From Candidatus Peregrinibacteria bacterium (GTDB lineage Bacteria; Patescibacteriota; Gracilibacteria; UBA1369; LOWO2-01-FULL-3): a DNA stretch of 64,000 bases. The notes under the pieces are model-generated. The model searched no databases and was not told where the DNA came from. It was given only the letters and a program-made list of their open reading frames with translations. The number at the start of each line of letters is the position of its first letter. Within the stretch, counting starts at the first letter, position 1. The DNA lies in assembly GCA_018654255.1 (NCBI GenBank), contig JABILX010000003.1, forward strand, positions 160,074 to 224,073, written 5' to 3'. The translations under genes and the position numbers were made by a program. Shown in pieces: positions 1 through 64,000 of this stretch.

Positions 1-93
1 ACTTACATCCGTAAACGAGGCAAACGCCGTAGTAGACACAAGGAAAACCGCCACCACAGCAACGAGCGCAACCAAAGATTTCAAACCTTTCAT
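1..93 (-). CDS. N-terminus of a secreted protein, truncated by window edge (MKGLKSLVALVAVVAVFLVSTTAFASFTDVS...)
   Basis: Reverse-strand ATG at 93; K-rich start, hydrophobic core and AxA cleavage site; FTDVS after the signal peptide resembles the start of an SLH domain. Confidence 0.6.
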   Translation of the reverse strand, partial: MKGLKSLVALVAVVAVFLVSTTAFASFTDVS

Positions 94-135
94 AGAAATA
101 AGGTTAAAGTTAAAACTAAAGATAATTCTACAACA

Positions 136-1137
136 TTACCCTGTTGACCGCAAACTTTTATAAACCCCCTCTGCATCAAACCCATACTTCTTGTACAAAT
201 CAGCCGGCTTCCCCGACTCACCAAACGCATCCTTCACACCAATCTTCACAAGTCGCACGCCAACACCTTCTCCAGCCAAAACATCAGCAACCGCACTTCC
301 CAATCCACCAATAGTATTGTGATCCTCAGCCGCCACACAAACCTTCGCTCGCCCAGCCCCTTCCAAAATCGCATCCTCATCAATAGGTTTCAAAGAACTC
401 ATATTATAAACCAAAACTTTTTTCCCATCCTCTTCCGTGAGCTTCAACGCGGCCTCCAAAGAAGACCCAACCAAAGCTCCAGTCGCAAAAACACAAAGAT
501 CAACTTTTCCCGGCTTAGAACCAGAACCTTTCCCCGAATCAAAAAGCACATCCGCCTTCCCAAACTCAAAATTACAAGGTCGCTCGTCCGAATAAAGCAG
601 AGGTGTCCCCTGCCTCAAAACCCTCAAATAAGTAGGTCCATAATCATCGACTATCTTCTCCATAACACTCAAAGCTTCTACATGATCCGCAGGCTGCACA
701 ACCTTCATATTCGGCAACGCACGCATGATCGCGATGTCTTCCAAAGCCTGATGCGACGCCCCATCCTCTCCAGTCAAAACCCCAGCATGTGATCCAAGAA
801 TTTTCACATTCAAATTTGGATAACAAATCGAGTTTCGAATAATTTCCCACGGCCGACCAGTCGCAAAAACAGAAAACGTACAAGCAAAAGGAATCTTTCC
901 GCGAGTTGCAAAACCAGCCGCAGCCCCAAGCATATTTTGCTCAGCTATCCCCATGTTGAAATGCCTCTCCGGAAACTCAGCCGCAAACTTTGCAGTCTGC
1001 ACGCTACACGACAAATCCGCATCCAAAACCACAATTCCTTCCCTCTTAGCCCCCAACTTCACCAAAGCCTCACCAAACGACTTACGAGTCGCTTGCTTCT
1101 CCAGCTCACCTTCTAATTTTATGTGATAATTTGCCAT
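136..1137 (-). CDS. Transketolase C-terminal subunit
   Basis: Motifs VVLDADLS, FNMGIAEQNM, GEDGASHQALEDIAIMRALPNM. Confidence 0.93.
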   Translation of the reverse strand: MANYHIKLEGELEKQATRKSFGEALVKLGAKREGIVVLDADLSCSVQTAKFAAEFPERHFNMGIAEQNMLGAAAGFATRGKIPFACTFSVFATGRPWEIIRNSICYPNLNVKILGSHAGVLTGEDGASHQALEDIAIMRALPNMKVVQPADHVEALSVMEKIVDDYGPTYLRVLRQGTPLLYSDERPCNFEFGKADVLFDSGKGSGSKPGKVDLCVFATGALVGSSLEAALKLTEEDGKKVLVYNMSSLKPIDEDAILEGAGRAKVCVAAEDHNTIGGLGSAVADVLAGEGVGVRLVKIGVKDAFGESGKPADLYKKYGFDAEGVYKSLRSTG

Positions 1138-1161
1138 TTTTTTGTAATTGTTTCGTACTTC

Positions 1162-1199
1162 TCCCGAACTCGGCTACCCCTTTTACTTAAGTCCGAACT
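1162..1199 (-). repeat. Diverged copy C of the dispersed hairpin repeat, overlapping the lepB 3' end
   Basis: Reverse complement AGTTCGGACTTAAGTAAAAGGGGTAGCCGAGTTCGGGA; ends conserved with copies A/B. Confidence 0.6.
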
Positions 1200-1686
1200 C
1201 CAAGGTAAATTTCCCCTTCACCCACTCCCCCTTCACATAAGTCGTCGCAAAATTCCTACTATCTATACTTCCTTCTCTATTATCTCCCAAAACAAAATAC
1301 TCACCTTCTGGAACATTGTAAACAAATCCTTCCCCATCCGCACTCAAAACAATATCCTCAAAAGAATCCACTCGCGTCTCCCCCCGAACATAAGGTTCAC
1401 TCAAAACCGACCCATCCACAGAAACCCGACCGGCCTTAATAACAATCTCATCTCCACCAACACCAATCACCCTCTTTACAAAAAGCTCACTCTCCAAATC
1501 AAACCCATTGTCAAAAGAAAAAACAACAATATCCCCACGATCAACCCCTTCAACCTTCGCTTCATAATAACTCGCATAAATCATGTCACCATCATAGAAA
1601 GTCGGCATCATACTCGCACCATTAATAATCACAGGAAAAGTAAGTAAAAGTTTCAAAAAACCAATTATCCAAGAAAAAGAACCCAT
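1183..1686 (-). CDS. lepB: Signal peptidase I
   Basis: INGASMMPTF catalytic Ser, FVKRVIGVGGD Lys box, YFVLGDNREGSIDSR. Confidence 0.93.
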   Translation of the reverse strand: MGSFSWIIGFLKLLLTFPVIINGASMMPTFYDGDMIYASYYEAKVEGVDRGDIVVFSFDNGFDLESELFVKRVIGVGGDEIVIKAGRVSVDGSVLSEPYVRGETRVDSFEDIVLSADGEGFVYNVPEGEYFVLGDNREGSIDSRNFATTYVKGEWVKGKFTLEFGLK

Positions 1687-1695
1687 TAATTTTTT

Positions 1696-2499
1696 TTAAT
1701 TACATTTAAGCTCCGCTTCCGCAACCTTCATCTCCTCTTCACTCAAAGCAACCCCATGATATTCAACCTTGTTCTCAGCAAAAGGAACGCCCTTCCCCTT
1801 AACAGTATGACACCATATACAAACAGGCTTTCGCTCCTCAGCCCGCGCCCTGCGTACAGCATCAATCAACTCTTCAAAATCATGCCCATCCACAACTTCA
1901 ATAACTCTCCATCCAAACGCAACAAACTTATCTCGAATAGGCTGAACATTCATAACCTTCTTGCACGACCCATCGATCTGGAGCCCATTGTTATCAACAA
2001 TCGCAATCAAATTATTCGACATATAATGCGCCGCACTCATCGCAGTCTCCCACACAATCCCCTCCTGCAATTCACCATCTCCAAGGACCACAAAAACCTT
2101 CTGATTCTCCTTGTCGAGCTTCAAGCTCAACGCAATTCCATGTGCCACAGAAAATCCCTGACCAAGCGATCCAGTCGAAACAGCTATCCCAGGAATCTTC
2201 ACAACAGGATGCCCCTGCAACAAAGCCCCCGCCTGCCTCAAATGATCAAGCTCACTCTTATCAAAAAACCCTTTATCAGCCAAAATAGCATACTGCGCCG
2301 GCGCCCCATGCCCTTTAGACAAAATCACATAATCTTCCTCCTCAGCCCCACCCGCGTAATACAAAGTAACCAAAGCATCCATCAACGACATCGACGAACC
2401 CGTATGTCCGCTTCCAGCTTTTGATATTGCTTTCAAAGCAGCAATCCGAAGCTCGGATGCCTTTTTTTCAAGATCCTTAATTGAGAGTTCTTTCGCCAT
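1696..2499 (-). CDS. Transketolase N-terminal subunit
   Basis: SGHTGSSMSLMD, GDGELQEGIVWE, IVDNNGLQIDG TPP-binding motifs. Confidence 0.93.
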   Translation of the reverse strand: MAKELSIKDLEKKASELRIAALKAISKAGSGHTGSSMSLMDALVTLYYAGGAEEEDYVILSKGHGAPAQYAILADKGFFDKSELDHLRQAGALLQGHPVVKIPGIAVSTGSLGQGFSVAHGIALSLKLDKENQKVFVVLGDGELQEGIVWETAMSAAHYMSNNLIAIVDNNGLQIDGSCKKVMNVQPIRDKFVAFGWRVIEVVDGHDFEELIDAVRRARAEERKPVCIWCHTVKGKGVPFAENKVEYHGVALSEEEMKVAEAELKCN

Positions 2500-2589
2500 A
2501 GCGAGAAGAATATATCACAATTACCTACCTTTCAAAACCATAATGCGCATAAAGCAACCCCGGGTAACTAAAACTAAAAATTGTTGACA

Positions 2590-3636
2590 CTAAACCCTCC
2601 ATTCCAAACCATTCCTCTGGCGATTATAATCAAGCCCAGAACTAAATAGCTCCTCTGCAAGATCCTCCATAAATCCAGCAGCCCTCTTCAGGCCAGGATC
2701 ATCATAGAGAAACGCATCCCACTCCTCCATATACTGACCAATCCCAAAATCATGCATCTTAGAATTCAAAACATCATCCTCAAACTGTCCATAAGCCATA
2801 ATTGTATTCTCAATCTTCTCAGATAATTCAGGATACTTATCGATAACCTGCTTAGCCATATCGACTAAAGAAAGCGCATAATCTATGTAATCTTCATCAT
2901 TTACAAAACCCTTCCCTTCCTCTAAACGAGCAACCCTCTTTTTATAAAATTCCGGGGCATACGAACCCAAAGAATCAATATCCAGCGCAATTTGTTTTTG
3001 CTCCAACTCCTTTTCCTTAATTTTTCCCAACTTTTGACTTAACTCATCAACAGGCAAACCAGCAAGTTCATTCAACTCTATCAACATAGTCAAATCAACA
3101 AATTCAGAGGGGAAACCAACCCCCATCGTCAACTTAGCCCAAGTATCAAAATGTGGGTATTTTAAATTTTCATCAACCATTTTTAAAAACACATCTTTGT
3201 AATCAGAGAGTTTAAATCCATACTTCCTTACAAGCTTAGAAAACCTAGGATAAATCAAAGATTTCCACACAATCATAAGATCCAAATAATTCTGCCACAC
3301 AATCTCTCCTTTATATTTCAAGTTCACCTTGCCAGTCTTTCCAGAAGTCTCTTTATCGATTTTCAGATCTCCACCAAACCTCTTCACACCATCCAAAAAC
3401 CAAATAGCATATGGATTCGTTTCATCCGACAAAATTGCATGAGCCTCTAGATCAGACATACCCGTCGCCTCCAAAAAACCAACAGCCTTTTCATACAAGA
3501 CTATTTCTTCATCCTGCTTCAACAAAGATTCTCCAACAGACCCAGAAGCCTTCGTCCTGTCTATCTTAGGAGAAAACTCGCCTCTTTCGACAGAACCTCT
3601 CTTCTCTACAAATGAACTCCTAGGCCTATCAACCAT
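2590..3636 (-). CDS. Hypothetical protein, 348 aa
   Basis: Long ORF; upstream promoter TTGCGA-N17-TATAAT on the minus strand. Confidence 0.75.
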   Translation of the reverse strand: MVDRPRSSFVEKRGSVERGEFSPKIDRTKASGSVGESLLKQDEEIVLYEKAVGFLEATGMSDLEAHAILSDETNPYAIWFLDGVKRFGGDLKIDKETSGKTGKVNLKYKGEIVWQNYLDLMIVWKSLIYPRFSKLVRKYGFKLSDYKDVFLKMVDENLKYPHFDTWAKLTMGVGFPSEFVDLTMLIELNELAGLPVDELSQKLGKIKEKELEQKQIALDIDSLGSYAPEFYKKRVARLEEGKGFVNDEDYIDYALSLVDMAKQVIDKYPELSEKIENTIMAYGQFEDDVLNSKMHDFGIGQYMEEWDAFLYDDPGLKRAAGFMEDLAEELFSSGLDYNRQRNGLEWRV

Positions 3637-3746
3637 TCTTATTTATTATTTGTTTTTTACACTTGATTATACCACAAAGCCACCCGTCTCGCAACTCCAC
3701 CAAGCCAGTCAACAAGCCTGTTTACCACAAAAGTGGCAAGCTCCGC

Positions 3747-4223
3747 CTACCCCCTTTCATCCTCAGCATAAACATGCATGTACTCAGATTTGTCGTAAGA
3801 GTGCAAATCATCTTCCTTGAAGAATCGAGAAACCTCAGCTTCCGCATTTTCAATAGAATCAGACGCATGAACCACATTACAAGCAACACTCATAGCAAGA
3901 TCGCCTCTAATAGACCCAGCTTCAGCTTCACGAGCCTTGGTAATTCCGCACAACAATCGAACCGCATTCACAACCTCAAGCCCTTCCCAACACATAGCAA
4001 CAACAGGTGTACTCTGCATAAATTTCGCAAGTCCACCAAAGAAAGGTTTGTCCGCAATATGAGCATAATGTTCACGCAAAAGCGCCTCCTCCAGCTCCAT
4101 CATCTTGCATCCAACAAGCTTCAATCCCTTCTTCTCAAATCTAGAAATAATTTCTCCCATCAATCCACGCTGAATCGCATCCGGCTTAATCAAAACAAGT
4201 GTTCTTTCTTTTACATCTGACAT
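3747..4223 (-). CDS. ndk: Nucleoside diphosphate kinase
   Basis: Start MSDVKERTLVLIKPDA (internal ATG at 4223 preferred); NVVHASDS active site. Confidence 0.95.
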   Translation of the reverse strand: MSDVKERTLVLIKPDAIQRGLMGEIISRFEKKGLKLVGCKMMELEEALLREHYAHIADKPFFGGLAKFMQSTPVVAMCWEGLEVVNAVRLLCGITKAREAEAGSIRGDLAMSVACNVVHASDSIENAEAEVSRFFKEDDLHSYDKSEYMHVYAEDERG

Positions 4224-4270
4224 AATAATTTGGTTAAATATTTTTGAATGACTCAAGTTCAAATTAAACC

Positions 4271-4309
4271 TCCCGAACTTAAGTAGGACCATTAGTTAAG
4301 TCCGAACTT
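4271..4309 (-). repeat. Dispersed 39-nt hairpin repeat, copy B
   Basis: Reverse complement AAGTTCGGACTTAACTAATGGTCCTACTTAAGTTCGGGA; 37/39 identical to 9368-9406. Confidence 0.85.
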
Positions 4310-4377
4310 GGCGCCATTCTACACCACTAAAAAAACCATCTCAAGGGTGAAAACCTATAACGAAACTTCAATTCCTA

Positions 4378-5667
4378 CTAAACATCTTTTTTTGTCTCCC
4401 CAGTATCTTTCTTTTCTTTCAGCTTCTCTTTACCATCATCTTTAGAAGCCATGTATTCACCATAGGACCCTCTCTTGCCACCCGTCGAACCACGAGCTAT
4501 ATCAAAATCCACCTGAACTCCTTTTGCAAAGACAGTCCCTTCATCTAAATACTGACCACCAGCAAGCCTAACCCTTCTTCCATTAGGACCCCCAGCCAAC
4601 TTTTGACCTGATACAAATTCAATAGGTTGCCCCGTCTCCAGATCAACTAAGTCAAGTTTATCTTCGTTAACTAATTGAACAAAACCTCCAGCAGGTATAG
4701 TCAAAGTCAATTCTTCGTCGGTACGAACAGATTGAGAATCTTCAAACTCAACAGTTTCCTTCAAGGTACTATCCCCTGAACTAAGCCTCAAATCATCCAA
4801 AACTCTTTTTTTCCTAACTTTTTTAGATTCTTCAGTAGCATCACCTGTCAAATCAGTTCTATAACCGCTCAACGTCCCCATCCAGTCCTTAGCCTTTTCG
4901 CCCATTTCAGGACTCTTGCTTGATATAATGCCAATAACTTTTTCCGTGTCTTTTTTGGCAAATTTGAAACCAAACAAACCACAAATCACCCTTCCTATAT
5001 AATTATTTCCACCAACAATCCCTCTAAGTTGCTTGTCCATCTCAGCACCCTCCTTGGTTGGATCAATCACACCCAATAATCCCAAGACAGTGGTCACCAA
5101 ACCAGCCTCTCCTAATTCTTTCATCCCAGCTTCAATCTCTTCTTCCTTAGGATCAACCTTTTCAGGAACCTTACCTCCCTCAGTTACTTTCACATCCAAA
5201 TCACCCTTATCAACAACTGAAACATCATCAAACGTAAAAGTCTTGCGCTCCGTCAAAGCATCCAAAGTTCTTACCTTTAATTTCCCAGCAATCTTTGCAA
5301 CTAAATCACTTGCAAACATACTCGCAACATCATGATTCCTACTTAAACCACCTACAACATCCTTCAAATCAGCAGATTTCCAAAAATCATCACTTACAAG
5401 AGGCGAAACATCGCTAATAATACTTTGCTTCGCAGCTTCATGCACTCCTTCATAACCAACTTTAAAACTCTTTGGCCCTTTATAAGATTCAACAATTTTT
5501 TTGTAAATCTCCTTCCTCTTGGCTACAAGCGAAGTAGCAAGACTTTCTTTCTTGTCCTTAGAGGAAACTAAACCCTTCAACCCTTCAGTCATACCATCCA
5601 AAGTAGTTTTCATATCTTCCAATTGCTTCTCTCCTGGTAACCCACCTGGAATTCCTTCTCCTGTCAT
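4378..5667 (-). CDS. Hypothetical protein, 429 aa
   Basis: Long ORF; promoter-like TTGAGT-N17-TATAAT upstream on the minus strand. Confidence 0.75.
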   Translation of the reverse strand: MTGEGIPGGLPGEKQLEDMKTTLDGMTEGLKGLVSSKDKKESLATSLVAKRKEIYKKIVESYKGPKSFKVGYEGVHEAAKQSIISDVSPLVSDDFWKSADLKDVVGGLSRNHDVASMFASDLVAKIAGKLKVRTLDALTERKTFTFDDVSVVDKGDLDVKVTEGGKVPEKVDPKEEEIEAGMKELGEAGLVTTVLGLLGVIDPTKEGAEMDKQLRGIVGGNNYIGRVICGLFGFKFAKKDTEKVIGIISSKSPEMGEKAKDWMGTLSGYRTDLTGDATEESKKVRKKRVLDDLRLSSGDSTLKETVEFEDSQSVRTDEELTLTIPAGGFVQLVNEDKLDLVDLETGQPIEFVSGQKLAGGPNGRRVRLAGGQYLDEGTVFAKGVQVDFDIARGSTGGKRGSYGEYMASKDDGKEKLKEKKDTGETKKDV

Positions 5668-5741
5668 AACTAATAAATTAAATTATAAATCATATAATTA
5701 TACCAAAAAAACACCGAAAACTCAACCCCGTAGAGTCAAAC

Positions 5742-7013
5742 CTAATACTTCAACAACCTCTCAAACACCTTCGGATCAGAATATGGTCCAATAATTGCCA
5801 TTTTCAATCGAGAAGAGTCACCAAACAAATCAGCAGCAACCCGTTCCACATCCGCCAAACTCACAGCATTAATCTCCCTCATTATCTCATCAGGAGTCAT
5901 CACATCTTTATGAAGCAATTCAAACTTCGCAAGCAGATGAGCGTATTCTTCACTATCCTCCAGGCTCAAAATCATCTTTCCCTTCAAGAAACTCTTTGCC
6001 TTAGCAAGCTCATCAGCATCGATTTCCCCAGCCTTAGCTATCATGCCGTACTGCTCAACAATCTTTTCAACAGCCATCTCAGCTCTCTTTATATCAACAC
6101 CAGCTGTCGTCGAAATCAAACCAGTATCCACGTAATCGTCAGTATTAGTCCTTATATAATAAGCAAGTCCATGCGCTTCACGAACATTCAAGAACATCCT
6201 ACTACTCATATTCCCACCAAGAATCACAGACAAAAGCTTCAAAACCCAATGATCAGGATGCGTCTCTGAATAAGCCTCAACTCCAATAACCAAATGAGCC
6301 TGCTCCGTCTTCTTCTCCTTCAAATGCACACGAGGAGCATCACCGATAAGAGGTGAATATTTCTCAAAATCATAAGCTTTCTCCCCTCTTTCCATAGCAA
6401 AAAACTTCTCAACTTTCTCCAAAGCTTCATCATGAGCAATATTCCCAGCAACAACAACAACAGTATTATCAGAAGTATACAATTTTTCCTTATACTCAAC
6501 AAAATCTTCGTGATTAACCCTTTCAATCACTTCCTTTTCACCAATCTCATCCCAGCCAAGAGGCTGATCACCAAACATCAAATTCTCATAATTCCATCCG
6601 ATCTGATACATTGGCGTATCTTGATACATATTATATTCCTCCAAGATCACTCCCCTCTCCTTATCAATCTCATGTTGATCAAATCTAGCGTGAAGCATCA
6701 TGTCAGACAAAACATCAAAAGCCGTATCCACTTTCTCAGAAGCAACTTTCACATAATAACCCGCGTATTCCTTTCCGGTAAACGCATTGAAGTCCCCTCC
6801 AACAGAGTCGATCGCTCCACTAACAGCCTTCGCGTCTTTGTATTTTTCAGCTCCCTTAAAGAACATATGCTCCAAGAAATGCGAAATTCCGCTGATCTCT
6901 TTGTTTTCGTATCTGCTTCCAGCCCCAACCAAAACCAAAACCGTCACCGCTTTGGTGCTTTCAAGCTTATGGGTCACGACTCGAAGTCCGTTTGATAAAG
7001 TAGTCTTTTTCAT
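5742..7013 (-). CDS. M16 family zinc metallopeptidase
   Basis: SHFLEHMFFKG inverted zinc motif (HxxEH), typical M16 N-terminus. Confidence 0.95.
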   Translation of the reverse strand: MKKTTLSNGLRVVTHKLESTKAVTVLVLVGAGSRYENKEISGISHFLEHMFFKGAEKYKDAKAVSGAIDSVGGDFNAFTGKEYAGYYVKVASEKVDTAFDVLSDMMLHARFDQHEIDKERGVILEEYNMYQDTPMYQIGWNYENLMFGDQPLGWDEIGEKEVIERVNHEDFVEYKEKLYTSDNTVVVVAGNIAHDEALEKVEKFFAMERGEKAYDFEKYSPLIGDAPRVHLKEKKTEQAHLVIGVEAYSETHPDHWVLKLLSVILGGNMSSRMFLNVREAHGLAYYIRTNTDDYVDTGLISTTAGVDIKRAEMAVEKIVEQYGMIAKAGEIDADELAKAKSFLKGKMILSLEDSEEYAHLLAKFELLHKDVMTPDEIMREINAVSLADVERVAADLFGDSSRLKMAIIGPYSDPKVFERLLKY

Positions 7014-7049
7014 TAGGAGAAATCTACCACTACCATTTTAAAATATCAA

Positions 7050-9365
7050 ATGATATATTTGTCAGGCGCTCGCCCAAAAAGACCCCGCCCAAAACCTATG
7101 AGAACCTACAGCCCAAAAACTCCAGTAAACAAAATCACATTCCTCCAGATAGGAGCGGTTCTTCTCACAACAATTTTAATCTCACGACTTTTCTATCTTC
7201 AAATAATAAAACACAGTGAATTCCAAGCAATAGCTGCAAAAGAACACTACGGATACGTAGAACTCCCAGCGCGAAGAGGCGAAATAATAATCACAGATTA
7301 CCACTCAGGCGAAGAATTCTTGCTAGCAACAAACATAACTCTCGAACTCTTATACGCAGATCCATACCTGGTAGAAAATCCACAAGCAATCGCAGAAACT
7401 TTATCCCCACTGCTTTTTGACCTGGAAGAAGCACGCGAAGACGACGACAAAAGAATTTCCGAAGCAGCAAAAAAACTCCCACCAGAATTAACGGAAGAAG
7501 AAATAGAAGAGATTCTCAAAGAAAAAACCGACGAGGAAATGGCCATAGAATTCAAAACAGAAATATTCGAAAAAGTAGCAGCAAAAGTACGACCAGAAAT
7601 CCTACTCGCAAACGAACTGACTCAAGAACAAATAAACGAAATCAATTCATATACAGTGGCAGGATTAGAGATAATTGAAGACTCCCTGTACGCACATCCA
7701 CCACTAATGACAAACAAAGGAGCGGCCGCCCTACACTTGGCCCCAATCATAGAGATCCCAACAAGCAGACTCGAAAAAATCCTAGAAGGAATAAATAGAT
7801 ACACAATCCTGAGCCGCAAACTCGACCCAGATGTTGCAAACCAAATCCATGATCTAATCTACGAAGACCAAGACAGCAATTTGTCTGGCTTAGGCTTCCA
7901 AGAAGAATATTTCCGCTACTACCCAGAAAACACCCTGGCCGCAAACGCAACAGGATTTGTAGACCCAGACGGGATTGGCCAATACGGAATCGAAAGCTCA
8001 CTAAATACCGACCTCCAAGGAGTAAAAGGTAAATTCCAAACCCAAAAAGACTCGATCGGCCGACAAGTAATCGTGGGAGAAAGTGTTATTGAACCAGCCG
8101 TAGACGGAGACGACATCATCCTCACCTTAGACAGATCAGTCCAACTCCAAACAGAAAGAATCCTTGAAGAAGACCGAATCGCATTCAGAGCAGATAGCGC
8201 CCAAGCAATAATAATGGACCCAATGACAGGCCGCATCACCGCACTTGCAGCCTCTCCAAGCTTCAACCCAAACACATACAGTGAAGTCTACGAAAAAATC
8301 TACATAAACTTAACACCAGAAGACATAGAGAAACTAGTACCTTCAGACCAAGAAGGACTTTATTATTTCTACAGAAACCGCGATACACACGACTTTTATT
8401 ACGTTTTCGAAGAAAAAACTCGAGAAGGAATAACGGAATATTACAGATACAATAACTTCGTTGGCCCAGCAGCTTACCAAAACCAAGTAGTCAATCTGCC
8501 ATACGAACCAGGTTCAGTTTTCAAACCATTAATAATGGCAGCAGCAATCGATGACAAAGATCTCAAACCAAATTCAACTTTCAATGACTCAGGCCCAGTA
8601 GGAGTAGACTTCAATAAACACACTGGAGCATATGACTACTTCATTCACAATTCTGAAGACGACTATTACGGCCCAGGAACAAGCATGACAAAAGTACTTG
8701 AACGCTCGCTCAATACCGGAATGACCTACGTCGCAAAAACAATCGGCCCTGCCCTCATGTACAACTACATGACAAAATTTGGTTTCGATGAAAGAACAGA
8801 TATCGAATTCAGCAACGAAGAACCAGGCTACATCGAATACTACGACCTTTGGACAGAATCAGAACTTGCCACTCACGCTTTTGGACAAGGTATAACAGTC
8901 ACGATGCTCCAACTCGCAAACGCATACTGTGCACTAGCAAATGGAGGAGTTTTGATGCAACCACATGTTGTTCAGGAAGTCCGCCACGACGACGAAACTA
9001 TAACAACAAATGAACCTCACGAAATAAGACGCGTTATCTCAGAAGAAACATCTAGCAAAATAACTGCCATGCTAATTTCCGCAGTTGAAAACGGAGTCGC
9101 AAATCGCGCACAAGTTTCAGGCCACTACCTCGCTGGGAAGACAGGAACCTCACAAACATACAAACACGGCCAAGCCCTAAAAGGCGCAGGTACAACACTA
9201 ACTTCCTTCTGCGGATACGGCCCAATCGACAATCCAAAATTCGTAGTCTGTGTGAAATTTGACAGACCACGTGCCAGCGAATGGGGAGCTGCAACCGCAG
9301 CAGTCACATTCCAACGCATCGCAGACTACCTCTTCGATTACTACAACATTCCACCGGATAAATAG
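7050..9365 (+). CDS. Penicillin-binding protein transpeptidase (FtsI/PBP2 class)
   Basis: N-terminal TM, PARRGEI, EPGSVFKP (SxxK), AGKTGTSQ (KTG). Confidence 0.92.
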   Translation: MIYLSGARPKRPRPKPMRTYSPKTPVNKITFLQIGAVLLTTILISRLFYLQIIKHSEFQAIAAKEHYGYVELPARRGEIIITDYHSGEEFLLATNITLELLYADPYLVENPQAIAETLSPLLFDLEEAREDDDKRISEAAKKLPPELTEEEIEEILKEKTDEEMAIEFKTEIFEKVAAKVRPEILLANELTQEQINEINSYTVAGLEIIEDSLYAHPPLMTNKGAAALHLAPIIEIPTSRLEKILEGINRYTILSRKLDPDVANQIHDLIYEDQDSNLSGLGFQEEYFRYYPENTLAANATGFVDPDGIGQYGIESSLNTDLQGVKGKFQTQKDSIGRQVIVGESVIEPAVDGDDIILTLDRSVQLQTERILEEDRIAFRADSAQAIIMDPMTGRITALAASPSFNPNTYSEVYEKIYINLTPEDIEKLVPSDQEGLYYFYRNRDTHDFYYVFEEKTREGITEYYRYNNFVGPAAYQNQVVNLPYEPGSVFKPLIMAAAIDDKDLKPNSTFNDSGPVGVDFNKHTGAYDYFIHNSEDDYYGPGTSMTKVLERSLNTGMTYVAKTIGPALMYNYMTKFGFDERTDIEFSNEEPGYIEYYDLWTESELATHAFGQGITVTMLQLANAYCALANGGVLMQPHVVQEVRHDDETITTNEPHEIRRVISEETSSKITAMLISAVENGVANRAQVSGHYLAGKTGTSQTYKHGQALKGAGTTLTSFCGYGPIDNPKFVVCVKFDRPRASEWGAATAAVTFQRIADYLFDYYNIPPDK

Positions 9366-9367
9366 AT

Positions 9368-9406
9368 AAGTTCGGACTTAACTAAAGGCCCTACTTAAGT
9401 TCGGGA
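9368..9406 (+). repeat. Dispersed 39-nt hairpin repeat, copy A
   Basis: AAGTTCGGACTTAACTAAAGGCCCTACTTAAGTTCGGGA, 3 nt after the PBP stop. Confidence 0.85.
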
Positions 9407-9437
9407 AATCCGGAAACCTTCTTCAAATAAAAGTGTG

Positions 9438-9457
9438 GACATGAAGGATAGAAATTT
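9438..9457 (+). repeat. Left arm of a long-range inverted repeat
   Basis: GACATGAAGGATAGAAATTT; reverse complement of 10020-10040 except one extra A. Confidence 0.85.
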
Positions 9458-9667
9458 CGCCACAAACTGTGTGTAAAACCCCTGGAACAAGGACGCCTGG
9501 GTGGAAGGAAAAACCCCAGACGCCCCTATAACTCCCATGGGTAGAGGAGTCGTTCCAAAGGGAACCAGTTCCCCTCTTAAGCATGAAAGAGGGCGGGTAT
9601 TCCCCCTAAACAAGCCTAGAGTTGTTATAGGAACCAGTTCTGAATCAAATCGAATCGAATCGATGAA

Positions 9668-9883
9668 TCATTCGTCGGAATGAACACCAGCCTTTCTCAA
9701 GGCATGGCCCATCTGATTGAAACCAGTAGTACGACCAGACATATAAGCAGGGTGCTCCGGCGAAGGAGTACCCATCATTTCAAAATTTGTAGGATCCTCC
9801 ACATTAGCTCCAGGAACTTTCGGAAGACCTTCCTGATCAAGAACGCTTTGTCGCAAAACAACATATCTTCTTCTTCTAGCCAC
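9668..9883 (-). CDS. Small protein, 71 aa, GTG start (MARRRRYVVLRQSVLDQEGLPKV...)
   Basis: GAGG 7 nt upstream of GTG; sits 9 nt after another SD-led mini-ORF. Confidence 0.6.
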   Translation of the reverse strand: MARRRRYVVLRQSVLDQEGLPKVPGANVEDPTNFEMMGTPSPEHPAYMSGRTTGFNQMGHALRKAGVHSDE

Positions 9884-9892
9884 GATAAAACC

Positions 9893-9958
9893 TCATAACA
9901 CAACTAGAACGGCATACTGCCGTAAACGATCACAACCATTGTTAGTTGCATCGTCCAT
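9893..9958 (-). CDS. Mini-ORF, 21 aa (MDDATNNGCDRLRQYAVLVVL)
   Basis: Strong SD AGGAGG: GCAGGAGGTTTGAATG. Confidence 0.45.
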   Translation of the reverse strand: MDDATNNGCDRLRQYAVLVVL

Positions 9959-10019
9959 TCAAACCTCCTGCTCAAACAAACAACAGAAGACCTAAACAAA
10001 CGACACAACCACAACGGAT

Positions 10020-10040
10020 AAATTTTCTATCCTTCATGTC
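10020..10040 (-). repeat. Right arm of the long-range inverted repeat
   Basis: AAATTTTCTATCCTTCATGTC. Confidence 0.85.
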
Positions 10041-10123
10041 AATGTACTATTGCCGACAAACCAGCTATCACTCAAGCCCGCAAAACGAGCGAGGACCACC
10101 AATATTAAGCCAACAAGGTCAGG

Positions 10124-10152
10124 ATATTACACATTTCAAACCTATAAATCAA
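10124..10152 (-). promoter_or_regulatory. Sigma70-like promoter for the 9.4-10.1 kb minus-strand unit
   Basis: TTGATT-N17-TAATAT on the minus strand. Confidence 0.5.
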
Positions 10153-10208
10153 CGTATTTTACTTACAAAGACAAAAAAACTATAATCAAAAAAGCTTAAC
10201 CAACAAAA

Positions 10209-11324
10209 ATGAAAAAACTAGCAATCATTCTCTACATAATCTTTGCCACAACAACCTTTGCACTAACCATCTTTATAAACCTCAAGGAATCAAAATTTCA
10301 TCCACCACAAGACTCATCAAACTACACCCACGAATTCATTCACGGAGAAATTAAGCAAATTGATACAAACGATGAAACTCGCCAAAAAGAACTCAAAGTA
10401 AAAGCAAACTCAGGATCAGAAGAAGGAGAAGGAATAATTGTTAACGTAGATCCAAAATACAATTACAACGAATACAAATCAAAAGACGAAGTCCTGGTCT
10501 ACAAAGAAATAAACGTAGAAACAGGAGAAATAAACTATGAAGTTACAGACTACTACCACCAAACAGGACTCGCAGTCCTTTTCATACTTTTTTCGATAAT
10601 AACAATCTACATAGCACGTAAAAAAGGTCTGAACTCACTAATCAGCGTAATTGGATCTATAGCACTTTTCTACTTCATCTTTCTAAAACTCATACTCATA
10701 GGATTCTCTCCCCTACTAGCAGTCCTAATATACGTCACAACAATCACCGTCCTTTCAATTCCACCAATACATGGATTTAACAAAAAATCTCTTTCGTCAA
10801 TAATTACAATTTTCTTAGGATACTTGGTATCAATAGTAATTACTTTTGCCTTCAAAGAAGTAGCTCAACTCGGGTCAGCTTCATCGGAAGAGCTTCGAAC
10901 ATTAACAGTAATTTATCCAGGCATAGACCTGGTTGAAATCCTAATAGCTTCACTGTTTTTAGGAGCAGCCGGAGCAATAATAGACACAGCCATTTCAATT
11001 GCATCACCAATCTTTGAAGCAGTCAAAAAAACTTCAAAAACAACTTTCCGCGAAGTCTATAAAACAGGGATGGAAGTAGGAAAAGATGTCTTGGCATCCA
11101 TGACAAACACCCTGTTGCTCGCATACATAGCAAGCTCTCTACCATTTCTAGTCATAATTACTTTAGCGCACAGCGGAACAGAAAACGCCTTTTCAGAATT
11201 AATAAACATCGACTTTATAGCACTAGAATTAACTAGAATTTTCATCGGAGCTGTTTCCTTGGTAATATTAATTCCAATAGTAAGTTCAATATCTGCATAT
11301 TTCTTTGTAAAAAATGACAACTAA
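10209..11324 (+). CDS. YibE/F-like multi-pass membrane protein
   Basis: N-terminal extracytoplasmic domain followed by multiple TM helices; GAIIDTAISIASPI...VGKDVLASMTNTLLLAY. Confidence 0.8.
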   Translation: MKKLAIILYIIFATTTFALTIFINLKESKFHPPQDSSNYTHEFIHGEIKQIDTNDETRQKELKVKANSGSEEGEGIIVNVDPKYNYNEYKSKDEVLVYKEINVETGEINYEVTDYYHQTGLAVLFILFSIITIYIARKKGLNSLISVIGSIALFYFIFLKLILIGFSPLLAVLIYVTTITVLSIPPIHGFNKKSLSSIITIFLGYLVSIVITFAFKEVAQLGSASSEELRTLTVIYPGIDLVEILIASLFLGAAGAIIDTAISIASPIFEAVKKTSKTTFREVYKTGMEVGKDVLASMTNTLLLAYIASSLPFLVIITLAHSGTENAFSELINIDFIALELTRIFIGAVSLVILIPIVSSISAYFFVKNDN

Positions 11325-12966
11325 AACCTGCCCCCTCACGAACAAACAATTCACCATAGATCCAGAAGATCTAGCTTTTTACAAAAAACAAGGAGTCCCA
11401 CCCCCTACCCTCTGCCCGGACGAACGCCAACGCCGCAGACTGATGTTTCGCAACGAACGAAATCTCTACCCACGAAAAGATTCGATGACCGGAGAAACAA
11501 TCATTTCTCGTTGGACAGATGACACCCCATTCCCAGTATACGATTCCAAAAACTGGTGGTCAGACAAATTTGACGGACTAGAATACGGCCAAGATTTCGA
11601 CTTCAACCGCCCATTCTTCGAACAATTCGAAAAACTGCGCAACCGCGTCCCACGAATAGCCCTATACAATTTCGATTCGGTAAACAGTGAATACACAAAC
11701 CACTCAGGCTACAACAAAAACTGCTACATGTGCTTCAACATCGGCAAACTCGAGGACTGCTACTACGTCACAAACTACTCAATAGACAACAAAGACTGCT
11801 GCGACTGCTATGCCATCGAAAGATCCCAACTCCTCTACGAATGCTTCATGTGCGACAACTGCTATTCAAGCAAACATCTAGTAAACTGCAATGGTTGCCG
11901 AGACTCGAACTTCCTCTTTGACTGCAGGAACTGTCAAAATTGTTTCATGTGCTGGAACCTTCGAAGCAAAAAATACTGCATACACAATGAACAAAAATCA
12001 AAAGAAGAATACGAAACATACATGGCCAATCTAGACCTCTCATCTCACCAACAATTCTCCCAACTAGCAAAAGAATTCAAAGACAACATCAAACACAAAG
12101 CCACACACAAAGCAGCCTTCATTACAAAATCAGAAAACTGCACCGGCGACTACATCACAAACTCAAAAAACGCACACATGAGCTATTACGTCATCGACTG
12201 CGAAGACGTAAAATATTGCTACGACATATACGGCGCAAAAGACTGCTACGACTCATACGAACCTGCTTGGAAAGTAGAACGCCTCTACGAAACCCACGCC
12301 TGCAACGAGACACAATTCATGATCGGCTGCGACACATGCATTCGCTCAGCCTTCCTCAACTACTGCGACAACTGCCACAACAGCAAACACCTAACAGGCT
12401 GCATCAGCTTAAAGAAAAATGAATACTGCATCCTCAACAAACAATACACCCGCAAAGAATACGAAGAACTCCTGCCACGCATCAAAGAACACATGATTCG
12501 CACAGGAGAATAGGGAGAATTTTTCCCACATGCACTCGCTCCATTCCCATACAACGATTCAAAAGCCCAAGACTATTATCCACTCACAAAAGAACAAGCC
12601 CTCGAACGCAAATACACCTGGCGCGACAAAGAAGAAAAAGACTACAAGCCAGCAACTCTCGCAGAAATCCCAGACAACATCTCAGACTGCACAGAAAACA
12701 TCACCCAAGAAATACTAACCTGCGAAGAAACTGGCAAAAACTACCGCATAACACCTCAAGAACTCAAATTTTACCACCGCCAAAACATACCAATTCCGCG
12801 TAGACACCCAGACACCAGGTATGAAAACCGCATTCAACTCCGCCACAAACGCCACCTCACAGAACGCACCTGCCCAAACTGCCAAACAAAAGTCCTCTCA
12901 GTATTCAAAGAAACCAATCCAGAAAAAATTCTCTGCGAAAAATGCTATTTAGAGAAAGCATATTAA
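11314..12966 (+). pseudogene. Cys-rich protein interrupted by one in-frame TAG (11314-12513 plus 12514-12966)
   Basis: Same frame continues 150 codons after TAG at 12511-12513: GE*GEFFPHALAPFPYNDSKAQDYYPLTKEQA...CPNCQ...CEKCYLEKAY*. Confidence 0.8.
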
Positions 12967-12983
12967 AAAACCAACACCAACTG

Positions 12984-13011
12984 TTGACAAAACATCGCGA
13001 ATCGATAAAAT
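12984..13011 (+). promoter_or_regulatory. Sigma70-like promoter
   Basis: TTGACA-N16-TAAAAT; ATG at 13019, so transcript is nearly leaderless. Confidence 0.7.
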
Positions 13012-13018
13012 ACCCTCC

Positions 13019-13630
13019 ATGCTATCAATAGAATTAGATCCAACTCAATTAGACCTCAAAGAAGAAGCGCACAAAAACATCGCTGAAATTTTGGATGACA
13101 TAAAAAGAAGAGCCAGTGAAGCAGGAGTAGAAGCAACCCTAACAGAATCACCAGATGGCAAAATTAAATACGAAGTAATTTTACCGGATAGAAAAATTAC
13201 TTTGATTCAAGAAACCACCGCAGAAGGAGTGACGACACAAATGAAAGTCGAATTAGTAGCAGAACCCCTCTTGGAAGTTTGGGACGAAGGAGCTAGCGTA
13301 AACATGGACAAAAAAGGTAGATTTTTTATGCCGGCAAAAATAAGAAAAGCCTTCGAGTTCAAACCGGAACAAACCATCTACCTCTACACAAAAATCAACG
13401 ACCCATCGACAATGATATATTCACTGGAACCTGTTAAAAGACCTGTTGGATACAAAGGCCCAATGGTTAAACAAATTGACTCATCAGATAGGATTTCCAG
13501 CGTACCAAGATCTTTTTTAGACCATACGGGAGAAAGTAGAATAACAGTATACCCATGCGGAAGATTTATAGTTGTAAGAAAAAGCAGCGACCCAGAGCCT
13601 GACGAAGAGACATTGAAAGCCTTCTGTTAA
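13019..13630 (+). CDS. Protein with MraZ/AbrB-like C-terminal region (two SpoVT-AbrB-like halves)
   Basis: VNMDKKGRFFMPAKIRKAF and DSSDRISSVPRSFLD...GRFIVVR. Confidence 0.55.
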   Translation: MLSIELDPTQLDLKEEAHKNIAEILDDIKRRASEAGVEATLTESPDGKIKYEVILPDRKITLIQETTAEGVTTQMKVELVAEPLLEVWDEGASVNMDKKGRFFMPAKIRKAFEFKPEQTIYLYTKINDPSTMIYSLEPVKRPVGYKGPMVKQIDSSDRISSVPRSFLDHTGESRITVYPCGRFIVVRKSSDPEPDEETLKAFC

Positions 13631-13663
13631 CTAACACTACTGTATAACCTGGCAGGCCATAAC

Positions 13664-14881
13664 CTACGATACAACTCCGATCTTTTTTCTCAACTCTTGC
13701 CTCCTCTTGTCAGAAACAAAAGCAGCCTCCACCCCATATTGAGTCATCCTGACCACATCCTCGGGAGAAATCCTCAAAGCATCGGCATTCCTAATCAACA
13801 ACTCTCTCACGCTTTCACTTCCAAAACTAAGCGGATCGTCAGTTCCAACAGAAACACTAATTCCATGATCCAAAAACTGCCTTAAAGGATGCTGAGAAAC
13901 TGGCATATATCCCAAAAGGTCATTGCTCACAGGACAAGTCTCTACATGAACACCTTTGTCCCTACAATAATCCATAAGTCTAGGATCAGAAATCAAAGAT
14001 GTTCCATGACCTATTCTTCTCGCCCCAACATCAATCGCCTCACTAATAAAAGAAGCAGGAGCTTTCTCAAAACGAGGAGGCCTAGACTGCTCCCCCGCAT
14101 GAATAGTAATCGGAGCACCAGCTTCACGAACAGGAGCGATCACATCCCTAAATTTAGAAGGCGGAAATCCTGGTTCAACACCAGCTAAATCCAAACCAAG
14201 AGGAAAATCAGAAGTATGCATCTTTGCAACAACATCAACAACACCTTCGGCATATTGATCCGCTTTTTGTTTACTGAAACAAGCAATGTAAGTAGCACTC
14301 AACCCACTCTTCTCGTACATAGATCGAATACCATCATGAATAGCCCCAATAACCTCCTCATAAGACGGCTCCCCGTCAACAGCAGCCTTATAAGTATAAG
14401 GTGACCCACGAAACTCCAAATGGACACAACCTTTTAACGCCTGCTCCTGGATCTGCCATCTAGTCACATCACGAAGATCTTCAAGAGACTTAATCACTGA
14501 CAAAGGGACGGAAAGCGATGATAAAAAGTTCCGAAAACCCTTCGGAGTCTTGAAAGTAGGAATAATTTGCCTAAAATATTCTTGAATCGATTCAGGGTCT
14601 TGAGGATCAAGAGGAAGAGCTTCATCACTCTTATATTTCAAAATCTTCTCCACCTTATTCCTCTGAGCCAAAGTAGCCACCATCTCTGGACTAAGACCAG
14701 CCTCCAAATGCCTATGCAAATCAACAAATGGAACATCTTCAAAACCTAAACCATTATCAGAAGACACAGCTCCTCCCCTAAAAATCAAAGACGGTGCACA
14801 CCCAGCCACAACAGCCACACCAGTCAACCCAGCACCTAACTTCAAAAAATCACGCCTATCCATGGTTTTATTCTTGCCCAT
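13664..14881 (-). CDS. Adenosine deaminase-family protein with Tat signal and lipobox
   Basis: MDRRDFLKLGAGLTGVAVVAGCA; DLHRHLEAGLSP, HAGEQ, GHGTSL, CPVSNDL, GTDDPLSFG. Confidence 0.88.
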   Translation of the reverse strand: MGKNKTMDRRDFLKLGAGLTGVAVVAGCAPSLIFRGGAVSSDNGLGFEDVPFVDLHRHLEAGLSPEMVATLAQRNKVEKILKYKSDEALPLDPQDPESIQEYFRQIIPTFKTPKGFRNFLSSLSVPLSVIKSLEDLRDVTRWQIQEQALKGCVHLEFRGSPYTYKAAVDGEPSYEEVIGAIHDGIRSMYEKSGLSATYIACFSKQKADQYAEGVVDVVAKMHTSDFPLGLDLAGVEPGFPPSKFRDVIAPVREAGAPITIHAGEQSRPPRFEKAPASFISEAIDVGARRIGHGTSLISDPRLMDYCRDKGVHVETCPVSNDLLGYMPVSQHPLRQFLDHGISVSVGTDDPLSFGSESVRELLIRNADALRISPEDVVRMTQYGVEAAFVSDKRRQELRKKIGVVS

Positions 14882-15076
14882 ATTAACAATAGTTAAATTT
14901 TAAGTTTGGAGAGCATTCTAAGACTTTCAGAGACAAATTGTAAAGAGTTTTTCATATAAGAATCCCCACAAACTCATGAGTGAGAATTCTTCTTGAGCTC
15001 GCGTAGCATTTTTTCAGCGGGTCTTGTGGGCTCAAGCGAAAGAAGATTCGAGCGAAAACCTTTCTCGATAAAAAGA

Positions 15077-15892
15077 TTAAATTCCTCTAGTTCCCTCATC
15101 AACTGCTTCAGAAACATCCGCTCGCCCTTCATCAACAACAGAAGAAGGCAAAAGCGCCTTAAGATCCTCAAAGGAAACATGCAAATAAACTCCTCCTTCC
15201 GAAGGGAGGGGTTCACCCATCTTGATCGAAAAACCTAAAGGCCTATTACTAAGAACATAAGTACAAAGCCGATCCAACCCAGCATCATCGAAAGTATGAG
15301 CACGAACCCTCAAGTGTCCATCAACCTCTCTCAAACTAAGATGGTCAAATGCCGTACTAGATCCCCCAATATGACGCTGAACAACCTCATCAAAGTGCGC
15401 ATTAGCCCAATGCAATTGAGGTCTCGTAATTTGATTAGCAGTTAAAGGAGCTTCTTCAACATATATCCCTGCAGGCTCACCCCTGCTAACCAGTTGAATT
15501 TCAAACTTATTCACATCAAAAGCCACTCGAAATTTACCCTCCCCCATCGGAGCAACATTATTTGTAGAATGACAATAACCCATAGCATTCTCCACCATTC
15601 TCAGATCACTATAAGGATGGCTCACCACAGTAACATCTACAGTAAAAACCTCTGCAGTCGCATGCCTCATAAATTTATCAAACTCAAAACCACAAGACGC
15701 AAGGCCTGTCTGATTCTTAAAAAGAACCTCAATCCTTCTCTCAAGTTCGGCTTTAGCTTCCCCTTCAGCACTCGCAGAATTGAATTCATCCGGCAAAGAC
15801 ATATCACCCCCTGGCCCGAATTTACCAGAAATCATTCGTAAAAGATCTTTAGTGGTTTTCGTTTCAACTCTAGGAACTTCCATTCTATCCAT
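15077..15892 (-). CDS. Hypothetical protein; start moved to ATG at 15892
   Basis: Track start ATG at 15922 overlaps the -10 box of TTGACA-N16-TATAAT (15948-15921). Confidence 0.65.
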   Translation of the reverse strand: MDRMEVPRVETKTTKDLLRMISGKFGPGGDMSLPDEFNSASAEGEAKAELERRIEVLFKNQTGLASCGFEFDKFMRHATAEVFTVDVTVVSHPYSDLRMVENAMGYCHSTNNVAPMGEGKFRVAFDVNKFEIQLVSRGEPAGIYVEEAPLTANQITRPQLHWANAHFDEVVQRHIGGSSTAFDHLSLREVDGHLRVRAHTFDDAGLDRLCTYVLSNRPLGFSIKMGEPLPSEGGVYLHVSFEDLKALLPSSVVDEGRADVSEAVDEGTRGI

Positions 15893-15920
15893 TTCAATCT
15901 GGTTATTATAATTAGGCGAC

Positions 15921-15948
15921 ATTATAACTAAGCCACCCCTTTTGTCAA
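15921..15948 (-). promoter_or_regulatory. Sigma70 consensus promoter
   Basis: TTGACA-N16-TATAAT on the minus strand. Confidence 0.75.
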
Positions 15949-15960
15949 GCCCTTAATATC

Positions 15961-16035
15961 TGGCAGGCCCAAGAGGATTTGAACCCCTACTTTTGGTTTT
16001 GGAGACCAACGTGCTACCGTTGACACTATGGGCCT
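15961..16035 (-). tRNA. tRNA-Trp (CCA anticodon), 3' CCA encoded
   Basis: Acceptor AGGCCCA/TGGGCCT, anticodon stem TTGGT-CTCCAAA-ACCAA, T-arm GTTCAAATC, G discriminator + CCA. Confidence 0.95.
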
Positions 16036-16190
16036 GTATTTTTAAATAACGCGCGGTAATTGTATAGCCGCCCTTTATCTTTTGCAAACACTTTTGTCCT
16101 CCAATTTAAAACTCAACACACCTTGTTTACAAAAGAGGACCGTTGTGTTATAATAACAAAGAAAACTAAAATAAATAAACCAACTATAAA

Positions 16191-16766
16191 ATGACCGACG
16201 TACCAGCAAGAATACTTCACCCTGAAGACATCCCCCTGGAAGACCAACACCCCGATTTGGCAACCCTCCCAGAAGGCTTGAGACCAACAACACAAGGCGA
16301 ACGAACTCGCACAATGCTATTGGACGAACTGTCCAAAGTTGGCGGAATATCGACTGCAATGCTCACAATTAAAGATCGTATGGAAGACGCAAACCAAAGC
16401 TGCCGTAACATGTTCAACATATATGCAAATGGATTACTTCCAGCAGACCAGGAAAGATTCCCAGATGGTCACCCGCAAAAAGAATGGGTAAATCAATATC
16501 ATCAACTTAAAGAAATCTACGACCTTCTCGATAAAGTAAGGAAGACCCATCAAAAAAAAGGAGAACAAACTGAAAGAGAAGAGCGAAAAGCAGAAAGGGC
16601 AACAGAGCTCGGCCAATCAGAAGGAGAAGTAAGAGTTAAAGCTGCAAGACAAATGATTGACAAGAGTGTAGCCTCAATCACCTCAGCTCTTTCACGAGCA
16701 ATAGGATTGATTAGAAAAATACCACAAGAATATCTCACATTCCAAAGATGGGAGTGGTACCCTTAA
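16191..16766 (+). CDS. Hypothetical protein, 191 aa
   Basis: ORF with upstream TTTACA-N17-TATAAT promoter. Confidence 0.75.
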   Translation: MTDVPARILHPEDIPLEDQHPDLATLPEGLRPTTQGERTRTMLLDELSKVGGISTAMLTIKDRMEDANQSCRNMFNIYANGLLPADQERFPDGHPQKEWVNQYHQLKEIYDLLDKVRKTHQKKGEQTEREERKAERATELGQSEGEVRVKAARQMIDKSVASITSALSRAIGLIRKIPQEYLTFQRWEWYP

Positions 16767-16780
16767 TTAAAAAACTCCAT

Positions 16781-16960
16781 CTAATTCCCTTTCTTAGTAT
16801 CCTTTCTCTTATGTTCTATATGCTTCCTGCATTGAGGACAGAATTTCTTCAATTCCTTGGTTATTCGCTCATTTTCACGCCTATTGTAGTAAGTAACGTA
16901 GTTTGCACGATTACACTCCCCACAAAACCATGTACAGTACTGACTTTTTCCTTTTGCCAT
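16781..16960 (-). CDS. rpmG: 50S ribosomal protein L33 (absent from ORF track, 59 aa)
   Basis: MAKGKSQYCTWFCGECNRANYVTYYNRRENERITKELKKFCPQCRKHIEHKRKDTKKGN; two CxxC motifs. Confidence 0.93.
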   Translation of the reverse strand: MAKGKSQYCTWFCGECNRANYVTYYNRRENERITKELKKFCPQCRKHIEHKRKDTKKGN

Positions 16961-17060
16961 CTAAATAAAGATTAATTTATCAGCCCTTTAATCTGGGCCA
17001 GCAGCCGTATTTTACAGAAGAGCGCCTAGAAGTCAAAGAAAAACTCCAACTCCCTAAGCC

Positions 17061-17657
17061 TCAAGACACTTTCACGGTTCCATCCTCATCTATTTCAACC
17101 CCAATAATTCCCTCAAGATCAACAACCCTCCTCCCCATATCATCACCAACAATCTCCTCAGTATCCTCCTCCAACACACCTATTCTGTGTCCAAGATCCT
17201 TCCCAAGCAAAGTCTCATCATCAGTTCGAGTTTTAGCATCAAATCCAAAATTATACTTAAAAAACCATCTAAAATACATAGCCGCTTCACCAGCAGATAC
17301 AAGATCAGGAATCCGTCTACCAGGAACCTCCATTTCATGACTTTGAGGCAGTTCTGATCCAACAACAAGCCCATTGTAATAAGCATCCTGATAAACATCT
17401 CCAGTTCTCCTCATTCCCAGACCCACAAAACATCTCAAATCTTGGAATCCAAAACCAATCAACCTCATCCTCGCCCTAACAGGGATCATAACACCTTCAA
17501 CAGTAGGATGGATTAAATTAAGATCAACTTCATATACACCAGAATTATACTCGCCAATCACAGCAACATTCTCAGGCCTAGGCTTTGGCTGAGTATCCTC
17601 GCCCGGAAAAGTGTCTTCATCAGCAATCCTTGCTTTATCTTTTTCGTCCATTTCCAT
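17061..17657 (-). CDS. Hypothetical protein, 198 aa
   Basis: Long ORF, acidic composition. Confidence 0.65.
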   Translation of the reverse strand: MEMDEKDKARIADEDTFPGEDTQPKPRPENVAVIGEYNSGVYEVDLNLIHPTVEGVMIPVRARMRLIGFGFQDLRCFVGLGMRRTGDVYQDAYYNGLVVGSELPQSHEMEVPGRRIPDLVSAGEAAMYFRWFFKYNFGFDAKTRTDDETLLGKDLGHRIGVLEEDTEEIVGDDMGRRVVDLEGIIGVEIDEDGTVKVS

Positions 17658-17719
17658 TTTTTAATTCTTAGTTAGGGTCAGTAATTTAACCACAACAACC
17701 CGCTTCCGTCAACCCCCTG

Positions 17720-17748
17720 TTGACCCAGAAGCAAAAGCACTCTAAAAT
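17720..17748 (+). promoter_or_regulatory. Sigma70-like promoter
   Basis: TTGACC-N17-TAAAAT upstream of ATG 17769. Confidence 0.65.
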
Positions 17749-17768
17749 ACGCACCATTTCCCCAAAAC

Positions 17769-18266
17769 ATGGAACAATCAACTGCACCACAAATAGAAGA
17801 AAACCCCGTTATAAACGAAATATCAGAAGGTCTTTACAGGTTAATATTAAAACGCCTCAAAACCCCTTTGGTCAAAGGCCCCCTGCTGAAGCTCACAACT
17901 CGTTTTCACACAAACACCAAACAACAAGGCCTCACACACGCACAAATAGGAGAAGTCAGTCTGCTAATTTTCAATGAACTCAATAAAATTTTGGGTCGAC
18001 CAGAGCTAGAAGATCCACAACAAGAAAACTCAACCCCAGAGATCGATAAAACCGTAGAAACAACAATGAAATCAGTTCACAAAATCCTATCAATGCCCCC
18101 ACCAATCCCAGCAATATGCAAACAAATTTTAGCCAAAGTCCTAGATCGATGCGAAGAATTGATTTCAGAACACTCCCTCTCTCCAGAAGAAATTAAACAA
18201 ATAGGAACAAAGACTTGGGAAAAAGTGAGCACAACAATCTTTCCGGACTCAACCAACCAAACCTGA
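17769..18266 (+). CDS. Hypothetical protein, 165 aa
   Basis: ORF with promoter and short leader. Confidence 0.7.
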   Translation: MEQSTAPQIEENPVINEISEGLYRLILKRLKTPLVKGPLLKLTTRFHTNTKQQGLTHAQIGEVSLLIFNELNKILGRPELEDPQQENSTPEIDKTVETTMKSVHKILSMPPPIPAICKQILAKVLDRCEELISEHSLSPEEIKQIGTKTWEKVSTTIFPDSTNQT

Positions 18267-18296
18267 ACATCCCCTAACTCCTGAACCCAAGGACGG

Positions 18297-18325
18297 TTGA
18301 CAAAACTCCTGTTTCGCAGTAACGT
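18297..18325 (+). promoter_or_regulatory. Sigma70-like promoter
   Basis: TTGACA-N17-TAACGT; ATG at 18334, nearly leaderless. Confidence 0.65.
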
Positions 18326-18333
18326 CACTCTCT

Positions 18334-18732
18334 ATGAAGCTTGCACCAACACTCGCCCTAGTCGTAGCCTTAACAGCATGCGGCCCATCAGGCGAAAAAT
18401 CAGACGAACGAAGGGCCGCACAAGAAATGTGCATCAAATTTGCAAAACGTGTCCGCAAAGACTGTAAAAAAATCGTCAAAACACTCCCATCAGGATCATG
18501 CAAAAACGTCTTAGATAAAGAAGAGGCCTCCTGTAATAAAGCCTACGAAAACTCCAGCGAAGAAGCCCTCAAAAGCACTTGCAAAACATTCGGAGACAGT
18601 ATTACACAAGCTTGCAACTACAAAGGTAAAAAATCTCAAGAAAAATGTGAAACCAAAGGCAAAAAAAAGGAAAAAAAATGCCTGGAAGCGCTAGGAGTAA
18701 AAACAAACCCTGGAGCCACCGGTGGGAATTGA
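18334..18732 (+). CDS. Cys-rich small lipoprotein, 132 aa
   Basis: MKLAPTLALVVALTACGPSG lipobox; repeated Cys; 3' end overlaps antisense tRNA-Thr. Confidence 0.75.
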   Translation: MKLAPTLALVVALTACGPSGEKSDERRAAQEMCIKFAKRVRKDCKKIVKTLPSGSCKNVLDKEEASCNKAYENSSEEALKSTCKTFGDSITQACNYKGKKSQEKCETKGKKKEKKCLEALGVKTNPGATGGN

Positions 18733-18785
18733 ACCCACGACCCCTCCCTTACCATGGGAGTGCTCTACCCCTGAGCTACGGTGGC
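18711..18785 (-). tRNA. tRNA-Thr (GGT anticodon), 3' CCA encoded
   Basis: GCCACCG...CGGTGGC acceptor, CTCCC-ATGGTAA-GGGAG anticodon arm, GGGTTCAATTCCC T-arm. Confidence 0.95.
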
Positions 18786-18876
18786 TTGTTTTTCAAATAC
18801 TAGTTAGACGACGCCCAAAGTGATTGCTCAGGCATTCTACAAAAACACCACCAAAACCACAATAAGAAACCCCCTA

Positions 18877-18906
18877 TTGACTTAAATACAAACCTCGTAG
18901 TAAGAT
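18877..18906 (+). promoter_or_regulatory. Sigma70-like promoter
   Basis: TTGACT-N18-TAAGAT upstream of ATG 18930. Confidence 0.6.
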
Positions 18907-18929
18907 CCGCCTCCATTACAAAACACACC

Positions 18930-19343
18930 ATGCAAAAACGCAGATTTATAGCTAGGGAAGATGAATTAACAACCTTTGAAGAAGCAGAGACGTTATTGGC
19001 TCAAAATTTACCAGAAACAGACATAGAAACAATCCGAGAAGCAGTAAGGAAAGAATTGTTTCAAGGAGGAGTCCCCCCAACAGAATCAATATACGCAGTC
19101 AAAAGGATGACAGATCGAGCTTCGGTGCTTCGAGAATTCACAAAAGAAGGGGGAAGATTTATAGAGAACAGGAGAGTCGGCGTATTTACAAACAAAGCCA
19201 CGGCCCCAGACAGAAAAGCCTTAAAAGAAAAAGGAATATTAAAACCATCAGAACAAGATCTCCGAGACCACATGAGAGAGCAAATAATAGTAAGAGTACA
19301 AATCTTTCTCAACCCAAAAGCTCCACGCATGAAATTCCATTAA
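18930..19343 (+). CDS. Hypothetical protein, 137 aa
   Basis: ORF with promoter. Confidence 0.7.
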   Translation: MQKRRFIAREDELTTFEEAETLLAQNLPETDIETIREAVRKELFQGGVPPTESIYAVKRMTDRASVLREFTKEGGRFIENRRVGVFTNKATAPDRKALKEKGILKPSEQDLRDHMREQIIVRVQIFLNPKAPRMKFH

Positions 19344-19361
19344 AAAACCCCGTATTGCCGC

Positions 19362-19496
19362 TGAACCTCTAATCTATACCCCGCTAGTTGCAAGGTGGGT
19401 GCCCGCATCTCCAAACCACGGCCTGAAGACATGTAGAGCTCCCTTAGTAGATTTAAGAGAGAGATTTTGAAATCCTGGCGTACAAAACAGAGTCCA
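19362..19496 (-). ncRNA. ssrS: Probable 6S RNA
   Basis: Ends pair: TGGAC-TCT-GTTT-TGTACGCC with GGGGTATA-GATT-AGAGGTTCA; central bubble; apical hairpin; GGGCACCCACCTTG; own promoter TTGATT-N17-TAAAGT at 19530-19502 puts the start at about 19495. Confidence 0.65.
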
Positions 19497-19501
19497 CTAA
19501 A

Positions 19502-19530
19502 ACTTTATCAAAACACTCCTTAAAAATCAA
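19502..19530 (-). promoter_or_regulatory. Promoter of the 6S-like RNA
   Basis: TTGATT-N17-TAAAGT. Confidence 0.6.
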
Positions 19531-19535
19531 ACTAC

Positions 19536-20372
19536 CTACTCGGTAAATGGCGTATAATCTATCTCCCCTTCAAAGTCAGCAGGGATCCTAGACCAACGAT
19601 CTGTCGAGAACCCAACTGAAGGAGACAACTCCCTATACTTCCCAATCGCAATCCCCCTAACCTCCGGATCTCCACTAAACTTAATAACAGTCGAGATAGC
19701 CCTTGGAGTTTGAATTTCATCAATATGACGATCAAGTATCTCCGCGCAAGCAAGCTGAACATTAGGATCATGAGCATGCTCTCTCAAAACAGCGATCTCT
19801 TCCCAGGCCTCCATGTCAAAAAGACTGTCCAAAGCCAAATCCACCCTCTCAAAATTCTCATCATATTTAGCGACAAACAACATCGCCATGGGTTCACGAG
19901 CAAAAGCCTCCACATTTAGAAGAACCACATCATAAATAACACCTTTCTTTCTTCCGTAAGACTCAACTGCCTTAGGCTCATCTCCCAAAGAATATTTGTC
20001 AGAATCAAGTCCGTATGAAGAACCCAGTTCCAAAGCCAACTCACGAACAGCTCCCAACCTAAACAAATCATCAACAAGTTGCTTGCAACTTCCCTCATGA
20101 CGCTTAGCCACACCATTAAGCATTTTCAACAAAGCCTCAACATCTTCAGACTCAAGAGCTCTCTCCCTCAAAGCAGAATAATTCACACTAAGAGCATGCC
20201 AACTCAACCTACGCTCAAACTGCTCACACATTTTACAAACCTCATCAGCAGGACATTCAGCACAAGCAACATGTCCTTTATTAATAGTATCCGGCCAACT
20301 ATCATAAAGAACATCACCCTCCCCTATATACTTAATCTCACGATCTGGATCCAACCCTTGTTTTTCAACCAT
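19536..20372 (-). CDS. Hypothetical protein with N-terminal CxxC-x5-CxxC motif and helical repeats
   Basis: Start MVEKQGLDPDREIKY at 20372; the promoter TTGACA-N16-TATAAT (20431-20404) lies inside the track's extended start; CAECPADEVCKMC. Confidence 0.7.
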   Translation of the reverse strand: MVEKQGLDPDREIKYIGEGDVLYDSWPDTINKGHVACAECPADEVCKMCEQFERRLSWHALSVNYSALRERALESEDVEALLKMLNGVAKRHEGSCKQLVDDLFRLGAVRELALELGSSYGLDSDKYSLGDEPKAVESYGRKKGVIYDVVLLNVEAFAREPMAMLFVAKYDENFERVDLALDSLFDMEAWEEIAVLREHAHDPNVQLACAEILDRHIDEIQTPRAISTVIKFSGDPEVRGIAIGKYRELSPSVGFSTDRWSRIPADFEGEIDYTPFTE

Positions 20373-20403
20373 AATAAATTTATTAATTATAAAAAAGGAT
20401 GCA

Positions 20404-20431
20404 ATTATACACCCACCCCAACCTTTGTCAA
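20404..20431 (-). promoter_or_regulatory. Sigma70 consensus promoter
   Basis: TTGACA-N16-TATAAT on the minus strand. Confidence 0.75.
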
Positions 20432-20497
20432 AAACTCCCCCACCCCCCCTCATTCACTATAAGTGAGGAAAAGAATTGAAAAAATGTTTCGTTGATT

Positions 20498-20523
20498 TTT
20501 TTGAGCATCATGATGCTCAAAAA
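20498..20523. repeat. Perfect 26-bp palindrome
   Basis: TTTTTGAGCATCATGATGCTCAAAAA. Confidence 0.95.
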
Positions 20524-20527
20524 CTGA

Positions 20528-20549
20528 ACCCTTGATCATGATCAAGGGT
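20528..20549. repeat. Perfect 22-bp palindrome
   Basis: ACCCTTGATCATGATCAAGGGT. Confidence 0.95.
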
Positions 20550-20591
20550 GAAGATTTTAATCAACAACATTTCTTTCAAACTTTTACTCGC

Positions 20592-21221
20592 TTAAATCCC
20601 GAACAACATCACTCCCCTCACAAACTCATACCCATTCATAATCACATACCTCACCACCGAAACATCAAACAGCCTCCCCAAAATAAAAATATCAAACAGC
20701 ATAAACACCACGAAATACTTCAAACCTTGCGACTGAAATTTCATATAAGCTCGCTCAAACTTCCGAGGAACAATCAGCCCCAAAATCTTACCACCATCAA
20801 GAGGCGGAACAGGAATCAAATTGAAAATCCCCCAAATAATAGACAAATCAAAAATCCACCAAAGCTGAGCATTCAAAACCTCGGGCAAATGCCTACCCGC
20901 ATACTTCAGAGGCAACGCTACCGCAAACGCCAAAATAAAATTAGACACAGGCCCCGCCAACGCAGTCAACGCACTATCCCTCATAGGTTTCTTGAAATTT
21001 CCAGGATTCACTGGCACGGGCTTCCCCCACCCAAAATGCACAATCACCAACATCAAAAAACCCATCACATCAAAATGCTTCCTCGGATCCAAAGTCAACC
21101 TTCCATGCACCTTAGCGGTCGGATCCCCAAGATAATAAGCAACCAGAGCATGACTCGCCTCATGCATCGGCAAGATTATAACTATAGCTATCAAAAAATA
21201 TATCCAATCTGCAATTTCCAT
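20592..21221 (-). CDS. Site-2 protease/M50 family peptidase
   Basis: MHEASHALVAYYLGDPTA (HExxH), NLIPVPPLDGGKIL. Confidence 0.92.
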   Translation of the reverse strand: MEIADWIYFLIAIVIILPMHEASHALVAYYLGDPTAKVHGRLTLDPRKHFDVMGFLMLVIVHFGWGKPVPVNPGNFKKPMRDSALTALAGPVSNFILAFAVALPLKYAGRHLPEVLNAQLWWIFDLSIIWGIFNLIPVPPLDGGKILGLIVPRKFERAYMKFQSQGLKYFVVFMLFDIFILGRLFDVSVVRYVIMNGYEFVRGVMLFGI

Positions 21222-21396
21222 AAGCAGATATTATCACAAACCAATCTGAAGTACCACAACAGCTAAAAAACCATTAAATCGTTAACAAATCCCTTCTAAT
21301 TCACAAAGTTTTCATCTAGAATGCAGGCGCTTTCACCCCCGGGCGCAAGCAAACCCAACCTGGGAAAATTTCACCCCCGGGGCTAAAACTCACCAA

Positions 21397-21870
21397 ATGC
21401 CAAAACCACTCCCCGACAATCTGCTCGCCAAAAACAAAAAGGCGTACCACGACTACGAAGTGTTAGACTCACTGGAAGCCGGCATACAATTAACCGGCCC
21501 AGAAGTAAAATCCTGCCGAGGACACAAAGTAAATCTGAAAGGGTCATTTGTCCATATTCAAAAAGACGAAGCATTTGCAGAAGCAATCCATATTTCTCCA
21601 TACAAACACGCCAAGATGGAAGACCAAAAAGAAACCCGCTCAAGAAAACTCCTCCTCCACAGAAAACAAATCGACAAACTATCTTCTCACTTAAACGAAA
21701 AAGGAATCGCATTAATCCCAACAAAACTATATCTCAAAGGTAACTTAATCAAACTCAACATAGGCGTCTGCCGCGGTAAAAAACTTTTCGACAAAAGAGC
21801 CTCTCTCAAAAAGAGAGCTGTCGACCGAGACATCGCACGCGAAACCTCAAAAAAATTCAGAGGAGCCTAA
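21397..21870 (+). CDS. smpB: SsrA-binding protein
   Basis: NKKAYHDYEVLDSLEAGIQLTGPEVKSCRGHKVNLKGSFV. Confidence 0.96.
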   Translation: MPKPLPDNLLAKNKKAYHDYEVLDSLEAGIQLTGPEVKSCRGHKVNLKGSFVHIQKDEAFAEAIHISPYKHAKMEDQKETRSRKLLLHRKQIDKLSSHLNEKGIALIPTKLYLKGNLIKLNIGVCRGKKLFDKRASLKKRAVDRDIARETSKKFRGA

Positions 21871-21909
21871 GACTCCCTCCCGTCCGCCCGCAAATCTAAC
21901 CACCCACAC

Positions 21910-22716
21910 ATGAAAAATCCCCACAACACATACACTCACCTAACAAGTGAACTAAAAAAATATTTCGCAAAAGCCGGATACCGAAAAGCAGTACTCGGAC
22001 TATCAGGAGGCATTGACTCAGCGCTCACACTCAAGCTAGCAATAGACGCGCTCGGCGAAGACGCCGTCACCGCCCTCATCATGCCAGAAAACGGCGTAAC
22101 AAAAGATGAAAACAACATCCACGCAAAACGCCTCGCTCAATTTTTACACGTCAAACACCACTCCATTCCAATCAACAAATACCTGATGGACCTCCTCCAA
22201 CTTCCTTGGAAACCATCAGAACTTGCCCAGATGAACACAAAAGCCAGAGCCAGAACAATCATCCTCTACAACTACGCAAACACCGAACGCGCTCTAGTCC
22301 TCGGAACCTCAAACAAATCAGAACTCCTCCTCGGATACGGCACAAAATATGGAGACTTGGCGGCAGACGTAATGCCAATAGCAGACCTATACAAAACAGA
22401 GGTATTCGAGCTAGCAGAACACATCAGCCTTCCAGACGAGATCATAAAAAAACCACCAACAGCCGAACTATACAAAGACCAAACCGATGAAGACGAACTT
22501 GGAGCCCCATACAGCGAAATCGATCCTTTGTTAAAAAAACTAGACACAAGCAGCGAAGACGCTTTGAACCAAAGCTTGCAAACCCTCCAGGGAAACACCG
22601 CAGAACTCGCCAAAGAATTCCCCTCATTGACTCTCTCAACAATCGGATCACTCCTAGACCGAGTCAAAAAGAATAGGCACAAAGGAGCACTTCCGTATAT
22701 AATACCGACGAATTAA
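21910..22716 (+). CDS. nadE: NAD+ synthase
   Basis: LGLSGGIDSALTLKLA, GTSNKSELLLGYGTKYGDLAADVMPIADLYKTEV. Confidence 0.95.
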   Translation: MKNPHNTYTHLTSELKKYFAKAGYRKAVLGLSGGIDSALTLKLAIDALGEDAVTALIMPENGVTKDENNIHAKRLAQFLHVKHHSIPINKYLMDLLQLPWKPSELAQMNTKARARTIILYNYANTERALVLGTSNKSELLLGYGTKYGDLAADVMPIADLYKTEVFELAEHISLPDEIIKKPPTAELYKDQTDEDELGAPYSEIDPLLKKLDTSSEDALNQSLQTLQGNTAELAKEFPSLTLSTIGSLLDRVKKNRHKGALPYIIPTN

Positions 22717-22725
22717 CACAATCAA

Positions 22726-23274
22726 ATGAAACCACTACACAAAACAGGCCTTTTCGTTGGACGTTTCCAGCCTTTCCACTTAGGACACTTGGATATTATC
22801 AAAAAAATCCTCAAACAAAACAAACACGTCATCCTAGCAATAGGCAGCGCAGAGAGAAATTACGTTCCCGAAAACCCCCTCACCGCAGGAGAACGAGTCC
22901 TCATCATCGATGAAACTTTAAAAGCAGAAAAAATCAATCCCGCAAAATACACAATCATCCCTATTCGCAACATCGACAATTACGCATTGTGGGTCGACCA
23001 CATGAACCTATACGTCCCGCCATACGACCGCATCTACACAGGATCCCCAATCGTAAAAGCCTGTTACGAAGGCGCCCAATCAAAACACAAACTCGTTAAA
23101 ATCAAGCGCAAACGCCCCGTCTCAGCAACAGAAATCCGCAACTCAATGCTCCAAGGAACAAAAGATTGGCAAAAGCTCGTCCCTCCCCGCACAGCCGAAC
23201 TTCTCGAAAAAATGAAAATCCCTCGCCGCCTCCGCCACATCCAAGAAACAATGAGTGACACAAAATACAAATGA
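22726..23274 (+). CDS. Nicotinamide-nucleotide adenylyltransferase, archaeal NadM-like
   Basis: LFVGRFQPFHLGHLDIIKKIL, ISATEIR-like SATEIRNSML. Confidence 0.88.
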   Translation: MKPLHKTGLFVGRFQPFHLGHLDIIKKILKQNKHVILAIGSAERNYVPENPLTAGERVLIIDETLKAEKINPAKYTIIPIRNIDNYALWVDHMNLYVPPYDRIYTGSPIVKACYEGAQSKHKLVKIKRKRPVSATEIRNSMLQGTKDWQKLVPPRTAELLEKMKIPRRLRHIQETMSDTKYK

Positions 23275-24725
23275 TCAACCCCCTAATTTTCCGCGCCTAC
23301 GACATTCGCGGCATTGCCGACCCAGACGACCCGACCCAAACACCAGATCTCACTGAAGAAACCGTCTACCTAATAGGCAAAGCAACCGCAACATATCTTC
23401 GACAAAAATACAATTCCAAGCATATGGCAGTAGGAGCAGATGTGAGACTTACCAGCCCAAAACTAAAAGAAGCATTTATCAAAGGCATCACCGAATGCGG
23501 AATCAAGACAACTGACATCGGGCTGGCTCCATCCCCAATGGTCTACTTCGCAACCTGCAGTCCAGAGTTCGATTTTGATTGCGGAACAAACATCACGGCC
23601 AGTCACAACCCAAAACCATACAACGGTATCAAAACAGTAGCCAATCTCCCAGGAGAACCAAATACAGCTCATTCTGTCTGCGGTGATGAACTCCAGGAAG
23701 TTTTAAAAATCATCCAAGAAAAAACCTTCACCCCAACCCCAGAACCAACAACCCGAGAAACCCTAGACATCTGGCCAATTTACAAAAAAGAACTACTCAA
23801 ACAAGTCCCAAACCTAGCCCGACCACTCAAAGTTGTAGTCGACGCAGGAAACGGAGTTGCAGGCCCATATATTCCAGAACTCCTCGAGGCTGCCGGCGCA
23901 ACCGTAATTCCATTGTACTGTGAACCAGACGGAACTTTCCCAAACCACGAAGCAAACCCAGAAGAACTTCACAACATGCAAGACCTCATCGCAGAAGTCC
24001 GCGAAAACAAAGCAGACCTCGGAATTGGATTCGATGGCGACAGCGACCGAATAGGAGTCATAGACGAAAAAGGCCACCATTACAGCGCAGACTACCTACT
24101 CTTACTCCTCACCCGCGATCTAATCGACCGAACCAAACAAAACCCCGGCCAAGAAAAGCCAAAAGTCATCACTGACGTAAAATTCTCCCAAGCAATAATA
24201 AATCTAATAGCAGAGCTAGGTGCAGAACCAATAATGTGCAAAGTCGGCCACAGTTTCATTGAAAAAAAAGTCGCCGAAGAAAAAGCCGCATTAGGCGGTG
24301 AAGTTTCAGGACACATGTACTTCGCAGAAGATTATTACGGATTCGATGACGCATTGCTCGCCGCACTAAAAATCCTAGAAACTCTCGCAAAACAAGACCA
24401 GCCCTTCTCAAAACTTTTCAAAGATCTCCCAAAAACATACATGACGCCAGAATACAAAGCATACTGCCCAGACGACAAAAAATTTGAAATAGTAAAAAAC
24501 CTAGTAGACCACTTCACTCCCCTACACGATTGCATCACCCTGGACGGAATACGAATCCACTTCAGCGAAACAGATTGGGGAGCTGTCCGCGCATCAAACA
24601 CCAGCCCAAACCTCACCCTCCGATTCGAAGCCACAACTTCAGAAAAGCTCGCAGAAATAAAACGAGTAATGTACGAAGAGGTAAAAAAATACCCCGAAGT
24701 AGGTTTAGATTGGTTTGAGGAATAG
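23271..24725 (+). CDS. Phosphomannomutase/phosphoglucomutase
   Basis: FRAYDIRGIAD, TASHNPKPYNGIK, GFDGDSDRIGVID. Confidence 0.95.
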   Translation: MINPLIFRAYDIRGIADPDDPTQTPDLTEETVYLIGKATATYLRQKYNSKHMAVGADVRLTSPKLKEAFIKGITECGIKTTDIGLAPSPMVYFATCSPEFDFDCGTNITASHNPKPYNGIKTVANLPGEPNTAHSVCGDELQEVLKIIQEKTFTPTPEPTTRETLDIWPIYKKELLKQVPNLARPLKVVVDAGNGVAGPYIPELLEAAGATVIPLYCEPDGTFPNHEANPEELHNMQDLIAEVRENKADLGIGFDGDSDRIGVIDEKGHHYSADYLLLLLTRDLIDRTKQNPGQEKPKVITDVKFSQAIINLIAELGAEPIMCKVGHSFIEKKVAEEKAALGGEVSGHMYFAEDYYGFDDALLAALKILETLAKQDQPFSKLFKDLPKTYMTPEYKAYCPDDKKFEIVKNLVDHFTPLHDCITLDGIRIHFSETDWGAVRASNTSPNLTLRFEATTSEKLAEIKRVMYEEVKKYPEVGLDWFEE

Positions 24726-24731
24726 GCCCAC

Positions 24732-24787
24732 AAAAAAACCTCCTCCCAACCCGACCCCATACACTTGACGTGCAGAGACCAGGTCGG
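24732..24787 (-). terminator. Hairpin plus G-rich tract and T7, 3' of the small-ORF operon
   Basis: CCGACC...GGTCGG stem with inner TGCAC/GTGTA, then GTTGGGAGGAGGTTTTTTT. Confidence 0.5.
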
Positions 24788-24812
24788 AAGTTGTAGCAAG
24801 TTCGTTCGAACC

Positions 24813-25085
24813 TCAGGTTGAGCAACCCCCCTGGTGAAGCTTGGAAGCTCCAGGTACGAGCGCCAACTGATGAACGGTCGGACGAGGACGCATGCCATCT
24901 TTGTATGCGCCACCGCACTTTGCGATCTGCCTGGCAACCTCATAGGCTGTCTCTTGAACAACCCACCGAGAACACCGCTGAACAGCTCCAGCAGCACGAA
25001 GGCTCCCTTTAACCGTCAGCACACCGACCGCAAACCACACCATGGCGGGTAACGCGAGAGCTTCAGGCACCTTGAGAACCACCAT
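24813..25085 (-). CDS. Small protein, 90 aa, hydrophobic N-terminus
   Basis: SD AGGAGG upstream of ATG (AAGGAGGAGGGGTGATG); atypical GTG/CTG/GCG-rich codon use. Confidence 0.7.
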   Translation of the reverse strand: MVVLKVPEALALPAMVWFAVGVLTVKGSLRAAGAVQRCSRWVVQETAYEVARQIAKCGGAYKDGMRPRPTVHQLALVPGASKLHQGGCST

Positions 25086-25106
25086 CACCCCTCCTCCTTG
25101 TCAGGT

Positions 25107-25235
25107 TCAAAGCCCCAGATAGTCCCGCGCCTCTTCTGCGGCCAAAAGACCACAGGAGACAACCAGACTAGTAGAGGCGAGTCCAAACACCAATCCCATA
25201 CCAAGGACAATCCGCGCTGACCGTCGAAACAGCAT
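25107..25235 (-). CDS. Small protein, 42 aa, TM/lipobox-like (MLFRRSARIVLGMGLVFGLASTSLVVSCGLLAAEEARDYLGL)
   Basis: TAATG stop/start overlap with upstream ORF. Confidence 0.6.
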   Translation of the reverse strand: MLFRRSARIVLGMGLVFGLASTSLVVSCGLLAAEEARDYLGL

Positions 25236-25396
25236 TACGGAAGTCCCACGGTGCGCCTGGCATCCGCGTACTGTCCCACGGCAACGAACGTCCGCAGATC
25301 ACCGCCGAAGCGACGAATCCGCCGGACCGCGCCACAGGAAACGATGAAGACCATCATACCCAGCACACCAACATTGTAAGCACCCTTCTTCAGCAT
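25235..25396 (-). CDS. Small protein, 53 aa, TM/lipobox-like (MLKKGAYNVGVLGMMVFIVSCGAVRRIRRFGGDLRTFVAVGQYADARRTVGLP)
   Basis: Strong SD AAAGGAGGAGAGAGATG. Confidence 0.65.
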   Translation of the reverse strand: MLKKGAYNVGVLGMMVFIVSCGAVRRIRRFGGDLRTFVAVGQYADARRTVGLP

Positions 25397-25511
25397 CTCT
25401 CTCCTCCTTTTTCAATCGCATTACGTAACCCGTAAGTAAAAGAACAAACTCCCTAGAAGAGAGCTCATCCATCTATGAAATAGAAAACGCACCCATCTTC
25501 AAAAGGCACCG

Positions 25512-25540
25512 ATCCTACAACAACCGTACCAACAAGTCAA
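25512..25540 (-). promoter_or_regulatory. Sigma70 promoter of the small-ORF operon
   Basis: TTGACT-N17-TAGGAT on the minus strand. Confidence 0.6.
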
Positions 25541-25552
25541 CCGTTTGTTCCC

Positions 25553-27886
25553 CTACTTCTTCTTCTTCGCACCCTTACCTTCCTTTTTCGCATCCTCCTC
25601 CGGCGCCACAAAAACTTCTTCGCCTTTCTTTTCAGTCACAATCCCTTTCTTTCCACCTTGCTCCTCATTTCGCAAAGGCTTGTCCCAAGACGCAAATTTG
25701 CATTTCGGATAACCACCACATCCCCAGAAGATTTTTCCTCGACGAGTCCTTTTCTCGACCATATCATTCTTTTCACAAGCAGGACATTTAACTCCAGTAC
25801 TATTAGATTTTCCATCCAACGAAACAATCGTTTTACATTTTGGATAAGCAGTACAACCTAGGAATTTACCAAATCGACCATTCCTTATAGCCATATCAGC
25901 CCCACATTTTTCACACTTCTTTCCAGCGTGCTCTTTTTCTAAAACCTCCATCTCAGCATCCTTCACAACATCAGTCACAGAAGAAGCTGGAGTCTCATAT
26001 GGTTTTGCGTTTTTACATTCAGGATAGTCAGTACAAGACAAAAACTTTCCAAAACGTCCAAGCTTCACAGTCATCGGCTTCCCACATTTTTCACAAACCT
26101 CATCTGTCTCCTCTTTAACAATATCTTCCTTCTTAATAGAATCCATTTTCTCCGTCAAATTTTGATGAAAAGGAGCATAGAAATCTTTCATAACAGGAAC
26201 CCATTCCTTTTTTCCTTCGGCAATATCATCGAGCTGTTCTTCCATGTGAGCTGTGAATTTATAATCAACAATATCAGAGAAATGCTCAACCAAAACATCA
26301 GTAACAATGTCCGCAACTTCCGTCGGAACCAATTGTTTTGCATTTTTTTCAATATATCCTCTATTCTGAACGGTAGAAATTGTAGGAGCATAAGTAGACG
26401 GTCTTCCAATCCCCTCTGATTCAAGTTTCTTCACAAGCGACGCCTCTGTATATCTCGCAGGTGGTTTCGTAAAATGTTGTGACGACTCAGTCCCAGCACA
26501 ATCAACATCTTCCTCAACTTCAAGAGCCGGCAAAATCTTATCATCATCATCACCATTCTCTTCATCCTCGTCCTTACCTTCCATATAAACTTTCATGAAC
26601 CCCGGAAACTCTATAGTCTGGCCAGTCGCACCAAAAGACAACCCATCAAAATCAGCCTCCGCACCGCCAGCCGCAACCGGCAAAACAGAAACTTTAACCC
26701 GATTTAACAAAGCCTGCTTCATCTGACAAGCAATAGTCCTTTTCCAAATCAACTCATACAATCTATACAAATCTTTTTCCACACTTCCCTTCACATCCTC
26801 AGGCAAAACCGACAAGTCTACAGGGCGAATAGCTTCATGAGCCTCCTGCGCACCCTTCCTCCCTTTATAATAACGCGGCGTATCCAGTGAAAATTCCGCG
26901 CCAAATTTTTCATTAATAATATCGCGAGCCTGCGTCAAAGCAACATCCGCCAAATTAACCGAATCTGTTCTCATGTAAGTAATCAAACCTCGTTCCCCTC
27001 CACCAATATCAATACCTTCATACAATTTCTGAGCAATAACCATCGTCTTCTTCACAGAAAACCCAAGCTTTCGCGATGCCTCTTGCTGCAAAGTAGAAGT
27101 AATAAATGGAGCGGCAGGATTTCTCTTCACATCCTTTTTCTCAACAGAACCAATCTTATAAGTCGCGTCCTTTAATTTATCGAAAATTTCAGTAGTAATT
27201 TTTTCATTCGCTAATTTTTTTCCATCAGCAGATTTTTCAAGAACAGCTTCAAAATCTTTTCTTCCAAATTGATCAGCTTCTTTTTTGCTAAACTGGCCTT
27301 TGATCTTCCAAAACTCTTCAGGTTTGAAAGCTTTTATTTCTCTCTCCCTCTCAACTACCAAACGTACTGCAACACTCTGCACACGCCCAGCAGAAAGCCC
27401 CTTGCGGACCTTTCTCCAAAGCAAAGGCGAAAGCTCATAACCAACCAATCGATCAAGAACCCTTCGAGCTTGCTGAGCATCAACTAAATTCTGATTGATC
27501 TCACGTGGACTCTCAATAGCCTTCTCAATAGCACCTCTCGTAATCTCATGAAAAACAATCCTCTTCACCGGATTTTTTGCCGCATTTATCTTCAGAGCAG
27601 ACAATAAATGCCACCCAATAGCTTCTCCTTCTCGGTCTTCATCAGTCGCGACCCAAACAACAGTTCCATCTTTCACCTCGTCTTTCAGCATCTTTACTGT
27701 TTTCTTTTTATCAGCAGATATTTCGTATTGAGGCTCAAAATCATTTTCAACATCAACACCAGTCTTTGATTTCGGAAGATCACGAATATGCCCCATCGAC
27801 GCTAGGACCTTGTAATCACTGCCCAAAAACCGCGAAATTGTTTTCGCTTTTGCAGGGGACTCAACTATCACCAAATTCTTCGCCAT
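25553..27886 (-). CDS. topA: DNA topoisomerase I
   Basis: VIVESPAKAKTISRFLG, GLITYMRTDSVN; three C-terminal zinc ribbons. Confidence 0.97.
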   Translation of the reverse strand: MAKNLVIVESPAKAKTISRFLGSDYKVLASMGHIRDLPKSKTGVDVENDFEPQYEISADKKKTVKMLKDEVKDGTVVWVATDEDREGEAIGWHLLSALKINAAKNPVKRIVFHEITRGAIEKAIESPREINQNLVDAQQARRVLDRLVGYELSPLLWRKVRKGLSAGRVQSVAVRLVVEREREIKAFKPEEFWKIKGQFSKKEADQFGRKDFEAVLEKSADGKKLANEKITTEIFDKLKDATYKIGSVEKKDVKRNPAAPFITSTLQQEASRKLGFSVKKTMVIAQKLYEGIDIGGGERGLITYMRTDSVNLADVALTQARDIINEKFGAEFSLDTPRYYKGRKGAQEAHEAIRPVDLSVLPEDVKGSVEKDLYRLYELIWKRTIACQMKQALLNRVKVSVLPVAAGGAEADFDGLSFGATGQTIEFPGFMKVYMEGKDEDEENGDDDDKILPALEVEEDVDCAGTESSQHFTKPPARYTEASLVKKLESEGIGRPSTYAPTISTVQNRGYIEKNAKQLVPTEVADIVTDVLVEHFSDIVDYKFTAHMEEQLDDIAEGKKEWVPVMKDFYAPFHQNLTEKMDSIKKEDIVKEETDEVCEKCGKPMTVKLGRFGKFLSCTDYPECKNAKPYETPASSVTDVVKDAEMEVLEKEHAGKKCEKCGADMAIRNGRFGKFLGCTAYPKCKTIVSLDGKSNSTGVKCPACEKNDMVEKRTRRGKIFWGCGGYPKCKFASWDKPLRNEEQGGKKGIVTEKKGEEVFVAPEEDAKKEGKGAKKKK

Positions 27887-28080
27887 AAACTGTTTCTATA
27901 TGATTAGGCCTCTTTAGTCAAAAGATTTTTCAAAAATATTTCTATAAAATCCAACATTTCTTCGCTCCCACAAGTCCAGTATTGGGCACTTTTCGCACTT
28001 TGTGTTGCATTGGAATGCTAAAAAAATATAATGCAATCACGTTCAAATTTTTAAAACAAATTTTTTAACCCAACTTAGCT

Positions 28081-28356
28081 ATGACTAAGCAAGACCTAGT
28101 TAACACAGCTGCCGAGAAGACTGGACTCACAAAAAAAGCTGCAGGGGAAGTTCTCGAGACTATTCTTGAGACAATCACAAAATCTCTAAAGAAAGGAGAC
28201 ACTGTGACAATCACTGGTTTTGGAACTTTCAGAGTTTCAAAAAGATCTGCTAGAAAAGGTGTAAACCCTAGGAACCCTAGCGAAACTATCAAAATCCCTG
28301 CAATGAAATTGCCTGCTTTCAAAGCTGGTAAAACATTGAAAGAAGCGATTAGATAA
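28081..28356 (+). CDS. HU-family DNA-binding protein
   Basis: MTKQDLVNTAAEKTGLTKK...GFGTF...NPRNPSETIKIPA. Confidence 0.97.
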   Translation: MTKQDLVNTAAEKTGLTKKAAGEVLETILETITKSLKKGDTVTITGFGTFRVSKRSARKGVNPRNPSETIKIPAMKLPAFKAGKTLKEAIR

Positions 28357-28377
28357 CAGATTTGTTCGAAATTTATT

Positions 28378-28411
28378 AAAGACCTCGTACTGATCAAGGA
28401 ACGGGGTCTTT
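28378..28411 (+). terminator. Rho-independent terminator after HU
   Basis: 11-bp stem AAAGACCTCGT/ACGGGGTCTTT followed by T-rich tail. Confidence 0.8.
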
Positions 28412-28413
28412 AT

Positions 28414-28788
28414 TTATAAATCTTCCAAATCCGGATCCTCACCTGGCCCATAAGGGTCTTCGTCAGAAATCCCATCCACCTCAAAACCATCAAATGCACC
28501 AACCTCTCCCTCTTGAGCTCTCAAATACTGATTAATAACAGCGCGTCTAACAGCACTTGTTATCTTCAAAGACTCACCTGTAGAAACATCACGCACATTC
28601 TCGACAACAAAGTGATCAAATACATTCTCCGAAAGACTGTCAGACGTTTCCACAACATCAGCGTGAACATAATTACCCTTAATTTTCAAAGAAACAGTAT
28701 CTACCATATGCAAGTTGGTTAATTTTATAACTTTTAGAGAAACATTATGCCACGAATTCCAAACAGGACGCTCTCCTCTTAAATACAT
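28414..28788 (-). CDS. Hypothetical protein, 124 aa
   Basis: ORF. Confidence 0.6.
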   Translation of the reverse strand: MYLRGERPVWNSWHNVSLKVIKLTNLHMVDTVSLKIKGNYVHADVVETSDSLSENVFDHFVVENVRDVSTGESLKITSAVRRAVINQYLRAQEGEVGAFDGFEVDGISDEDPYGPGEDPDLEDL

Positions 28789-28790
28789 CT

Positions 28791-29432
28791 CTACATAGCT
28801 CCCGCTATTTTCTGTATCTTCGCTTTCAAATCTTTGTTACCCTTAACTTTTTTACCAAGAACCTCCTTACGCGCAACAACATCATCCTCATCTTCCAGAA
28901 CTCTCCTTTGAGCTCTAGACAAATCGTCCTCATCAACATTATGAATATTCTTACGTTCTTTATCACTCAAATCCATCAAATTTTCCAAATAATCCTCAAG
29001 TCTATCCAAAGCCTTAGAAAATAATTTCAAATTCTTCAAAGCCAAACGCTTCTCATCCTTGCCAATATCAGCTCCCTTTATTTCAGACCTCATCAACTTG
29101 ATTTTTTTGCCCATATACTTGACCTCTCCAGAAAACATCTCAATAGACTCCTTATTATCCTGAGGATCCACACCTTGATAAAGACTCAACAGTTGAAACT
29201 CAACAAGCCACGGCTTCTCAATAGCCCACTTCAGAATCATAGAAGAAACGCTATCTTTCGCCGTCTCTGCCTCTTTGAGCTCCCCCGACTGCTCAACAAT
29301 GCTCGATAACAACACAAGCCTCTTGTCTTTTTCTCCTTCTTTCTTTTTTTTCTCAGCATCCTCAACTTTTCTTCCAAGATCAATAACATCCCCACCCTTT
29401 TCCTTTTCCGAACCGCTACCAAATAATCCCAT
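28791..29432 (-). CDS. Hypothetical protein, 213 aa
   Basis: ORF; TTGTTT-N17-TATAAT promoter upstream. Confidence 0.7.
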   Translation of the reverse strand: MGLFGSGSEKEKGGDVIDLGRKVEDAEKKKKEGEKDKRLVLLSSIVEQSGELKEAETAKDSVSSMILKWAIEKPWLVEFQLLSLYQGVDPQDNKESIEMFSGEVKYMGKKIKLMRSEIKGADIGKDEKRLALKNLKLFSKALDRLEDYLENLMDLSDKERKNIHNVDEDDLSRAQRRVLEDEDDVVARKEVLGKKVKGNKDLKAKIQKIAGAM

Positions 29433-29508
29433 AGTATTTTTGTTTAAATTTTTATTTTGCCGAGAATATCGACAGTATTATTATACCACAATCCGTCGAC
29501 CAAAACAA

Positions 29509-29540
29509 GCAGGCCTGGATCTTTTCAAACCCAGGCCTGC
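29509..29540 (-). terminator. Rho-independent terminator-like hairpin 3' of the 905-aa gene
   Basis: Perfect 10-bp stem GCAGGCCTGG/CCAGGCCTGC then TTGTTTT. Confidence 0.65.
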
Positions 29541-29556
29541 GCATGTTTTTTCCTAT

Positions 29557-32274
29557 CTAGAAATCATAAAAATTCACAATCGGACCATCAATCGAATGTA
29601 ATTCCGACAATTCAACATTATTGTTTGGCGGTTGATAAGTCTCATACACCTCCAGTGGATTCCCTTCGCCATCCATAGCCTCTATGCTAATCAAATCAAA
29701 CCAAGCGTTGTTAACTTCTTCAGTTGGCAAAGCAACCTCAAGAGTCAAACAGAGATCTTGATTGTTGTATTCCATTGGATTAGTCAAATTAAAGGTAGCA
29801 TAGTCCTCACTCCACTCACTTTCCAAGTCTAAGTAAATCGTATTATCCCAAGTAAACAATCTCACCTGCTCAAAAGGAGATTCGTCTCTCTGGTCATGTT
29901 GATATGTAAAATTATAAACAGTCGCACCACCCTGCGCATGCATACAAACATGGTTCATCGTATAAGGCTCATCGTTGTCCGCCCAATCACTCAAAATCAC
30001 CATCTCGTAAGGAGTATTATAATCCGTCTCCTTATAAATCAAAACTGGCGCAAACCCTGAAATTCTGTACATAATTGGATACACAAAATTCTCCAAATAA
30101 GAATCGGTTTCAGGATCATAAACATAAACCTCTGCAGACGGACCTTGAGGAGGGTCAAGAATTGAAATTGGATCGTTTGGATCAACCGCCTCCGCCTCAA
30201 CAAAATGAGCCGAAAGATCATCAACCTTCAAGCCAAGTAAAACAGTCCCATACCCAGGATCAACCGGGAACTCCTCAACTCTTAATCGATAAGACTCCCA
30301 ACCACCGCTATACAAAGTCGTAGACCCAACAGGGATCACATCCCCTGGCAATACATCAAACACACCAACCTCCTCTTCCGTATAATCCCAGGTATCCTGA
30401 TCTGGGAAATAAGTATATCCCTCATGATACAACTTCAACAAAACTGGATTCTGAAACGCCCCAAACACTTCAAATTCAAAATCTTCAACCTCTATAGCAT
30501 TCCCCACGTCCAACGTAGGAATTGAATGGACAAACTCAAGATGAGCCACGCCAGGCTTTTGATAAACACCAGGAGCAAATTTGTCTTCAGAAATCCACTT
30601 CACACCATTTCCAGACGGAGACCAATCAGCTTTTACAAAAGCATCACCTTCCTCCATATCAATAAAATGCAGGATTCTTCCTTCAAGCCCATCAAAAACT
30701 TGATTGTCACCAACATCTATGGATGGATAGTCATCGTAAGAACCCTCAATCTTATCCCCACTATAATCAACATCAACTAAATTAAGACTAACCTCGCCCG
30801 CCTCTTCCGGATCTACATAAACATAACTACTAATATAAACCCTATTCGCATACGAGAGATCAAGATCAACGTAAATAGTATTCAAGCCAGGCTCCAAAGT
30901 AGCATTAATTATCTCAAAATTATCCGATTTTGGACTGTTGTAATAATACGAAAGCTGCTCAACATTATAATTAATATTAACCTCCAAAGGCTCGTCATAA
31001 GTTGTGTCCAAGTAAAAATCTATACTTTCAACAGAAGCTTCTGTATTTGGGAACGTCTCAATCCAAAAAGACCCAAGCCAATACGAATTGGCTTCAAGCG
31101 GGAGGTAAGATTCACCATTATTACCTTCTAAAAGAATTGCATTCTGATACTCAAACACGTTGAGTGCGCCCTTCAACTCATTATTATCATTCAAAGGTTC
31201 CAACTCGGTCCCATGTTCAATAAAATAAGTAGGCAGACTAGACCCCAACCCCCTCGTAGCAAATTGTGCCCAGAGTGGACGATAATCCTGATCCCATTCT
31301 TCAGGATATACACCAATATATCTAATACTGAACGCCATACACTCTCCCGGATCCAATGAGACTTGGTAAGGGAAATTAATATCCCCAGGCCAATTACCAA
31401 CCCAAGTCAAAACTGGATAATCTAAAATATTAAACTCACCATCAACCGTATACGCCTTCACCTCAAATTCTACTTCTCCACCCTTGGCCCCATCCATCTC
31501 AAAAGCTACTGAATCAATCATCGCAGCTTGAGTCCCAAGAGTACACGCAATAAAATTTGATGCAGTACGAGGATCTTCAGCAGAAAGAGTATCAGTATTT
31601 ATCGTAAGAACAGGAGGGGTAAATGGGAAAACCCAAACAAAATCCCCGGTATAATCCTCAGGCTTGGTCACAAACAAGTCTATATAAGCAGAAATATATC
31701 CAAAGAAATCAAAAACACCATCCTCACCAATATAATCCTCCGGATTCAAAACTGGCTCAGGCTCAGGTGGCTCCGGCTCAGATGTATAATACCCTTCCTC
31801 TTCCTCACATTCCTCCCCCTCTTCACACTCTTCTTCCTCGAACCAATCCCCTTTCCCATCACCATCGCTTATAAACTGAGTATCTTTAAAGAAATACTCA
31901 TGAAACCCTTTCATAAAAGCCAGATACTCTTTATCAAATTTCCTCATGTTTTCAAAATACTCTTTCATATTTTCCATCTGTTCTTTCGTAGGCTCATCCG
32001 TAATAAGCGTCAATGTTCCATCTTTATTTTCTTTGAAAAGTTCTTTTCGAATTTCGACAGTTTCACTAACCATTTTTTTAATCTTCCGAGTATCTCCTCG
32101 ATCCAATCTCGAGTCCTTATCTAAAGTAAGCCCTCGAACAATCGGGATTCTGCTAGCCATCTCGCGCATCGAATCGCCCAAAGATGAAAAGTCCACATTA
32201 GATGACCCAACAAAAGCACCGCCTGCTATCACAAAAATAAACACAAGCAGCATTACCTTGATTTTTTTAGACAT
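29557..32274 (-). CDS. Large secreted/membrane-anchored protein, 905 aa, unknown function
   Basis: N-terminal hydrophobic anchor; acidic and aromatic beta-rich body. Confidence 0.75.
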   Translation of the reverse strand: MSKKIKVMLLVFIFVIAGGAFVGSSNVDFSSLGDSMREMASRIPIVRGLTLDKDSRLDRGDTRKIKKMVSETVEIRKELFKENKDGTLTLITDEPTKEQMENMKEYFENMRKFDKEYLAFMKGFHEYFFKDTQFISDGDGKGDWFEEEECEEGEECEEEEGYYTSEPEPPEPEPVLNPEDYIGEDGVFDFFGYISAYIDLFVTKPEDYTGDFVWVFPFTPPVLTINTDTLSAEDPRTASNFIACTLGTQAAMIDSVAFEMDGAKGGEVEFEVKAYTVDGEFNILDYPVLTWVGNWPGDINFPYQVSLDPGECMAFSIRYIGVYPEEWDQDYRPLWAQFATRGLGSSLPTYFIEHGTELEPLNDNNELKGALNVFEYQNAILLEGNNGESYLPLEANSYWLGSFWIETFPNTEASVESIDFYLDTTYDEPLEVNINYNVEQLSYYYNSPKSDNFEIINATLEPGLNTIYVDLDLSYANRVYISSYVYVDPEEAGEVSLNLVDVDYSGDKIEGSYDDYPSIDVGDNQVFDGLEGRILHFIDMEEGDAFVKADWSPSGNGVKWISEDKFAPGVYQKPGVAHLEFVHSIPTLDVGNAIEVEDFEFEVFGAFQNPVLLKLYHEGYTYFPDQDTWDYTEEEVGVFDVLPGDVIPVGSTTLYSGGWESYRLRVEEFPVDPGYGTVLLGLKVDDLSAHFVEAEAVDPNDPISILDPPQGPSAEVYVYDPETDSYLENFVYPIMYRISGFAPVLIYKETDYNTPYEMVILSDWADNDEPYTMNHVCMHAQGGATVYNFTYQHDQRDESPFEQVRLFTWDNTIYLDLESEWSEDYATFNLTNPMEYNNQDLCLTLEVALPTEEVNNAWFDLISIEAMDGEGNPLEVYETYQPPNNNVELSELHSIDGPIVNFYDF

Positions 32275-32343
32275 AGAAATAGGTTAAAGATTGATTTTCC
32301 CCCTTAAAATATATAAAGTACTTCCAGTATCATAGCAAAGAAT

Positions 32344-33384
32344 ATGGAAAATCTCGACAAATTAAAAAAAGAGGCTTTACAATTAATTGAAAAAGCAAAA
32401 AGCTTGCCTTCGTTAAAAGAATTAGAAGTTAAGTTTTTAGGAAGAAAAGGCCAATTAACGACACTTTTACGCGACCTCAAAAATCTGCCCGAAAACAAAC
32501 GAAAACGCGCAGGCCAAGACCTAAATATCCTCAAGACAGAGTTAGAAAACACATTTAGCAAAAAAGAAAAAACTCTAGAAAAAACAGACATGGAGGCAAA
32601 CCTGAGCAAAGAGTTTTTTGACACAACTTATCCAGGAGCAGAACGCCAGACCGGAGCAATCCACATCTTGAGCCAAACCCAAAAAGAAGTTGAAGACATC
32701 TTCAGCCAAATGGGGTTCATGATCGTGGACGGCCCTGAAATCGAAAGTGAATACTACAACTTTGAAGGACTAAACATACCCGCAGACCATCCGGCAAGAG
32801 ACATGCAAGACACCTTCTTTATCGAAGGGAAACCAGACCGCAAACAAGGACGCTTGGTCTTAAGGACACACACCTCCCCAAACCAAGTAAGAGCTATGGA
32901 AAAATATGGCGCTCCACTCCGAATGATCGTACCAGGTCGTGTATTCAGAAATGAAGCGACAGACGCGCGCCACGAACATACCTTCCACCAAGTTGAAGGA
33001 ATGCTAATAGATAAAGAAATATCAATCGCAACTCTAAAAGGCATCATGAAAGAATTTCTCTCGAGACTTTTCGGCAAAGAAGTCGAAGTCCGCTTCCGAC
33101 CAGGATACTTCCCTTTTGTCGAACCTGGCATGGAACTAGATTTCTCATGCTTACTTTGTAACGGAAAAGGCTGCCGAGTCTGTAAAAAAACCGGATGGGT
33201 CGAATTTATGGGGGCGGGAATGACTCACGAACACGTTCTCCGTGCAGGAGGTGTCGATCCAAAAAAATATCAAGGATGGGCGTTTGGGTTCGGACTAGAA
33301 AGACTTGTTATGATGAGATATGGCATCAACGACATACGCTACTTCCAAGGTGGCGACCTTAGATTCATTAATCAATTCAAATAA
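32344..33384 (+). CDS. pheS: Phenylalanyl-tRNA synthetase alpha subunit
   Basis: HPARDMQDTFF, RTHTSPNQVRAM, GFGLERLVMMRYGI. Confidence 0.97.
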   Translation: MENLDKLKKEALQLIEKAKSLPSLKELEVKFLGRKGQLTTLLRDLKNLPENKRKRAGQDLNILKTELENTFSKKEKTLEKTDMEANLSKEFFDTTYPGAERQTGAIHILSQTQKEVEDIFSQMGFMIVDGPEIESEYYNFEGLNIPADHPARDMQDTFFIEGKPDRKQGRLVLRTHTSPNQVRAMEKYGAPLRMIVPGRVFRNEATDARHEHTFHQVEGMLIDKEISIATLKGIMKEFLSRLFGKEVEVRFRPGYFPFVEPGMELDFSCLLCNGKGCRVCKKTGWVEFMGAGMTHEHVLRAGGVDPKKYQGWAFGFGLERLVMMRYGINDIRYFQGGDLRFINQFK

Positions 33385-35799
33385 ATGTACGTTTCTCTCG
33401 AATGGCTAAAACAATTCACATCAATTCCAAAAGGCATTAAGCCCGAAGAATTGGCAAGCACCCTAACTCTAAAGACAGCAGAAGTCGAAGGCTTTAGCGA
33501 AGGATCAGAACTCCTAGACGGAGTTGTTGTAGGCCAAGTAAAAGAGCTTCACCCACATCCCAACGCAGACAAACTTCGAATAGCAATGGTTTCGATTGGA
33601 TCAAGTCAACCAAACGCAAAAGTAGTGTGTGGAGGCGATAACCTTGAAGAAGGCATGTTGATTGCGTATGCGGAACCAGGCTGCAAAGTGAAATGGCACG
33701 GCGAAGGAGAACCCGTAGTTCTGGAAAAAGTGAAAATTCGAGGAGAAGAAAGCGCAGGAATGATTTGTGCAAGCGAAGAAATCGGATTAGAAAAACCAAA
33801 AAGCGAAGGCCCTGAAAGCATTCTCGACCTATCTGCAATGAAACCAAAGCCAGGAACTCCAATAGCAGAGCTCCTAAAACTCGACGATACGGTATTCGAA
33901 TTCGACAACAAATCTCTAACTCACAGACCAGACCTTTGGGGTCACTACGGAATTGCTCGTGAAGTTTCAGCAATATACAAGACACCATTCAAACAACTAA
34001 ACCCAAAACCAAAACTCCCAACAAAAGGAGACAAACTAAAAGTCGACATACATTCATACGATCTATGTCCACGATACTGCGGAGTCGTTATCAAAAACAT
34101 CACAATCCAGGATTCTCCAGAATGGATAAAAAAACGCCTCAAAGCAGTCGGACACCAGACGTACAACAACATAGTTGATGTAACGAACTACATTTCATCT
34201 GAACTCGGCCAACCTCTCCACGCATTCGACAGAAACTTGATCAAAAAAGGAATCGTAGTCCGAACTGCAACCAAGGGAGAAAAAATCAAAGCAATCGACG
34301 AAAAAACATACAAGCTAACAGAAGAAATGCTACTCATCGCTGACCACGAAAATCCAATTGCAATAGCAGGAGTAATGGGTGGCCACGAATCAGGAATCAA
34401 TCCAGACACAACTGAAATAATTATAGAATCCGCAAACTTCAACGGAGCAAATGTCCGTAGAACAGCGACAACATTAGGCCTCAGAACAGAGTCAGTCCAA
34501 AGATTCGAAAAACAACTCGACCCAGAGCTCGCACACCTAGCGATGCTCCGAGCAATTGAGCTCATCCTAGAAGTAAGCCCAGGAGCAACAGTCGCAGGAC
34601 CAATCACGGACAATCACGCTCCAAAAAAGAAACCACGAACAATAGAACTCGACCCAGCTCGAACAGCTTCAAAAATTGGAATACAAATCGACAAAGCACA
34701 AATCAAAGAAATTTTAACTGGCCTTCAGTTCAAGGTAACTCCAGGCACAAAAAACACACTCAAAGTAGAAGTGCCTTCATTCCGCGCACAAAAAGACGTC
34801 AGCACAGAAGACGACCTAATCGAAGAAGTAGCTCGCATCTACGGATACGACAAAATTGAGCCAGTCCTCCCTTCCCTACCAACAAAACTACCAGAAGAAA
34901 ATCCAGAAAGGACAGTCAAACACGACCTAAGAAAATTCCTGAGCTATGGTCTGAACTTCAACGAAATTCAAAGCTATTCATTCTATTCAAAAGACGACTT
35001 AGAGAACTGTAGTCTCGACGAAGAAACCCATGTCAAAATCGAAAATTACTTGTCAGAAGACCAAACACACATGCGCACAACCCTTGTGCCAAACCTATTA
35101 AAAACAATACATTCAAATACGAAAAATCATCCGGAATTCAAACTTTATGAAATCGGTCGAACATACAAAGACATAGGAGAATTCTTCCCACTAGAAGAAA
35201 AATGGGTCTGCGGAGCAATCCACAACACAGACAAAAACAAATTCTACCAAGCAAAAGGAGCCGCCGAAGCAATTTTGAGATATCTAAAAATCCCATTCTA
35301 CAAACTCATCCCTAGCTGCGAAATACCATACGCACATCCAAACGAATCCATAACAATAATGGCTCCAACTGGAGAAACGTTAGGAATGATTTTCACGCTC
35401 CACCCTCAGACAGCAAAGAATTTTTCTCTCCAATCAAACCCAACACTGTTTGAATTAAACTTTTCAGCGTTAATAAACCTCGCTAAAAAAGGACGATCAT
35501 TCAAAGATCTTCCAAAATTCCCAGGAACACTTCTGGACATATCGGTCCTCGTAGACAAAACCATAGAAATTGGAACGCTCAAAAACGCAATTGAAAAAGC
35601 AGACAAATCACTCATAAAATCCGTTGAACTCTTTGATCTATACGAAGGCGACAACATCGCCGCTGACAAAAAGTCCGTAGCCTTCAAAATAACTCTTCAG
35701 GCAGAAGATCGCACCCTCAAAGACGAGGACATGAAACGAATTCAAGAACAGATCTTCTCAAATCTTCAAAAACTAGGCGGTAAAATCAGAGGCCTTTAA
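33385..35799 (+). CDS. pheT: Phenylalanyl-tRNA synthetase beta subunit
   Basis: LEWLKQFTSIPKG, SLTHRPDLWGHYGIAREVSAIY, B5/FDX-ACB architecture. Confidence 0.97.
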   Translation: MYVSLEWLKQFTSIPKGIKPEELASTLTLKTAEVEGFSEGSELLDGVVVGQVKELHPHPNADKLRIAMVSIGSSQPNAKVVCGGDNLEEGMLIAYAEPGCKVKWHGEGEPVVLEKVKIRGEESAGMICASEEIGLEKPKSEGPESILDLSAMKPKPGTPIAELLKLDDTVFEFDNKSLTHRPDLWGHYGIAREVSAIYKTPFKQLNPKPKLPTKGDKLKVDIHSYDLCPRYCGVVIKNITIQDSPEWIKKRLKAVGHQTYNNIVDVTNYISSELGQPLHAFDRNLIKKGIVVRTATKGEKIKAIDEKTYKLTEEMLLIADHENPIAIAGVMGGHESGINPDTTEIIIESANFNGANVRRTATTLGLRTESVQRFEKQLDPELAHLAMLRAIELILEVSPGATVAGPITDNHAPKKKPRTIELDPARTASKIGIQIDKAQIKEILTGLQFKVTPGTKNTLKVEVPSFRAQKDVSTEDDLIEEVARIYGYDKIEPVLPSLPTKLPEENPERTVKHDLRKFLSYGLNFNEIQSYSFYSKDDLENCSLDEETHVKIENYLSEDQTHMRTTLVPNLLKTIHSNTKNHPEFKLYEIGRTYKDIGEFFPLEEKWVCGAIHNTDKNKFYQAKGAAEAILRYLKIPFYKLIPSCEIPYAHPNESITIMAPTGETLGMIFTLHPQTAKNFSLQSNPTLFELNFSALINLAKKGRSFKDLPKFPGTLLDISVLVDKTIEIGTLKNAIEKADKSLIKSVELFDLYEGDNIAADKKSVAFKITLQAEDRTLKDEDMKRIQEQIFSNLQKLGGKIRGL

Positions 35800-35810
35800 A
35801 CAATAAAAAA

Positions 35811-38549
35811 ATGATTAAAAACTACCACAAAAAAATAATTGGCCAACTTCGCCACCACGTACCAGGCAGCGAAGAACATTTAGGAAAAAGAATCGCATTC
35901 TGGATTCTAGCAATTGGACTTTCACTAGGACTACTCGGACTAATCACCCTGGTCGCACTAATAGGAATAATCTCAATCACCCTCCCAGACATATCAGATT
36001 TGGAATCTTTGAGCGCGGCACAATCGACAGAAATATACGACCGCGACGAAAACTTACTCTACACAGTCCACGGCGAAGAAAACCGAGAATTTGTGCCACT
36101 TGAAGAAATTTCCCAAAATCTAATCGACGCAACGATCTCAATCGAAGACGACGAATTCTACTCACATAGCGGATTTGATATCCCGGCGTTAATAAAAGTA
36201 GCCCTATATGAAATCTTCGGAATAGGAACTCAACGTGGAGGATCAACGATCACTCAACAGTACATAAAAAATGCATTCCTCTCTACCGAACGAAGCTACG
36301 TCAGAAAGTTAAAAGAACTGATCCTTTCCCTCAGGCTTGAAAGAGAATACGAAAAAGACAAAATCCTAGAACTATACTTGAACAGAATCCCATACGGAAA
36401 CAACGCATACGGCACCCAAAAAGCCGCTGAAATATACTTCGGCAAAGACGCAAAAGATCTGACCCTAGGAGAATCAGCAATCCTAGCAGCTCTTCCACAA
36501 GCACCATCAAGATACAATCCATTTGGTGATAACAAATACTCTCATTTATTAAAAGAATTTACCGAAGAAGAATTATTCCTCAGAAAAGTCGAATCAGAAA
36601 GCGACCTAGAAACTGAAGAATACATTCGAGGATGTATCGGCCAACACATCGAACTGCCTGACGGAACAAAAATATATATCACTGGAAGAAGCGACCTTGT
36701 CCTCTCAAGAATGGAAACGCTCGGACGCATCACGTCTGAAGAACGCCAAGATGCAGTAAACGAAATCCAATCAATTGAATTCAACGAATACAGAGAGACG
36801 ATAGCTCATCCACATTTCGTCCTATACATAAAAGCATATCTCGAAGACAAATACGGAAAAGACGTTGTTGAGACCGGAGGTCTAAAAGTCTACACAACAC
36901 TAGACCCTGAACTACAAGAACACGCCGAAGAAGTAGCCCTAACCAAAGGTGAATACAACGAATCAGCGTACGGAGCAAACAACACTGCGGTCCTAACAGC
37001 AAACGCAAAAACAGGAGAAATCTTAGCAATGGTAGGTAGTCGTGATTACTACAACGAAGACATCGATGGAAACGTAAACGTGGTAACCAGAGCTCGCCAA
37101 CCAGGATCTTCATTCAAGCCAATCGTCTACGCCCAAGCTTTTTACAACGGCTACGGACCAGCAAGTGTAATCTATGACGTGCCAACAAAATTCGGCCAAG
37201 ACGAACCACAAAACTACGACGGGGAATTCAAAGGACAAATATCTATCAGACAAGCTCTTGGCCAATCCAGAAATATCCCAGCCATAAAAACCTACTTCCT
37301 GGCAGGATCACAAGACTACATCATAGACCTAGCTGAAAAACTCGGAATAACATCTCTAAACAAAGCACACAGTTACGGTTACCCGCTAGCACTAGGAGCA
37401 GGAGAGGTCCCCTTAATTGAAATGGTCACAGCTTTCAGCACCTTTGCAAACGAAGGTAAGAAACCAGATTTAACACCAATCATAAGAATCGAAAATGGAA
37501 ACGGAGACATCATCGAAGAATACGAAGAAAAGGAATTCGACGAAGTCCTAGACCCACAAATCGCTTTCCTAATAAGCCACATAATGTCTGACGAATCGGT
37601 GAAAATCGGCGGAAACTTATCTCTAGACGGATTCACTGTCGCAGCAAAAACAGGAACATCAACAAAAGAAAATAAGAAGGAAGCTTCAGGATCGGTAGCG
37701 CCAGCAGACGGCTGGGTAATTGGGTACACTCCAACTATCGTAACTGGCGTATGGATCGGAAACACAGACGGATCATCTCTTTCCTACAACGCAAATGGAC
37801 ACGACTCAGCAGGCCCAATTTTCAAATCAGTAATGTACAAAGCCCTAGAAGGCAGACAAAACGAAGCATTCGTAGAGCCAGATGGAATCCAACACGTTTC
37901 AATAGCAACAACATCAGGACTTCTCCCATCTAGCAACACGCCAGCAGCATTCATAAAAGAAGAGGTCTTCGCAAACTTTGCGGTCCCAACAGAAATAGAC
38001 AACAGTTTTAATTTAGTAAAAATCGACAGCATTTCAGGAAAGCTAGCAACGCAATACACGCCGGAAGCAACAGTCAAAGAAGTTCTATACATAAACCACC
38101 AACCAATAGCAGCTTATGCAAAATGGGCACGCGCAATAATCGATTGGTATTCGGTAAAAGGAGCCGACGAACTACCGGCAAACTTGGGAGGAATGAATGT
38201 TTCATTTGGATTACCTCCAACAGAACTCGACGACATACACACAGCAGAAACCATAGACAGCCAACCGGAAATAGAGATAACCGACCCATCCCCAAATTCA
38301 CAAATTCTAAGAAACGAAAACTTCCAGGTTGAGGTACAATATGATGCTCCAAACGGCGTTTCCAAAATAGAATTCTACATAGACGACGACCTGAAATACA
38401 CCGCAAGAAGTGCTCCTTTTGTAGGCTCACTGAAATTCCCAAAATACGTAACTCAGGGAACCCGCCACATCATAACAGCAAGAATCACAGACACTCTAGG
38501 ATTTGTTTCTGAATCTGTTATTGAAGTGAAAATAAAGAAAACCGACTAG
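35811..38549 (+). CDS. Class A penicillin-binding protein 1A, C-terminal Ig-like extension
   Basis: EDDEFYSHSGFD, RGGSTITQQYIKN, PGSSFKP, AAKTGTS. Confidence 0.95.
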   Translation: MIKNYHKKIIGQLRHHVPGSEEHLGKRIAFWILAIGLSLGLLGLITLVALIGIISITLPDISDLESLSAAQSTEIYDRDENLLYTVHGEENREFVPLEEISQNLIDATISIEDDEFYSHSGFDIPALIKVALYEIFGIGTQRGGSTITQQYIKNAFLSTERSYVRKLKELILSLRLEREYEKDKILELYLNRIPYGNNAYGTQKAAEIYFGKDAKDLTLGESAILAALPQAPSRYNPFGDNKYSHLLKEFTEEELFLRKVESESDLETEEYIRGCIGQHIELPDGTKIYITGRSDLVLSRMETLGRITSEERQDAVNEIQSIEFNEYRETIAHPHFVLYIKAYLEDKYGKDVVETGGLKVYTTLDPELQEHAEEVALTKGEYNESAYGANNTAVLTANAKTGEILAMVGSRDYYNEDIDGNVNVVTRARQPGSSFKPIVYAQAFYNGYGPASVIYDVPTKFGQDEPQNYDGEFKGQISIRQALGQSRNIPAIKTYFLAGSQDYIIDLAEKLGITSLNKAHSYGYPLALGAGEVPLIEMVTAFSTFANEGKKPDLTPIIRIENGNGDIIEEYEEKEFDEVLDPQIAFLISHIMSDESVKIGGNLSLDGFTVAAKTGTSTKENKKEASGSVAPADGWVIGYTPTIVTGVWIGNTDGSSLSYNANGHDSAGPIFKSVMYKALEGRQNEAFVEPDGIQHVSIATTSGLLPSSNTPAAFIKEEVFANFAVPTEIDNSFNLVKIDSISGKLATQYTPEATVKEVLYINHQPIAAYAKWARAIIDWYSVKGADELPANLGGMNVSFGLPPTELDDIHTAETIDSQPEIEITDPSPNSQILRNENFQVEVQYDAPNGVSKIEFYIDDDLKYTARSAPFVGSLKFPKYVTQGTRHIITARITDTLGFVSESVIEVKIKKTD

Positions 38550-38594
38550 ACTCACACCACCCCGATCTAGCCACCAAAAACCACGCCCACAGGG

Positions 38595-38623
38595 TTGTTT
38601 GGCCCACCCTTTTGTGTTATAAT
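38595..38623 (+). promoter_or_regulatory. Extended -10 promoter
   Basis: TTGTTT-N17-TATAAT with TTTGTGT before -10. Confidence 0.65.
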
Positions 38624-38639
38624 ATATAGATAAATTCAT

Positions 38640-39653
38640 ATGAAATACACAAAAGAAAAATTAGAAAAACTACAAAACCGTTGGACCACAACAAAGGGTA
38701 AACACTTGGTTAAAAAGATAAAAGAAACCAGATGTTATTTGAGCCCAATTCTATTCCGTAAAGTCGTCCAAAATTTCTCATACATAAAAGATGAGGAGGT
38801 TGCAGACGGAATCGATCTAAGAGGAATTAATTTGTCAGGTTTTGACTTCAGAGTTCCAGTATTAGAAGATGAATCTGGATTTGAAGAAGAATTGGCAATC
38901 CTGTCTTATATTCACTTTGAAGGCGCAACTCTAAAACACGCGACTTTCCAAGACGGAAAGGTACACGATTGTTTCTTCGAAGATGCAGATCTGAGCCACG
39001 CAAATTTCAAAAACGCATCTCTCAATTCTTGCTCTTTTCAAGACGCAGATCTCTCAGGAATACTCTTGGGAGGCGGCAGTTTGATAAATTGTAATTTCAC
39101 CGACGCCATAACAAGAGACATCAACTTCTCAACAGTCTTAACAGACCAAAACACAGTTTTCAGTAAAAAACTAAAAGACGAGAAAGAAAAAAACTACCAC
39201 TTAGCCAGTGTCGAATACAAACAGATCAAAGAAATGTACAAAAACTCAAGTCTGCATGCTCAAGCAGATTACTATCATTACAGAGAAATGGTGTCTCGAA
39301 GAAACAGTCATATTTGGTACAGCCCACTTCGATGGTTAAATTTCGTATTCGGAGACCTAACATGCAAGTACGGAACGTCAATTAACAGAATTTTGATATG
39401 GATATTGGGAACAATATTTATATTTGCAATGATTTACTGGAACCTCCAAAACGTCCTCTATCACAATTCTGAAACAGTCCTTTCGTTCCTGGACAGCGTC
39501 TACTTCAGCCTAATAACATTCTCTACGGTTGGTTACGGCGACATTCACCCAATCGGCGCATATCGAGTCCTCGCCGGCCTAGAAGGCGTAATTGGAGTAA
39601 TTCTAACGTCACTCTTTACAGTTATCGTGGCTAGAAGAATTATTAGGGATTAA
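38640..39653 (+). CDS. Pentapeptide-repeat protein fused to two-TM potassium channel
   Basis: GIDLRGINLSGFDF...A(D/N)LSHANFKNASLNSCSFQDADLSG; TVGYGD selectivity filter. Confidence 0.9.
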   Translation: MKYTKEKLEKLQNRWTTTKGKHLVKKIKETRCYLSPILFRKVVQNFSYIKDEEVADGIDLRGINLSGFDFRVPVLEDESGFEEELAILSYIHFEGATLKHATFQDGKVHDCFFEDADLSHANFKNASLNSCSFQDADLSGILLGGGSLINCNFTDAITRDINFSTVLTDQNTVFSKKLKDEKEKNYHLASVEYKQIKEMYKNSSLHAQADYYHYREMVSRRNSHIWYSPLRWLNFVFGDLTCKYGTSINRILIWILGTIFIFAMIYWNLQNVLYHNSETVLSFLDSVYFSLITFSTVGYGDIHPIGAYRVLAGLEGVIGVILTSLFTVIVARRIIRD

Positions 39654-39715
39654 GTTTGTAAACAAGCCAAAATCACCACTTCTATTGTCAGCTTTTTTTC
39701 TCTATAATCCAAACC

Positions 39716-40273
39716 ATGAAACCCCAAATCAAATCCCTCCTAACAAACCTCGAAAAAACCGCCAACCTTTTCTGGAATATTCCTCCTGAAACAGGCCTTT
39801 TCCTCAATCAACTCATTCGAGACGCAAAACCCGAAAACATCCTCGAAATCGGCACCTCAAACGGCTACTCAGCCATCTGGATAGCAGAAGCATTAGCTCA
39901 AAACAAAAAAGGCCACCTATACACAATCGAATCAAACCAAAAGCTTCGATTCCCAGCAGCACAAAAAAACATCGCCGCATCCGGCCTCTCCCAAAACATC
40001 ACCCAAATTCTCGGACACGCACCAGGAGCGATCCCGAAAACTCCACTCAAATTCGACATGATTTTTATAGACGCCACAAAATACGAACACATCGATTATT
40101 TGAAAGCAATCCTCCCACGAACACACAAAGGCTCAATCATAGTCACTGACAACGCTATTTCTCACAAAAAAGACCTAAAACCCTTCTTCAAAAAAGTCCA
40201 CAAACTCAAAAACTTCGAAACCATCCTCTTAAACATTGGATCAGGCCTCCTCGTCAATACCCGTATCTCGTAA
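39716..40273 (+). CDS. Class I SAM-dependent (O-)methyltransferase
   Basis: NILEIGTSNGYSAIWIA, FDMIFIDATK. Confidence 0.85.
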   Translation: MKPQIKSLLTNLEKTANLFWNIPPETGLFLNQLIRDAKPENILEIGTSNGYSAIWIAEALAQNKKGHLYTIESNQKLRFPAAQKNIAASGLSQNITQILGHAPGAIPKTPLKFDMIFIDATKYEHIDYLKAILPRTHKGSIIVTDNAISHKKDLKPFFKKVHKLKNFETILLNIGSGLLVNTRIS

Positions 40274-40276
40274 AGC

Positions 40277-40804
40277 CTAGACCTTCAAATCCTCCAACTT
40301 CTTCCGCCCACATCTCGCAAGCTTCTCATCCGTATATCCAAATAAAGAAACTGCAACCGGCCAAAGACCCAACCCATCCTTGCCATCTTTCGACAATCCA
40401 CAAACTTCAAGAACCCGAACCTCATCAACAGACCCAACCCACAAATTTGAAATCCCCAAATCAGTAGCAGCCAACTGCGCATAGGCACAAGCAAGCGTCG
40501 CATCCTGTATAGAATATAGATCCCGAGCCCTATCACCAAACCTCTCCGCACCTTCCTCCGGAACAGCAAAAAACACAATCATCGCAGTCGCACCAGCAAA
40601 CCTTTCTTCCTGCCCAGCAATCTCACCAATCTTCGCAATCAAGTCCAAATCAGTAGTCGCCCGAACCCTATATGCCTGATAATGAGCAGCCGTCGGCGCC
40701 AACTGCATAAGTTCCAAAATCTTTCCCAGATCCTCCTCGGAAACCTGCTTGCCATTATAAGATCTACACGAAACGCGCGCCTTAACAACATCTGAAAAAT
40801 TCAT
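40277..40804 (-). CDS. Nitroreductase family protein
   Basis: ARVSCRSYNGKQVSEEDL, ATDLGISNLWVGSVD. Confidence 0.88.
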   Translation of the reverse strand: MNFSDVVKARVSCRSYNGKQVSEEDLGKILELMQLAPTAAHYQAYRVRATTDLDLIAKIGEIAGQEERFAGATAMIVFFAVPEEGAERFGDRARDLYSIQDATLACAYAQLAATDLGISNLWVGSVDEVRVLEVCGLSKDGKDGLGLWPVAVSLFGYTDEKLARCGRKKLEDLKV

Positions 40805-41451
40805 GACAATAATGTTAAATATTCTTTTAATTTAGATACCGCCTGGCCCCGATGACTAATCTCGTTTTTCTTTTCTCGCCCAAGCATTGAATAAACTTCT
40901 TCCGCACCATCCGCCAAAAAAACCGAACTCAAAGGCAACCCAGGCAAAACCTCAGAAGCAATTTCCCCCACAATCACTCCAGGTGTCTCCCCTTCAAAAT
41001 GCTCCCGCATCAACTCGCCAATTCCGGCACCAGAAGGCCCGACTAAACACGCATTACAAACAAACTTCGCACCACGCCCAGCCACCGAGCCAGCCCGAAC
41101 CTCCATTTCTTTCATGAAATATTCCAACCATTTCTCGTCCGAAGCATCATGCCCCGCCCCCCACCTACGAGTCTCCACCCCAAGCTCATCCGCCAACGCC
41201 TCAACATAAATCCCCGAATCCTCTCCAACCACATAATCAAAATCATGCCCAATCTCCCGAACCAATTTGTCAAAATAGTAAGAAGCTTTTTTGTAAGCAT
41301 TTTCCTCGTGGGTATCCCCATCCTCCTTAAAATCCTCATCCTCTACCTCAAGATCACCCAAAAAAACTACCTCCAAACCAGGCACACCAGCCAAAAATCC
41401 AGCTATTTCACCGTACTTACCCTTGTTTTTTGTAGCAATTAAAATCTTCAC
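40801..41451 (-). CDS. Non-canonical purine NTP pyrophosphatase (RdgB/HAM1)
   Basis: ILIATKNKGKYGEI, GEDSGIYVEAL, SHRGQAVSKL. Confidence 0.9.
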   Translation of the reverse strand: MKILIATKNKGKYGEIAGFLAGVPGLEVVFLGDLEVEDEDFKEDGDTHEENAYKKASYYFDKLVREIGHDFDYVVGEDSGIYVEALADELGVETRRWGAGHDASDEKWLEYFMKEMEVRAGSVAGRGAKFVCNACLVGPSGAGIGELMREHFEGETPGVIVGEIASEVLPGLPLSSVFLADGAEEVYSMLGREKKNEISHRGQAVSKLKEYLTLLS

Positions 41452-41482
41452 AGGCCGATTCTATCAGAACCACAAGAAAAAT

Positions 41483-41938
41483 CTACTCTCCCTCTTGTCC
41501 TTTAGAAGAAGCTGCTGGCAACGAACCCCCTGCCATGTAAACCTCTGGTCTTTCCAAAATTCTCCTAACTTCTTCTGCAAAATTTCTTACCAGAAAAGCG
41601 AGTTGCTTGTTAGTTGCTCCGCCAGCAGCAGCTATGGCCTCGACAACCCTGCTCCTATCTACAGTAGCATTTGGCCCAAAACCAGGCCCCTCTTTGCCCA
41701 TATCTTTTACAACCGCAAACACAGCCCTCGTCAACAAGCCATTAATACCACCTTGAACCTCTTGTGTTGTCAAAACACCACCTCTATCTCGAGCAGTGTG
41801 TAGAGTCCGCGCTGTTACCCCCAAAGGCTTAGCTTCAAAAACCTCATCATCCAAAATCCCCCTGCTTGGTTTTTCTTCACCTTTTCCCATAATAAATTTG
41901 ATTAAAAAATATTGAAATTTAAAATTTTCTAAACTCAC
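41483..41938 (-). CDS. Hypothetical protein, 151 aa
   Basis: ORF overlapping the 3' end of the sigma-like gene. Confidence 0.6.
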   Translation of the reverse strand: MSLENFKFQYFLIKFIMGKGEEKPSRGILDDEVFEAKPLGVTARTLHTARDRGGVLTTQEVQGGINGLLTRAVFAVVKDMGKEGPGFGPNATVDRSRVVEAIAAAGGATNKQLAFLVRNFAEEVRRILERPEVYMAGGSLPAASSKGQEGE

Positions 41939-43415
41939 TCACCTTATACCCATCACCAAACTCCTCAAGAACATATTCCATATCATAATCCCGATCAACC
42001 TCAAACATCATTTTGACCAATCTATCGTCTTTCCCAATCTTTACAAAACTCACAACCTTCCCATCAGCAATCTTGGAAACAAACTCGTTTTCAACATAAA
42101 CCTTCTCCGCATAATCAGGATCTTTCTCAAAATCCTCAACAACAGTCTCAGCAAATCCGTCCTGATAATCAACATCAAAGGCAAGACCTGTAACCCCCTC
42201 ATCCTCAAACTTGCCCAAGAAAACAATACTCAAAACAACGACAACAGCAGCAACAAACAAAGTCGACGGAACCAAAGACAAAACGTACTTCCATCGATCC
42301 CAAGACTCCAACATCCTATCTACTCGACTATATTTTTCATAAACATCCTCGCTAGCCAAATCCTCAACATGCTGCACAGGAACATCTTCTTCGACAAAAG
42401 AAGGCCCTCCCTGACCAGCCATTTCCTCAATAGTGACTTCCCTCTCACCAGGCGCCAGCTCATCTTCGGCCTCTAACAAAGCCTCCATCCGCTCATCGGC
42501 CTTCGCCTCATCTTCAGAATCAGCTTCTTGCCTAGCAGATACGGCGGCCTTCGCCGACTCCCTTTCATGGACATAATCCCTCGTCATCTCGTCAATCTCC
42601 TCCTTGCTCATCCCCTTCGCTGCCTCTACAAAAACTTTTGCAGGATCACTTGAACCACGCGAATCGCCACCCGCAGAGCCACTCCCCCCGGCACTAGCCT
42701 CCCGAGCAGGAACGCTCGACTCTTCATCAAAAGAAGCCCTGTACATCTTCTCAATTTTAGAAATCAAATCAGTTTTTAATTTAAGTTTAAATGTTTCAGC
42801 AACTGGAATTTTTTCGATATTTTTCAATCGAGACAAAAAGCTATGCAACTCACCATGATAAACCCCTCCCCTAGCATCAACTTCTCCAAAAAGCAGTTCA
42901 TACCCACGCTTCAACACCTGATAAATCATCTTGCCAACCTCCCCTTCCGGCAAATCCAAAACAAACAGAACCTCGCCATCAGTTAAATCTTCGAAAAATT
43001 TCATTCTAATGATTTCACCCTCAGCTTGCGTCAAGGCAGAGAAAAAGACATCAGCCTGATCCTTCAAAATATTTTCATCATCATAAACCCCATCATCCAA
43101 AGAAATCCCATCAAGAACCGGAGACTCAATTTCCGAAACAGGCCCAACAACAGATCCCTTCCTATACTCAGAAACTCTTCCGTGAGCCACCTTGTACAAC
43201 CAAGTCAAAAATCCAAAATCCTTCGGGCAAGTACCCATCTGGCCAAGAGCATCCATATAGACAAGCTCACAAACCTGTTCCCTCACCTTCTCGTCACGAA
43301 CACGCCTCGCAACAAAACGATACAATTCTGAAAAACTATCTTCAAACAACAAAACGAACCCTCGAGGGTCTTGAGAAAAATCTTCTTTTAATTTTGATTC
43401 AGCCTTTAAGTCCAT
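41919..43415 (-). CDS. ECF-type sigma-like protein fused to a single-TM C-terminal region
   Basis: Region 2-like FEDSFSELYRFVARRV...TWLYKVAHGRVSEYRK; region 4-like LTQAEGEIIRMKFFEDLTDGEVLFVLDLPEGEVGKMIYQVLKRGYE; TM LVPSTLFVAAVVVVLSIVFLG. Confidence 0.7.
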   Translation of the reverse strand: MDLKAESKLKEDFSQDPRGFVLLFEDSFSELYRFVARRVRDEKVREQVCELVYMDALGQMGTCPKDFGFLTWLYKVAHGRVSEYRKGSVVGPVSEIESPVLDGISLDDGVYDDENILKDQADVFFSALTQAEGEIIRMKFFEDLTDGEVLFVLDLPEGEVGKMIYQVLKRGYELLFGEVDARGGVYHGELHSFLSRLKNIEKIPVAETFKLKLKTDLISKIEKMYRASFDEESSVPAREASAGGSGSAGGDSRGSSDPAKVFVEAAKGMSKEEIDEMTRDYVHERESAKAAVSARQEADSEDEAKADERMEALLEAEDELAPGEREVTIEEMAGQGGPSFVEEDVPVQHVEDLASEDVYEKYSRVDRMLESWDRWKYVLSLVPSTLFVAAVVVVLSIVFLGKFEDEGVTGLAFDVDYQDGFAETVVEDFEKDPDYAEKVYVENEFVSKIADGKVVSFVKIGKDDRLVKMMFEVDRDYDMEYVLEEFGDGYKVSEFRKF

Positions 43416-43554
43416 ATAACACTTATAGTAAGAAACAATTTATTACAAAGATTTCGGTTTTAGTCAATACTAAAAGCAACTAATCAACCTGTTGCGCAAG
43501 TCGATTTTTTTAAATAAAATTGAAAACTGTCCCACGTTAGAGTAGTTTTTAAAC

Positions 43555-44430
43555 ATGAAATACCCTATTCCTTTCGACGAAAGGGAGTTAAAACTAAAGG
43601 CAAATCAGATGAGACGAGACATCGTCGAGTCAGTCCATGCCGCAGGCTCAGGCCACCCAGGCGGATCTCTTTCTGCTACAGACATAATGACTGTTTTATA
43701 CAACGCGGTCCTTCGTCACGACTCAGAAAATCCAGAATGGGAAGATCGCGACAGATTTGTTTTGTCAAAAGCTCACATCGCTCCAGCATACTACTCGATT
43801 CTAGCCAGAACAGGATATTTCGACCCAGCAGAATTAAAAACTTTAAGAAAAATGGGCAGCTTCCTCCAGGGACACCCAAAAATCGACATCGAACACGGAA
43901 TTGAAATTGGCGGCGGATCTCTCGGACAAAACCTTTCTATTGCAGTAGGTATGGCTATTGGACTCAAAAAACGCGGAAAACAATGTCGAGTCTTCGACAT
44001 GTCTAGCGAAGGAGAATTGCAGGAAGGATCAATGTGGGAAGCACTTATGTCCGCAGCACATTACAAGCTCAACAATCTTTGCATAATGATCGACTACAAC
44101 CGCCTCCAAATCGACGGCCCAACAGAATGCGTAATGGAGGTAGAACCACTTGATGAAAAATTTGCAGCATTCGGATGGAACGTAATAACAATCGACGGCC
44201 ACAGCATCACCGAAACATACGAAGCATTCAAAAAATTCAATCTATTATCTGCAGGGCACCGCGTCCCTGAACACGACGAATTCGATCCAGAGAAACCAAC
44301 CGCAATCATTGGAAAAACCATCAAAGGAAAAGGAATTTCCTTCATGGAAAACCAAGCTGGATGGCACGGACGAGCCCCAACAGACGAAGAACTCGCTCAA
44401 GCACTCGAAGAACTTAACCAAAACCAATAA
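43555..44430 (+). CDS. Transketolase N-terminal subunit (second copy)
   Basis: AGSGHPGGSLSATDI, SSEGELQEGSMWEALM. Confidence 0.94.
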   Translation: MKYPIPFDERELKLKANQMRRDIVESVHAAGSGHPGGSLSATDIMTVLYNAVLRHDSENPEWEDRDRFVLSKAHIAPAYYSILARTGYFDPAELKTLRKMGSFLQGHPKIDIEHGIEIGGGSLGQNLSIAVGMAIGLKKRGKQCRVFDMSSEGELQEGSMWEALMSAAHYKLNNLCIMIDYNRLQIDGPTECVMEVEPLDEKFAAFGWNVITIDGHSITETYEAFKKFNLLSAGHRVPEHDEFDPEKPTAIIGKTIKGKGISFMENQAGWHGRAPTDEELAQALEELNQNQ

Positions 44431-45383
44431 TGGCAAGAGACTGGGAAATGAAACTAACAAGACAAGGATGGGCAGACGCCCTAATAGAACTTGGTGAAAA
44501 AAATCCGGACGTCATGGTTTTGGACGCCGATCTTTCCAAATCTACTTTGACATGCCAATTCTGTGACAAATACCCAGACCGATTTTGCAACGTAGGAATC
44601 GCTGAACAAAACATGATCAACGTAGCAGGCGGACTTTCTCTCATGGGATTCATACCATTCGCAACAACATATGGAGTTTTTGTTTCGGGAAGAGCTTGGG
44701 AACAAATCAGAACAACAATTTGTATAAATCGCCTCAACGTAAAACTTGGAGGAGCACACGGCGGAGTCTCTGTAGGCCCTGACGGCGCAACCCACCAAGC
44801 ACTAGAAGAAATTTCTATAATGAGATGTTTGCCAGAGATGACAGTTCTCGTCCCAGCAGACTACCACGAAACATACAAGGCAACTTTAGCGGCAGCAGCC
44901 ATTGACGGACCTGTTTACGTAAGATTTGGCCGAGAAAAAGTTCCTGTCGTAACAAAAGCAGACGATCCTTTTGTAGTAGGAAAGGCTAGCGTAATGAGGG
45001 AAGGCAAAGATGTAACCATAGTCGCATGTGGATCAATGGTCGCAGAAGCCCTCGACGCAGCAGACGCTCTCGCAGAAGAAGGACAAGAAGCAGAAGTAAT
45101 AAATTTAAGCACTATTAAACCTCTAGATTCTGAAACCATCCTGGCCAGCGTCCAAAAAACAGGCGCACTAGTAACAGCCGAGGAACATCAAATTGCAGGA
45201 GGAATGGGATCAGCAGTATTAGAAATGCTCGCTCAAAACCATGCAGTCCCAGCAGAGATGGTGGGAATCCAAGATACGTTCGGAGAGTCAGGAACTCCAG
45301 AAGAACTCCTAGAAAAATACCACTGCAAAAACACAGACATAATCGAAAAAGCAAAAAAAGTTATCACAAGAAAAAGCCAATAA
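44430..45383 (+). CDS. Transketolase C-terminal subunit (second copy)
   Basis: VMVLDADLSKST, NVGIAEQNMINVAGGL; TAATG overlap with N subunit. Confidence 0.94.
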   Translation: MARDWEMKLTRQGWADALIELGEKNPDVMVLDADLSKSTLTCQFCDKYPDRFCNVGIAEQNMINVAGGLSLMGFIPFATTYGVFVSGRAWEQIRTTICINRLNVKLGGAHGGVSVGPDGATHQALEEISIMRCLPEMTVLVPADYHETYKATLAAAAIDGPVYVRFGREKVPVVTKADDPFVVGKASVMREGKDVTIVACGSMVAEALDAADALAEEGQEAEVINLSTIKPLDSETILASVQKTGALVTAEEHQIAGGMGSAVLEMLAQNHAVPAEMVGIQDTFGESGTPEELLEKYHCKNTDIIEKAKKVITRKSQ

Positions 45384-45405
45384 TTAAAAAATAACTTCAT
45401 TCATC

Positions 45406-46608
45406 ATGAGAAAATTTTCACCTCGTCTAGACCGGATAGGCACGGAAGACGCCTTTTCCGTCATGGCAAAAGCAAACAAATTTCAGAAAGAAGTCCTAGA
45501 CCCGCAAGGCAAAAAACTAATCAAATTACAAATCGGAGAACCATCTTTCGACACACCAAAGAACGTAAAGAAGGCTGCAATCCGAGCAATCAAAGACAAC
45601 CAAACCCACTACACTCCCCCACCAGGACTCCCACAAGTAAGAGAAGCTGTCGCAAAATATTCTGAAAAAATGACCAAGACCCCATACGAAATGGGAGACG
45701 TGGTGATCCACGCCGGAGCAAAACCTTGCATCTTTCTAACTATAAACGCGGTTGTTGATCCAGAAGACGAAGTTTTGATCTTCGACCCAGCATGGCCAAT
45801 CTATGCATCAGTAACAAATTATCTAGGAGGAAAACCAGTCTTCATCGGCCTAAAAGAAAACTTAGGATTCCAGCCAGACATCAAAGAAGTTCGCGAAGCA
45901 ATCACGGACAAGACAGTAATGATGGTCATAAACACCCCTTCAAACCCAACCGGTGGCGTCTTTGAAAGAGAAACTCTCGAAGCATTAGCCGACATTGCAA
46001 AAGAGCACGATCTCTGGGTAATTTCAGACGAGATATACGACAATATCGTTTTTGAAGGAGAACATCAGTCAATCACAAGCATCGAAGGCATGGCAGACCG
46101 AACAATCCTCCTTAACGGAGCATCAAAAACCTTCGCAATGACAGGTTGGAGAATGGGTTGGTCGGTCACAAAAAACAAGCACATGCGAGCTGCAATTGAA
46201 CAACTTCAAATAAACGACGTTTCATGCCCAGCAGCAATGAACCAACTCGCCGTATTAGAAGCCGTATCTAGCCCAAAAACTTTTGTTGAAGTAGAAAACA
46301 TGTGTGCAGACTACAAACGAAAACGAGACCTGATCACAGAGCTCGTAAACGATATCCCTTACTTCAGCGCCAACAAACCAAAAGGAACCTTTTACCTTTT
46401 TGCAAACGCAAACAGACTCTGCGAAAAACTCAATTGCAACTCAAGTGAACTCGCAGACAAAATAATGCGTGAAGCACACGTGCTTCTCTTACACGGTAGC
46501 GGATTCGGCCCACACGGCGAAAACTTCATCCGATTCTCATACGTCAGCTCTGAAGAAGATATCAGAGAAGGATGCAGAAGGGTAAAAGCTTGGGCAGAGA
46601 GTTTGTAA
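45406..46608 (+). CDS. Class I/II aminotransferase (aspartate aminotransferase-like)
   Basis: LQIGEPSFDTPKNV, NTPSNPTGGVF, SDEIYDNIVF, SKTFAMTGWRMGW. Confidence 0.94.
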   Translation: MRKFSPRLDRIGTEDAFSVMAKANKFQKEVLDPQGKKLIKLQIGEPSFDTPKNVKKAAIRAIKDNQTHYTPPPGLPQVREAVAKYSEKMTKTPYEMGDVVIHAGAKPCIFLTINAVVDPEDEVLIFDPAWPIYASVTNYLGGKPVFIGLKENLGFQPDIKEVREAITDKTVMMVINTPSNPTGGVFERETLEALADIAKEHDLWVISDEIYDNIVFEGEHQSITSIEGMADRTILLNGASKTFAMTGWRMGWSVTKNKHMRAAIEQLQINDVSCPAAMNQLAVLEAVSSPKTFVEVENMCADYKRKRDLITELVNDIPYFSANKPKGTFYLFANANRLCEKLNCNSSELADKIMREAHVLLLHGSGFGPHGENFIRFSYVSSEEDIREGCRRVKAWAESL

Positions 46609-46698
46609 AACCACTTTGTAAGCCCACAACGAATTTCCCTTGTCACGCCCATCTACCCTGCGTTATCCTGTCGCAGCAAATATTAACCAATTAAATTT

Positions 46699-47256
46699 AT
46701 GTACGGAATAAACGACTTACGAAACGGCGTAGCTATCAACATCGACGGACAACCATTCATGGTCACAAGCTACCATCACTCAAAACAAGCTCGCGGAGCA
46801 GGGGTAATGAAAACAACCCTAAAAAACCTTTTGACAGGCAACACCCTTCAAAAAACATTCCAAGGAAACGACAAAATTGAACCTGCAGAAGTCCGATTCT
46901 CAAAAGCACAATATCTATACAATGACGGCTCAGACTACCACTTCATGAACGGCGAAACATACGAACAATTCACCCTGCCAAAAGACACCCTCGGCAACCA
47001 AACAAACTACTTGGTCGAAGGCACTGACGTCGACATTCAAAACATCGATGGCAAACCAGTTAACGTCCAACTTCAGCCAAAAGCAGTCCTCGAAGTTACC
47101 CAAACCGACCCAGGAGTAAAAGGAGACACCGCAACAGGCGGATCAAAACCAGCCACTCTTGAAACAGGCCTCGTCCTTCAAGTCCCCCTCTTCATCAACG
47201 AAGGCGACAAACTCCGAGTCAACACAGAAACCGGAGAGTATTGTGAGAGAGCTTAA
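46699..47256 (+). CDS. efp: Translation elongation factor P
   Basis: KOW-like N-terminal domain; GETYEQF; C-terminal LQVPLFINEGDKLRVNTETGEY. Confidence 0.92.
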   Translation: MYGINDLRNGVAINIDGQPFMVTSYHHSKQARGAGVMKTTLKNLLTGNTLQKTFQGNDKIEPAEVRFSKAQYLYNDGSDYHFMNGETYEQFTLPKDTLGNQTNYLVEGTDVDIQNIDGKPVNVQLQPKAVLEVTQTDPGVKGDTATGGSKPATLETGLVLQVPLFINEGDKLRVNTETGEYCERA

Positions 47257-47564
47257 ACAGCCCCGTCATCTTCTCTACACCTTCTCTCTTCCAAAACCTC
47301 TCCCTGCTTACCAGCAGAATCAGGGTTTTCTTTAAGATGTTGAAGTTTAGCCTCCATCTCACCAACCTCAGCCTCTGAAGGAAGTTCTCCATCCTCTAAG
47401 GCAAAATCTATATGACAATCAACGAAGGTCAAAATAGTCGCCACCTCTCCATCCCGAGCCGTTCTCTCAGAGAAAGTCCTCTCTCTAACCCCAGGAGCCA
47501 AATCCTCAGCCTCTTGCCCCAGCGTACGCAACGCCGCTACATGTCTATCAATTTCTTCCGGCAT
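47253..47564 (-). CDS. Hypothetical protein, 103 aa
   Basis: ORF between efp and tmRNA. Confidence 0.55.
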   Translation of the reverse strand: MPEEIDRHVAALRTLGQEAEDLAPGVRERTFSERTARDGEVATILTFVDCHIDFALEDGELPSEAEVGEMEAKLQHLKENPDSAGKQGEVLEERRCREDDGAV

Positions 47565-47585
47565 AATTTTTTAATAAATAATTTT

Positions 47586-48005
47586 TGGTGGAGATGCCGG
47601 GAGTCGAACCCGGGTCTGAAAGGAAACGCTTATAGCCTCTACAATCTTAGTTCCTCTTCGGTTTTCGTCCAAGCGATAAAAGACGAACACAAAACCGCTC
47701 AGCTTATTTCTGTTAATTTTCGAGCACGAGCCCTAGAATAGCGAACACGCACCTTAACCTTCTAATTTACGCCCGCACAACCTAGAAGGTGTCAGAAGTG
47801 AAGACGACTTCCCACAAAGGGGAAGGTAAAAACTAAGCAGCTACAGCTACAGGAGACAAAGGCGCCTCACGTAGGAAAGCAACTGTTAGTTTTTCTTTAA
47901 GTGTATTAGCACTTATTATGCGTTAACTGGATTAAGGACGGACAACGCAACGCCCTGATTGCCACTATAAGTATCTGGCCTTCCATCGAATGCCGATACA
48001 TCCCC
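47586..48005 (-). ncRNA. ssrA: tmRNA, encoded tag ANTLKEKLTVAFLREAPLSPVAVAA
   Basis: 5' GGGGATGTATCGGCATTCGATGG, 3' CCGGGTTCGACTCCCGGCATCTCCACCA; acceptor pairs; TAAGT-GCT resume codon at 47910, TAG at 47833. Confidence 0.96.
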
Positions 48006-48025
48006 ACATTTCAAAGAGCTTTGAG

Positions 48026-48053
48026 ATTATACATCAATTCCATTATCTTTCAA
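48026..48053 (-). promoter_or_regulatory. tmRNA promoter overlapping RAYT 3' end
   Basis: TTGAAA-N16-TATAAT on the minus strand. Confidence 0.65.
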
Positions 48054-48467
48054 GGCCGTGCTGCCCGAAACGCCATCCAGCCCAAGCATGCCCAGTTTGT
48101 GCTTAACTGGATTCCTCAAAATGTAATCTAAAACCCTGTAATAATGTGTTGAATTTTGAATCTCTTCCGCCCAAAAACACCCCTTGAAAAGACCACTTCC
48201 CTTCTCAAAACTTCTAGAATATTGCATCTGTAAAACCTTCATAAATTCTTGAACCCCGCCATGTTCTCTCTGCCTAAGTAAAAAATGGAAATGATTCCAA
48301 ACCAAAGCAAAAGCCTCAACCCTAACTCGCCCCACGCTATAAACAGAAACCATCTTCGCAAACTTCTCATAGTCAGCCTCACTATTAAAAATCCTCCTAC
48401 CATCACGACCTTTGTTTACAACGTGGTAAGCCCTTCCATTCCTAAATCCATGAATTCGATAAGGCAT
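48027..48467 (-). mobile_element. REP-associated tyrosine transposase (RAYT, Y1/HUH family)
   Basis: YHVVNKGRDGRRIF, WNHFHFLLRQ (HUH), YYRVLDYILRNPVKHKL catalytic Tyr region. Confidence 0.9.
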
Positions 48468-48529
48468 ATGCCACTAAAATACCTCTTAGACCTTAAATTT
48501 TATTTACATTTTTCTGAAATTTTTCTTAA

Positions 48530-48578
48530 TTTCCCGACATTCAAATTCCGAACCTGAAGAAAACGAAATGTCGGGAAA
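48530..48578. repeat. REP-like inverted repeat beside RAYT
   Basis: TTTCCCGACATTC ... GAAATGTCGGGAAA. Confidence 0.85.
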
Positions 48579-48665
48579 CTAAAACACGCGCCAAGAAACC
48601 CGTCAACAAAATGCCGGAAAAAACCACCCTCGCCTCACGCTCTTCTCGAAAACACCACCCACGCT

Positions 48666-48759
48666 TCACAGTCTCCACGAAAAAACCCACACCCCGCGCC
48701 GCCCACCCCAGCCTATCTCTTCCCATTCCTCACAGTCTCCACGAAAAAACCCACACCCC
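48666..48759 (-). repeat. Two 30-bp direct repeats (64-bp period) containing T6 followed by CGTGGAGACTGTGA
   Basis: TCACAGTCTCCACGAAAAAACCCACACCCC at 48666-48695 and 48730-48759. Confidence 0.9.
48686..48709 (-). other. Putative G-quadruplex motif 2
   Basis: GGGG-T-GGG-CGGCGC-GGGG-TGT-GGG then TTTTTT on the minus strand. Confidence 0.7.
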
Positions 48760-48773
48760 CACCCCTCGCGCCC
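48750..48773 (-). other. Putative G-quadruplex motif 1
   Basis: GGG-CGCGA-GGGG-T-GGGGG-TGT-GGG then TTTTTT on the minus strand. Confidence 0.7.
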
Positions 48774-48781
48774 AGAAACAC

Positions 48782-51700
48782 CTACCGTTTTCCGTGGCGG
48801 ACGCTCTCCCCCAACTTCTTCATACATTCCTTCAACTCCTCGAACCATTGCGCGCCCAAATCAGTAATTCCAACCCGAAGTTTTGTCCCACCAATATTCC
48901 ACAACGGACTATATTCCAACAACGACACTATGTTCCCCGGCCGAACACGCGGCCCCATCGTCAACACAATCTCTTTCCCTCCACGAACAGACTCAGATCT
49001 AATATTAGTAATCCCCGCCTTCTTCGCCAAAATCTTCAATTCAATAATTCTGAACAAGTTCGAAACTTCCCTAGGAAGACGCCCAAAATCTTGCAACATC
49101 TCTTCCCGTATCTCCTCCAAATACTCAGCAGTGTCAACACCCGCTAATTTCTGGTAAGCAGCAATCTTGTCCCGAGCGTTAACGATATAATCGTCCGGAA
49201 TGAACGCAGGAATCGGCAGCTCGATAGTAACCTCTGGTTCTTCTTCCGCCCCAGATAAAACGTCCGCACGACCAGACTTCAGGTCCTCAACCGCCTTGTT
49301 CAACATACGAATAAAATGTGGAACGCCAACAACATTGATAACCCCATGCTGATTCGCTCCAAGAATATCTCCAGCTCCTCGAATCTCAAGATCCTTCATC
49401 GCAATCTGGAAACCAGACCCTAGGTCCGAAGCCTCCACAATAGCACGCAACCTTTTCTTCGCATCCAAATGCAACCTCTGCCCATGATACATAAAATACG
49501 CATACGCCTGTGTCTTCGCGCGACCAACTCGACCACGCAATTGATACAACTGCGCCAATCCAAATTTCTCAGCATTATTAACAATCAAAGTATTGGCATT
49601 CGCAAGATCAATCCCATTTTCAATAATAGTAGATGAAACCAAAACGTCGTACTTCTTGTCCTTAAACGACATAATCCTTTCCTCAAGATCTCCGCTTCCA
49701 AGTTTTCCATGAGCAACACCAAAGGTAGCCTCCGGAACCATTCCTCTCAGCTGGTCAGCCATGGAATCAATAGTCTGAACTCTGTTATGCAGGAAGTAAA
49801 CCTGTCCTCCACGCTCCACCTCACGCAAAATAGCATCGCGAACAAGCCCGGGCGAAAACTTACGAACCTCCGTAATAATAGGTAAACGCCCAGGGGGCGG
49901 AGTAGTTATAGTTGTAATATCTCTCAGTTTATTCAAACAAACATTCAAGGTTCTAGGTATCGGCGTTGCCGTCAAAGTCAAAACATCCACCTCGGCCCTC
50001 ATTTGGGTCAAAGTTTCTTTTTGTTTAACACCAAACCTTTGTTCCTCATCAACAACAATAAGACCAAGGTCTTTGAATTTAATATCCGGCTGCAACAATC
50101 TATGCGTACCAATAACAACATCAACCTCACCTTTCGCCAAACGTCCAAGCGTACCAGCTTGATCCTTCGCAGATTTGAAGCGCGACAACATCTCAACCCT
50201 CACATGAAACGGCCCCATTCGCTTTTTAAACGACCTGTAATGCTGGTCAGCCAGAATTGTGATTGGTGCTATCAAAGCAACTTGTTTGCCACTCTGCGCC
50301 GCTTTAAATGCCGCCCTCATAGCAACCTCTGTTTTCCCAAAACCAACATCTCCGCAAACAAGCCTATCCATCGGCTCATCAGATTCCATGTCTTTTTTCA
50401 CATCATTAATAGCCTTCATCTGTCCCGGCGTTTCCTCATACGGAAAGGTATCTTCAAACTTACCCTGCAAATCATTGTCGTCCTTATAAGAAACACCTTG
50501 CGCGGCTTTTCTTTGTGCGTAAAGTGCCAACAATTCTTTCGCAATTTTCTGAGTCTCTTTCCTCACCTTCGCCGTCATAGTCGACCATTCAGCAGAACCA
50601 AGTCTCGTCAACTTAGGCATAGTTTCTTCGGATCCAATATATTTATTTACCTTGTCCGCCTGGTCGATGGGAACAAACAATTTATCGTTTTCAGCATACG
50701 CAAGTTTCAAATATTCCCTGGTAATGTCATCCACCGTTTTTCTGTCCAAGCCTTTGAAACGCGCAATCCCGTGATCAGCGTGAACAACATAATCTCCCGG
50801 CTTAAGCCCACTTATAAAATCCTCGAAAACCTTCCCTGAACCAGACGACAAATTACGGCTTTCTTTTTCACGCAACAAAGAAATTTCAAGATCAGAAACT
50901 AATAAAATTTTATAGTCTGGAGCTTGAAAAGCTTGTGGAAAATAATCCTCCTTATCAACGTCAACAAAATAAACGGCACCAATCTCTCCCCCCGCCTCTC
51001 CCTTGGAAGACAAATCATTTTCAAAACCATCTTTTGGAAGCTCTCGCCTAAACGGAACTTTTTGGTCAGCCAAAAGCCCACCAACCTCCTCGGAATCCTT
51101 GGTGAATATCAAAACCCTCCAACCAGCATTGATTTTGTCACGAAGATCGTTGGCAAAATCATATCCAGTTCGATACTTTAAAACAGAATAAAAATGCAAA
51201 CTTGCATGGTTGGACTCATCTTCATTGAAAGAAGTAAAAGAAACTGTTTGGGCTTTTTTATTAGCCTCCTCCATAAAAACATTCCACGCACTATAATAAT
51301 CGTCAGTCACATCTAACTCATCATCAATAACAACAGACTCCTCATTCATCAGATCCAAAATAGAATCAACTTCTTCCTCATAATCAACAGGGTATAATTT
51401 CAGCTTCTTCCTAGACCCTCCAGACTTCTTGTCTTCAACGTTGTACTCAGAAATTTTTTCAACCTTATCAAAAGAAAATTCAATCCGAAAAGCACCATCT
51501 TTGTTTATAGGCCAAACAAAAACACTATCCCCAATCTTAAAATACTGACCCTTTTTTATATACTCGTCGTCAGCATTCTCATACCCAATATCGACAATTG
51601 CCCCGATGAACTCAACGACATCTGGTTCTTTCTCAACGTGTACCTCGAAACTCCTCCGTTCCATCTCTTTACCACAAGGAAATTTATTAAAAATATACTC

Positions 51701-52102
51701 AAAAGGCATAACAAAAACTATATCCCTTCCACCTCTAGAAATAACACTCGAAACAAACTCTGTTAGACGAATTTTTCTCTCACGTTCAAAATCGCTAGAC
51801 ATAGAATAACGAGACTTATCGTCGTCTTTCAAACCAGAAAAACCAAAAACCTCCCTAGACCCCCACGCGTTAAGAGCACGCTTAGTTTTCTCCATACCTT
51901 GTTCGTCATTAACGACCCACAACAAATTACCAACCCTTCCTGGAGAATCCTTGCGAGAAGCCTCTCTCAAGATATTCGAAATCACCAACGCTTTTGAAGA
52001 TTGGTTCCCTGAGCTCGAGTACGTCACAGACCTGTTACGAAAAAATAAGTCCGCTGAGTCGTGAAACTCGCCTTCGGAAAAATAGGAAACTATATTTTGC
52101 AT
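48782..52102 (-). CDS. mfd: Transcription-repair coupling factor
   Basis: DYVVHADHGIARFKGL, CGDVGFGKTEVAMRAAFKA, DEEQRFGVKQKE, TATPIPRTL. Confidence 0.97.
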   Translation of the reverse strand: MQNIVSYFSEGEFHDSADLFFRNRSVTYSSSGNQSSKALVISNILREASRKDSPGRVGNLLWVVNDEQGMEKTKRALNAWGSREVFGFSGLKDDDKSRYSMSSDFERERKIRLTEFVSSVISRGGRDIVFVMPFEYIFNKFPCGKEMERRSFEVHVEKEPDVVEFIGAIVDIGYENADDEYIKKGQYFKIGDSVFVWPINKDGAFRIEFSFDKVEKISEYNVEDKKSGGSRKKLKLYPVDYEEEVDSILDLMNEESVVIDDELDVTDDYYSAWNVFMEEANKKAQTVSFTSFNEDESNHASLHFYSVLKYRTGYDFANDLRDKINAGWRVLIFTKDSEEVGGLLADQKVPFRRELPKDGFENDLSSKGEAGGEIGAVYFVDVDKEDYFPQAFQAPDYKILLVSDLEISLLREKESRNLSSGSGKVFEDFISGLKPGDYVVHADHGIARFKGLDRKTVDDITREYLKLAYAENDKLFVPIDQADKVNKYIGSEETMPKLTRLGSAEWSTMTAKVRKETQKIAKELLALYAQRKAAQGVSYKDDNDLQGKFEDTFPYEETPGQMKAINDVKKDMESDEPMDRLVCGDVGFGKTEVAMRAAFKAAQSGKQVALIAPITILADQHYRSFKKRMGPFHVRVEMLSRFKSAKDQAGTLGRLAKGEVDVVIGTHRLLQPDIKFKDLGLIVVDEEQRFGVKQKETLTQMRAEVDVLTLTATPIPRTLNVCLNKLRDITTITTPPPGRLPIITEVRKFSPGLVRDAILREVERGGQVYFLHNRVQTIDSMADQLRGMVPEATFGVAHGKLGSGDLEERIMSFKDKKYDVLVSSTIIENGIDLANANTLIVNNAEKFGLAQLYQLRGRVGRAKTQAYAYFMYHGQRLHLDAKKRLRAIVEASDLGSGFQIAMKDLEIRGAGDILGANQHGVINVVGVPHFIRMLNKAVEDLKSGRADVLSGAEEEPEVTIELPIPAFIPDDYIVNARDKIAAYQKLAGVDTAEYLEEIREEMLQDFGRLPREVSNLFRIIELKILAKKAGITNIRSESVRGGKEIVLTMGPRVRPGNIVSLLEYSPLWNIGGTKLRVGITDLGAQWFEELKECMKKLGESVRHGKR

Positions 52103-52141
52103 AAATATGAAATGTCGTTCGATACGGTCTTTACAAAAACA

Positions 52142-53248
52142 TTATACCTTAAGAGGCATGATAATGTAAACGTAATCCTCTCTTTTTACTGGTTTTATTA
52201 CAGCTGGCGACAGTTTGTCGTTCATCTCAATTTTGATCTTGTCGTCTGTGATATAGGTCAAAACATCCAGCAAGTACTGACTATTTAGGGATATTTTGTT
52301 GTTTTCGCCCTCCATCTTTATCACAACCTCAGCCTTCTCTTCACCAACCTTCGTCTCCTCTGTAGAAACCGTCATCTTCCCGTCATTCGTAGCACCAAGT
52401 TTAATACTATTGTTGTTCTCTTTGGCAAAAAGACTCACCCTCTTCAAAACCAAAGATAAGTCTTCAACAGAAACCTCAACCGTAGTCTTTCCTTCTTTTG
52501 GAATAATTCTCTCATACTCTGGGAACTTCCCCTCTATCAACCTAGAAACAAGCTCTACATTCCCTGTTTTAAACAAAACCTGGTTCTTAGAAACGCTAAC
52601 AGCAACATCTTTCGCCTCAGACCTGTTGGTGATTTTACCCAACTCTGAAACGGTTTTTGCCGGAATAATACATGTAAATTTGCCGTCTATTTTTTTATCA
52701 AGAGCCATCCCCCTCTCAGCAAGCCTATAACTATCTGTTGCAACCATTTTTACATCTCCACCATCAACAATAAAATACACACCAGCCAAAACCGGCCTAG
52801 ACACGTTTGTTGAAGCAGCAAAAACAGTCTCTGATATGGCGTTATCTAGTTCTGTTGTGTTTAGGTTGAATGAATGTTCCGCATCAACTTTTGGTATAAG
52901 AGGGAATTCGTCGGCACTAATACCTTTTATTTTAGTAGTGGATGTTGAGGATTGAACCAAAAGAGTCATACCGTCCCCTATTGAAAGTTCAACCTTTTCA
53001 TCCGTTAAAAGAGAAACATAACTTGTGATAAGTTTTGCTGGAATGGTTATGGCTCCCTCGCTTCGAACATCTGCTTCTACAAAATAGCTAATTGCAATTT
53101 CAAGGTTTGTCGCAGAAAAATACAACTTCTTTCCTTCGGCTTTAACTAAAATATTATTTAAAACCGGCAAAGTGTTATTTGAACTTATTGCTTTGTTTAC
53201 AATATTTAAAGCCGTTTCTAAATCTCTTTGAGAACAAAATAATTTCAT
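52142..53248 (-). CDS. dnaN: DNA polymerase III beta sliding clamp
   Basis: MKLFCSQRDLETALNIVNKAIS...LPVLNNIL; C-terminal YVYIIMPLKV. Confidence 0.95.
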   Translation of the reverse strand: MKLFCSQRDLETALNIVNKAISSNNTLPVLNNILVKAEGKKLYFSATNLEIAISYFVEADVRSEGAITIPAKLITSYVSLLTDEKVELSIGDGMTLLVQSSTSTTKIKGISADEFPLIPKVDAEHSFNLNTTELDNAISETVFAASTNVSRPVLAGVYFIVDGGDVKMVATDSYRLAERGMALDKKIDGKFTCIIPAKTVSELGKITNRSEAKDVAVSVSKNQVLFKTGNVELVSRLIEGKFPEYERIIPKEGKTTVEVSVEDLSLVLKRVSLFAKENNNSIKLGATNDGKMTVSTEETKVGEEKAEVVIKMEGENNKISLNSQYLLDVLTYITDDKIKIEMNDKLSPAVIKPVKREDYVYIIMPLKV

Positions 53249-53496
53249 ATTGTTATTGTTTTAATAAATATAAGTCATTAACAATTATACAAAATTTTTA
53301 CCTTTAGACAAATGTGAAATAAACGAATCAAATTGCAATTTGTGTACATCATTATCTGATCCCTCATTTCTATTTCTTTATTATTAATATAATTAGTAGT
53401 AGTAATAGAGGGGCGTATTTTTAAACAAAAAAAGACTTATACAAGTAAGCACCTTCACCCCAAGTTCAAAAACCGTTCAAAACTAAGGTTTCTTTC

Positions 53497-53525
53497 TTGA
53501 TAAAATTGGGCTAAATTAGTATCCT
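53497..53525 (+). promoter_or_regulatory. Sigma70-like promoter for rny
   Basis: TTGATA-N17-TATCCT. Confidence 0.55.
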
Positions 53526-53569
53526 TCACACGCGCAGAAAAGAAAAATGTAGAAAACTAACAAACAACA

Positions 53570-55108
53570 ATGAACATAGTTATAAACATAGTTGCAGCAA
53601 TTTTGTTCACAAGCGCCGGAGCATTTACTGGCTACAAGTACTTATATAAAAGAACGCAAGTTTCCATCGAGAAAAAAAAGGAAAAAGCAAAAGAACTGGT
53701 GGAACAAGCGGAAGTAGAGGCGAAAGAGATAAGGGAAAAGGCAAAAGAGCGGGCGGAAGAGGCTAAGGTAAGAACGGATGAATATTTAAAAACCACAGAA
53801 CATCTGATGAATCAGATGGAAGCGTCTATACAAAACAAAGAGGCTGCCGTCAAAAAACAGGAGCAAAGAGCAAACCAGTTGAAATTAAGAGCAGCGGAAC
53901 TAGAAGAAGAAGTTTCAGCAAAAAAACAAACAATCGAAAAAACACAAAGAAGCCAAACGGCAAAACTAATGGCAAAAGCAGGGAAAACAGAGGAGGAAAT
54001 GAAAAACGAAATAATCAAGAAATACAAAGCAGATTTAAGGGAAGAAAACGTACAGAAACTAGAGATGATGGTAGAAAACACAAAAGAAAAATCTCAAAGA
54101 ACAGCGCAAAGAATAATAGTAAACGCAATCCAAAGGCTATGTTCACCAACCTCAGTTGAACCGAGATCAATACACATAAAAGTGCCAAAAGACATAGTTA
54201 AAGGAAAGATAGTCGGGAAAGATGCCGCAAACATACTTTATTTCGAAGAACTCCTTGATGTAGACGTGGTATTCAACGACCTACCCAAAACAATATCTTT
54301 ATCAGCTTTCAACCTGGTAAATAGAAGAATTGCTCAAAGAGCGATTGAAAAACTTGTTTCACACAGAGGAGAGATCGGGAAGAAAGAGGTGAAAGGCGCG
54401 GTAGATTGGTCAAAAAAAGAAGTAGACAAAGAGCTTTATGGAATAGGAAAAAAGATGGTAGACCGCGTAGGTTTAAGGGGTATAAACGAAGAACTCACGA
54501 GAACCATAGGGAGGCTTCAGTTCAGAACGAGTTATAGCCAAAACATAATGAGACACTCCATGGAGGTTGGATATTTGGCTACAATGCTTGGCTCAGAAAT
54601 CGGACTGAACATCCAGACGTGTAAGGTTGCGGGATTCCTTCACGACCTAGGAAAAGCAATAGATCAAAACCCAGACGTACAGGGTACGCACGACTTTTTG
54701 ACAAAAGAACTAATGGAGAAGTATGGGTTCAGCGACGAAGAGGTCCACGCTGCATGGACTCATCACGAATCAGAAAAACCACAAACACCAGAAGCGCTTA
54801 TAGTACAGGCCGCAGATGCTTTGTCTGCAAGTAGACCAGGTGCAAGACAGGAGTCACTAGAAAAATACCTAGAAAGACTAAGGGCGCTAGAGGAAATGAC
54901 GGGATCGTTCGAGGGAATCAAAAAAACATTTGCAATCTCTGCTGGTCGAGAAATCAGAGCCATGGTTGACCCGACCATAGTAAACGACGAACAAACACAC
55001 CAGTTAGCAAAAGACATAGCAGAAAAAATCGAAAACAATCTTGCCTATCCAGGGAAAATAAAGGTAAATATAATAAGAAGAACAAAAACAATTGAAATAG
55101 CAAAATAG
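53570..55108 (+). CDS. rny: Ribonuclease Y
   Basis: N-terminal TM and coiled coil, KH region, HD domain RHSMEVGYLATML...GFLHDLGKAID. Confidence 0.96.
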   Translation: MNIVINIVAAILFTSAGAFTGYKYLYKRTQVSIEKKKEKAKELVEQAEVEAKEIREKAKERAEEAKVRTDEYLKTTEHLMNQMEASIQNKEAAVKKQEQRANQLKLRAAELEEEVSAKKQTIEKTQRSQTAKLMAKAGKTEEEMKNEIIKKYKADLREENVQKLEMMVENTKEKSQRTAQRIIVNAIQRLCSPTSVEPRSIHIKVPKDIVKGKIVGKDAANILYFEELLDVDVVFNDLPKTISLSAFNLVNRRIAQRAIEKLVSHRGEIGKKEVKGAVDWSKKEVDKELYGIGKKMVDRVGLRGINEELTRTIGRLQFRTSYSQNIMRHSMEVGYLATMLGSEIGLNIQTCKVAGFLHDLGKAIDQNPDVQGTHDFLTKELMEKYGFSDEEVHAAWTHHESEKPQTPEALIVQAADALSASRPGARQESLEKYLERLRALEEMTGSFEGIKKTFAISAGREIRAMVDPTIVNDEQTHQLAKDIAEKIENNLAYPGKIKVNIIRRTKTIEIAK

Positions 55109-55109
55109 A

Positions 55110-55331
55110 ATGGGAAAAAACAAAATGAAAAAAATAGAGAAAAAGTTCAACGGCCTCGTTATGGGAGCCGTGATTGGAGGAGCCATCGGTTCGGTAATCG
55201 GGATGAAGATGCAGCCCAAGAAAGCCAAGGAAAGCGCGGTAAAAAGAGCCACAAAAAAACTTTTTAGACTTGGGAAGAAAAAACAGGTAATGTTACCAGA
55301 GGAAGACCTCAAAAAAATTCCTCATGAATAA
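55110..55331 (+). CDS. Small YtxH-like/glycine-zipper protein, 73 aa
   Basis: GLVMGAVIGGAIGSVIGMKMQPKKAKE. Confidence 0.7.
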   Translation: MGKNKMKKIEKKFNGLVMGAVIGGAIGSVIGMKMQPKKAKESAVKRATKKLFRLGKKKQVMLPEEDLKKIPHE

Positions 55332-57156
55332 AGTAATAAGAAAAACGATCCTATCAATAACGCTTGGACTTGTATTGGGAGCTCTTGTTGTGTCTGCAAT
55401 TTTTGGGGTAAAGCTTGTTCTCCACGGGAAGCTACCACCCAACACAATCATAGCGGACATAGACGTAAGTTATAAAACGATAGAAGAGGCGACAGTCCTT
55501 CTGGAGAAGAAAAAAACAGAGTTGTTAGAAGAAAGCTTAGAGATAGAATTTATCCCCCACGAAAGACTCCCCAGTGAAACTAAAACCATCTCCCTGAAAG
55601 ACATAGACGCAGACTTTTTCATAACAGAAACACTCCAAACAATAGACCGCATAAACCTAAAAGAATACTCTCTTCCCCACGAATTAAAAAAAGCGACCGA
55701 ATCAAAAGAAATCCTCTTCACTTTTGACACAAAAAAACTAATAGACTTGATAAAAAAAGAATTCAACCTGGCAGAAATCGAACCCAAAAACGCCACCTTC
55801 TACTTCACGGAAAAAGGATACTTAGAAATAACAGAAGAAAAAGCCGGGATAGAAGTGGATTTTGACAAATTAGTAGATCAATTCAAAACAATGATATCCA
55901 AAATGACAACCCAAAAAGTCACCATAGCCGGAGAAGGCAAGGAACCAGGCATCACAAAGGAAGCCCTGGTTGAAATAAAAGAAGAAATGATCAAAAAACT
56001 AAATCACAAAGTAAAACTCACATACAACAATTACGACTGGAACTTCTTACCGGTCCAACATTTAAGCCTAGTGTCATTCACGGAAGCAACCGAAATCACA
56101 CTCCCCTACACAAACCTTACAGTTAGCGTCGACGACAAGTATCTGCCAACAACGGTGGATGGTGAAAAGAGCATAAACATATCGATATCAGAACAAGGCC
56201 TGGAAGAATTCCTGGAAACGGAGGAGGTCAACAGATGGGTAGAGGTAGAAGTAGACCCTATTTCAATATACAAAGACCAAGACGGACAAATAATAATCGA
56301 TGGAAAGGGCAGGGATGGAATTGCCATCCAAGTGCCAAGTTTAAAAAAGGCGATTGAGCTGGCGCTAGAGCACTCAATCTCAGAAGCGCCAATAAGCACC
56401 AGAAAAATCATCGCGCCAATAACAATAAGCAAAGAAATCCAAGACATGGGTATAAAGGAGCTGATTGGCGAAGGTCACACAAGGTTTTCGGGCTCACCAG
56501 GAAACAGGGTCCATAATATAGGCGTGGGGATGGACCGATTCAACGGAACAATAATAGCTCCAGAGGAAGAGTTCTCGTTCAACACAAACCTGGGGGCGGT
56601 CGATGCATCAACTGGATACAAGAAAGAATTGGTAATAACGGAAAAAGGCACAATCCCAGAATATGGAGGAGGTCTTTGTCAGGTATCAACAACTATGTAT
56701 AGAGCCGCCATATTTTCAGGATTACCGATAACAGCGAGAGCTCCCCATTCATACGCAGTATCATATTATTCAAAAATCCTAGGAGCTGGCCTAGATGCAA
56801 CAATTTATCTTGGAGGACAGGATTTGAAGTTTGTAAACGACACGGAGGCCAACATCCTAGTTAATGCATACACGGACGGAAACGACGCTCACTTCAAGTT
56901 TTATGGAACATCTGACGGGAGAACGGTTTCTATGGAGGGTCCCGAGATATCGAATTACAGATATCCTCCACAAGAAGTAATATACGAGAACTCCAGCGAT
57001 CTAGCGTCGGGGGAAACCAAACAGGTAGAAAAGAAACACAGCGGATTCGACGCCCTTTGGTCACGAGTAATCAAGTATTCAAATGGCGAAGAAAAGGCAG
57101 AAGAAATCTTCTCCCATTACAAAACCACTCAAGAAAAATATCTAGTGGGGCCATAG
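55324..57156 (+). CDS. VanW family protein with N-terminal PG-binding (YoaR-like) domains
   Basis: HNIGVGMDRFNGTIIAPEEEFSFN, EYGGGLCQVSTTMYRAA. Confidence 0.92.
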   Translation: MNKVIRKTILSITLGLVLGALVVSAIFGVKLVLHGKLPPNTIIADIDVSYKTIEEATVLLEKKKTELLEESLEIEFIPHERLPSETKTISLKDIDADFFITETLQTIDRINLKEYSLPHELKKATESKEILFTFDTKKLIDLIKKEFNLAEIEPKNATFYFTEKGYLEITEEKAGIEVDFDKLVDQFKTMISKMTTQKVTIAGEGKEPGITKEALVEIKEEMIKKLNHKVKLTYNNYDWNFLPVQHLSLVSFTEATEITLPYTNLTVSVDDKYLPTTVDGEKSINISISEQGLEEFLETEEVNRWVEVEVDPISIYKDQDGQIIIDGKGRDGIAIQVPSLKKAIELALEHSISEAPISTRKIIAPITISKEIQDMGIKELIGEGHTRFSGSPGNRVHNIGVGMDRFNGTIIAPEEEFSFNTNLGAVDASTGYKKELVITEKGTIPEYGGGLCQVSTTMYRAAIFSGLPITARAPHSYAVSYYSKILGAGLDATIYLGGQDLKFVNDTEANILVNAYTDGNDAHFKFYGTSDGRTVSMEGPEISNYRYPPQEVIYENSSDLASGETKQVEKKHSGFDALWSRVIKYSNGEEKAEEIFSHYKTTQEKYLVGP

Positions 57157-57168
57157 GTCAGCAAACTT

Positions 57169-57918
57169 TTACTGCTTACTTCCTTCATCTTTTTCAGCTT
57201 GTTCAATTTCCTCCAAAACTTTTTTGGCCATCTTCCCCATTGGATTAGCTTTAATGGCTTTTTCGAGAATTTGTTTCGCGTCATCAAATTGAGCCATTGA
57301 CTTATGAGCGTTTGCAAGTAACAACATGTAGTCAACATTGTCAGGCTCTTTCTCCAAAGCTTTATTGAAAGCTATCAAGGCCAAAGGAGGTTTCTCCGAA
57401 TCCAAATAAACACACCCCAGGCTTATGTATCTTTGGTGGCGTTTTGGATCTCTAGAAATGGCTTCTTGATAAGCTTTTGCAGCATCATCAAGCTCACCAG
57501 CGTTATAAAAAGCCAACCCAAGATGACTGAAATCAACAGGGTCATCAGTTTTTTCAGAGAGAGTGGTGTACACGGCAGAAGCCTTACCCCACATTTTTTG
57601 ATCCAAATAAAGTTTACCAAGTTCCCTCAACGCATCCAGGTACAAGGGATCTACGGCCAAAGCCTGAACCAAGATTTTGACAGCCTCTTTAGGATCCTTC
57701 TTTTTAATTAAAGCGAGCGATCTTTTATACAACCTTTGGAGCTCGGTCTTCTCATCTTTAGATAGCCTTTGTTTGGGGGTTGAGCCGGTCTTCTGAGGAG
57801 TTTCGGGGGTTGAAGACTCTTCGGTCTCAGGTTTTTTTGTAAGAGTAATAACAAGTCTTCTAACAAAAACCAACAAAAGAAAGAAAACACACAGAAATAT
57901 AGCTAAATAAGTCCACAT
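57169..57918 (-). CDS. TPR-repeat membrane protein
   Basis: N-terminal TM, tandem TPR-like repeats (YQEAISRDPKRHQRYISLGCVY). Confidence 0.85.
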   Translation of the reverse strand: MWTYLAIFLCVFFLLLVFVRRLVITLTKKPETEESSTPETPQKTGSTPKQRLSKDEKTELQRLYKRSLALIKKKDPKEAVKILVQALAVDPLYLDALRELGKLYLDQKMWGKASAVYTTLSEKTDDPVDFSHLGLAFYNAGELDDAAKAYQEAISRDPKRHQRYISLGCVYLDSEKPPLALIAFNKALEKEPDNVDYMLLLANAHKSMAQFDDAKQILEKAIKANPMGKMAKKVLEEIEQAEKDEGSKQ

Positions 57919-57920
57919 AA

Positions 57921-58790
57921 TTAATTAGCGTTATTAGCAGCCCCTCGAGGGGAGGTATTGATACCTTTTTTAATTATTTTTGAGATTTCATCAGCACCAA
58001 CCGTTGCGATGTCACGATTACCAAGGTCAAGCTTTACCTTTCTGTTCAAAATATCCAAGGCAATAACATACCCTTCGTCAGAATTTCCATAAGGAGCCTT
58101 TTTCAATTTAACAAAACTACCAACAGAAGGCAGCCCAGCACGCAAATCATTATAAGCATCCACTTCATATCTCAAGCAGCACAAAAGTTTTCCGCACGCT
58201 CCAGACAACTTCGCACTCCCCTTCCCCTCCAAAGATTGCGACCGAACCATGTCCATCGTGATGCTGATAAGGCTCGGCAAAACTCCGTTACAACAAAAAG
58301 TTCGTCCACATCTCCCAAAGCCTTTCACCAAACGAGCCTTATCTCTAGGCCCAATCTGCTTCAGGTGAATCTGTTTCTGTAACGCTTTCGCAAGATCCTT
58401 AACGAGTTCTCTGAAATCAACACGATCATCAGCGGTAAAAATAATATTAACTTTCGCACCATCTAGAGAATACAACGCATAAAAAGGGAACATCTCAAGT
58501 TTGTGCTTTTTTATAAGCTCAGAACAAGTAACCATGGCGTCATCGCCACGAGTCTGATTCGCCTCAAATTTTTGAATATCGTGAGCGGTGGCTTTCCTGA
58601 TTATCTTTTGACTTTCTTTTTTGAGATCTTTCCCCCGGGCCTTTTCTTCTAAATAGACCAGCCTGCCAATCTCCTCAGAGCCATCCTCAGATTTGAAAAT
58701 AACCATGTCCCCAGCAACCAAGTCCCCCTTTTTGTCGAAATCGATTTCGAAAACCGATAAATCGTAAAAATCAAATATTCCAGCAATCAT
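57921..58790 (-). CDS. PSP1 domain protein (RicT/YaaT-like)
   Basis: FGRCGRTFCCNGVL, LSGACGKLLCCLRYE. Confidence 0.93.
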   Translation of the reverse strand: MIAGIFDFYDLSVFEIDFDKKGDLVAGDMVIFKSEDGSEEIGRLVYLEEKARGKDLKKESQKIIRKATAHDIQKFEANQTRGDDAMVTCSELIKKHKLEMFPFYALYSLDGAKVNIIFTADDRVDFRELVKDLAKALQKQIHLKQIGPRDKARLVKGFGRCGRTFCCNGVLPSLISITMDMVRSQSLEGKGSAKLSGACGKLLCCLRYEVDAYNDLRAGLPSVGSFVKLKKAPYGNSDEGYVIALDILNRKVKLDLGNRDIATVGADEISKIIKKGINTSPRGAANNAN

Positions 58791-58791
58791 A

Positions 58792-59736
58792 TTAAGTTAG
58801 CATTAAATTTTCTAATACAAGACGTGCATTCACATTTTGCTTTAAGAGGATACCAGCATCTTGAGTTTTTGAAACCATTTCTATCAATTTTCCCCTAGAC
58901 GCAAGATCTTTACCTTCTAAAATTTTACTTCTTAAAACGTGAGTTAAAACTCCAAGGAAATCTTTTCGCATTCTTTCGTTCTCAATCAACTCTTCAACAT
59001 AAGAAAACCGCTCAACGACATTATTGGTGTCCAGAAGGTACAAAGTGTCCTTGTACAGCTTCAAAAAATGAGCAAGTTTGTCGGGATGGTTGACCAAATC
59101 AATAGCCCTACCGGCCCTACCAAGCGAAAGCCTGGCCACCTGCTGGATTGTCTTATCGTCGACATCAGGGAAGAGCTCTTCCAGCTTCTTGACCAAGTAA
59201 TCCGTCGAAAAAAGATGAAACTTCAAAAGTCTAGACCTAGAAACAATCGTCGGCAAAAGCTCACTAACGCTACCCGTTGTCATAATAAAAACGGTTCCCT
59301 CTGGAGGTTCTTCGAGTGTTTTCAACAATGCATTAGCGGCCTCGGTTGTCATTCGCGGAATGCTCTGCAGTATGACAATATTGTAATTGCTCTGAGTGCT
59401 CATATTGCATCTAGCAATAATGTTTCGAATCTGGCCAATCTTCAAAGCTTCTCTATCATTAGGAAACTCCATGGTGTCCAAGTGTTGACCTTTCCTGATT
59501 TGAATACAGGTAGGACATTTCCCACAAAAATTATTATTACACTGCAAAATAGAAGCAAGCTTCTTCGCAACAGTATATTTACCAATATGCCCAGGGCCAG
59601 ACAAAAGATAAGCATGCGACAAGTTGCCGCTTCCAATATCATCCTCAAGCATTTCTAACTGCTTGTTGTGGCCTATTATATTCCAATTGTAGATCATTTT
59701 TTTAGATTTTGCCCCAATTTCTACCCTGTCTAACAA
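58792..59736 (-). CDS. holB: DNA polymerase III delta prime subunit
   Basis: YLLSGPGHIGKYTVAKKLA, CGKCPTCIQI, TTEAANALLKTLEEPP. Confidence 0.92.
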   Translation of the reverse strand: MLDRVEIGAKSKKMIYNWNIIGHNKQLEMLEDDIGSGNLSHAYLLSGPGHIGKYTVAKKLASILQCNNNFCGKCPTCIQIRKGQHLDTMEFPNDREALKIGQIRNIIARCNMSTQSNYNIVILQSIPRMTTEAANALLKTLEEPPEGTVFIMTTGSVSELLPTIVSRSRLLKFHLFSTDYLVKKLEELFPDVDDKTIQQVARLSLGRAGRAIDLVNHPDKLAHFLKLYKDTLYLLDTNNVVERFSYVEELIENERMRKDFLGVLTHVLRSKILEGKDLASRGKLIEMVSKTQDAGILLKQNVNARLVLENLMLT

Positions 59737-60979
59737 GTAAATCTTTTGCTTGCTCGGGGAACTTCATCGCCTCCTTTACAAATCTCTCTAATCTTACATT
59801 ATTTTGAGATCCCTTCACAAGAACAATGTCATTCTCACCAATTTTATCGGTGAAATTGTCAATCAAATCTTGGACATTTTTATATCTGAAGACTTTTTTC
59901 AATCCATTTTCTTCGGCTCCATCAGCGAACAACTCAGCCATTTTCCCTACAGCGGCCAAGATATCACAACTGTCTTTCACATGTTCGCCCACACTTTTGT
60001 GTAATTTTTCAGCATCAGCACCAAGCTCATTCATATTTCCAAGTATTGCAATTCTTTTCCCACCACTTTTTGGCTTCAGCTCAGACAGCGTTTTCAACGC
60101 TTCTACACACGAAGTAGGAGAAGAATTATAAGAACCATCGATAATAATAGAACCTTCCTTTTTTCCTTCGATAAGGTTTAATCGCCCAGGAGGAAGCTGA
60201 TATCTCTTCAAGGCCTCAAGGGTTTCTTCCAAACTCATTCCCATCGAAAGCCCACAAATTATCGCAGGCAAAGCAACGCCAACATGATGTTTCCCAAGTA
60301 CCGGCAAATGGGCTTCAACACGTCGCCCTTCCATATTGAAATTAAAAGTAACACCATCAACAGACTCTTCGACAGAAGTTGCTTTGAAATCCGCATCAGC
60401 TCCAAATCCATATGTGTGAGTTAATTTTTTAGAACGTCCTTTGGTTAAACCAAGGGTTCTGTCATCATCAGCAGACAAAATTGCCACGCAATCATCCCCA
60501 AGGCTCTTGATCAATTTAGACTTCTCTTCAAAAATATCGTCCAGGCTTTCAAATTGCCCCTCTTCCAAATGAACGGGAGCCACAATCCCCATCACTCCAA
60601 CATCAGGTTTCACAATAGATAGTAACTCGCTCATATCCCCAGGTTTATCCACGCCCATTTCCAGAATCACAACCTCGGAATACATCTTTTTTATAGAACG
60701 GAAGTAAGCCTTTATAAGAAGAAAAAACCATTTAGTAGCACTTCCAAAACCACTATCCAATTCCAAGATAGTCAAAGGAAGACCAAATTCCGTATTCATA
60801 TTTCCTTTATTTCTAAGAACTTTAAACTTCGTGTTCAAAACCGTATATATAGCATCTTTTGTACTGGTTTTCCCCACGGAACCGGTTACCCCAATGATTT
60901 TCCCTTTAAAATTCTTCAACCTTCTTTTTGCGAACTTCTTAAGAAAGTACAAAACAGTTTTCCTAAAAAAAATCTTCAT
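59702..60979 (-). CDS. murF: UDP-N-acetylmuramoyl-tripeptide--D-Ala-D-Ala ligase
   Basis: GVTGSVGKTSTKDAIY, NMNTEFGLPLTILEL, DGSYNSSPTSCVEAL. Confidence 0.93.
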   Translation of the reverse strand: MKIFFRKTVLYFLKKFAKRRLKNFKGKIIGVTGSVGKTSTKDAIYTVLNTKFKVLRNKGNMNTEFGLPLTILELDSGFGSATKWFFLLIKAYFRSIKKMYSEVVILEMGVDKPGDMSELLSIVKPDVGVMGIVAPVHLEEGQFESLDDIFEEKSKLIKSLGDDCVAILSADDDRTLGLTKGRSKKLTHTYGFGADADFKATSVEESVDGVTFNFNMEGRRVEAHLPVLGKHHVGVALPAIICGLSMGMSLEETLEALKRYQLPPGRLNLIEGKKEGSIIIDGSYNSSPTSCVEALKTLSELKPKSGGKRIAILGNMNELGADAEKLHKSVGEHVKDSCDILAAVGKMAELFADGAEENGLKKVFRYKNVQDLIDNFTDKIGENDIVLVKGSQNNVRLERFVKEAMKFPEQAKDLLVRQGRNWGKI

Positions 60980-61115
60980 AAATTTAAAATAAAAAATGCC
61001 TAAAAAAGCGAGCGGATATTAGCATAAACAGGTTTATAAGGCAAGGTAGTAAAAGGTTGCAACATTCCGGCTATTCGCATAAAATCAAACCCACAAACCC
61101 TCTAACCAAAATCCT

Positions 61116-61706
61116 ATGAAAAAAACCGTATCACTTCTATTAATCCCAACCCTATTTTTTATGACAGCCTGCTCAAGCAAACAGTTCGATCAACTCGCTG
61201 AACCTGAAAAAGGCGAAGAAGTTGCCGTTATCACAACAAACCAAGGAATAATAAAACTCCGATTATTTGAAGACAAAACCCCAGAAACAGTAAAAAACTT
61301 CAAAGAACTAGCTAATGAAAAAAAATACGATGGCGTGATTTTCCACAGAGTAATAAAAGATTTCATGATTCAGGGTGGGGATTTCCAGAATAACAACGGT
61401 ACGGGAGGCTACTCTTACAAGGGCCCAGGGACTACGATCCCAGACGAGGTAGACCCAGAGCTAAAACATCTACAAGGAACGGTCTCGATGGCTAATAAAG
61501 GGCCAGGAACAGCAACTGCGGGAAGCCAGTTCTTTATCGTTCATCCAAAAGCAGGAGTTGATTATCTTGATGGAGGCTATGCGGTTTTCGGACAAGTATT
61601 CGAAGGCCAAGAAGTAGTAGATGCAATCGCTCAATTACAAACCAACCCAATGGACAAACCATTGGAAGACGTCGTTATGGAGAAAGTGGAGATTGTGAAG
61701 TATTAA
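61116..61706 (+). CDS. Cyclophilin-type peptidyl-prolyl isomerase, lipoprotein
   Basis: LFFMTACSSKQ lipobox; FHRVIKDFMIQGGDF, GSQFFIV. Confidence 0.95.
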   Translation: MKKTVSLLLIPTLFFMTACSSKQFDQLAEPEKGEEVAVITTNQGIIKLRLFEDKTPETVKNFKELANEKKYDGVIFHRVIKDFMIQGGDFQNNNGTGGYSYKGPGTTIPDEVDPELKHLQGTVSMANKGPGTATAGSQFFIVHPKAGVDYLDGGYAVFGQVFEGQEVVDAIAQLQTNPMDKPLEDVVMEKVEIVKY

Positions 61707-62161
61707 AGGGGGTGTTTTACTTGTCCAAGCTCATCAGCCCTTCCTTCAACGATTTCAAAATCCGTGCCTGGAATGGAAATAACAATAGGCTTCCTAGCAA
61801 AATGAGGACTATCAGGCGCACCCTCGTCTTCAGGCCTAGTTCGGCTAAGGTCCGCTATTGTTTCACGAGCAATTCTACCAACAGCGCTATTGCTAGTGCC
61901 GATAGCAGAAAGCGTATCAATTTCCGGATGCATTACATCGGGCCCAGTTGGTCCCTTGTCCTCCCGCTCTTCAGATTTTGCCAGAACGACAACAGGTACA
62001 CTATTTCTCAGCCTATTTCTAGCTTCCAAACGAGCAGCAAAGGCCTCGGGTTCAGAAAGCTTGATCCATCTGCCCGTCACGCTTTTCCTATAAGAAGGAG
62101 CTTGACCGCAAGAAGAACCTTCATCTGCGGGCGGCAAATTGTCTGGACCTCTTCTAACCAT
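61703..62161 (-). CDS. Hypothetical protein, 152 aa
   Basis: ORF. Confidence 0.55.
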   Translation of the reverse strand: MVRRGPDNLPPADEGSSCGQAPSYRKSVTGRWIKLSEPEAFAARLEARNRLRNSVPVVVLAKSEEREDKGPTGPDVMHPEIDTLSAIGTSNSAVGRIARETIADLSRTRPEDEGAPDSPHFARKPIVISIPGTDFEIVEGRADELGQVKHPL

Positions 62162-62166
62162 AAAAT

Positions 62167-62514
62167 TTATTTTAAAGCTTCATCAAGCACAGCTTTGAAA
62201 GTATCAGGATTATTTGCAGCTAATTCAGCAAGCATTTTCCTGTTAATTCGAATGTCTTTTTTGAAACATCCATCGATCAAAGCACTATACTTTGACCCAT
62301 GCGCTCGGCAGGCTGCGTTGATCCTAGCAATCCAAAGAGTTCTAAATGTTCTCTTTTTAAGCTTACGGTCTCTGTACGCATTTTGACCTGCTTTCGTTAC
62401 AGCATTTTTTGCCGCACGAAAAAGTTTACTTCGATGTCCTCGGTAACCTTTGGCTGCCTTGAGCGTCTTTTGGTGCCTACGGTGGGTTGTTACACCTCTT
62501 TTTACTCTAGTCAT
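62167..62514 (-). CDS. rplT: 50S ribosomal protein L20
   Basis: [35 protein letters not shown]. Confidence 0.97.
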
Positions 62515-62533
62515 ATAATAAAATTAAAAGAAT

Positions 62534-62728
62534 TTATGAGTTTGGTAGCATCTTTCGGATTTTCTTTACATTGGCCTTGTTGATAGCCATTCCCTTACTG
62601 TCTGCTTTTTTCTGACTTTTTGACTTGTTAGACAAAAGATGATTTTTGCATGATTTTTTCATCATCATATTTCCGCTTTTCTTAACCTTTACTCTCTTTT
62701 TCATCCCGCTGTGTGTCTTTTGCTTCAT
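62534..62728 (-). CDS. rpmI: 50S ribosomal protein L35
   Basis: MKQKTHSGMKKRVKVKKSGN; position between infC and rplT. Confidence 0.92.
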   Translation of the reverse strand: MKQKTHSGMKKRVKVKKSGNMMMKKSCKNHLLSNKSKSQKKADSKGMAINKANVKKIRKMLPNS

Positions 62729-63236
62729 GTTTTTTAGGAGTTAATATCATTGTTAATGTGTGTCCGTGTTTTTTTGGAGACTGCTCTTGGTCCGCGATGT
62801 CACTCAGGTTCTTGTAGAAGGAAGCCATTTTCCCCATTGCCATGTCTGCGTATACGACCTCCCTTCCCTTGAAGAGCAGGGTAACTTTCACCATATTCCT
62901 TTCCTCGAGAAACTTTCTTGCTTGTTTTGCTCTAATGTTGAGATCGTGCTCTCCAGTTTTGAAGCCGATCCTAACACCTTTAACTTCCGTTTTCTTCTGT
63001 GATTTCTTCTGTTTTCGATCAGCCTTTCCCTGGTGATAAAGATATTTGCCATAGTCCATTATCTTGCAAACAGGGGGGGTCGCTTTTGGAGCGACTTCAA
63101 TCAGATCCAACTCACTGTCTTTAGCGAGCTGCATGGCCTTGTCAAAGCCCATAATTCCCAACTGTTCATCCTCCGTTCCAATGAGCCTAACGGTTTGGGA
63201 CCTGATCTCCTGATTTTTTCTCAGCCTTTTAGCTAT
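62682..63236 (-). CDS. infC: Translation initiation factor IF-3, N-terminus extended to a likely non-canonical ATA start
   Basis: Upstream in-frame codons encode AKRLRKNQEIRSQTVRLIGTEDEQLGIMGFDKAM with no ATG/GTG/TTG until TTG 63161. Confidence 0.8.
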   Translation of the reverse strand: MAKRLRKNQEIRSQTVRLIGTEDEQLGIMGFDKAMQLAKDSELDLIEVAPKATPPVCKIMDYGKYLYHQGKADRKQKKSQKKTEVKGVRIGFKTGEHDLNIRAKQARKFLEERNMVKVTLLFKGREVVYADMAMGKMASFYKNLSDIADQEQSPKKHGHTLTMILTPKKHEAKDTQRDEKESKG

Positions 63237-63393
63237 AAAATTTGGCTTAAATTTTCTTGCTGCGCTTACACGGAATGTAGCGCTGGCAAATACTAAGAAA
63301 TAACCTAGTAAAAGTCAAGGAGAAACGAACCTGGTGAACTTTCAATTTTATAATCACGCTCTTTTCTGATATAAACTAATCGCCAATCAACCA

Positions 63394-64000
63394 ATGATGA
63401 ATAAAAAAATCACAATCCAGTCAATGTGCGACACCCGTACGACTGATGTACAAAAAACAGTGAAACAAATCAAACAACTCGAGAAAGAGGGTTGTGATAT
63501 TGTGCGCGTAGCAATCCCAGATATGGCTTCTGCAAAAGCAATTCCAAAAATCAAGAAACAAATCAGAATTCCCCTGGTTGCAGACATCCATTTCGACCCA
63601 TCCCTAGCGATCGAATCAATCAGGCGAGGAGCAGACAAAATCAGAATAAACCCAGGAAATATCTCTGACAAAAAGGCCCTCAAAGAAATTATAAAAGAAG
63701 CCCGCCGTCACAAAACAACCATAAGAATTGGAGTAAACTCAGGTTCGCTAGAGCCGGAAATCCTCAAAAAATACAAGACACCAACGGTCGAAGCATTAGT
63801 GGAATCCGCAACGAAATGGATAAAATTCTTCGAGAAAGAAAAATTCAAACGCTTAGTTATCTCGATAAAAAGTCCAGACCCAGAAACAGTGATCGAAGCA
63901 AACAGGCTTCTGGCAAAAAAGACCACGCACCCTCTACACTTGGGCGTAACAGAGGCCGGAACTCTGATTCCAGGGATAACAAAAAGCACCCTCGCCCTCG
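63394..64000 (+). CDS. ispG: 4-hydroxy-3-methylbut-2-enyl diphosphate synthase, truncated by window end
   Basis: MMNKKITIQSMCDTRTTDVQKTVKQIKQLEKEGCDIVRVAIPDM...LGVTEAG; not in ORF track because it runs off the edge. Confidence 0.93.
   Translation, partial: MMNKKITIQSMCDTRTTDVQKTVKQIKQLEKEGCDIVRVAIPDMASAKAIPKIKKQIRIPLVADIHFDPSLAIESIRRGADKIRINPGNISDKKALKEIIKEARRHKTTIRIGVNSGSLEPEILKKYKTPTVEALVESATKWIKFFEKEKFKRLVISIKSPDPETVIEANRLLAKKTTHPLHLGVTEAGTLIPGITKSTLAL

What the first reader, a model, noticed from the sequence alone, without database searches (positions are those of the whole stretch)
24732..25540. Foreign-looking transcription unit of three tiny SD-led membrane ORFs
Seen directly: minus-strand promoter TTGACT-N17-TAGGAT, leader, ORFs of 53, 42 and 90 aa, then a hairpin/G-tract/T7 end. 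The first and third ORFs have full AGGAGG Shine-Dalgarno sites; the first two overlap as TAATG. The island is clearly GC-richer, with CTG/GTG/GCG/CGG codons rare in its neighbours. The starts I inspected elsewhere (topA, HU, pheS, efp, dnaN, rny) lack an SD. Two products share a hydrophobic-VSCG motif, lipobox-like. Inference: a recently acquired small-protein module (phage, plasmid or toxin/lysis-like) or a lineage-specific membrane peptide system. No homology is claimed.
Basis: partly seen in the sequence, partly recalled or inferred. Interest (0 to 1): 0.78.

Follow-up and report, generated by a model that had tools for sequence, protein, structure and literature searches.

The report
Foreign operon of tiny lipoprotein-like genes
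A small bacterium of the candidate-phyla-radiation type, whose own genes start without the usual ribosome-binding signal, carries a GC-rich mini-operon of three tiny orphan membrane proteins that do have that signal; it looks like one of several gene-sized pieces recently picked up from elsewhere.

Summary
Minus strand 25540-24732 holds a promoter-like site, a leader, three short ORFs (53, 42, 90 aa) and a strong terminator hairpin with T7. GC (0.58-0.59) is far above window (0.42) and genome (0.40). In shuffles, two AGGAGG-led ORFs or two lipobox ORFs each arise in about 0.15% of cases, both together in 0 of 3000. Codon usage is alien (CGG 4.4% vs 0.2%). Native genes show no Shine-Dalgarno (SD) enrichment (604 genes match shuffles).
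The island is not alone: the genome (1.12 of 1.24 Mb examined) has about six other GC-rich, codon-alien islets, nearly all SD-led; the closest relative found of one islet transporter (53%) sits in a similar islet of a distant Parcubacteria genome. Two ORFs have canonical lipoprotein signals, and LspA and Lgt are encoded. Relative G017 has the same convergent topA/pgm pair about 150 bp apart without the island.
No homologue turned up in family libraries, phages, plasmids, IMG/VR or GTDB, but not every ORF was searched everywhere. Best reading: a horizontally acquired orphan operon of two small lipoproteins plus a membrane-anchored protein. A phage, toxin or lysis role is unsupported but not excluded.

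The parts
25512..25540 (-). Promoter-like site TTGACT-N17-TAGGAT, directly after the topA stop (25553)
   Evidence: 9 of 12 consensus matches; consensus match only
25397..25505 (-). Leader, ordinary GC, with an internal terminator-like hairpin at 25470-25442 (possibly the old topA terminator or an attenuator)
25403..25408 (-). Shine-Dalgarno AGGAGG of ORF1
25235..25396 (-). ORF1, 53 aa, basic N-terminus, hydrophobic segment, lipobox IVSC (Cys21), mature part rich in Arg
   Evidence: no family hit
25107..25235 (-). ORF2, 42 aa, coupled to ORF1 by TAATG, lipobox VVSC (Cys28), short acidic mature part
25090..25098 (-). Double Shine-Dalgarno AGGAGGAGG of ORF3
24813..25085 (-). ORF3, 90 aa (91 from GTG 25088), one N-terminal hydrophobic helix and a basic C-terminal part
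   Evidence: single-sequence model helix 12-38, mean pLDDT 51, low confidence
24743..24790 (-). Terminator hairpin
   Evidence: 86 nt with the hairpin fold at -34.6 kcal/mol, z -3.5
24732..24738 (-). T7 tract after the hairpin
24739..25338 (.). GC-rich core of the foreign island (GC 0.59)
   Evidence: C3:184812-185411
23271..24725 (+). Convergent neighbour, phosphomannomutase/phosphoglucomutase-like gene (name inferred, not family-searched)
   Evidence: homologue beside topA in G017
25553..27886 (-).

Best explanation
A recently acquired orphan operon. It inserted into the spacer between the convergent genes topA and pgm of a genome whose own genes do not use Shine-Dalgarno starts, and it brought the start signals and codon usage of an SD-using, higher-GC donor. 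One transcript runs from just behind topA to the terminator. Ribosomes load at the SD of ORF1, pass to ORF2 by stop-start coupling (TAATG), and load again at the strong SD of ORF3. ORF1 and ORF2 are probably exported, lipid-modified by Lgt, cut by LspA and left as tiny membrane-anchored lipopeptides, one Arg-rich and one acidic; ORF3 is probably a single-pass membrane protein. Their most likely role is an accessory envelope function in the recipient. Shown: layout, foreign composition, SD contrast, lipoboxes, presence of LspA and Lgt, an empty spacer in one relative. Inferred: direction of change (insertion), expression, processing, location and function.
For: Layout and statistics. Composition and codons: the three ORFs together score +17.5 for islet over native codon usage; only 5 of 662 matched-length segments of the genome's ORFs reach that, and that set includes the islets themselves. 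SD contrast. Nine of eleven relatives of the same order with a readable 16S tail keep CCTCC, so the signal could work. LspA and two Lgt homologues. Empty convergent spacer of about 150 bp in G017. Sibling islets in the same genome. An exact promoter-leader-SD pattern is found in only 3 of 37 genomes of the class against 223 of 343 other genomes of the phylum, and the single G000 hit is a 37-codon frame outside the islets.
Against: No homologue, so neither reading-frame conservation nor a donor can be shown. ORF2 and ORF3 are codon-anomalous against native genes but score about neutral (-0.08 and +0.01 per codon) between islet and native tables. No terminal inverted repeat, target-site duplication or mobility gene was found at this island. 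Only one relative was seen with the topA/pgm order, so loss in G017 is formally possible. The genome's own 16S 3' end is missing from the assembly, so its anti-SD is unread.
Confidence: 0.62

Rival explanations
1. A structured non-coding or regulatory RNA: the GC-rich stretch is a stable RNA and the ORFs are by-products.
For: The 781-nt transcript folds better than 20 shuffles (z -3.9).
Against: No Rfam match above chance, even at permissive threshold; part of the excess comes from the terminator; two SD-led ORFs plus two lipobox ORFs were never seen together in 3000 shuffles.
Confidence: 0.1
2. A small lysis, toxin or bacteriocin-release type module: short lipopeptides that disturb the envelope, working like colicin lysis lipoproteins or entericidin A/B.
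For: Two consecutive tiny lipoproteins with opposite charge recall entericidins or lysis lipoproteins (resemblance from memory); size and lipobox fit.
Against: No hit in Pfam, NCBIfam, PHROGs or PADLOC at E<=1; no bacteriocin gene recognised beside it; neighbours look like housekeeping genes.
Confidence: 0.15
3. Assembly or binning artefact: foreign sequence wrongly joined into the genome.
For: High-GC stretch in a low-GC contig; another islet lies at a contig break (C4/C7).
Against: The island is embedded in a 224-kb contig with intact topA and pgm on both sides; several independent islets lie inside long contigs; a similar pattern occurs in an independent genome.
Confidence: 0.07
4. Native sequence that is merely GC-rich, with de novo ORFs.
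For: Promoter and leader have ordinary GC; no donor known.
Against: Genome-wide rarity of such stretches, alien codons and SD use.
Confidence: 0.06

Closest known systems
Horizontally acquired ORFan islands in bacterial genomes
   Same: GC and codon anomaly, own promoter-like site and terminator, no homologues, spacer position
   Different: Very small, three coupled membrane ORFs, and start signals of a type that the recipient's own genes do not use
GC-rich SD-led islets of Parcubacteria GWA2_40_23
   Same: GC-rich SD-led genes scattered in a low-GC CPR genome; one MFS gene is 53% identical to an islet gene of this genome
   Different: Mostly single larger genes, often behind TTGACA-type promoters close to GGAGG; the three small ORFs were not compared with it directly
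Entericidin A/B and colicin lysis lipoproteins (from memory)
   Same: Tiny lipoprotein precursors of about 40-55 aa, entericidins in tandem
   Different: No detectable sequence relation; no toxin or antidote evidence; third ORF has no counterpart
Integron gene cassettes
   Same: Compact orphan genes of foreign composition
   Different: attC sites and an integrase were not tested for; islets are dispersed; here three genes share one transcript

Membership tests
Bacterial lipoprotein precursors (ORF1, ORF2) | Basic n-region, hydrophobic h-region, lipobox [LVI][ASTVI][GAS]C | tested here: met
   Cys21 and Cys28; two such ORFs in 0.17% of shuffles
Bacterial lipoprotein precursors (ORF1, ORF2) | Processing enzymes Lgt and LspA in the organism | tested here: met
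Bacterial lipoprotein precursors (ORF1, ORF2) | Actual lipidation and membrane location | not testable with these tools
   needs labelling or proteomics
Colicin lysis / entericidin families | Sequence match to the family profiles | tested here: not met
   no family at E<=1
Phage genes | Match in PHROGs, phage genomes or viral contigs | tested here: not met
   ORF2 was too short for the viral-contig scan
Plasmid genes | Match in plasmid records | tested here: not met
   island DNA; ORF1 protein only
Transposon-like element with terminal inverted repeats | Inverted repeats or target duplication at the island edges | tested here: not met
Integron gene cassette | attC recombination site and an integrase | not tested
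   no attC model or integrase search was run
Horizontally acquired island | Composition and codon anomaly | tested here: met
Horizontally acquired island | Absent from the orthologous place in relatives | tested here: inconclusive
   empty in G017, the only relative seen with the same gene order
Horizontally acquired island | Identified donor or homologue elsewhere | tested here: not met
   close-relative searches, not exhaustive
Rfam RNA family | Covariance model match | tested here: not met

The most novel reading that the evidence does not exclude
The island belongs to a pool of SD-led, GC-rich orphan cassettes that circulate among distant CPR bacteria and keep the start signals and codon usage of SD-using, higher-GC cells, perhaps because some products are made in, or aimed at, the partner or host cell rather than in the CPR cell.
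Probability: 0.06. Interest if true: 0.85.

Novelty: new member of a known kind. Interest (0 to 1): 0.45.

Why it matters
It gives a clear marker of recent acquisition in CPR bacteria: a strong Shine-Dalgarno before an alien-codon gene in a lineage whose own genes do not use one. That marker finds the other islets of this genome and could be used to trace gene flow into these reduced genomes. The three orphan membrane peptides are a compact, testable set.

Tried and rejected
Rfam at gathering and permissive thresholds. Family libraries Pfam, PHROGs, NCBIfam, PADLOC and PDB sequences (PDB for ORF3 only). Island DNA against phages and plasmids, ORF3 against phages, ORF1 against plasmids, ORF3 and ORF1 against viral contigs, ORF3 against 85,462 GTDB genomes; ORF2 alone was searched only in family libraries and as part of the DNA query. 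A weak in-genome ORF3 match at C1:191953 (25%, two stops) and four short DNA matches in the class were taken as chance. No terminal inverted repeat or target duplication at this island; no shared boundary motif among G696 islets except promoter-like TTGACA words and an AT-rich TAAATTTA word. Structure of ORF3 without alignment: mean pLDDT 51, not used for a fold search. A promoter-SD pattern search across the phylum (94) proved not specific for islets: other CPR lineages carry it before ordinary genes too. Literature searches (papers read 108-110) gave no description of such islets; the library holds only openly licensed papers.

Full report
Observation. A TTGACT-N17-TAGGAT site (25540-25512) matches 9 of 12 promoter positions. 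A leader of about 110 nt follows, then ORF1 (25396-25235, 53 aa), ORF2 (25235-25107, 42 aa, TAATG overlap) and ORF3 (25085-24813, 90 aa); ORF1 and ORF3 have AGGAGG ahead of their starts. A stem at 24790-24743 followed by T7 closes the unit. The stretch is 0.58-0.59 GC against 0.42 for the window and 0.40 for the genome. The GC-rich core is 24739-25338; promoter and leader are ordinary in GC.

Chance. In 3000 dinucleotide shuffles of the island, two or more AGGAGG-led ORFs of at least 40 aa occur in 0.13%, two or more ORFs with a lipoprotein-type start in 0.17%, and both in none. The criteria were chosen after seeing the island, so these figures are a guide.

SD contrast. Among 604 ATG-start ORFs of at least 150 aa in the genome, the best SD match upstream is distributed as in shuffled sequence. 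The genome's 16S is cut at a contig end. Of eleven relatives whose 16S tail could be read, nine keep CCTCC; G001 has TCTCT there and G013 TCTCC.

Sibling islets. GC, tetranucleotide and codon scans over 1.12 of 1.24 Mb give a short list of alien genes: a secreted 431-aa protein (C1:1180-2475, SD), a 240-aa membrane/Cys-rich protein (C2:229417-230139, SD), an M23/Golvesin_C protein (C2:51523-52593, SD), a BT1/MFS transporter (C9:10111-11355, SD), an MFS transporter split over contig ends C4 and C7 (SD on C4) and a fragment at C7:1-451 whose start is off the contig. Several other high-scoring stretches are low-complexity repeat genes in native codons. The C1 and C9 islets have exact 16-nt inverted repeats on either side; the finding's island has none.

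Outside this genome. The closest relative found of the C7 transporter, 53% identical, lies in Parcubacteria GWA2_40_23, in a gene of about 0.60 GC behind GGAGG next to DNA of about 0.32 GC. In 391 kb of that genome a GC segmentation gives 37 islets of at least 250 bp, most with an SD-led ORF. Of ten islet proteins tested, one matches Pfam above its cut-off (Isochorismatase), one matches weakly, and eight match nothing at E<=0.01. In a stricter ORF test 18 of its 41 high-GC3 ORFs had an SD against 5% of typical ORFs; that list includes antisense frames. Two family relatives had no such genes (G004, 400 kb) or one at a contig end (G018, 344 kb). A promoter-SD pattern occurs in 3 of 37 genomes of the window's class and in 223 of 343 others sampled; elsewhere in CPR it also precedes ordinary genes, so it marks SD use, not islets.

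Place. topA and pgm converge around the island. In G017 the same pair is about 150 bp apart with no island. In most other relatives topA is followed by a different gene. With one comparator, insertion here rather than loss there is inferred from composition.

The products. ORF1 and ORF2 have canonical lipoprotein starts; LspA and two Lgt homologues are encoded. ORF3 has one hydrophobic helix (low-confidence model). No library gave a match. Searches of sequence collections were partial: ORF3 in same-family genomes, phages, viral contigs and GTDB, ORF1 in viral contigs and plasmids (72, 63), the whole island as DNA in phages, plasmids, relatives and the class (12, 13, 8, 19).

Judgement. Recent acquisition of an orphan operon is the best reading. 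Function is inferred only: two small lipopeptides and a membrane-anchored protein with an accessory envelope role. That fits a published observation that novel gene families of Patescibacteria are enriched in transmembrane and signal-peptide proteins (53% against 33% elsewhere; PMC10849945). The codon profile is nearer the islets than the native genes overall, driven by ORF1, and differs from them in CGG, so the donors need not be the same. Wider claims about a circulating cassette pool rest on two genomes and are put under the novel case.

Noticed in passing
L046 (G000:C1) 877-892 and 2565-2580; L091 (G000:C9) 9997-10015 and 11423-11441: Two sibling islets are bracketed by exact or near-exact inverted repeats of 16-19 nt, different in sequence, which could be element ends.
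   Followed up: partly
G696 (Parcubacteria GWA2_40_23), L121-L140: 37 GC-rich islets in 391 kb of a low-GC CPR genome, most with an SD-led ORF, several behind TTGACA-type promoters.
   Followed up: partly
G000 contig ends C4:10407-10708 and C7:60607-61854: One islet MFS gene appears split across two contig ends that share 21 bases; the assembly breaks inside a foreign islet.
   Followed up: partly
L106 (G001 16S rRNA): A same-family relative has TCTCT in place of CCTCC at the 16S 3' end, a possible weakened anti-SD.
   Followed up: no
window 25470-25442: Terminator-like hairpin inside the leader, possibly the old topA terminator or an attenuator.
   Followed up: no
window 47586-48005 and 19343-19496: tmRNA and 6S RNA genes on the minus strand.
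   Followed up: no
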